Part shown: positions 1 through 27,470 of the stretch, one piece after another
Numbering within the stretch: position 1 is the first letter of the stretch
Layout of the letters: each line of letters starts with the position of its first letter
Origin: a virus
Reading direction: 5' to 3' (one strand)
Virus record (IMG/VR): IMGVR_UViG_3300027911_000057
Location: 1 to 27,470 of that record
Length of the DNA stretch: 27,470 bases
Made by a program: the position numbers and the translations under genes
The notes under the pieces: model-generated
The model's database searches: none
Told to the model about the DNA's origin: nothing
What the model saw: the letters and a program-made list of their open reading frames with translations, nothing else

Positions 1-695
1 GCGGCCGAACTGCCCGCGATAATCTGTCCGTTGAAATAGGCGCTAGAACCGATTGTGAGTTGATTTGGAGTAGTCGAACCGTAGTCGATGAGAACCTGCG
101 ACGATGCGCCGCCGAGATAAAGAACGCCCTGGGCGCTACTCGCATACGGAGCATCGGAGCAGACGCGAAGCTGACCGCCGCCGCTTACGCTTCCAATGAC
201 AATGCCACCGTTAGCGTTAAACTGTTTGTTGACCGTCAATGCGGATGCTTGCGTAATCCCGTAGTCGAGTTCGACGTTCGATGACGCTCCGCCGAGATAA
301 ATCGCTCCGGTCGTAGTCGAGCGGGATACGTTAAGGTCCCCGAGCGTTCCAGATACGCCGCTCGGCCCGACCGTGAGATAGCCCGCCGGAACGGAGGTGT
401 TCTTGCTAATCGTGACGACGCCAGCGCCCGTTACGCCGTAGTCAATCGTTGCATACGACGACGAACCGCCAATCGTAATGCTGCCGGTCGTCGTACTACG
501 CGATGCGTTAACGTCGCCTGCCGTTAAAGCTTGTCCTTGACCGTAAACGGCGTAAGCGGAAATCCCCCCGAGAAAAAGCGCCTTATTCATCGCGAACGTA
601 TTTGGGTTCGTGATGTTGTAGTCGAGGACGCCGTTGGATGACGAACCACCCAGTGAGAGAGCGCCGGTAGTCGTGGACCGCGACCCCGCTACGTC
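1..695 (-). repeat. Four ~60-residue (~180 bp) repeats in the tail fibre shaft
   Basis: Within the fibre gene, units start at about residues 141, 201, 260 and 321. Three carry the near-identical element SRSTTTG, followed by LGGSSS or LGGASS/IGGSSS and then DYxIT or DYGVT. The fourth is diverged (SSAQGVLYLGGASS, then DYGST). The array is still running at the window edge, so the total copy number is unknown. Confidence 0.8.
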
Positions 696-1115
696 GCCGG
701 CTGTTACCGAGGATGCAGTTCCCGAACCCGCGACGATGGCGCCAGCGCTCGTGATCTCACCCGAAGCCGTGAGCGTCGAAGTCGCATACGCCTGGCTAGA
801 ACTCCCCGCTTGGAGAACTGCGAGGATGCCCTGCGTCACGCTCGCGAAAGCGTAGTCAGACGCGAGCCACGTCGTCGCCGAAGTGCCTTCCTGCCCACGC
901 ACGACGGTCAACGTCGCACCGGAGATGGCCGTCACGTAGACCACTTCGAACACCGACTGCGTGGCCGCATCGTTCAGCGTCAGCGCAAACTGCTGCCCGG
1001 CCGAAACCGATGGCAGATTCGCCGATGATGTGAGCGTGATCGACGTTTGCCCGGTCGTCGTGATCGGACTCGCGAGCGTGGTGTTGCAGTTGTTGGCAAA
1101 GACGAAGACGGCCAT
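1..1115 (-). CDS. Tail fibre protein, partial (C-terminus beyond left edge)
   Basis: An open frame runs from an ATG at 1113-1115 to the left edge without a stop (371 codons visible), so the C-terminus is missing. The start is preceded by AAGGGG with about 8 nt spacing and lies 12 nt after the upstream gene's stop. The N-terminus (MAVFVFANNCNTTLASPITT) and the later segment RGQEGTSATTWLASDYAFAS match the usual attachment region of phage tail fibres (RGQEGT followed by W/D residues). From about residue 141 the protein consists of roughly 60-residue repeats beginning near residues 141, 201, 260 and 321, with shared elements SRSTTTG, LGGSSS and DYxIT. This repeat shaft is typical of trimeric fibres. 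Its position last in the baseplate cluster supports host-receptor binding. The receptor-binding tip and any fibre chaperone would lie outside the window. Fibre assignment is confident; specificity is unknown. Confidence 0.85.
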   Translation of the reverse strand, partial: MAVFVFANNCNTTLASPITTTGQTSITLTSSANLPSVSAGQQFALTLNDAATQSVFEVVYVTAISGATLTVVRGQEGTSATTWLASDYAFASVTQGILAVLQAGSSSQAYATSTLTASGEITSAGAIVAGSGTASSVTAGDVAGSRSTTTGALSLGGSSSNGVLDYNITNPNTFAMNKALFLGGISAYAVYGQGQALTAGDVNASRSTTTGSITIGGSSSYATIDYGVTGAGVVTISKNTSVPAGYLTVGPSGVSGTLGDLNVSRSTTTGAIYLGGASSNVELDYGITQASALTVNKQFNANGGIVIGSVSGGGQLRVCSDAPYASSAQGVLYLGGASSQVLIDYGSTTPNQLTIGSSAYFNGQIIAGSSA

Positions 1116-1127
1116 TTCAAATACCCC

Positions 1128-2183
1128 TTACGCGAGAACGACGGTGCCGGAAAACATGAAGGGAAAGGGAAGCGCACCCTGCTGGAAAGCTTGCTGAAAG
1201 ATCGTCGATGCGGACAGACTCGCGGGCACGGTGATGATGAAGTTTCCGACCGAGTTGGACGTATTCGCAGGCGGCAACGCCGTCCCCGAAATGAGCCCCG
1301 AAGTCGGTTCCGTCCAATTCGTCCCGATGGCGATGGGCGTCGTGTTCTGCTTGGTGAACTGCTGGGTGCCCTTCTTGTTCGTTCCGTTTAGCGCCATCCC
1401 GTTCACCGGCAGCGAGTTGACCCCGCCGATGAACTTCGAGGGGTTCGTCGATAGCACGGCTGCGTAGATGTTGTAGCCCGTCGCACCGTTGGCAGCCGCT
1501 GGACTATCGACGACGAGAACGTGATTGATGAGCACCGAGAGGCTCGACGCACCGCCGCCATTCGTCTCCCCGATGGAGTTGGTGTAGGTCTGCCGAGCGC
1601 CATACTTACGCGCCGAGAGCGCGCCCGCAGCCGATGACGCTAGCGTGGGAGCAACCGGCGGAGCAACCGGCCCCGGCTGGATATGGACGTTCTGGGCCTG
1701 GGTCAGCGTTACGTCGGTGCCATTGACGCCGTAGAGAAACCGGGCGACCCGCAGCCGCAGAACTTCCACGTTCAAGTAGCGGCCGTTGCCGACGTAAAGC
1801 GTCCAGGTCAGCACGCGCTTGTAGAAGTCATCCGAAGCGATCGTGGCCGTGCCGCTGGTGAAGTAGCGCCGGCCGTTGACCGCAGCGGTATTGACCGCGA
1901 AGGCATCGACGCCCGCGATGTATTTGGTATAGCCCGAAGAGAACACGGGCCGCTCGATGCCATAGAGCCCGGTTGCGACCCAATCGAGTAGCGGCCCGAC
2001 GACCTGCGGCGAGGAGTAGACCCCGAGCGGCGTCGAGTTGAACCAATTCAGGTACTCTTGCGCGAGCGTATTGAACGCCTGGACGAACGCCACGATGTCC
2101 GGGTCATCGCTGTATTGCAGGTACGGGTAGCTCGGAACGACGTTCGCGAGGGGCGCAGTCGGCGCCGCTATCGAGGTACTCAT
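1128..2183 (-). CDS. Baseplate-to-fibre protein (gpI-like N-terminus, FN3-like C-terminal half)
   Basis: A 351-aa protein whose ATG overlaps the stop of the gpJ-like gene (ATGA). In contractile phages the gene after gpJ encodes gpI, which completes the wedge and links it to the tail fibre. Here the next gene is the fibre. Residues 1-170 are mixed helical (a PSYPYLQYSDDPDIVAF segment, and a Trp-rich LDWVATGLYGIERP segment) and end with a KRVLTWTLYVGNGRYLN/LRLRVARFLYG region like small wedge proteins. From about residue 178, a Pro-rich linker (PGPVAPPVAP) leads to a beta-rich part with YTNSIGETNGGGASS and ATGYNIYAAV. These are typical of phage FN3-like domains found in receptor-binding and adhesin proteins. 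Function is inferred from position and composition. Alternative: a first fibre segment that the downstream fibre attaches to. Confidence 0.65.
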   Translation of the reverse strand: MSTSIAAPTAPLANVVPSYPYLQYSDDPDIVAFVQAFNTLAQEYLNWFNSTPLGVYSSPQVVGPLLDWVATGLYGIERPVFSSGYTKYIAGVDAFAVNTAAVNGRRYFTSGTATIASDDFYKRVLTWTLYVGNGRYLNVEVLRLRVARFLYGVNGTDVTLTQAQNVHIQPGPVAPPVAPTLASSAAGALSARKYGARQTYTNSIGETNGGGASSLSVLINHVLVVDSPAAANGATGYNIYAAVLSTNPSKFIGGVNSLPVNGMALNGTNKKGTQQFTKQNTTPIAIGTNWTEPTSGLISGTALPPANTSNSVGNFIITVPASLSASTIFQQAFQQGALPFPFMFSGTVVLA

Positions 2184-3376
2184 GCCTGCGTGCTAGTCGC
2201 CCCGGTTGGCGAGATGTAGAAGTAGCTCTCCGGGTCCGACGAGATGATCGAGGTGCCCGCAGTCGGTACGACCGGCAGCGAATTGATCGTGACGGTATAG
2301 GTTAGCGTCGTGAGATTGATCGGGTCGAGCACGGGTGCGATAGCGCCTTGGATCTGCTGCGTCATGAGCAGCAGGTTAATCGGCTGGCCGACCGTGATTC
2401 CATTGATATACGCCTGCACGGCGCCGACGATATACTGATTGACCGCGGCGGCCGCCGTGAAGTTCGCGAGCGTGGTGTTCCAGACCACGGCAACGGTCAC
2501 GGTCTGCTGCGGCGGGTTGACGTAGGTCACGTTGTAGGTGTCGGGCGCATCGTAGATCGAGACGACAAGGTTGCGGATCGTCGTCGCCGAGCCCGTGAGC
2601 AAGCCGATCTGGCTCACGCCTTGGTAGATCGCGCCGGCCACCTGATACGGGTCGCCGCCGCCGCACAGGACTTCCCACATCGTGCCGACCTGCCGGACCG
2701 AGACGAGCCGCTGCGAGACGCCGGGGACCGCATAGAGCAGCGTCTTGAGGTATGCCGGCGTGCCCTGGATCGCGACCTGAAAGGCGGTCAGCATCCGGGA
2801 CTGATAGCTCTCCACCGTCTCGGCCGCAGTCGCCGGCACCCCAGCCAGCGGGTTCGTCACGGTGAGGCTATACGGGCTAGGCACGGAGGTGACGACCGTC
2901 GTCACGCTACCGGCGGGGATGGCGAAGGTCCCCGAGTTGGTCGCGATGACGAAGAGCGACTGCGAAGTCCCGCCGCCGCCGATCGTTCCGCCATCCTGGA
3001 TCGCATACTGATTCGTCCCGTCCGAGACGAGAAACCCGGGCGGGATGACATAGCCTGCCGAACCCGTGAAGACGACGAAGGTGCTTCCGTTCGCCGGCTG
3101 CCCCTGCGGAACGCCGAACAGCGTGCCAAGCTGGGCCAGCACGTAGGGGTTCGCCGCGTAAGGGGTGACGGAGTTGACCGCATCGACTCGGGCCTGGTCG
3201 ACGGTCATGAGCGCCCCGACATCCGTGCTGCTGATGTCTTCGATCAGCGACCCGGGAAGGTTCGCCGTGTACCCTGGCTGCAGCCCGGCGACGAGCGCGA
3301 GGAGGTTCGCCTGCAGCGTTGCCGGCGGGGTCGCGACCGGGCCAGTCGAGTTGAAGAGTAGAGGCAGGCCGCTCAT
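2180..3376 (-). CDS. Baseplate J-like wedge protein
   Basis: A 398-aa protein of the baseplate J / gp47 family, the main wedge protein that surrounds the hub in contractile tails. The N-terminus (around residues 25-75) has the typical early region with DISSTDVGALMTVDQARVDA and an AYVLAQLGTLFGVP-like element. The middle carries ETVESYQSRMLTAFQ and PAYLKTLLYAVPGV, which match the conserved E-x-x-E/D-xx-R-R and 'A..vpGV' region of the family. The C-terminus has a beta-rich domain. The ATG directly abuts the stop of the gp25-like gene (TAGATG), and the stop overlaps the start of the next gene (ATGA). The gp25-J-I order is the classical one. Confidence 0.88.
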   Translation of the reverse strand: MSGLPLLFNSTGPVATPPATLQANLLALVAGLQPGYTANLPGSLIEDISSTDVGALMTVDQARVDAVNSVTPYAANPYVLAQLGTLFGVPQGQPANGSTFVVFTGSAGYVIPPGFLVSDGTNQYAIQDGGTIGGGGTSQSLFVIATNSGTFAIPAGSVTTVVTSVPSPYSLTVTNPLAGVPATAAETVESYQSRMLTAFQVAIQGTPAYLKTLLYAVPGVSQRLVSVRQVGTMWEVLCGGGDPYQVAGAIYQGVSQIGLLTGSATTIRNLVVSIYDAPDTYNVTYVNPPQQTVTVAVVWNTTLANFTAAAAVNQYIVGAVQAYINGITVGQPINLLLMTQQIQGAIAPVLDPINLTTLTYTVTINSLPVVPTAGTSIISSDPESYFYISPTGATSTQA

Positions 3377-3727
3377 CTAGGTTGCCACCGTAGCCGTAAG
3401 GATCGCACCGGAATGGCAAAGGGCCGTCACGTTGTAGGTCGGCGTCGTTTTGCCTTGCTGCCGGGTGATGACGAGCGAAGCGAAGTAGGGGGCGAACTGC
3501 GTTTGCGTCTGGGTGACGTAGTAGTCGGGGAACACCTGCGTAACGACGCTCTGTTGGGCCGGGATGCCGTAGGAGGCATAGAACGGCGACTCCCCGAGCG
3601 AGAGTTTCAGCGTCTGCACGATCGTCGTCAGGTAGACGTTCGAGTTGTCGCCGTTGGCATCGGTCGAGACTTCGACCCAGGTGCCCCCCATGCCGTTTAC
3701 GGAACCCAGGCGCCCATACGTCCGCAT
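3377..3727 (-). CDS. gp25/gpW-like baseplate wedge protein (sheath initiator)
   Basis: A 116-aa protein of about the usual length for the gp25-like baseplate family, which anchors the first sheath ring to the wedge. The segment VQTLKLSLGESPFYASYG, followed by IPAQQSVVTQVFPDYYV, is the signature of these proteins in myophages related to P2-type and Bcep-type phages. AGGAG lies 4-5 nt upstream of the ATG. It sits 33 nt after the spike gene and directly before gpJ, the expected order. The C-terminus ends in a small beta segment (YNVTALCHSGAILTATV). Confidence 0.82.
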   Translation of the reverse strand: MRTYGRLGSVNGMGGTWVEVSTDANGDNSNVYLTTIVQTLKLSLGESPFYASYGIPAQQSVVTQVFPDYYVTQTQTQFAPYFASLVITRQQGKTTPTYNVTALCHSGAILTATVAT

Positions 3728-3760
3728 GGGGCTCCTATTCGGCCGGAGCGGGGGCCGCGC

Positions 3761-4453
3761 CTACGCCGTGAAGGATTCGCTCGAGCCGGTGACCGTGGGG
3801 ACCACGATGCTCGATGCCCCGGTGATGCCGGCAGTGACCATCGCCGTCTTGAAGGCGACCAGCGCGTTATGCGTCAGCGTGGCGTTCATGATGCCATCCG
3901 CGGCACCTGAGCCGCCCTGCAGTTGCACGGGACCGCTGCCGCCCTGAATGGTGACGAGGTTCTTCGCAACGGTTACCGCAGCCGTCTGGGCCGTATCCGA
4001 GATCACGGCGCCGGCCGGCCCGTTCACCCAGGCCTTGTTCGGGTCTGGCGCCGCGCTGAACCCCGCCGCGGCGACCGGGACGAAGACCAGAGTCGTCAGG
4101 TTGCCGTAATCGACGCCGAGGTCCGCCACCCCGGCGCCCAGGCCGCTGATGCCGCCGAGGAACGTGTCGGCCGGCACGGTCATCCCGAAGTCGCCAACCT
4201 GCGTGGGCGCCCGCATCCATTGGCTCTCGGCCTTCGGCAGCGTCAGCGGCGGGAGGGTATAGGTCGATGCCGTTCCGTCCGGCATCACGTAGGGGACCGT
4301 GACCTCGAATTTGACCGTTACGATCGAGCCGTTGACGGCGGTCACCTGGCAGGGCAGGGCGCGTCCGGTGGACTCGATAGCCTCGGCTGCGCGCGTTGCC
4401 GCGAGCGTATTGAGGTTCCGCTGAATCCAGAGTTGCTGGTAATCATCCGGCAT
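3761..4453 (-). CDS. Baseplate central spike protein (gpV / Gp138-like)
   Basis: A 230-aa protein beginning with a helical region and then an OB-fold-like domain (about residues 30-125). Elements include ALPCQVTAVNGSIVTVKFEV, PPLTLPKAE and VGDFGMTVPADTFLGG, matching the Gp138/gpV family pattern of 'P..V..V....v.v', 'lp.vPv..p' and 'GD.G'. The C-terminal half (around residues 150-230) is rich in V/T/I, as in the beta-helical spike tip (SDTAQTAAVTVAKNLVTIQG). No HxH metal-binding tip is obvious. Its start overlaps the upstream hub gene by 11 nt. It probably forms the trimeric needle under the hub. Confidence 0.75.
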   Translation of the reverse strand: MPDDYQQLWIQRNLNTLAATRAAEAIESTGRALPCQVTAVNGSIVTVKFEVTVPYVMPDGTASTYTLPPLTLPKAESQWMRAPTQVGDFGMTVPADTFLGGISGLGAGVADLGVDYGNLTTLVFVPVAAAGFSAAPDPNKAWVNGPAGAVISDTAQTAAVTVAKNLVTIQGGSGPVQLQGGSGAADGIMNATLTHNALVAFKTAMVTAGITGASSIVVPTVTGSSESFTA

Positions 4454-5489
4454 TGGCGCTCACCTGCGGGACGGCTTCGAAGACGGTAGCCCACGATGCG
4501 CCGTTGGGATCTCGGAAGTTTCCGACTTGCCGAACGGCGGTGATGAGGAAGTTCCCCTGAAACGACATCTTATATTTCTGGAAGGCGTTCGTGGTCGATG
4601 CTGCGGTCGTCACGATGCCGGGGACTGCTTGCAGCCCGGGCGGCATCTTCACGAGCGTGTTCACTTGGATGTCTGCCCGCATGATCGTCGTGAATTGGAT
4701 GCGGTTTGGCATGAGCCAGGTCGGCTGTCCGATGAGGTCCGTAAACTCGAGCTTCGTCGGATTGGCAGATAGCGTCGGAGTCGAGTAGTCCGTTATGAAG
4801 ATCGTATTGTTGACCGGCGTCGAGATGGTCACGCCTGCCGAGGTTGCGGTATGGGTCGCCTTTTGCACCCAGGTTGCAAGTTGCCCAAGCGTCTTGTAGT
4901 TCGCGGTAACGTCGTGGTTTCGCACGTATGCGTTTGCGATCTTGATCTCGATGCCGAGATTCGGGAAGGCCGTGTTCAGTGTCGTCTTGAGCGCATCGGC
5001 AAGCGAGGTGTTCGCCCTCCAGACGAGCGAGAAGTTCCCCGGGTTCGCGTAGGTATAGGTCGATGCGTAGACGACGAAGTTGAGATTCATCTCCGTACCG
5101 ACCCAATTGCCAAACGATTGAAAGACCTTCCCGCTGAGGATGAGCCCATTGTGAGATACGGAAAGCGGCAGCCCCTTCGACATCCCCGCTTCCACGAGGA
5201 TTTGGCTACCGAAGAAGTTCTGCGCCTGCAAGAGGTCGGTTAGCGCAACACCGTGGATGGTCAGCGTCGAGCCGTCTTTCCCCGAACCTGCATCGGCAAA
5301 GGAGAAGAAGTCAAACTCGACATCGAGCGCGCCGGGGTCGTCTGCTCCCGATGGCGCGACCGAAGTCCAAACGCGCGGCCCTACGCTTGCCGTCGTCTTG
5401 CCGATGACCGTGAGCCCTCCGACCGTCGTCGGCGTCGGAGTCGATGCGGCCGGCGGTGGGATAAGCTTGATCGAGTAGAATCGTCCCAT
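4443..5489 (-). CDS. Baseplate hub protein (gpD/gp27-like)
   Basis: A 348-aa protein between the plug and spike genes, the position of the hub in Pam3-type and P2-type tails. The N-terminal 20 residues (GRFYSIKLIPPP) are typical of hub proteins with a following beta-barrel. DVEFDFFSFADAGSGKDGST resembles the 'l.i.fdi' strand pattern, and ILVEAGMSKGLPLS resembles the segment describing an axis or tube contact. Residues 150-300 contain SLADALKTTLNTAFP and IFITDYSTPTL, as in the second domain of hubs. It starts 1 nt after the preceding stop and overlaps the spike gene. No enzymatic motif is visible. Assignment comes from order and general pattern. Confidence 0.7.
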   Translation of the reverse strand: MGRFYSIKLIPPPAASTPTPTTVGGLTVIGKTTASVGPRVWTSVAPSGADDPGALDVEFDFFSFADAGSGKDGSTLTIHGVALTDLLQAQNFFGSQILVEAGMSKGLPLSVSHNGLILSGKVFQSFGNWVGTEMNLNFVVYASTYTYANPGNFSLVWRANTSLADALKTTLNTAFPNLGIEIKIANAYVRNHDVTANYKTLGQLATWVQKATHTATSAGVTISTPVNNTIFITDYSTPTLSANPTKLEFTDLIGQPTWLMPNRIQFTTIMRADIQVNTLVKMPPGLQAVPGIVTTAASTTNAFQKYKMSFQGNFLITAVRQVGNFRDPNGASWATVFEAVPQVSANAG

Positions 5490-5490
5490 G

Positions 5491-5766
5491 TCAGGGCGTC
5501 TGCTCGAAGTTCCCGGTACTCACGCGATAGACGAGCGTGGACGTGGTGAACAGCCCGGGGAAAAGGATGATGTTCACAGCCGGGGGCGATCCGATGAGCG
5601 GCTGATTCGCGACGATGTTGCCACCCTGGTCGGTCAGCGACACGTACCATCGACTCGCGTAGAAGTTCCACATCGTGACGAGGGAGTAGCTCGTGCTGTC
5701 GAGCGTTACGGTTGCCTGAAACGGGGGCGCCGCATTATTGTTCGGCAGGAACGGGATCGTCGTCAT
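5491..5766 (-). CDS. Baseplate plug protein (Pam3 gp18-like / DUF6983)
   Basis: A 91-aa protein with a beta-rich fold and the pattern FQATVTLDSTSYSL, then MWNFYASRWYVSLTDQGG and PLIGSPPAVN. This fits the small 'plug' family described in the cyanophage Pam3 baseplate (PxxxxxQxFxVxLxGxxYxLxxxWN...W...I.D..G). It is encoded directly after a 240-aa baseplate gene, with ATGA overlap, and directly before the hub, matching the expected neighbourhood. It probably seals the inside of the hub/tube junction. Confidence 0.75.
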   Translation of the reverse strand: MTTIPFLPNNNAAPPFQATVTLDSTSYSLVTMWNFYASRWYVSLTDQGGNIVANQPLIGSPPAVNIILFPGLFTTSTLVYRVSTGNFEQTP

Positions 5767-6485
5767 GAGCCGCTACCCGGCAGCGTTCCGCCAAACTGCG
5801 TGATCGCACCGCTCAGGCCGTTGAGCACGGGCGATGCCCCATAAGGCAGCCCAGACCAGCCAGGGTTCGTTACCTGGCCGCCGTTCGTGACCTTCGAGAT
5901 AAAACTGTTCTGCGCGGCCGCGGCATCCTGAATCGTCACAAGTGGCTTCACAAAGTCAAGTTGCCATTGAATCTGCTGCTGGTTGCTCCCGCCATGCGTG
6001 ATGTCGGTCATCCCGGTCATGATGATGTTGTTATAGATGAATGCCGGCGTAGCGATCGAGAACGTTCCGCCCGCGATGCAGTGGGCATTGAGCGAGCCTT
6101 GCAGAGCCGTGAAGGTCGCGAGTTTCTGTAGGTATCCCCCGGCTTGGTTTACCGGCGCGATCATGAGCATCGAGAGCGTCAGCGGCTGCTGAATGATGGC
6201 GTTCGCTGCTACTTGCTGATTTGCGAAGGGATACGTCCCGATGGTATTGCTGATGAGCGTCGAGCCTGGCAGGGGGAGGTATTGGGCGAAGAACGCATTG
6301 GGGTCGGCGTTCGTCGAAAAGAGTCCCTGCTGATTGTAGAGATAGATGATCGGCAGCAGGCCATTATTCGGAGCGATACCGCCTTGCAGGATGATCGGTG
6401 AAATCTGAAAGGCGAGATTATATTGCGCGCGGTAGGACCCGGCGATGTCGGTCGGGGTCTGCGTCTGCGGCAGTGGCGAACTCAT
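5763..6485 (-). CDS. Baseplate protein of unknown type (between tape measure and plug)
   Basis: A 240-aa protein whose start overlaps the tape-measure stop (ATGA) and whose end overlaps the plug start (ATGA). It is rich in Gln, Asn and Ile, with no signal peptide or enzymatic motif. Around residues 82-115 there is FANQQVAANAIIQQPLTLSM, and around 155-180 MTDITHGGSNQQQIQWQLDF, which look like the conserved strands of small tube/hub-associated proteins. Genes in this position in Pam3-like tails encode a baseplate component that contacts the tape measure and tube. I infer that role from position only. Confidence 0.5.
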   Translation of the reverse strand: MSSPLPQTQTPTDIAGSYRAQYNLAFQISPIILQGGIAPNNGLLPIIYLYNQQGLFSTNADPNAFFAQYLPLPGSTLISNTIGTYPFANQQVAANAIIQQPLTLSMLMIAPVNQAGGYLQKLATFTALQGSLNAHCIAGGTFSIATPAFIYNNIIMTGMTDITHGGSNQQQIQWQLDFVKPLVTIQDAAAAQNSFISKVTNGGQVTNPGWSGLPYGASPVLNGLSGAITQFGGTLPGSGS

Positions 6486-8242
6486 GCGAATGCCGCTGCA
6501 TTCATCGAGATTGCAACGCGAGCCGAAGTCGAGTTGGTAATCGAGACTTTCATCGGTGCGTTCGAAGGCTTCGTCGGCCGCTTCGCTGTGGCCGGCGGCT
6601 TGCTATAGAGAGCCCGCATTACTTGCTCGACAGATACCGGGTCCGTCCCCTCTTCGCGCGACATGGCCGAGATGACGCGAGCGATCTCTTCGTGCGAGAG
6701 TTTTCCGATTTCCGCATTGCGCGAGACGCCCGACCATTTCTCCACATTCGCGATGTAGCTCTGCGAGTTTGCACCGTGCCCATTCCAAATCGGAATAGCA
6801 TCCGCGAGCGTCTTGGCGTTCCAATTCTTCGGGTATGCCTGCAGAAGCGCCGCGCCCGCACGGATGCCTTCCTCCGTCGAACCGAATTGGCGAAAGAGCA
6901 GTTTGTTGCCGATTGCCCCATGCGTGATGTCGAGCGGATTGTTCTTCGGCGTGAATCCGATGCTCAAGTTGTCGCGAATCCACCCACCGAGAGCCTTCAG
7001 CGGATTTGCTTCGATTCGCTTTGTCTCGTCTTGTAGGTCATCGCGCGCTTGCCGTGCTGCCGCGCCCTTCGGGTCGTCCGCCTTGGGGATGAGGTTGAAG
7101 AAGCGGAGTGCGTTCACAACCTCCGGCCCGAGTTGTTTCACCGCAGCGCCAAACGTATCGAGATCGTCCCGGAACTCCTTCGACCCGAGAAAGTCGGCGG
7201 TCGTCTTGAACGCATCGCGAATGGCCTTCACCGCCGCATCGAAGTTCTTCGAATTGATGAACGCCGCTATGAAGTTGACGACCTCTTTCGAGAGTCGCGC
7301 GATCGGGTCGGCTAGCGGCGCGAGGTGATTGATCAGGACCGTCTGAATCGTCACGCCCGCAGCGTCGAGCGTCTTCTTGAGGTAGATCCATTCGGCCGCC
7401 GTGCGCTGGTCGAAGTCGAGCCCAGCGGCGCCCGCGACCGAATCGCGCTGGGCAGCATTGAGCCGGCCGAGCGGGGTCATCGCCGCGTTGCGGATGTCGC
7501 CGAGGTTCCCGCCTAGCGCGAGGTACGCCTGAACCGCGGGCATGTTCTGCTCTTCACCCTTGGGCGCCCGAAGCCACGCAGCCCGCGCGGCTTTCAACTC
7601 CTGAAAGGCGAGGTCAACGGGCGACTCGTTCCGCGCCCGATTGAAGTCGATGCCGAGTTGGCCGAGCAGTCCGGCCTTCGTCACATCCGACTGAGCATCG
7701 GCGGCAGCCTGCAGCGCCCCAACCCCGAGGAACTGCTGGGCGTTGATCTGGAAGCTCGAGAGTTGCCCCGGCGTCAGCCCAAGCGAATTCGCCGACCGCT
7801 GCCGCGAGAGCGCCGCGCCGGCCAGCGACCCGATGCCGAGCCCGGAACCGAGTACCCCGAGACCCAGGCCGACCGCACCCATCTTGAGCACCCATCGACC
7901 CATGTCGAAGATCGTGCTCCCGAGCCCCTTGGCGGTCTTCGAGAGCGTCTGCAGGCTCTTGTTGCTCGTGTCGGTCGAGCGTTTGAACTCGGTCTGCGCC
8001 TTGACGGCTTCCCGGAGTTCCTCGGCGATGATCCCGGCCTGCGCCGCAGCGAGCGCGAGCGCTTCTTTCCCGCTGAGGGCGCCTTCGGCCATCGTCTTGC
8101 CGGCATCGCCCATGGCCGCATTGAGAGCCTGCCAGGTATCCGGCATGTTCTCGAGCTTGGCGTTGTAGTCGTTGAACAGTTCCAGAAACCGCTTGAAGGC
8201 GGCATCATCGACCTGAACCTCGAGGATCGGCTTGTTAGCCAT
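6482..8242 (-). CDS. Tail tape measure protein with C-terminal lytic-like domain
   Basis: A 586-aa protein placed between the tail chaperone and the baseplate genes, as expected for a tape measure. Residues 1-110 are helical, with many charged residues. Residues about 112-147 form a hydrophobic Gly-rich stretch (VLKMGAVGLGLGVLGSGLGI) likely to insert into a membrane. Residues 150-420 are mostly helical. Residues about 434-545 look like a separate domain (NNPLDIT, RQFGSTEEGIRAGAALLQ, WNGHGANSQSYIANV) resembling virion-associated peptidoglycan-hydrolase-type domains of the NPxNI...FxSxExGxxA...YI..V pattern. 586 residues is short for a tape measure and implies a tail of roughly 60-90 nm. The start overlaps the frameshifted chaperone frame by 8 nt. 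Confidence 0.82.
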   Translation of the reverse strand: MANKPILEVQVDDAAFKRFLELFNDYNAKLENMPDTWQALNAAMGDAGKTMAEGALSGKEALALAAAQAGIIAEELREAVKAQTEFKRSTDTSNKSLQTLSKTAKGLGSTIFDMGRWVLKMGAVGLGLGVLGSGLGIGSLAGAALSRQRSANSLGLTPGQLSSFQINAQQFLGVGALQAAADAQSDVTKAGLLGQLGIDFNRARNESPVDLAFQELKAARAAWLRAPKGEEQNMPAVQAYLALGGNLGDIRNAAMTPLGRLNAAQRDSVAGAAGLDFDQRTAAEWIYLKKTLDAAGVTIQTVLINHLAPLADPIARLSKEVVNFIAAFINSKNFDAAVKAIRDAFKTTADFLGSKEFRDDLDTFGAAVKQLGPEVVNALRFFNLIPKADDPKGAAARQARDDLQDETKRIEANPLKALGGWIRDNLSIGFTPKNNPLDITHGAIGNKLLFRQFGSTEEGIRAGAALLQAYPKNWNAKTLADAIPIWNGHGANSQSYIANVEKWSGVSRNAEIGKLSHEEIARVISAMSREEGTDPVSVEQVMRALYSKPPATAKRPTKPSNAPMKVSITNSTSARVAISMNAAAFA

Positions 8243-8959
8243 GCCCTAGCCGTTTCAACGCGGCGAGGGTGTACCTCTCCCGGAATGCCCGCGGCGAGGG
8301 GAATTGGTCAGCCCCGTACCGCTGGAACGTCTCGGCGAACCCTTCGCCGGAGATCCAGTCTAGGACGGCACCGACGATGGACTCGACGCCTCGGAAGTCT
8401 CGGTCGCGGTCAATGTCGCTAAGGAGTCGGCGAACTCCGAAGGCAGCAACGATGAGATCGATCCCCGTAGGACCAATGCCAAGGCGGTCTTCTTCTCCTC
8501 GCGCTTTTCCCGCCGTGCCATCCACGAGCCGCAGGTAAAAAAAACGATGGACGCTTCGGCCTCCGACCAATCCTCAGCGTCGATGGCCCCCCGTGCGATC
8601 GCCTGGTCTACGGGGAGCATCTCGTAGCCGGCGCCAGAAGCCGCCAGGACCGCCGTCAGCCGCTTGATCTCGGCCAGGAGCGGGATGCTTGCGACATCCG
8701 TGCCGTGCTCGAGCGCGTCCTGCTGGGCGGCGTCCTTGAGCGCGAGGGTCGCGATGATCGGTCCGGATTCCGCTGCGTAGCCGACTCCTCGGGCGAAGAT
8801 CGCCATGTTGGTCGCCGCGATGATCCGGTAGTTCGCTTCGAACACGTCGCGGCTGATGGGCGAATGATGGGCCCAGACCGTTACCGGTCGGACCCCATTC
8901 GCATCGGCGGTTCCCCAGCGGATGGGGAAGACCAGATTCAGCGCTGCATTGAGTTGCAT
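8235..8959 (-). CDS. Tail assembly chaperone, probable -1 frameshift product (GT-like, ~241 aa)
   Basis: A -1 reading frame is open from upstream of the T run down to a TAA at 8235-8237 and has no convincing start of its own after the zero-frame stop at 8360. It lies in the -1 frame relative to the chaperone. If ribosomes slip at T TTT TTT (8543 to 8537), residues 1-141 are joined to about 100 new residues, starting YLRLVDGTAG and ending in FAETFQRYGADQFPSPRAFR and AALKRLGHG. The extension then overlaps the tape-measure start by 8 nt. This is the lambda G/GT arrangement, where the T part binds the tape measure. The slip site is inferred from sequence. A sequencing error adding or losing a T in the homopolymer would be the main alternative. 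Confidence 0.6.
8360..8959 (-). CDS. Tail assembly chaperone, zero-frame product (G-like)
   Basis: A 199-aa protein located immediately before the tape measure and after the tail tube, the place of lambda G-type chaperones in contractile and siphovirus tails. It begins MQLNAALNLVFPIRWGTADA. It is helical and ends in a Ser/Thr-rich tail (SEFADSLATLTATETSEASS) reminiscent of known zero-frame chaperone ends. Codons 139-141 (GTT TTT TTT) contain a run of eight T (8537-8544), where a -1 slip would lead into a second reading frame. The ATG lies 9 nt after the tube gene's stop. It probably coats the tape measure during tail assembly and is not in the virion. Confidence 0.78.
   Translation of the reverse strand: MQLNAALNLVFPIRWGTADANGVRPVTVWAHHSPISRDVFEANYRIIAATNMAIFARGVGYAAESGPIIATLALKDAAQQDALEHGTDVASIPLLAEIKRLTAVLAASGAGYEMLPVDQAIARGAIDAEDWSEAEASIVFFTCGSWMARREKREEKKTALALVLRGSISSLLPSEFADSLATLTATETSEASSPSSVPS
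8537..8544 (-). promoter_or_regulatory. Candidate -1 ribosomal slippery site (run of eight T)
   Basis: On the coding strand the codons read ATC GTT TTT TTT ACC. The heptamer T TTT TTT fits X XXY YYZ, so both P-site and A-site tRNAs can re-pair perfectly after moving back one base. The -1 frame is open across the site and continues 100 codons. No stimulatory pseudoknot was worked out. Confidence 0.6.
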
Positions 8960-8968
8960 GCGCGGCCT

Positions 8969-9451
8969 TTACAGCAGGGCCGACAGATTCCCTAGCGCTC
9001 CGGTGATGCCGGCCCACATCGACGAGTTGATGTAGAACGTGCCTTTCAGGGTGACCTTGGCGATTGGGTCAACGCCATCGTAGGCACCGGGGTCGATGTC
9101 CTGAATCGAGCAGTTGGAGAGCGAGATGGGCTGAAAGACGGTCGAGTCGGGGTAGGTGACGACGGTCCCGAGGGTGCTGTTCACCTGCGACTGTGCGATC
9201 CAGGCGTTGCCGAGAGCCTGCGACCGGAGCAGCGAGATGACGAGTTGCGCCTGCACGAATGGCTTGGGCGAGTTGACGACGCCAGTTGCCGTCTCGATTT
9301 GCTCGACGAACGGCCCTTCGAACGTGAGGACTGCCTGCGTTTTGCCCATGTATCCAGCGGAAACGTTCAGCGTCGGGTAGCTCGTCACGACGATGTGCGT
9401 TGCGACCCGATTGAGATTCCCCTGAATGGTGAGCGGGCTGAAGCCTGCCAT
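8969..9451 (-). CDS. Tail tube protein
   Basis: A 160-aa protein directly after the sheath gene and before the chaperone, as in most contractile tails. It is beta-rich without enzymatic motifs: FSPLTIQGNLNRVATHIVV near the N-terminus, then QAVLTFEGPFVEQI, and TVFQPISLSNCSIQDIDPGA towards the end. A GTG at 9457 would add two residues, but it touches the Shine-Dalgarno sequence AAGGGG. The ATG at 9449-9451 has this sequence at about 5 nt spacing, so I chose the ATG. It should polymerise into the hexameric inner tube. Confidence 0.75.
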   Translation of the reverse strand: MAGFSPLTIQGNLNRVATHIVVTSYPTLNVSAGYMGKTQAVLTFEGPFVEQIETATGVVNSPKPFVQAQLVISLLRSQALGNAWIAQSQVNSTLGTVVTYPDSTVFQPISLSNCSIQDIDPGAYDGVDPIAKVTLKGTFYINSSMWAGITGALGNLSALL

Positions 9452-9498
9452 GGGCACCCCTTATTCGAACGTCATGGTTTGAGCGAGATCGTCTTTCA

Positions 9499-10614
9499 CT
9501 AATGCGTGAACGTGGTCGCGTTGAGGAAGAACTCGATTTGCGTGAAGCCGAGTTGCGGCGTAGCAACGCAGGAGAACCCATCGTAGATCCCCGCCGCATA
9601 GTTGCTCGGGTTCGCAGCCGTGTACGCAGCGAACGAGGTCGCCGTGAACGTCGCCGACAGCAGCAGCCCGTAGGAGACGCCCGTCGATCCCATGTCGTCG
9701 AGCACGCCCAGAAGCTGATTGATCCCGAACTGATTGTAATAGAGCGGCGGATTCGAGTTCGAGCCGTTGATGATGGCGTTCGCCAGCCGAATCTGCGCCT
9801 GAATGAGAATCCAATCGACCGCGTACCAGAACATTAGCTGGTTGCCGTCCATCGTGGTCCCGTTCCGTAGGGTCGCCGTCGAGATGCCGCCCTCGGCACC
9901 GGAGAGGATCAGGTTCCCGTAGGAGGTCAGAATCGAGTTGATCGTCGAGACGTTGCTCGTGCCGCCCGTGGTGATGTACGCCCAGGGCGTGACGCCCGAG
10001 AGGAAGCGGAAGTTCATCGGTGCGGCCGGCGAGGCGATCTGCGGATTGTTCGCGAGGAACGCCGCAAAGGGGGCCGCCGCCTGAAACTCAGTCGATGCCG
10101 CAGTCGGGCTGTTGACGACGCAGACGGCCGACTTCGTGGTCGCGAGGTAGCTGCTGATGTTCGCCGAGGTCGTCGTGATGAAGAAGTAGGTCTTGCTCGT
10201 GGTCGAGCTATAGAGCGCCGCGAGCGTGTTCAGGTTCGATGAGGTCGTCGTATCCCACGTTGCCGGCACGAGGTAGGCGTAGAAGACCTGCGGGACGAGG
10301 TTCGCGGCGATCCAGGTCGTCAGCGCGGTGATGCCGGCCGATGCGGACCCTTGCGCGCCAAGCTCGAGCACGTAGACGCCGATGTTCAGGTTCTGGGCGA
10401 AGAATGTCGCGCCCATCTTGGTCAACTCGGCGAAGTTCCCGGTTGCCGAGAGCGCCGCGAGTAGTCCGGCCTGCGTCGAGTAGAAGGCGTAGGTCCCCGT
10501 GGATTGCGTCGTGCCGCCGACCGAGACGAAGCATCCGCTTTGCTGCAGCGTCGAGACGGTCGGCGCCGTGGTAACGGTCGCGGAGACTTGGACGATCTGT
10601 GAGGTCAGCGCCAT
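9499..10614 (-). CDS. Tail sheath protein
   Basis: A 371-aa protein placed before the tube gene. Its segments follow the sheath pattern of small contractile phages of the DUF3383-like type: an early SGCFVSVGGTTQSTGTYAFY, then a 'FFAQNLNIGVYVLEL' stretch, a middle FRFLSGVTPWAYITTGG, and a C-terminal domain with FWYAVDWILIQAQIRLANAI and GINQLLGVLD followed by a final beta strand (QLGFTQIEFFLNA). The last part matches the C-terminal sheath domain that binds the neighbouring ring. 371 aa is compact for a sheath, with few insertions. The ATG has GGAG at 8 nt spacing. The sheath-tube order makes the assignment likely. It shows that the tail is contractile. Confidence 0.75.
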   Translation of the reverse strand: MALTSQIVQVSATVTTAPTVSTLQQSGCFVSVGGTTQSTGTYAFYSTQAGLLAALSATGNFAELTKMGATFFAQNLNIGVYVLELGAQGSASAGITALTTWIAANLVPQVFYAYLVPATWDTTTSSNLNTLAALYSSTTSKTYFFITTTSANISSYLATTKSAVCVVNSPTAASTEFQAAAPFAAFLANNPQIASPAAPMNFRFLSGVTPWAYITTGGTSNVSTINSILTSYGNLILSGAEGGISTATLRNGTTMDGNQLMFWYAVDWILIQAQIRLANAIINGSNSNPPLYYNQFGINQLLGVLDDMGSTGVSYGLLLSATFTATSFAAYTAANPSNYAAGIYDGFSCVATPQLGFTQIEFFLNATTFTH

Positions 10615-10648
10615 GTGTTAGGCTCCGATGCCGGGCGGCGAGGGATGT

Positions 10649-10948
10649 TTAGGCGTAGCCGACGCTGCAGGTCGTGTTCGCGTCCGAGATATAGACGAGC
10701 CCGTTGAAGAACGCGATGGGCAAGCCCGCATCCGAACCGCCGACGAACGTGGCCGTCCAGATCAGGTTTGCCGGGCCGGCGCCCGCGATCGTCGCGGAAT
10801 CGTAGAAGTTCCCGCCGATGCCGCCCAGGGTGAAGGTATTCACGCACCAGAGCGTGCCCGCGCTCGATTTGATGACGGTCGGGCTGTTCAGATTGAGGGC
10901 GGTCGCGTTCCCGCCCGGTCGGGGGCCTGCCGGATTCTGAATGGCGAT
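10649..10948 (-). CDS. Small virion-type protein (99 aa), probable ATC start
   Basis: The only standard start in this frame is a GTG at 10843, giving 64 aa with no good ribosome site. The frame is open well upstream. At 10948 an ATC codon follows a near-perfect Shine-Dalgarno AAGGAGG at 8 nt spacing, and the added residues (AIQNPAGPRPGGNATALNLN) read as a normal protein beginning. No ATG, GTG or TTG lies in this stretch. The complete protein (TVIKSSAGTLWCVNTF, then FVGGSDAGLPIAFFNGLVYI, CSVGYA) resembles a widespread small phage protein with 'VIK.s.G.l..v', 'iyD' and 'NGl.v' elements, proposed to be virion-associated. Non-standard starts are rare, so an error at this base is possible. Confidence 0.6.
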   Translation of the reverse strand: MAIQNPAGPRPGGNATALNLNSPTVIKSSAGTLWCVNTFTLGGIGGNFYDSATIAGAGPANLIWTATFVGGSDAGLPIAFFNGLVYISDANTTCSVGYA

Positions 10949-11016
10949 TTTGGGTGCCTCCTTCGCGGACGGGGGAATGACGTTCGGTTCGTCTCGTTCT
11001 TGCTTGGCCCCTGGCC

Positions 11017-11406
11017 CTACGGCTTGAGGTACATCGCGTAGACCGTCACGCCCGAAGCCGAGCCGGTGTTGCCGCCCGCCGTCGTCGTCGATTGGACCGC
11101 GATCCCATTCGTGAAGTAGAGGCCCGCCATCGGCAGCATGATGGACGCCGTAGACGTTCCCGCGACGAAGAGTTGCTGATCCGGGATGGTGGTCCCGAGC
11201 GTGATGTTGGCGACCAGCGCATCGAAGACCTGAACGAACGCTGCGGTCGATGCCTGCGTATTGATCGCGTAGAGCCCGAAGAGCCGGGCCGTCGAGTTCG
11301 CGACCGTCTGAATCGCCCCGGTCCCGAGATTGACGAAGTTGATCTTGGAGGCCGGCGTCCCGTCAAACTGCAGGGGCACCCAGGTCGCGGGGAATTGTGA
11401 GGCCAT
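11017..11406 (-). CDS. Small structural-type protein, unknown function
   Basis: A 129-aa protein, unrecognised by name. Composition is Ala/Thr/Gly/Ser rich with alternating hydrophobic residues and no long helix or signal peptide, as in beta-rich virion proteins. Elements are WVPLQFDGTPASKINFVNLG, STARLFGLYAINTQAST, LPMAGLYFTNGIAVQST and VTVYAMYLKP. The C-terminal 'GLYFTNGI.V' followed by 'VTVYAMYL' is shared in style with the following 99-aa gene and may indicate a common small jelly-roll type fold; I cannot prove this. The ATG has only a weak AAAGG close by and comes 22 nt after the terminator hairpin. It may be a decoration or neck protein. Confidence 0.6.
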   Translation of the reverse strand: MASQFPATWVPLQFDGTPASKINFVNLGTGAIQTVANSTARLFGLYAINTQASTAAFVQVFDALVANITLGTTIPDQQLFVAGTSTASIMLPMAGLYFTNGIAVQSTTTAGGNTGSASGVTVYAMYLKP

Positions 11407-11427
11407 GAGCCTTTGTTCGCCCTGGAA

Positions 11428-11460
11428 AGCAAAGAGCCCCCGCGTGAAGCGGAGGCCCTT
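11428..11460 (-). terminator. Intrinsic terminator (attenuator) after 214-aa paralog
   Basis: On the minus strand, AAGGGCCTCCGC pairs with GCGGGGGCTCTT (12 bp including two G-U pairs) around a 5-nt loop, followed by a short T-rich stretch (TTTGCTTT). It lies just after the stop at 11481 and only about 22 nt before the next ATG. There is no room for a new promoter, so downstream genes, including the sheath, would depend on read-through. Confidence 0.72.
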
Positions 11461-11480
11461 CGGCTGACCCCGGTCGAGTC

Positions 11481-12125
11481 TTAGATCGGAACCTCGGTCC
11501 AGACGTAGCTGAACAGGAGCGAGGACGCCGTGCCGGCGCCCGTGCCGTAGAAGGCGCAGGCCGAACCCGGCTGGAGGATGAGCCCGCCCTGGAGATCGAT
11601 CGGGCCGATGCCCGAGGAGGTCTGCGTGGTCAGGGCGCCGGTCCCGAACGAGCCGATGACGCGCGCGAGGATGGGCGTGGACTGCAGGGTCACCGAGGCC
11701 GAGGAGTAGAGCACGCCGCTGGCCGCCGGGCCGAACGGGAGCGCCGGCTGCGAGGCCACGACGGTCAGGGTGCCGGCGATCGCGACCGACGCCGACGACG
11801 CGATCATGAGGCCCATGATCGAGGCGTTCGTCTGGGCGACGAGCAGGCCGATGGAGACGGAGCGCACGACGAGGTTCTTCGTGTTGCCGATCGGGTTGCT
11901 CAGGATGAGCCCGCCGGTCGCGGTCGCCGTGAGGCCGGTCTGCAGCGCGGTCGCTACGACGGCCTGGTTGGCGCCCCAGAACGACTGCCCGCGGTATGCG
12001 GCTTCGTACTGCGGCCCGTAGAGTTCGTCGGTGATGAGTTGGTTGACGTTGCCGGCGCGGAGGGCGACGGTGTTGGGGGCGGGCGAAGATACGGAGGGGG
12101 CCCCAACGACTGCGGAATCAGCCAT
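11481..12125 (-). CDS. Virion-type protein, paralog 2 (214 aa)
   Basis: A 214-aa protein clearly homologous to the 215-aa protein encoded about 1 kb upstream. Shared segments include YEAAYRG/YEATYRG, GANQAVV/GANQALV, TGLTAT.TGGL.LSN, QTNAS..GLM, and the C-terminal CAFYG/CAFYS, AGTASSL and W.EVP. No signal peptide, no membrane segment; Ala/Ser/Thr/Val-rich and likely beta. The ATG has AGGAGA at 6-7 nt spacing. It is followed by an intrinsic terminator, which suggests it is expressed strongly. A capsid decoration, fibre or tail-tube-associated role is possible, but no family was recognised. Confidence 0.72.
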   Translation of the reverse strand: MADSAVVGAPSVSSPAPNTVALRAGNVNQLITDELYGPQYEAAYRGQSFWGANQAVVATALQTGLTATATGGLILSNPIGNTKNLVVRSVSIGLLVAQTNASIMGLMIASSASVAIAGTLTVVASQPALPFGPAASGVLYSSASVTLQSTPILARVIGSFGTGALTTQTSSGIGPIDLQGGLILQPGSACAFYGTGAGTASSLLFSYVWTEVPI

Positions 12126-12217
12126 GCGAGAGTGTCTCCTTAGAGAGCGTCGGGGCCGACGATCAAAGCGCGTCTTCCCATGGGCAGGAGGTTCGGCGCG
12201 CCTGGCTCTCCGGTCCT

Positions 12218-12841
12218 TTAGGAGCCGAGCGGCGGCAGGGTGATATTGACCGTTCCGGAGATGGGCAACGTGAGATCCACTTCGCCCGAAATCGCGAGAG
12301 TGATACCGACAGTTCCGGAAATCGGCAGCGTGATGAGGATTTGCTCGGGCGGCTGTACGAATCCGACCGCAGCGACCGATTGGGCATCCTGCACCGTCGC
12401 AGCCGTGCCATGGATAACGGGGCCGCTATGCCCGCTGGCGTTGACGTGCTGGTCGTCTTGGCGCGTTGCTGCCGTGCCGAAGATGCGAACGAGGCCTGCC
12501 GCATTAACCCGCTGATGGTCCTGGACGGGATGCGCGGTCCCGATGATCCGGACAAGGCCCGAGGCCGAGACATGCTGGTCATCCTGCCGGGTCGATGCAG
12601 AACCACGAGCGCCGGATTTGCCGGTCGCATTGACCCGCTGGTCATCCTGCCTTGTTGCCCCGGTGCCGATGACCCGGACGAGCCCGGTCGCCGAGACGTG
12701 CTGGTCGTCCTGCCTCGTCGCGGCGGTTCCGCGTATCCCAGCCGTCCCCGTCGCGTTGACGCGCTGGTCGTCCTGAACGGTCGCGCCCGTTCCGGTGATC
12801 GTCGTCCCGGTCTGAGGGCGGAAGAGCAACAGCAGGGACAC
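12218..12841 (-). CDS. Repeat protein with seven ~21-residue and four ~10-residue repeats
   Basis: A 207-aa protein starting at GTG with AAGGAG 8 nt upstream. After a short hydrophobic N-terminus (MSLLLLFRPQTG) come seven repeats of about 21 residues (residues 17-165) with core G(T/S)xxTxQDDQ(R/H)V(N/S)A(T/S)G. From residue 170, ten-residue repeats of ITLPISGTVG type run to the end. The Gln-Asp-Asp-Gln core recurs almost perfectly. The pattern predicts a short-strand beta solenoid or stalk rather than a globular enzyme. It lies between the two paralogous 214/215-aa genes. The N-terminus could be a membrane-like anchor but is too short (about 6 residues) to span. I infer a fibre or spike-like virion part. 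I do not recognise a named family. Confidence 0.7.
   Translation of the reverse strand: MSLLLLFRPQTGTTITGTGATVQDDQRVNATGTAGIRGTAATRQDDQHVSATGLVRVIGTGATRQDDQRVNATGKSGARGSASTRQDDQHVSASGLVRIIGTAHPVQDHQRVNAAGLVRIFGTAATRQDDQHVNASGHSGPVIHGTAATVQDAQSVAAVGFVQPPEQILITLPISGTVGITLAISGEVDLTLPISGTVNITLPPLGS
12221..12334 (-). repeat. Four ~30-bp coding repeats (ITLPISGTVG type)
   Basis: The C-terminal 38 residues of the repeat protein are ITLPISGTVG, ITLAISGEVD, LTLPISGTVN and ITLPPLGS: three full and one truncated decapeptide repeats of alternating strand and turn. Confidence 0.75.
12347..12793 (-). repeat. Seven ~63-bp coding repeats with alternating dimer pattern
   Basis: The DNA encodes units of 21, 21, 21, 21, 21, 23 and 21 residues. 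The first six alternate between QR-type (units 1, 3 and 5) and QH-type (units 2, 4 and 6), so the copies likely grew by duplication of a 126-bp pair. The last unit is degenerate (QDAQSV). Confidence 0.75.
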
Positions 12842-12887
12842 GGCCGTTACTCCTTACGGTGACGCAGTGTTTCCTCGCGAAGGGGAG

Positions 12888-12917
12888 CCCGGCAGCAGAG
12901 AGGGTCCCGCTGCCGGG
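12888..12917 (-). other. Strong hairpin between 72-aa and repeat-protein genes
   Basis: CCCGGCAGC and GCTGCCGGG form a perfect 9-bp stem around a 12-nt loop just after the stop of the 72-aa gene. No T tract follows, so it is more likely an mRNA processing or stability element than a full intrinsic terminator. Confidence 0.5.
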
Positions 12918-12920
12918 AGC

Positions 12921-13139
12921 CTAGATGACGGCCTGGCCGAGCGCCGCCGACGCATACGCCCGGCAGTCGTCCGTGTTCCAATCCGTCCGGCCGGCGGAGC
13001 CAGCGAGAACGAGGAGTTCGCTCTCGTTGGCCGTCACCTGAACCGTGGTCGATGACGGGACCGCTCCGCCGATGTCAACGGTCACCGTCATCTGCACCTG
13101 CTGCTGCGCGAGCAAAAGCACCGTCTGCGTTAGCTTCAT
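12921..13139 (-). CDS. Small hypothetical protein (72 aa)
   Basis: A 72-aa protein with a very good ribosome site (GGAGG, 5 nt before the ATG). The N-terminus MKLTQTVLLLAQQQVQMTV is moderately hydrophobic but lacks a clear signal peptide. The middle VDIGGAVPSSTTVQVTANES looks like beta strands, and the end is WNTDDCRAYASAALGQAVI. Function is not recognised. It lies between paralog 1 and the repeat protein, so it may belong to the same structure. Confidence 0.55.
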   Translation of the reverse strand: MKLTQTVLLLAQQQVQMTVTVDIGGAVPSSTTVQVTANESELLVLAGSAGRTDWNTDDCRAYASAALGQAVI

Positions 13140-13173
13140 GGCATTCCTCCGTTCACGCTAGCAGCCAGAGGTC

Positions 13174-13821
13174 CTAGAGCGGAACCTCGATCCAGGACAT
13201 CGAGAAGATGAGCGAGGACGCGGTGCCCGCCGCGGACGAGTAGAACGCGCAGTAGCCGCCCGGAGGCAGGATGATGCTGCCTTCGAGATCCACGACGGTC
13301 AGGGTAGTCTGATCGACGGTCACGGCGCCGGTGCCGAGGAACCCGAGCACGCGCTTGAGCACCGGGGTCGTCGGAAGCGTGATGGACGCCGAGGACGCGA
13401 GGACGGCGTAGGGTGCGATACCCGAGCCCACGAGGTCCGAGGTTGGCGTGACGGAGGTCACCGTACCGGCAAGCGCCGTCGAGGACTGCCCGACCATCAG
13501 CCCGATGACCGAGGCGTTTGTCTGCACGAGTGCCGCGCCGTAGGCGACCTTGGTCAGCACGACGTTGACCGGGTTGCCGAAGGTGTTCGAGAGGACCAGG
13601 CCGCCCGTGTAGGTGGCGGTCAGGCCGGTGGCGATCGCCGTACCGACGAGAGCCTGGTTTGCTCCCGAGAACGCCATACCGCGGTAGGTCGCTTCGTAGT
13701 AGCGGGGTTCGAGTTCCGAGACGACGGCATCGCCCATGTTGCCCAGGCGAAGCGCGGGATTGGTGCCGGAACCGAGCGAGGTTTTGGTCGCGGTCGGCCC
13801 GACGTAGCCATTGATGATCAC
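13174..13821 (-). CDS. Virion-type protein, paralog 1 (215 aa)
   Basis: A 215-aa protein starting at GTG with AGGAGA about 5 nt upstream. It is homologous along almost the whole length to the 214-aa protein at 11481-12125, with matching segments YRGMAFSGANQALVGTAI, TGGLVLSN, VQTNASVIGLMV and AGTASSLIFSMSWIEVPL. It differs at the N-terminus (MIINGYVGPTATKTSLGSGT). No enzymatic motifs are visible. The presence of two diverged copies in one structural cluster suggests two components of one layer or heteromeric decorations. Function is unknown. Confidence 0.72.
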   Translation of the reverse strand: MIINGYVGPTATKTSLGSGTNPALRLGNMGDAVVSELEPRYYEATYRGMAFSGANQALVGTAIATGLTATYTGGLVLSNTFGNPVNVVLTKVAYGAALVQTNASVIGLMVGQSSTALAGTVTSVTPTSDLVGSGIAPYAVLASSASITLPTTPVLKRVLGFLGTGAVTVDQTTLTVVDLEGSIILPPGGYCAFYSSAAGTASSLIFSMSWIEVPL

Positions 13822-13830
13822 GGGTTTCTC

Positions 13831-15015
13831 CTAGTTGGCGACGGTGCTGAAGAAGGGGTCGTTTTCGAACGCGTCGGGACTGTCCAGCGATGTATCGCCG
13901 GTACGAAGCATGAAAATCTGTTGGTTCAAGACTCGCATTTGGGTGATGAGTCCGCCGATGAGTTGGGTGAGGCTCGCGCCTTCGTGCTGCGCGGTATCTT
14001 GTACGGCTTGGCTGGCGACGTTGGCGGGGTTAGAGTAGGGCGGAGCGGCCCCGAAGGTCCAGGTATTCGCGGCGCCGTCAGGCCCCGATTCGCTGCCGAT
14101 GACAACGCGCCCGGAGGTGTCGAGACGTAGATTGCGGATCAGGTTCCCAGGGTCCGTACCGCCAACCGTCACTGGGTAGTTTGATACCGCGTTGCCGGGC
14201 TGCGTTGCTCCATCGACGACGAGCGAACCGGTGACGATAGACCCAGCCACCGCATTGCCAGCGATGGACGTGAGATTAAATGGCTGCGTTGTCAGGCCGG
14301 TCTGATAACTCGTATAGAGAGTGAACGGCTGCGCGCGAAGATATGCGATGGCGCTACCGCCAGCAGCCGTTACCGTGATGCGAATGTATCGCGCCAGGCA
14401 TGGGAAGAGGTAGTTGTTGGATGCTCCGAGGGAGCCGTTGACCGCCGTTCCAATCGCAACCGACACACCAGCTAGTGAGCCGAAAGAGTAGGCCTGCGAA
14501 TTGGATGCGGAGATCGTGCAGTTCACCGACGCGCTCGTCGAGATCGAAAGCGATTCGTACCCGAGCGTGTCGATATCGAAAATCTGGCCAGCGGCCCCAA
14601 ACTTCATCGTGTATGGCCCAGCGCAATCGCTTTGGACGACTGCATTGTTCGCGTCTATCTTGGGCAAGCCGCCGATGATATTGACGTTAAACCCGAGCCC
14701 GCTTGTCGAGTCCATCGCGACTTCGAGCGGGTTTAGGTTCGCGAAGTCGCCGCTCGGATCACCCGAGATGAAGTTCGAGATGGGTTGGTCGCTCGACTGC
14801 GCGCCTTGCAGGTTGAAGTCACGCGTCTGAAGGTTGCCGATGCCGTCCGGGTCCGCATACATGGCCGAGCCATCGCTCTTGCCATGCGTCATCGTCTGGC
14901 GAATGCTCTGCCCCGTCGTCGCGATGGGCGGAGCGCCATTGACAAGCACGCCATCGACCGGAATATATAGCCCGGTCTGAGGGTCCTTGTAATAGACGCC
15001 AGTTTCAGTCGCCAT
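13831..15015 (-). CDS. Fibre- or decoration-like structural protein (394 aa)
   Basis: A 394-aa protein, beta-rich with many Ser/Thr/Gly/Asn. The N-terminal ETGVYYKDPQTGLYIPVDG resembles the first strand of fibre-type proteins. Middle segments are YESLSISTSASVNCTISASN and LFPCLARYIRITVTAAGGSA, with a lone Arg-rich strand, as in jelly-roll or sugar-binding beta-sandwich domains. The C-terminus is predicted helical (SLTQLIGGLITQMRVLNQQI), which could be an oligomerisation helix. It begins 3 nt after the previous stop with no Shine-Dalgarno, so it is probably translated by coupling. I infer a virion fibre or spike role; no named family was recognised. Confidence 0.62.
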   Translation of the reverse strand: MATETGVYYKDPQTGLYIPVDGVLVNGAPPIATTGQSIRQTMTHGKSDGSAMYADPDGIGNLQTRDFNLQGAQSSDQPISNFISGDPSGDFANLNPLEVAMDSTSGLGFNVNIIGGLPKIDANNAVVQSDCAGPYTMKFGAAGQIFDIDTLGYESLSISTSASVNCTISASNSQAYSFGSLAGVSVAIGTAVNGSLGASNNYLFPCLARYIRITVTAAGGSAIAYLRAQPFTLYTSYQTGLTTQPFNLTSIAGNAVAGSIVTGSLVVDGATQPGNAVSNYPVTVGGTDPGNLIRNLRLDTSGRVVIGSESGPDGAANTWTFGAAPPYSNPANVASQAVQDTAQHEGASLTQLIGGLITQMRVLNQQIFMLRTGDTSLDSPDAFENDPFFSTVAN

Positions 15016-15018
15016 GAA

Positions 15019-15234
15019 CTAGCGCGGCACCATGATCCGCTCGGTAGGCGACTGCACATCGACCGCAACGGCAGCCTTCGCCGTGAGGACGCTCGCCATG
15101 AGCGCAGCATCCTGCGGCGGCATGACCACGGTCAGCGTGTCGGGCTCGCCTGCGGCGGCCTCGAATGCCATGCGGACCACGATCTGCTTCGATGCGTTCG
15201 GATAGATGAGCAGGCCCTGAATCGTGCGTTCCAT
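15019..15234 (-). CDS. Small hypothetical protein (71 aa)
   Basis: A 71-aa protein whose ATG overlaps the preceding stop (TAATG), indicating coupling. It begins MERTIQGLLIYPNASKQIVV and contains EPDTLTVVMPPQDAALMASV, then AVDVQSPTERIMVPR. It is compact, soluble and without motifs. It may be a small capsid or tail accessory protein. Function is unknown. Confidence 0.6.
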   Translation of the reverse strand: MERTIQGLLIYPNASKQIVVRMAFEAAAGEPDTLTVVMPPQDAALMASVLTAKAAVAVDVQSPTERIMVPR

Positions 15235-15644
15235 TACGTCTCCGTTACCGTATGCGTGAAGCTGCTAAGAGATACCTGAGCGCCGCTCACGATCGAGGTC
15301 GTGTTCAGATTGATCCCAGCGCCCGAGGTTCCGACCGTTACGTCCATGACGACCGTTGCATGGTCGCTCTGGAAGATGCGTGCGAAGGTTGCCGTGCCTG
15401 TGTTGCCCGCGGTTCCGGCAGTGATCGCGTTCGCGGTGATGACGCTTGCGACTGCCGCCCCGAACGCCGTTGCGCTGAAAGTCAGCGAGGCGAGCAGCGT
15501 GTTTCCCGAAAGCGCTGTGTTCGCGTTGACCGGCTGCGTGCCGGAGTAAAAGTCGATGAAGCCGCTATTCATGAGCGGCGCGAGTGAACCGCCATTCGCC
15601 TCAGCGTTGGCTGCCGTGTCCGAGAGATTGGCAATCGTACTCAT
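15234..15644 (-). CDS. Phage structural-type protein (136 aa)
   Basis: A 136-aa protein with AAGGA 6 nt before the ATG. It matches a family seen in many phages with a pattern of IDFYSGTQPVNANTALSGNT, LLASLTFSATAFGAA, FARIFQSDHATVVMDVTVG and GAGINLNTTSIVSGAQVSLS. The family is found next to capsid/tail genes and has no proven enzymatic activity. It has a beta-rich 'I.Y.G.qP' start and a 'N.T.I..G..v.v.s' end. I infer a virion or assembly-linked role. Confidence 0.65.
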   Translation of the reverse strand: MSTIANLSDTAANAEANGGSLAPLMNSGFIDFYSGTQPVNANTALSGNTLLASLTFSATAFGAAVASVITANAITAGTAGNTGTATFARIFQSDHATVVMDVTVGTSGAGINLNTTSIVSGAQVSLSSFTHTVTET

Positions 15645-15653
15645 GGGCAGTCC

Positions 15654-15944
15654 TTAGAGGTGCGGGTAGACGAAGATGGTGCCGGCGGCCGAGGTGTAGG
15701 GTTTGGCCTGGCCGTTGCGGACTTCGAGTTGCAGACTCCATTCGCCACCGACCGTGAAGTCCGTTCCTGTCGTCGTGTAGGTCGCGGTCGATCCATCGGA
15801 CGAGACGGTCATCGGCGAGACGGGAACGGCCGCGGTCGCCGAATCCGAATATCCCGGCGCGATGAAGAGGCGACAGGTCGAGCCGGTGAGGTTGTACCCC
15901 CCGGCATTAACCACGATCTGCACGCCCGCATCTCCCGCCGTCAT
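15654..15944 (-). CDS. Ig-like domain protein (BppU N-terminal-like), 96 aa
   Basis: The coding frame is open upstream, but the ATG overlapping the preceding stop (ATGA, 15941-15944) is the natural start; the upstream part would overlap the 327-aa gene in another frame. The 96 residues form a single beta-sandwich: GDAGVQIVVNAGGYNLTGST, then RLFIAPGYSD, ATYTTTGTDF, GEWSLQLEVRNGQ and AAGTIFVYPHL. This corresponds to the BppU N-terminal/Ig-type domain common in phage baseplate and decoration proteins (T-x-x-d-L-t-G-x-t, w..Q.ev...G......g...i.V). It may bind another virion protein. Confidence 0.7.
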   Translation of the reverse strand: MTAGDAGVQIVVNAGGYNLTGSTCRLFIAPGYSDSATAAVPVSPMTVSSDGSTATYTTTGTDFTVGGEWSLQLEVRNGQAKPYTSAAGTIFVYPHL

Positions 15945-16924
15945 GGAAGCCCCCCAATCGTCACCGACGATAGCCCCGCCGCCAGGATTAACCGGCGGGC
16001 GATAGCATCGGCAGTGGCCTGGTAGTAGTTCGCCGAGATATGCAGGCTCTTCTTCTGAGCGATTGCGGCAAGCTCGGGCTGGGTCCGCTTCTCGTCCCGA
16101 ATCGCCGGAATGTTCGCAAACCCGAAGTCGCCCGAGTTCAGCGAATACTCGACCAGAGCCGTATAGAACTGCACCGCGGTCGCATTGTTGAACCCGTACA
16201 TGGTCAGCGTCACCTCGTCCCGAGCCAACTGCTGCACCGTGAGGTTGTAAAACGGTGAGGTCGGCCCTGGGATAACCGTACCGGGCCAAATCGAGAGCGG
16301 GAACCCGCCAGGCGCCTCGGTTCCGGACGGCTCGATGTGCGCCACGATGTAGGGCGGTACGATGTTGTCGGGGACCAAGAACGAGGGGTAGACCGGAGCG
16401 TAGGTGGTCTGAGCTAGCCAAATCGGCAGGCTGTTCGAGACGATCGGACCCGCCGGCAAGTCCGCCGCGGTCGCGATGATCTGCGCGCTCAGGGCCGGAT
16501 AGACCGCAAACCCCGAATAGTGCCAGAGGTTCGCCGGCCCGTAGAAGTTGCCGCGCTTGGCGAATGCCACCTGAAGGCTGACGCCCGGACTCGACTCCTG
16601 CGGCCCGAGCGGCCAGGACCCGATCCACATCGTCCCCGGCGCGATCAGGTTGAATTCCGTGATGGGATGCTCCGAGGTCAGCAGCACCTGATTGACGCCG
16701 ATGGTCTGGTCTTCGTCCTGCACGCGGTCGGTCGCATAGTGCAGAGATCCATCCGCGATCATGAACTGCTGGGTTGCAACCCAAAAGACAAAGCCGTCTT
16801 GGGAGACGACCATCTTCGTATACTTCTGGAATCGGACTTGCTGCCGGTTGGAGAGCAGGTCAACGCCGGCCTCAAGCGTTGCCGCGGTGACGCTCTGCCG
16901 GCCGAGCGATTCGTTTGCCGTCAT
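15941..16924 (-). CDS. Tail terminator-like protein with N-terminal extension (327 aa)
   Basis: A 327-aa protein starting ATGA over the previous stop. The C-terminal 120 residues have DEVTLTMYGFNNATAVQFYT, a long helix, and KKSLHISANYYQATADAIAR near the end. This follows the pattern of tail terminator/neck proteins ('v.i..yG..A..f...l' followed by 'p.i....y....'). The N-terminal 190 residues are an extra beta-rich part (VRFQKYTKMVVSQDGFVFWV, GTMWIGSWPLGPQES, LWHYSGFAVYPALSAQII), so the protein is about twice the usual size. Position after the completion protein fits. I cannot say what the N-terminal part does; a wider neck or collar is possible. Confidence 0.55.
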   Translation of the reverse strand: MTANESLGRQSVTAATLEAGVDLLSNRQQVRFQKYTKMVVSQDGFVFWVATQQFMIADGSLHYATDRVQDEDQTIGVNQVLLTSEHPITEFNLIAPGTMWIGSWPLGPQESSPGVSLQVAFAKRGNFYGPANLWHYSGFAVYPALSAQIIATAADLPAGPIVSNSLPIWLAQTTYAPVYPSFLVPDNIVPPYIVAHIEPSGTEAPGGFPLSIWPGTVIPGPTSPFYNLTVQQLARDEVTLTMYGFNNATAVQFYTALVEYSLNSGDFGFANIPAIRDEKRTQPELAAIAQKKSLHISANYYQATADAIARRLILAAGLSSVTIGGLP

Positions 16925-17388
16925 GGGCTACGCTTCGTCCAGGCGCGGAAGGATTGGACGTAGAGGCCGGTATCCACGAACGCCGGCCGCGCCTTGTTCG
17001 CCTTGGCGTAGGGATGCTTCTTACGGTGATTCACAACTGCGCTGGCCGCCGCCGAGAGATCGTCACCCGTGAGCAACTTGTGCGCGATCGCCATCTCGTT
17101 CGAATAGATGAACGCCCGGAACTCCGCTTCGATCTTCTGGTCGCCTTCGTAGGTCAGGGTTACCGAGTCTGGCGGGATAGGATTGCCGGTCTGAAAGAGC
17201 ACCTCAAGCGAATTCGCCATGCTGTCGGCGAGGATGCCGGCGATCTTCTCCTTGCGCGATTCGAAGAAGGTCGCCATCGGCTGATACCGTTCCTCGAGCC
17301 CCTCGGCTACGTCGCCCGTCGTCTTGGTCGCATCGCCGCCGTTGGCATCCGAGTACGCCACATCGACCACGCCGAGGACGAGGATCAC
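16921..17388 (-). CDS. Tail completion / head-tail joining protein (gp10-like), GTG start
   Basis: The longest frame begins at 17448, inside the upstream gene. A GTG at 17388 overlaps that gene's stop (GTGA), giving 155 aa and coupled translation, so I prefer it. The product begins (M/V)ILVLGVVDVAYSDANGGDA. It has a helical middle (ERYQPMATFFESRKEKIAGI) and ends in HPYAKANKARPAFVDTGLYV and SFRAWTK. The 'DTG.....F.a' end is typical of small phage tail-completion and joining proteins. Its position after the head-tail adaptor and before the terminator-like gene fits. Confidence is moderate. Confidence 0.6.
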   Translation of the reverse strand: MILVLGVVDVAYSDANGGDATKTTGDVAEGLEERYQPMATFFESRKEKIAGILADSMANSLEVLFQTGNPIPPDSVTLTYEGDQKIEAEFRAFIYSNEMAIAHKLLTGDDLSAAASAVVNHRKKHPYAKANKARPAFVDTGLYVQSFRAWTKRSP

Positions 17389-17855
17389 GTCAGCCCCACG
17401 ATGGACGGCCCGTAGCTCGCCTGCCAGGACAGATACTCCCGGCCCCAAGGCGTCTTGTAGAAGCCAAGCTGACTCGGCGTGAGACCGTCAGCCCACTTCG
17501 GCGCCGTGTTCGTTGCCCCGGTGCCCTGGTCGAAGGTCGTTACGACGAGCCCCGTGGATGGCAGCACGAGCGAGTACCCCTTATTGCTGCGAGCGTTCGT
17601 GAAGTAGTTCTGCCCGGGCTGGTCCGGCGTGATCGTGAAGAGGATGTGCGTTGCAGCGTTGTAGCAGGCCAGCGAATACATCACGGGCGCCGGCACACCA
17701 CCGGGAGGACAGAGGACGAGCCCGATGGCCTGATCGAGCGCGTACCCCGGGTATGCCGAATTCGACGGCAAAGCCGCCGTGGGGATCTGAACGTTCGTCT
17801 CGAGGAACGTCCAGAAGTCCGTGATGTTCGGCGTCCCCGGGGTGACGAAGCTCAT
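17385..17855 (-). CDS. Probable head-tail adaptor (connector) protein
   Basis: A 156-aa protein with N-terminal PNITDFWTFLETNVQIPTAA, SNSAYPGYALDQAIGLVLCP, and a helix with MYSLACYNAATHILFTIT. The 'ALDQAIGLV...Y.LA.YNAATHIL' part looks like the helical bundle of head-tail adaptors below the portal. It has a beta/loop C-terminus (YKTPWGREYLSWQASYG). It starts 3 nt after the previous stop and its own stop is overlapped by the next GTG. Function comes from pattern plus gene order. Confidence 0.55.
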   Translation of the reverse strand: MSFVTPGTPNITDFWTFLETNVQIPTAALPSNSAYPGYALDQAIGLVLCPPGGVPAPVMYSLACYNAATHILFTITPDQPGQNYFTNARSNKGYSLVLPSTGLVVTTFDQGTGATNTAPKWADGLTPSQLGFYKTPWGREYLSWQASYGPSIVGLT

Positions 17856-17858
17856 GCG

Positions 17859-18389
17859 CTACTTGCCTCGGGTCCGCTTTGCCGGACCGGTCGGAGCGTT
17901 CTTGCTGACCGTCACGCGCGAATCGACCCCGCCCTTCGCGGCCTCCTCGCGCTCCGTGTCCTGAAGCTGGGTGATCTCGAGGTGCGTGGCATTGAGTTTC
18001 GTCGGGTCGCCCTGATTGTTGACGATCTGCCGGCGCCCGCCTTCGAACGCTGCGAGCCCAGCCGCTTCGACTTTGGCGTCGGAGATGGCCTGGCGCACGT
18101 CAACGTCGCGCTCGACGAGAGCATTGATCTGGTCGGCCGTCAGCGGCTTCTTGCCGACGCTGTAGACCAACCCGTAGGCCGAGGTCAGGTGTTTGATGTC
18201 CTCGACGCGGACCGCTCCGGCCTGTTCGATCTGCGGGATGAGGTTCGCGAGTTGGTCGTCGGTGAAGTCCTCGGGGAACTGCGCCTGCTGGCCGGCCGAG
18301 ACTTGGAGGGTCCGTTCGGACCGGCCTTCGACCACGCGATAGACGATATGGCGGTGCTGGAGGGTGCCGTTGGCAACGTACACTTGCAT
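17859..18389 (-). CDS. Hypothetical protein after the major capsid gene (176 aa)
   Basis: A 176-aa protein with a strong ribosome site (GAAGGAG, 7 nt before ATG) directly behind the terminator following the capsid gene. N-terminus MQVYVANGTLQHRHIVYRVV, then LQVSAGQQAQFPEDFTDDQL. It is acidic and helical after that (QIEQAGAVRVEDIKHLTSAY), with a Lys/Arg-rich tail (NAPTGPAKRTRGK). The layout resembles small proteins found behind the capsid gene in related phages, whose role is unclear. It could be an accessory neck or decoration protein. Confidence 0.62.
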   Translation of the reverse strand: MQVYVANGTLQHRHIVYRVVEGRSERTLQVSAGQQAQFPEDFTDDQLANLIPQIEQAGAVRVEDIKHLTSAYGLVYSVGKKPLTADQINALVERDVDVRQAISDAKVEAAGLAAFEGGRRQIVNNQGDPTKLNATHLEITQLQDTEREEAAKGGVDSRVTVSKNAPTGPAKRTRGK

Positions 18390-18412
18390 GGGTTCGCTCC
18401 TTCGCTAGAACG

Positions 18413-18440
18413 AAAAAGCCACCCCTTTCGGAGCGGCTTT
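18413..18440 (-). terminator. Intrinsic terminator after the major capsid gene
   Basis: On the minus strand AAAGCCGCTCC pairs with GGGGTGGCTTT in an 11-bp stem (including two G-U pairs) capped by a GAAA tetraloop, ending in a run of five T. It starts 28 nt past the capsid stop. Only about 24 nt separate it from the next ATG, so it probably reduces read-through into distal genes and lets the capsid gene be expressed more strongly. Confidence 0.82.
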
Positions 18441-18468
18441 CACGCCTGCCGTGTGTACCCGGCGAGCC

Positions 18469-19485
18469 TTAGTAGGGGATGCTCAGAACCGTGATCGCCT
18501 GGCTCCGAATGCACCAGCCGGACGAGATTCGCATCCGCGAGGTCACGTCGAGCCCCTCGACGATCGGGGTCGTCACTTCGACCGGGGCGGCCATGTCGGC
18601 GTACTGCAGGGTGTTGGCCTGCAGGGTCGGCGAGAGGGTCGCGAACTCGTTCGTGTTGACGCCCGGGGTGCTCGCGATGATCGCCTCGGGGACCACCAGG
18701 AGAACCGCATCCGCGCCAGCCGCACCCGCACCGATCAGGGTGTCATCGAACGCGAACTCGACTTCGTATCCGAACTGCCCGGCGACTTCCTTGATCACCT
18801 GGGCCGTGGTTGCCGTACCGGCTCCCTGCCGCTGATAGGAGGTCGTCTGAACGATGTTCGTCATCTGCGCCTGCAGCAGGATGCGCTGCGGCCCGAGGAT
18901 GACGATCCGATTGGGCACGCCGGCCATGAACATCCGGGTCATCGCGTTCTGGATCTGGAGCAGGAAGAACAGCGCCAACTGCCCCGAGTCATACGTCCGC
19001 ATCGTCGTGTCGCCGTAGATGTCCGGCGGCAGGTTGACGACCGTCGCGCCCGGGGTGTTCAGCAGCCCCTCGGAGTTCGAGGCGTTCACCCCGAACAGCG
19101 CCGCGGTCCGGATGTACTGGAAGATGCCCTGGCGGCTGGCGAGGCGATAGGCCGCGGGCAGCGCCACGTTCCATTCGCCGGCATCCATCGTGTCCAGGTC
19201 GCTATACTCCGCGCGAGTCCGCACGAGGTAGGTCGCGGTCTGGAGGTAGTCCAGGAGGATCGTCGCGGACGGCAGCAGGTTGGCCGAGGCCTGTTGGGCC
19301 GCGACCTGCGTGCGAACGTCCATGCGATTCACGTAGACGAACTTGTCGGCCGGCCCGATCTTGACCCGCAGGCCGCCACCCGCGAACGCTTCCATGAAGC
19401 CGGACGGCTGCGAGGTGGTGATAATCAATTCGGGCTCGATGAAGCTCGGGTGAACGAGTGCTCGAGCAGGAGCGATGAGAGCCAC
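18469..19485 (-). CDS. Major capsid protein (DUF2184-type, HK97 fold)
   Basis: A 338-aa protein starting at GTG, 3 nt after the upstream stop, with AGGA 8 nt ahead. The family pattern is visible: KIGPADKFVYVNRMDVRTQV, SDLDTMDAGEWNVALPAAYR, AALFGVNASNSEGLLNTPGA, TRMFMAGVPNRIVILGPQRI, YEVEFAFDDTLIGAGAAG and the C-terminal TPIVEGLDVTSRMRISSGWC. DUF2184 proteins are HK97-fold capsids that form the icosahedral shell. They are made in great excess, consistent with the terminator that follows. The nearby protease-scaffold gene supports this. No large insertion is visible. Confidence 0.88.
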   Translation of the reverse strand: MALIAPARALVHPSFIEPELIITTSQPSGFMEAFAGGGLRVKIGPADKFVYVNRMDVRTQVAAQQASANLLPSATILLDYLQTATYLVRTRAEYSDLDTMDAGEWNVALPAAYRLASRQGIFQYIRTAALFGVNASNSEGLLNTPGATVVNLPPDIYGDTTMRTYDSGQLALFFLLQIQNAMTRMFMAGVPNRIVILGPQRILLQAQMTNIVQTTSYQRQGAGTATTAQVIKEVAGQFGYEVEFAFDDTLIGAGAAGADAVLLVVPEAIIASTPGVNTNEFATLSPTLQANTLQYADMAAPVEVTTPIVEGLDVTSRMRISSGWCIRSQAITVLSIPY

Positions 19486-19488
19486 AGA

Positions 19489-20127
19489 TCAGATCCTCAC
19501 GATCGCGCAGGGGCCTTGGGTGTTCCAGGTCACGGCGCCGGTCGTCGAGTTGTACGTGACGACTCGGCTCGTGGTGCTGACCGACTCGATGATGATGGGC
19601 AGCGCCCCGAGACCCGCGCTATACGTCGTGATGGCCTGGTTCGTGAAGTCCCAGGACACCTGCTGCGTGGGAGCGCCGCCGACGATGGAGTTCGCGAGCC
19701 CCGCGTCGAGTTGCAGGGCGATTCGCAGGCCGCTGCCGGCGCGGGCGAAGTTCACCGACATCCCCGGGCCGGCGACCGGCACGCCCGAGCCCGGGGTGAT
19801 GATCATGGCCGAGGCCTGGTTGAAGAGCGACCACGCATGGATGCCGCCCGACTGCGAAGCGGCCGTCGTGGTCGCAATGCTCACGGTCGAGCCGAGCGCG
19901 GTCGGCTGGCCCGAGGTGCCGTTGATCGCCGGGACCGCCAGCGAGAGCGGGATGCCGCCCCAGACCGGCAGGGTCGCCGAAGCCGAGAGGACGCCGCCTT
20001 CGAGTTGATACCGGATGGCCGGATCGTCGAAGAACGTACCCTGAACGTACCCATCCGAGGAGAGCAGGAACGACGTTTGGGTGCTCGTCGTCTGCATCGG
20101 GTTGAACGAGATGACCGGCGTGGCCAT
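19489..20127 (-). CDS. Capsid-associated structural protein (possible decoration/cement)
   Basis: A 212-aa protein directly upstream of the capsid gene. It begins ATPVISFNPMQTTSTQTSFL, then LSSDGYVQGTFFDDPAIRYQ and LPVWGGIPLSLAVPAING, a pattern shared by proteins found next to DUF2184-type capsid genes in myophages and thought to be virion structural. The rest is beta-rich (AITTYSAGLGALPIIIESVS; final GPCAIVRI). The position suggests a capsid cement protein. No enzymatic motif is visible. It is coupled to both neighbours by short gaps (3 nt). Confidence 0.65.
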   Translation of the reverse strand: MATPVISFNPMQTTSTQTSFLLSSDGYVQGTFFDDPAIRYQLEGGVLSASATLPVWGGIPLSLAVPAINGTSGQPTALGSTVSIATTTAASQSGGIHAWSLFNQASAMIITPGSGVPVAGPGMSVNFARAGSGLRIALQLDAGLANSIVGGAPTQQVSWDFTNQAITTYSAGLGALPIIIESVSTTSRVVTYNSTTGAVTWNTQGPCAIVRI

Positions 20128-20130
20128 GGG

Positions 20131-21657
20131 TTAGGTCCCCTTCTGCGGTACGGCGATTTGCTTGAGCAGGTGCCGCACCGGCGGCTGGAAGGGTGCCCAC
20201 GCGGCCCGCGAGTCGCCGAAGAACCGGCTGACCTGCTTGCCGTTCTCCGTGGTCCGAACCTCGCGCAGGACCAGCGCGCCGTCGTCACCCTTCGGGTTCT
20301 TCGCCGCCGCCGTGGCCTCGCGGATGATCGCCTCTTCCATGAGGCCGAACGCCGTCAGGTCGAGCGCGTCGTGGATCACGTAGGTCTTGAAGTTCTCGGT
20401 ATGCTTGCGAACCGAGTCGGCGCAGCGGCGCCGGTACGCGATGGGCGTCTCCCCCGGCATGTGCAGCGGCGCCTGGTCGCCCAGCATCTGGCAGAGGCTG
20501 TCGTACCGCAGGTGGATCTTCGCGATCTCGTTTCGGTCGTCCATGGTCAGCGGCTTCTGGGCCGCTTTGATCCGGGCGAGTTCGGCTTCGAGGTCGGCGA
20601 GCCGCTTCGAGTCGTGGATCGTGACCCCACGGTCCGGATCGACGTTTTCCACCTTGGCGCCATCCTTGCGTTCGGCTTCCTCTTCGGAATCGCAGCGCGA
20701 GCAGTCCATGATCTCGCCGTCGTGCTTGGCGTGCCGATCCTTCCGAGCGTCCTTTTTGGCCTTGTCGGCCTTCTCTTTCTCGGCCGCTTCCATGGCCTTT
20801 TTCTCGGACTCCTCGGCGTCTTTCTTGGCCGCATCCTTGCGGCGCTCTTCCTCTTCGGCATCCTTGCGGGCCGCGTCGGCGCGCATGTCCTTGAGTTCCT
20901 TCTCGGCGGCGTCGGCCCGACGTTTTGCGTCGTCGCGCTCTTCCTCGAGTTTCTTTTTCTCTTCTTCGGTCACAGAGGCGTCCTTTCGAGAGAGAGCGTC
21001 GAGCCGGATTCCATCGGGAGGCCCATCCTTGTCCCAGACGCCGGCTTCGCAGACGGCAAGGTGGTCAAGAATGAGCGGAAGCCCTTCGGCTAAAACTTTG
21101 GTCCCATCTTCTAGCACGATGGGCTCGGACCCCTTGGGGGGCGTAACACCGGGGCTCGTCGAGCGGTGCGTCGTCTGCATGAGCAGCGCCGAGTCCTTAT
21201 CGAAAATCTTCGCGACCCCGCGCACCTCGTCGTCCTTGAGGTAGGGCAGCACGATCGTTCCGATGGCCCGGTCCGCAAACTCCTGGGCGTTCAGCCCCGA
21301 GCGCTCGGGGTGGCCGAAGATGACCGGCAGGCCGTTGCACCGCTCGACGAACTCCTCGGAGAGCCAGACCTTCGGGTCCCGGATGGCGTACTCGTCGATG
21401 GAATCGCGGTAGGCGACCCCGGTGCCGGTCACCCGCAAATCGAACAGCCAGAAGTCGCCGAACTTCTGGGGGCTGGCGAGTTCGCCGTCCCGGATGGCTT
21501 CGGCCGTCTCGTGATCGTTCAGGTCGCCGAGGTCCGGTTTGCCGGCGGCGTCCGCGCGAACGAACTCCTTGCCGACGCTCTCGGGGATGCCGAGGTTCGA
21601 GTGCCCCTCAGCGGCAGCCCACATGGCGCGACGTTGCTTCTCGGATACGGGCGGCAC
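20131..21657 (-). CDS. Prohead protease-scaffold fusion (DUF2213-like)
   Basis: A 508-aa protein starting at GTG with AGGGG 5 nt ahead. Residues 1-32 hold [20 protein letters not shown], a small motif common in phage head proteins. Residues about 66-215 are the DUF2213-type protease: [10 protein letters not shown] with His116, RSTSPGV with Ser168, and [14 protein letters not shown] near 197-210, fitting the usual His/Ser pattern. Residues about 228-310 are a very charged Lys/Glu/Asp/Ala coiled coil, the scaffold. The C-terminal 190 residues ([20 protein letters not shown]) are helical and may bind the capsid shell. Protease and scaffold are often separate; here they are one protein that could release the scaffold by cutting itself. 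Confidence 0.75.
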
Positions 21658-21763
21658 GCAGACCCCTGTTCGCTATGCTGTCCCAGCGGGCCTAGAAGAC
21701 CACGGACCTGGGCGTTTCGTTTGTTAGGGTTTCGTTCGGGTACGATCCACGGTCACCGGCGTT

Positions 21764-21774
21764 GCAAAATTTGC
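21764..21774. promoter_or_regulatory. AT-rich palindrome, possible operator
   Basis: GCAAA-A-TTTGC is an exact inverted repeat in otherwise GC-rich DNA, about 110 nt upstream of the protease-scaffold start. A regulator-binding site is possible but unproven. Confidence 0.3.
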
Positions 21775-21962
21775 CAATGGGGTGCTGTCGAACTCGTCCC
21801 GAAAAACGCTTCGCGACCGATAGACCTCAGTGGACCGGCAGAACCTGCTGGGAACGCTACCGCTCTCTCCAGAGCCTAGTGTCCCGGCAGGTGCGGGGAC
21901 CTTGCGAAAAACGCATACGCCGGGGTCCGTGGAAAGTTTCGGCCCGGCCCCGGAATTCAAGA

Positions 21963-22003
21963 AGCCCGCCGCTAGAACGGTCGCGCACCGTTAGCCGCGG
22001 GCT
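21963..22003 (-). terminator. Long imperfect hairpin, probable terminator of the lipoprotein/exported pair
   Basis: The arms AGCCCGCGGCTA and TAGCGGCGGGCT (one mismatch) enclose an inner hairpin (ACGGT with ACCGT around CGCGC). On the minus strand it is followed by TCTTGAATT, so it is only weakly U-rich. It lies 84 nt after the stop of the exported-protein gene. It may also be an RNA structure of another kind. Confidence 0.5.
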
Positions 22004-22086
22004 CTCTATCCCTCGGACCTACGCCCTCGGGCCCGATACTTGTTGACGCGCCTCGGAAACGGCGGTGCAAACCCCTGCCTCTTCGG

Positions 22087-22518
22087 CTAGGGATTCCGCT
22101 GCGCCTGGATGATCCGCTGGTTCGGAACGAGCACGCCGCCGGCATAGACCACGACCACGGGGCCGAGTATCCGCGCCCAGGTCCGACGAGCACCGCCGCG
22201 TAGCAGACCCGTCACGGTCCAGACCGCAGCGTCGGCGACCAGGGCCGACCCGATCTGCTTCGCCCAGGTGCCGACGAACGGCCGCGCGAGCGGGTCGGCT
22301 TCGATGGCATGGCAGGTCGCATTCAGCGGCGGCGCCGGCTGGAAGAGGCTCGGACCGATAGCCGAGCACGGGAAACTGCCGCCGTGAAGGAACGTCTGCG
22401 TCTGCACGGCGTCGATGGCGGTCGTCACGGTGAAGGCTCCGGCCCAGGTCGAAGCCGGGTCGGCGATCGCCGCGGTCGGTAGCGCCGCGAAGATCAGGGC
22501 CAGGAGGGCAGTCCTCAC
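22087..22518 (-). CDS. Exported or membrane-associated protein of unknown function (143 aa)
   Basis: A longer frame exists, but a GTG at 22516-22518 overlaps the lipoprotein stop (GTGA). It starts a clear signal peptide: MRTALLALIFAALPTAAIA, with likely cleavage before DPASTWAG. The mature part has FLHGGSFPCSAIGPSLFQPA, two further Cys-containing stretches (NATCHAIEADP), and an end with a moderately hydrophobic segment (ARILGPVVVVYAGGVLVP). Cysteines suggest disulfides outside the cytoplasm. It is co-translated with a lipoprotein, so the two may form one envelope complex. Candidate roles are superinfection exclusion or another lysogenic-conversion trait. Not recognised. Confidence 0.62.
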   Translation of the reverse strand: MRTALLALIFAALPTAAIADPASTWAGAFTVTTAIDAVQTQTFLHGGSFPCSAIGPSLFQPAPPLNATCHAIEADPLARPFVGTWAKQIGSALVADAAVWTVTGLLRGGARRTWARILGPVVVVYAGGVLVPNQRIIQAQRNP

Positions 22519-22784
22519 GGCGTCGTGCGGTTCGGCGACCCGGCCGGGCTCGGCGAAGGGTTCGCGGGATTCGGGAAGAGGATGACGTTCACGCCCGTGC
22601 CGGTGTAGGTCACCGTGCCGATGTCCACCCCGCACACGGCCTGCGAGAACGGCGGCGTCGGTGCGGGCGAAGGCGTGGCGTTGCACGGCAACACGGTCGC
22701 CACCGGCTGGGGCTGGGTGATCGCGCCGCCGCCGCATCCGACTGCGAGCGCTCCGGCCAGCAGGACCAGAAGCATCTTCATCAT
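22515..22784 (-). CDS. Small Pro-rich lipoprotein (89 aa)
   Basis: MMKMLLVLLAGALAVGCGGG is a signal peptide with a lipobox (LAVGC, cleavage before Cys at about position 17). After the Cys come Gly residues and no Asp at +2, so the sorting rule for Gram-negative bacteria would predict the outer membrane. The mature part is about 70 residues with many prolines (PSPAPTPP, NPANPSPSPAGSP) and two more Cys. Small size, lipobox and prolines recall Rz1-type spanins, but no Rz partner is encoded nearby. It is transcribed divergently from the methyltransferase, and its stop overlaps the next start. Envelope function unknown. Confidence 0.7.
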   Translation of the reverse strand: MMKMLLVLLAGALAVGCGGGAITQPQPVATVLPCNATPSPAPTPPFSQAVCGVDIGTVTYTGTGVNVILFPNPANPSPSPAGSPNRTTP

Positions 22785-22796
22785 GCCCGCGACGTT

Positions 22797-22810
22797 CCCG
22801 GCCGGCCGGG
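22797..22810. promoter_or_regulatory. Perfect 14-bp palindrome in the divergent promoter region
   Basis: CCCGGCCGGCCGGG is its own reverse complement. It lies in the only 47 nt between the lipoprotein and methyltransferase genes, so it is placed to control both. It also contains CCGG and GGCC, common C5-methyltransferase target cores. Operator or self-regulation site is inferred. Confidence 0.45.
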
Positions 22811-22831
22811 CTGCTTCCCTTGCGCTAACCG

Positions 22832-23869
22832 ATGGGCTACACTTACAGGGTGATTCGAGTCGTTTCTCTTTTCGCGGGCATCGGCGCGGCCGACCTCGGC
22901 CTGTATCGCGCTGCTGCGGACCTTGGCATCGACGTCGAGGTGGTCGCTGCCTACGATTCGTGGCCTGCCGCCGTCGCCGTCTACAACGCCAACCTCCCGC
23001 ACCCGGTCGCCCAGGTCGCCGACGTCAAGCAGATGCAGCGCAGCGATCTTCCGCCGCACGACCTCATCATCGGCGGACCGCCCTGCCAGCCGTTCTCGCT
23101 CGCGGGGAAGCGCCAGGGCCACGACGACCCGCGCAACTGCCTGCCCGACTTCCTGCGGCTCGCCGGTGATACGTCGTACCTCATGGAGAACGTCATGCCG
23201 CGGCTCGTCAACGCGCCGTTCTCCGTGAAGCTGAACGCCTTCGACTTCGGCGATGTGACGACGCGCAAGCGGTGGTTCTACTCGACGCACCTGCTGCACA
23301 TCATCGAGACGCCGGGGCCGCTGCGGTTCGGGGACATCCGCGACCACGAAGCGGACCGGCTCGCGCTGGGGCGACGCGGCACGGGCGCGGTGTATGGCGA
23401 CGGCGACGCCCTGGGAGGGCTGACTGCCCATGCCAGCGCGAAGATGGTCGCAGTCGGGCAGCGGGCCCACGGCTACAGCGACGGACGCGGCTGGAATCTC
23501 ATCGACGAGGCTGCGCTGCTCACAAGCGTTACATCGCATACGCACGACCAAAATCCGCAACCGCATGAGGCGCCGCTCAAGGTCGGACTACGCGGCCACT
23601 CGGCCTCGGCCTCGGCCTTCGAAGATGATGAACCCCTCGGCTCGCTCATCGCAAACTCCTGGCACGGCAACGAACTCTCGCGCCTCGGACCCACCGTCCG
23701 CTGCCCCTCGATCCTCGAAATGGCACGCGCTCACAGCATCCCCGACTCCTGGGATTGGGCCGGCGCCACCAAAACCGCTCGCGGCAAGATGATCGCGAAC
23801 TCCTGGCCGATCGGCATGGCGACGGCGGTATGCCGTGCGATGCTGCTGGCTATGGGCGGGGTGCGCTAA
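22832..23869 (+). CDS. Orphan DNA (cytosine-5-)-methyltransferase
   Basis: A 345-aa enzyme, the only plus-strand gene. It transfers methyl groups from S-adenosylmethionine to cytosine C5. Motif I (SLFAGIGAADLG, residues 12-23), motif IV with the catalytic Cys (GGPPCQPFS, 81-89, Cys85), motif VI (MENV, 118-121), motif VIII (TTRKRWF, 143-149), a motif IX-like SILEMARAHSIPDSW and a motif X-like GKMIANSWPIGMA are all present and in order. The region between VIII and IX (about 150-285) would be the target-recognition part; specificity unknown. No restriction enzyme partner is encoded nearby, so it likely protects the phage DNA or alters gene expression. Start may instead be GTG at 22850 (see -10 box). 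Its 3' end overlaps the convergent head gene by 20 nt. Confidence 0.9.
   Translation: MGYTYRVIRVVSLFAGIGAADLGLYRAAADLGIDVEVVAAYDSWPAAVAVYNANLPHPVAQVADVKQMQRSDLPPHDLIIGGPPCQPFSLAGKRQGHDDPRNCLPDFLRLAGDTSYLMENVMPRLVNAPFSVKLNAFDFGDVTTRKRWFYSTHLLHIIETPGPLRFGDIRDHEADRLALGRRGTGAVYGDGDALGGLTAHASAKMVAVGQRAHGYSDGRGWNLIDEAALLTSVTSHTHDQNPQPHEAPLKVGLRGHSASASAFEDDEPLGSLIANSWHGNELSRLGPTVRCPSILEMARAHSIPDSWDWAGATKTARGKMIANSWPIGMATAVCRAMLLAMGGVR
22838..22843 (+). promoter_or_regulatory. Candidate -10 box for the methyltransferase
   Basis: TACACT, preceded by GC, is a near-consensus -10 box. A poor -35 (TTCCCT) sits 17 nt upstream. Transcription would start near 22850, exactly at the in-frame GTG that could begin the methyltransferase, implying a leaderless mRNA. 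The ATG at 22832 would then be upstream of the transcript. Confidence 0.35.
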
Positions 23870-24674
23870 CCCATTCGCGCCCCTTGGCCGTGAGCACCGT
23901 CTCCGGCAGCGAGCGCGGAGAGGTCACGTACTCATACGAGCACGAGCAAAACGGGAACTCCGCCGGCTGCTCGATCTCGTCCGTATATTTGAGCCCAGCC
24001 TTCCGGACCAGCCCCTCCGTCATCGCCCAGGAGTCGCGGACCAGAAAGAGCGTCCCTGACCGCTTGAGGTGCTCGGGCCGAGCGTCGTACCCGTGATCGT
24101 GCTCGCCGCGGTCATGCCAAATCGCCCCGATAGCCCCCGCACCCTGCGCCACGACGTGCGCGACCGCGGCGATGAGCTTGTGCCCCTGGTCGATGGCGAC
24201 CCGCCGCTTCTCGAATTTGATCTGGGCGACCGGCTTGGCGATCTCCGCCGAGATGGCGCGTAGCTCGCGCGGGGTCACGAAACTGCCCTTCGGCCCGACC
24301 GAGGTCGTCCAGCCGGCGAACCGCTGAAGCGTCTTCTGCACGGCCGCTGCCCGATTGAGCCGGATGAGATCCACGCCCGCGAAGATGCGCCGGTCGAGTT
24401 CTGCCCGCAGCGATGGGGCTACCATGTCGAGCGTGTACCGGGTGACGCCCGGCACGCGGTCCTGAATACCGCCGCGTTCCACCTGCCGGGCGAAGATGCG
24501 ATCGAGCGTAGCGGCCATCTCCTGGCGGGTGAACGCATCCGAGGGCAATTCGGCGTCGAGTGCCGCGTGCAGCCGCAGGAGCCAGTCTTGCAGGGCAGCC
24601 TCGGTCGTGTACCCGTGGGCAGCGAACTCCCGCAGCGCGTCGAGCAGGATGGTCCGAAAGCGCGGCTGCCCCAT
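23850..24674 (-). CDS. Phage head morphogenesis protein (Mu gpF-like)
   Basis: A 274-aa protein placed directly after the portal gene (TAAATG junction), where head-morphogenesis/minor capsid proteins sit. It is mainly helical with RILLDALREFAAHG-like N-terminal helices, a middle PGVTRYTLDMVAPSLRAELD, and LIRLNRAAAVQKTLQRFAGW. The C-terminal part has IWHDRGEHDHGYDARPEHLK, then LFLVRDSWAM and FPFCSCSYEYV; the last Cys-rich 'FC.C.Y' motif is the typical end of the family. It probably helps portal-dependent head assembly or DNA ejection. The C-terminal codons overlap the methyltransferase gene on the other strand. Confidence 0.75.
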   Translation of the reverse strand: MGQPRFRTILLDALREFAAHGYTTEAALQDWLLRLHAALDAELPSDAFTRQEMAATLDRIFARQVERGGIQDRVPGVTRYTLDMVAPSLRAELDRRIFAGVDLIRLNRAAAVQKTLQRFAGWTTSVGPKGSFVTPRELRAISAEIAKPVAQIKFEKRRVAIDQGHKLIAAVAHVVAQGAGAIGAIWHDRGEHDHGYDARPEHLKRSGTLFLVRDSWAMTEGLVRKAGLKYTDEIEQPAEFPFCSCSYEYVTSPRSLPETVLTAKGREWVSAPRP

Positions 24675-26168
24675 TTAGGACGCCGCTGCGAACGGCCTCG
24701 GCCGGCCTGGCTCCTTGTCCTCAGCCTGGCTCTGCGCGTTCAGGGCGTCCTCAGCCGCCTGCGCGTTCTTCTCGAAGAACTCTTGCAGGGTGTCCTCGTC
24801 CAAGATGAGCTTGCTCGCGAACAGGTGCTCTGCCTCATTCACGTTCTCGGCGAGCCAGGTGATGAGCTTGGCCTTGTTCTCCGGATCGAGTTCCGGCATG
24901 AGGACCTCGAGCAACGCCACGGCGGCCTTGAACTTCACGTCCTCGTCTTTGCTCTTCTCGCTGTCCGGCTCGATGAGGTAGTTCGGCCAGACTGCCGTGA
25001 ACGAGTGCATGCATTCGTGCAGCCACGTCTCATACGGCTTCAACTCGGGATAGTCGGCCTTGAGCGTTTCGTAGAACTCGGGCGTCCAAGCCTTGCGCTG
25101 CACGATTCGGTCCATGAAGGCGTAGGCCGGCGCCATGTCCTCGCGCACGAAGTTGATATAGCGCGCCTTTTCCTTGGCGTCCTCGCTACCTTCACCGAAG
25201 CCTTCGGCGAGCGTCTCCTTCGTGACGATCGAAGCGGGCATACCGGCGGCGCTCGCGATGTTGCGGAGCGCGTTGCTCCGAGCGAATGCCGCGGCCTTGT
25301 CCAGATTCATCATGTTCAGCGTTTCGACCGACTCATCGACGCCGATAGAAAGCACCTGGCCCGTGACGCCTTGCTTGATCGTTCCGCGCTTCCAGCCGAA
25401 CATCGTGCCCATGATGTTGTCAATAAACGAGCCAGGCGAAGCCATCTTCGCGACCAGCAGGCCCGCCTTCTGCGTCACCATCTGGTCGGTGATCATCGTC
25501 TGCAAGAACGTCTTCATCGGGTAGAGCGCCCGCTGATAGACCGACCGGCCAACGAACCCGTAAGCCGAGGGCGTCCACTGGATGTAGATCGGCTGCTCGT
25601 TCATCTTTGGGAAGAGCCGTGAGGGATGCCAGCGCTGTCCGTTGACGTGGATGTTCCCAGACGGTTTGAGGAAGTTCGGCGAATTCGGGTCCTGATTGAG
25701 CACGAGCGATCCCGCCGTATTGAGCGGGTCGAGCACGTTGAAGAACAGTTCTGCCTTGTCGAGTTTGTTCAGGTCGAGCGGGCTGCTAAGTTCCGACCCA
25801 ATCTCACCGACGCCGAGCGAGGTGATCCCGTAGGCACGGCTCAGGGAGATGAGGTTGTGAAGGGTGACCGTCGCACCGACCTTGCCGATTTGGTCCCAGG
25901 TCCGCTGAAACTGCTCGATGATCCGCTTCTCGCCGAGGACCGGGATGCTGATCTCGCGCGGCTGCGACTGCGCGAGGGTGATCGGCTCGTCGGCCAGCAC
26001 GGCGCCCAGCGGGTGATACGAATAGATGAGCTTGCAGAGTTCGTAGCTCGGTGCGGCGCCCGGCACGATGTTCGGCGCCATCATCATTTGCATGAGCGGC
26101 GAGTCGGGGCCACCATCGACGCCGGCAAAGGCGAACCCCTGATCCTGATTCATGCCGCTGTTGAACAT
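24675..26168 (-). CDS. Portal protein (DUF1073 type)
   Basis: A 497-aa portal protein, the dodecameric ring at the vertex through which DNA enters and leaves. Residues 38-80 show SYELCKLIYSYHPLGAVLAD, then LISLSRAYGITSLGVGEIGS and LNKLDKAELFFNVLDPLNTA. The later part has YIQWTPSAYGFVGRSVYQRA, QTMITDQMVTQKAGLLVAKM and GWKRGTIKQGVTGQVLSIGV, as in DUF1073-type portals. The C-terminal 100 residues are charged and helical (EVLMPELDPENKAKLITWLA). It begins 1 nt after the terminase stop and abuts the head protein. Length is usual for the family. Confidence 0.85.
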   Translation of the reverse strand: MFNSGMNQDQGFAFAGVDGGPDSPLMQMMMAPNIVPGAAPSYELCKLIYSYHPLGAVLADEPITLAQSQPREISIPVLGEKRIIEQFQRTWDQIGKVGATVTLHNLISLSRAYGITSLGVGEIGSELSSPLDLNKLDKAELFFNVLDPLNTAGSLVLNQDPNSPNFLKPSGNIHVNGQRWHPSRLFPKMNEQPIYIQWTPSAYGFVGRSVYQRALYPMKTFLQTMITDQMVTQKAGLLVAKMASPGSFIDNIMGTMFGWKRGTIKQGVTGQVLSIGVDESVETLNMMNLDKAAAFARSNALRNIASAAGMPASIVTKETLAEGFGEGSEDAKEKARYINFVREDMAPAYAFMDRIVQRKAWTPEFYETLKADYPELKPYETWLHECMHSFTAVWPNYLIEPDSEKSKDEDVKFKAAVALLEVLMPELDPENKAKLITWLAENVNEAEHLFASKLILDEDTLQEFFEKNAQAAEDALNAQSQAEDKEPGRPRPFAAAS

Positions 26169-26169
26169 G

Positions 26170-27470
26170 CTAGATGCCTTTCCGCTCGCCCGCGTTCGTT
26201 CCCCGGGTCATGAGGACGAGGTAGCAAAACGTATCCAAGAGGTCGAGCCCGTCCGTCACCTTCGAGCCCACCCGAAAACTGCCGACTTGCTTGAGCAGGT
26301 GATTCGCGGAGATGCGCTTGTGGACTTTCGTCTTGTTGAAGGCGTAGTCCGTGATCTTCACGTCGCCCTTGTAGACATAGGGGCTGGCCGCGATCGCGCG
26401 CTCATCCTTGCCCATGGCGGTTAGTTTCGAGTCGATGGGGTAGGCCGGCGCATCGGTCCCCTCTCGCCGGAGGTTGCGCGCCTGCTGGATGAGGACCGTG
26501 CCCGTGGCCTTGTCTTCAATAATGGCGCCGGAAAAGCCACGCCGGGCGCCGCACAGCCGAGACAGATCCTCCCCCCGCTCATAGATGCTCGGGAGCCAAT
26601 CGGACTGAGCGGCCCCTTCGATCTGGATGATGTCCCAATCGAGAATATTGACCGGCGCCCGGGGGAGCAGCGAGTTGTACGAGCCATAGATGACCGCGGT
26701 CGAATTGTGCTCCTGGCCCGACTTGATTGCCGTGTCGATGATGGCGAGGACCGTATCGCAGCGGTCCGGCATCGGCACGGGAACCATGAGCGGCTTCCCA
26801 TCCGGCCCGAGCATCCCGCTTTCGACTAGGAGCTTCTCGAGCGGGAAGAACGCCACGCCGGACCAATCCACGAACTCGGCGAGGTACTCCTGACGATAGA
26901 CCTCGGGCGAATTCTCTAGCTCAAGCTTCGCGACTTCCTCGGCCGGCAGGTACGGGTTGGTGGACGTAGGCGCATGGAACTCGACAAATTCGCTCCCGGG
27001 GTCAACGCAGATGCGATAGAACCAGTTCTCGTCATCCTGGCCGGCCGGCGTCGAGAAGACCCATCCAACGCCCCGATAGTCCAGCAGGGTCGGCTTGATC
27101 GATTTCGTCCAGATGTCTTCCATGTCGGGCCCGGCGAAGGCCGCCTCGTCGATGATCACCCCGTGATACTTGCGCGATCGGCCCGCTCGAGGATTGTTCA
27201 GCGTCCAGAAGTCTACCCGGCCGCCGCCAACGCACCGGATCACCCCGTCAATCTTGGAAGCCGAGAGCGTGATCGGCTCGAGGATCTCATAGATGTCCCG
27301 GTACGTCTCGGACGTGATTTTGTAGTCTGGGGCGAACAGGCCCCAATTCTCCCCTCGAGCGGCGCCGTCGCAGATCATGGTCGAAGCCATAGCCGTCTTG
27401 CCCCAGCGCCGGCCGCAGCGGATGACCATGTAGCGGCCGGGGACATTCCAGGCTTCGACCTGTCCGGCAT
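26170..27470 (-). CDS. Terminase large subunit, partial (N-terminus beyond right edge)
   Basis: The frame stays open from an internal ATG at 27429 to the right edge (GQVEAWNVPGRYMVIRCGRR), so the real start lies outside the window. The ATPase part has Walker A GRRWGKT, Walker B VIIDE followed by AAF, and the coupling motif STPAG. The nuclease part has the acidic triad pattern AIIDTAIKSG, IIEDKATGT and DGLDLLDTFCYLV. It packages DNA into the prohead by ATP hydrolysis and cuts the concatemer. A small terminase gene is expected to the right. The visible part is about 433 residues. Confidence 0.93.
   Translation of the reverse strand, partial: AGQVEAWNVPGRYMVIRCGRRWGKTAMASTMICDGAARGENWGLFAPDYKITSETYRDIYEILEPITLSASKIDGVIRCVGGGRVDFWTLNNPRAGRSRKYHGVIIDEAAFAGPDMEDIWTKSIKPTLLDYRGVGWVFSTPAGQDDENWFYRICVDPGSEFVEFHAPTSTNPYLPAEEVAKLELENSPEVYRQEYLAEFVDWSGVAFFPLEKLLVESGMLGPDGKPLMVPVPMPDRCDTVLAIIDTAIKSGQEHNSTAVIYGSYNSLLPRAPVNILDWDIIQIEGAAQSDWLPSIYERGEDLSRLCGARRGFSGAIIEDKATGTVLIQQARNLRREGTDAPAYPIDSKLTAMGKDERAIAASPYVYKGDVKITDYAFNKTKVHKRISANHLLKQVGSFRVGSKVTDGLDLLDTFCYLVLMTRGTNAGERKGI

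Follow-up and report, generated by a model that had tools for sequence, protein, structure and literature searches.

The locus described here raises the question of what a short protein composed of two kinds of tandem repeats does in a tailed phage, and whether such repeats are peculiar to this virus. The window, that is, the whole stretch of 27,470 nucleotides that was analysed, corresponds to positions 1 to 27,470 of the IMG/VR record IMGVR_UViG_3300027911_000057, a virus record that includes genes for a tail sheath, a tape-measure-type protein and baseplate proteins. The repeat gene is located between the head (head-completion) genes and the tail sheath gene, all on one strand.

Organization of the repeat gene and its product

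The gene (12218-12841, minus strand) encodes a protein of 207 amino acids and starts with GTG, with a likely ribosome-binding site, AAGGAG (12850-12855, minus strand), 8 nt 5' of this codon. A seven-unit array occupies residues 17-165 (12347-12793, minus strand), with the units, all on the same strand, located at 12731-12793 (unit 1), 12668-12730 (unit 2), 12605-12667 (unit 3), 12542-12604 (unit 4), 12479-12541 (unit 5), 12416-12478 (unit 6) and 12347-12409 (unit 7). The spacing of the units is exactly 21 residues through unit 6 and 23 residues between units 6 and 7, owing to two extra residues after unit 6.

The first-pass annotation, made from the letters of this DNA and its open reading frames, had described seven repeats of about 21 residues with a QDDQ core, alternating between an R-type and an H-type. 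The number and period of the repeats are borne out: the protein contains five QxxQ pairs spaced by 21 residues, compared to a maximum of two across 20,000 shuffles, none of which gave the pattern, and Tandem Repeats Finder independently identified periods of 63 bp and 30 bp in the gene. The cores of units 1 to 7 are, in this order, QDDQR, QDDQH, QDDQR, QDDQH, QDHQR, QDDQH and QDAQS. Thus, the R/H alternation extends through units 1-6 but breaks down in unit 7, and the QDDQ core is exact in five of the seven units but replaced by QDHQ in unit 5 and by QDAQ in unit 7. The C-terminal region (residues 170-207; 12221-12334, minus strand) consists of a 10-residue repeat, in agreement with the original description, but the four supposed copies of ITLPISGTVG are in fact three full variant copies (ITLPISGTVG, ITLAISGEVD and LTLPISGTVN) followed by the truncated ITLPPLGS. 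The protein itself has neither a lectin domain nor any other binding domain.

A widespread family of 21-residue repeats

Repeats of the QDDQ type are also found in other phage proteins. A scan of viral contigs for two consecutive units yielded at least 119 stretches, and an array detector applied to the viral loci examined identified at least 75 array ORFs in at least 72 loci; 49 of the 75 array ORFs listed are distinct at 90% identity. The consensus derived from 569 distinct units is G-T-[LA]-[AS]-x-T-[QE]-A-x-[QDN]-T-L-x-A-[TS]-G-x-[VL]-x-[VYL]-x, or, in short form, G-T-x-x-x-T-[QE]-A-x-[QDN]-T-L-x-A-[ST]-G-x5. Conservation at positions 1, 7, 10, 14 and 16 is partly a matter of construction because these positions were used in detection, whereas the detection left T2, T6, A8 and T11 free. 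A family profile built without the window protein and without its nearest relative, the sister phage G001 (IMGVR_UViG_3300044838_000066), matches the window protein with a score of 90.0 bits, the best of 1,000 shuffles reaching 8.9; the match comprises four two-unit domains across residues 17-162. The repeat protein is a member of a widespread, unnamed phage family of 21-residue QxxQ/TExxD repeats. The earlier statement that it belongs to no named family holds for Pfam (best score 13.9 bits against a cut-off of 23.5) and NCBIfam (13.8 bits against 85), but other phages have the repeat too.

In the two bacterial classes sampled, arrays are rare, with one in 289 and one in 274 genomes. One of these two arrays adjoins a homologue of phrog_3758 (see below), which suggests that it is part of a prophage. 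Matches to a two-unit DNA pattern in bacterial genomes are mostly Q-rich, low-complexity proteins and were rejected as members of the QxxQ/TExxD family; a scan with the pattern TQADDT was likewise discarded as giving matches at chance level only. A tblastn search of named phages with the arrays of the window, G001, L028 and L025 produced no match, possibly due to the low-complexity filter, and the motif strings of the family were not found in the literature searched.

Modular architecture of the array proteins

The sister phage G001 encodes two array proteins with the family unit, of 350 and 425 amino acids, and its homologue of the repeat protein shows 50% identity over 158 residues (E 1e-33). 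Additionally, a neck-type protein of G001 carries one family unit at its N-terminus and a baseplate-type protein (phrog_8212) carries two, whereas the homologues of both proteins in the window lack units. A further, degenerate unit was considered for the C-terminal end of the phrog_6359 protein of G001 and rejected (1.1 bits). Across phages, the arrays are joined to different partner domains: in L117, a Laminin_G_3 domain is fused to the array, and an array protein of G001 ends in a fused C-terminal domain homologous to a separate 96-residue protein of the window (15654-15944, minus strand). The repeat gene is absent from the close relatives L013 and L014 and is therefore accessory. The number of units differs as well, from 12 to 29 among relatives that share an N-terminal domain (about 47-82% identity). 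The arrays are modular and vary in unit number between relatives. The prediction that the length of the array would differ between relatives is accordingly correct for distant ones.

At the same position in the relative L012 (7806-8969), there is a 387-residue protein in which another beta repeat (SATTxxTAKVxxLVSA...) makes up most of the sequence and precedes three QxxQ units. A short hydrophobic start is found at the N-terminus of array proteins from different phages, namely, MSLLLLF in the window protein and in the 350-residue protein of G001 (L005:5388) and VSLLLLL in L089:94. The array proteins of G001 and L012 have short beta ends that resemble the C-terminal decapeptide type, and the arrays of L025, L043, L056, L071, L089 and L265 end in short beta motifs of the type R/N-T-[VIL]-x-[VL]-P (e.g., NRTVLLPAEPRTILLEA), which are possibly the counterpart of the ITLPISGTVG repeats in the window protein.

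Linkage to phrog_3758 and the gene neighbourhood

About 2.4 kb upstream of the repeat gene, on the same strand, is a gene for a 136-residue protein of phrog_3758, annotated as 'virion structural protein' (15234-15644, minus strand; E 3e-29), the likely partner of the repeat protein; the gene for the 96-residue protein lies upstream of it. Among the matches listed, 26 non-redundant arrays had at least 3 kb of upstream sequence and were testable, and 23 of these have a same-strand phrog_3758 homologue nearby, which starts upstream of the array in 20 cases and downstream in three. No such homologue was detected near any of the 120 loci with bacterial matches of the same pattern scan. Among 13 sheath-related phages (the window, G001 and L012-L022, with limited flanks in L022), phrog_3758 is present only in the three that have arrays. 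The arrays are linked to phrog_3758. Furthermore, an LtfC-like or phrog_1084 beta-sandwich gene is found near at least seven array loci from three distinct phage types, the LtfC-like match being below the Pfam cut-off (20.9 versus 27 bits). Because LtfC holds the lateral fibres in phage DT57C, these neighbours suggest a fibre role for the arrays.

The reading that we prefer, at roughly an even chance, is that the repeat protein is an accessory stalk or fibre module of the virion of an uncultured contractile-tailed phage, with the phrog_3758 protein as its partner. The main competing explanation, which we consider possible but distinctly less probable, is a decoration protein, with the short array lying flat against the particle surface (head, collar or tail) and stabilizing the particle instead of projecting from it. 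The position of the gene between the head-completion and sheath genes, the small size of the protein and its lack of a binding domain are compatible with such a role, and phrog_3758 is classed under head and packaging; however, in named phages, phrog_3758 is located in tail or tail-tip regions, and relatives with up to about 29 units and lectin-like domains come closer to a projecting appendage.

Several other features of the neighbourhood deserve mention. The repeat gene is flanked by two genes (11481-12125 and 13174-13821) for proteins of about 215 residues each that match the same genes of G001 and L013 and, judging from these matches, appear to be paralogues; neither product matches a Pfam family. 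The region from the phrog_6359 gene to the sheath (9499-15944) is a variable cassette; the relatives L015, L017 and L018 each encode only one protein there, of about 100-120 residues. A gene that matches C-5 cytosine DNA methylase (PF00145, E 6e-29) is located at 22832-23869 on the plus strand, opposite to the structural operon.

Predicted structure of the array

AlphaFold produced a poor model from the single sequence (pLDDT 56), and the fold search with it was uninformative. With an alignment of 19 in-register rows, the confidence rose (pLDDT 70, pTM 0.64) and a regular beta structure was predicted in which every 21-residue turn contains three beta segments; this is a monomer prediction, from which a trimeric form is not distinguishable. 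The most likely fold of the array is a beta-solenoid with approximately one 21-residue turn per unit, in which the model confidence is moderate. The beta-solenoid stalk put forward in the first-pass annotation is thus the best structural guess, and the recurring beta pattern emerges once an alignment is supplied, but no significant Foldseek match accompanies it. In PDB, there was no match at E <= 0.001, and the weak ones were mostly beta-helices, with some functional amyloids; among viral models, the best matches were uncharacterised phage proteins (TM 0.63, E 4e-3), none at E <= 0.001. A search for solved chains matching the family profile found none.

A less favoured alternative is that the repeats form stacked beta sheets between chains, as in FapC or CsgA, or are largely disordered. 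The 21-residue repeats are rich in Q and N, the pLDDT is moderate, and fibrils of FapC and CsgA are among the weak Foldseek matches; however, these matches are not significant, and the predicted beta pattern is regular, intra-chain and gains confidence from the alignment, which makes this explanation rather improbable.

History of the array

It had also been proposed that the array grew by duplication of 126-bp pairs of units and that such DNA is prone to changes in copy number. Protein identity between units is 0.65 at lag 2 versus 0.55 at lag 1 (permutation p = 0.06), the excess at the DNA level has the same p value of 0.06, and units 1 and 3, as well as 2 and 4, are 81% identical in protein sequence. 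However, units 1 and 3 use the same codon at just 5 of their 17 identical residues, and the lag-2 signal is absent in 50 related arrays (0.488 versus 0.489), not all of which are independent; pair duplication would at best be an old event in units 1-4. Identity between units of the gene is 49-76% in DNA, exact direct repeats reach at most 15 bp, and the number of units is constant among near-identical genomes (21 in the L026 group), so that susceptibility to copy-number change finds no support on short time scales. Because the longest exact repeat is this short, an assembly artefact in the number of units is unlikely as well.

In sister phages, the N-terminus of a baseplate-type gene differs between two contigs (L002:4905-5055 and L003:1402-1605) by one exact 51-bp unit (RATQVSAFLESSASPHI) with 100% identical flanks, which is either a real copy-number change or an assembly collapse. 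Even with this case and the similarity of units 1/3 and 2/4 in its favour, the explanation that the array is a recent, pair-duplicated expansion of slippage-prone DNA with little structural meaning is highly improbable given the divergence of the units, their unshared codons, the missing lag-2 signal in related arrays and the constant unit counts.

A proposed role for the repeat protein

For the accessory stalk or fibre module, we make the following inferences about the solenoid fold of the array, the protein's presence in and attachment to the particle, and its part in adhesion. The seven units would wind into a beta-solenoid rod, about one turn per unit, with the conserved residues of positions 7 (Q/E) and 10 (Q/D/N) placed beside a turn, and the C-terminal 10-residue beta repeats would probably form a docking or capping end. 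Assembly on the particle likely involves the phrog_3758 protein as well, the two forming part of an appendage of the lateral or collar type. The array would serve as a modular spacer to which phages add lectin-like or other domains and in which they vary the number of units; single units are also put on further proteins of the virion. The protein would be expected to act as a non-essential aid to surface contact or adhesion. In a far more speculative extension, which we regard as improbable, the units would be interlocking rungs: neck-type and baseplate-type proteins that carry one or two terminal units, as those of G001 do, would offer surfaces for stacking, long array proteins would assemble onto these end to end, and several virion sites would share one composite fibre system made from a single 21-residue unit.

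With these results, an odd repeat protein can be recognised as a module that many environmental phages share and that Pfam and NCBIfam lack.

Comparison with known systems

Three PHROG families annotated as unknown function or virion structural protein (phrog_38872, phrog_8510 and phrog_34844) have profiles that match the arrays of L044, L117, gp7 of Curvibacter phage P26059A or the window, with phrog_34844 matching the window array itself (E 1e-4); none of them gives an account of the repeat or of how it folds and functions, and the majority of arrays have no PHROG match. The Ig-like domains of tailed-phage virion proteins (see PMC7602432, PMC6848219) are small beta modules that occur on different virion proteins and are optional between relatives. 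The array units are likewise optional additions to different virion proteins, but the Ig-like fold comprises about 90 residues compared to the 21-residue solenoid-type unit, and no Ig-like Pfam model matches the window protein or its relatives. The spread of a short repeat between virion proteins would thus parallel that of the Ig-like domains, with a much smaller building block.

In the T5-like phage DT57C, the lateral tail fibre system depends on LtfC as the collar protein that holds the fibres (PMC10713586), and it is genes resembling LtfC that are found near some of the array loci. An LtfC homologue was not found beside the repeat gene in the window, the 15654-15944 product having been rejected as LtfC-like (hhalign probability 5% against the LtfC-like set).

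A further parallel is the cultured Curvibacter phage P26059A, a siphovirus (PMC5964084), which carries a phrog_3758 gene (gp5) and, near it, as in the window, an array of the same family in its TExxD variant (gp7; KY981271, 6296-7480). Unlike the window protein, gp7 is 394 residues long, carries E rather than Q at position 7 and is annotated only as a hypothetical protein. The link to phrog_3758 points to a shared, testable role for two poorly annotated proteins, both of which are present in this cultured phage.
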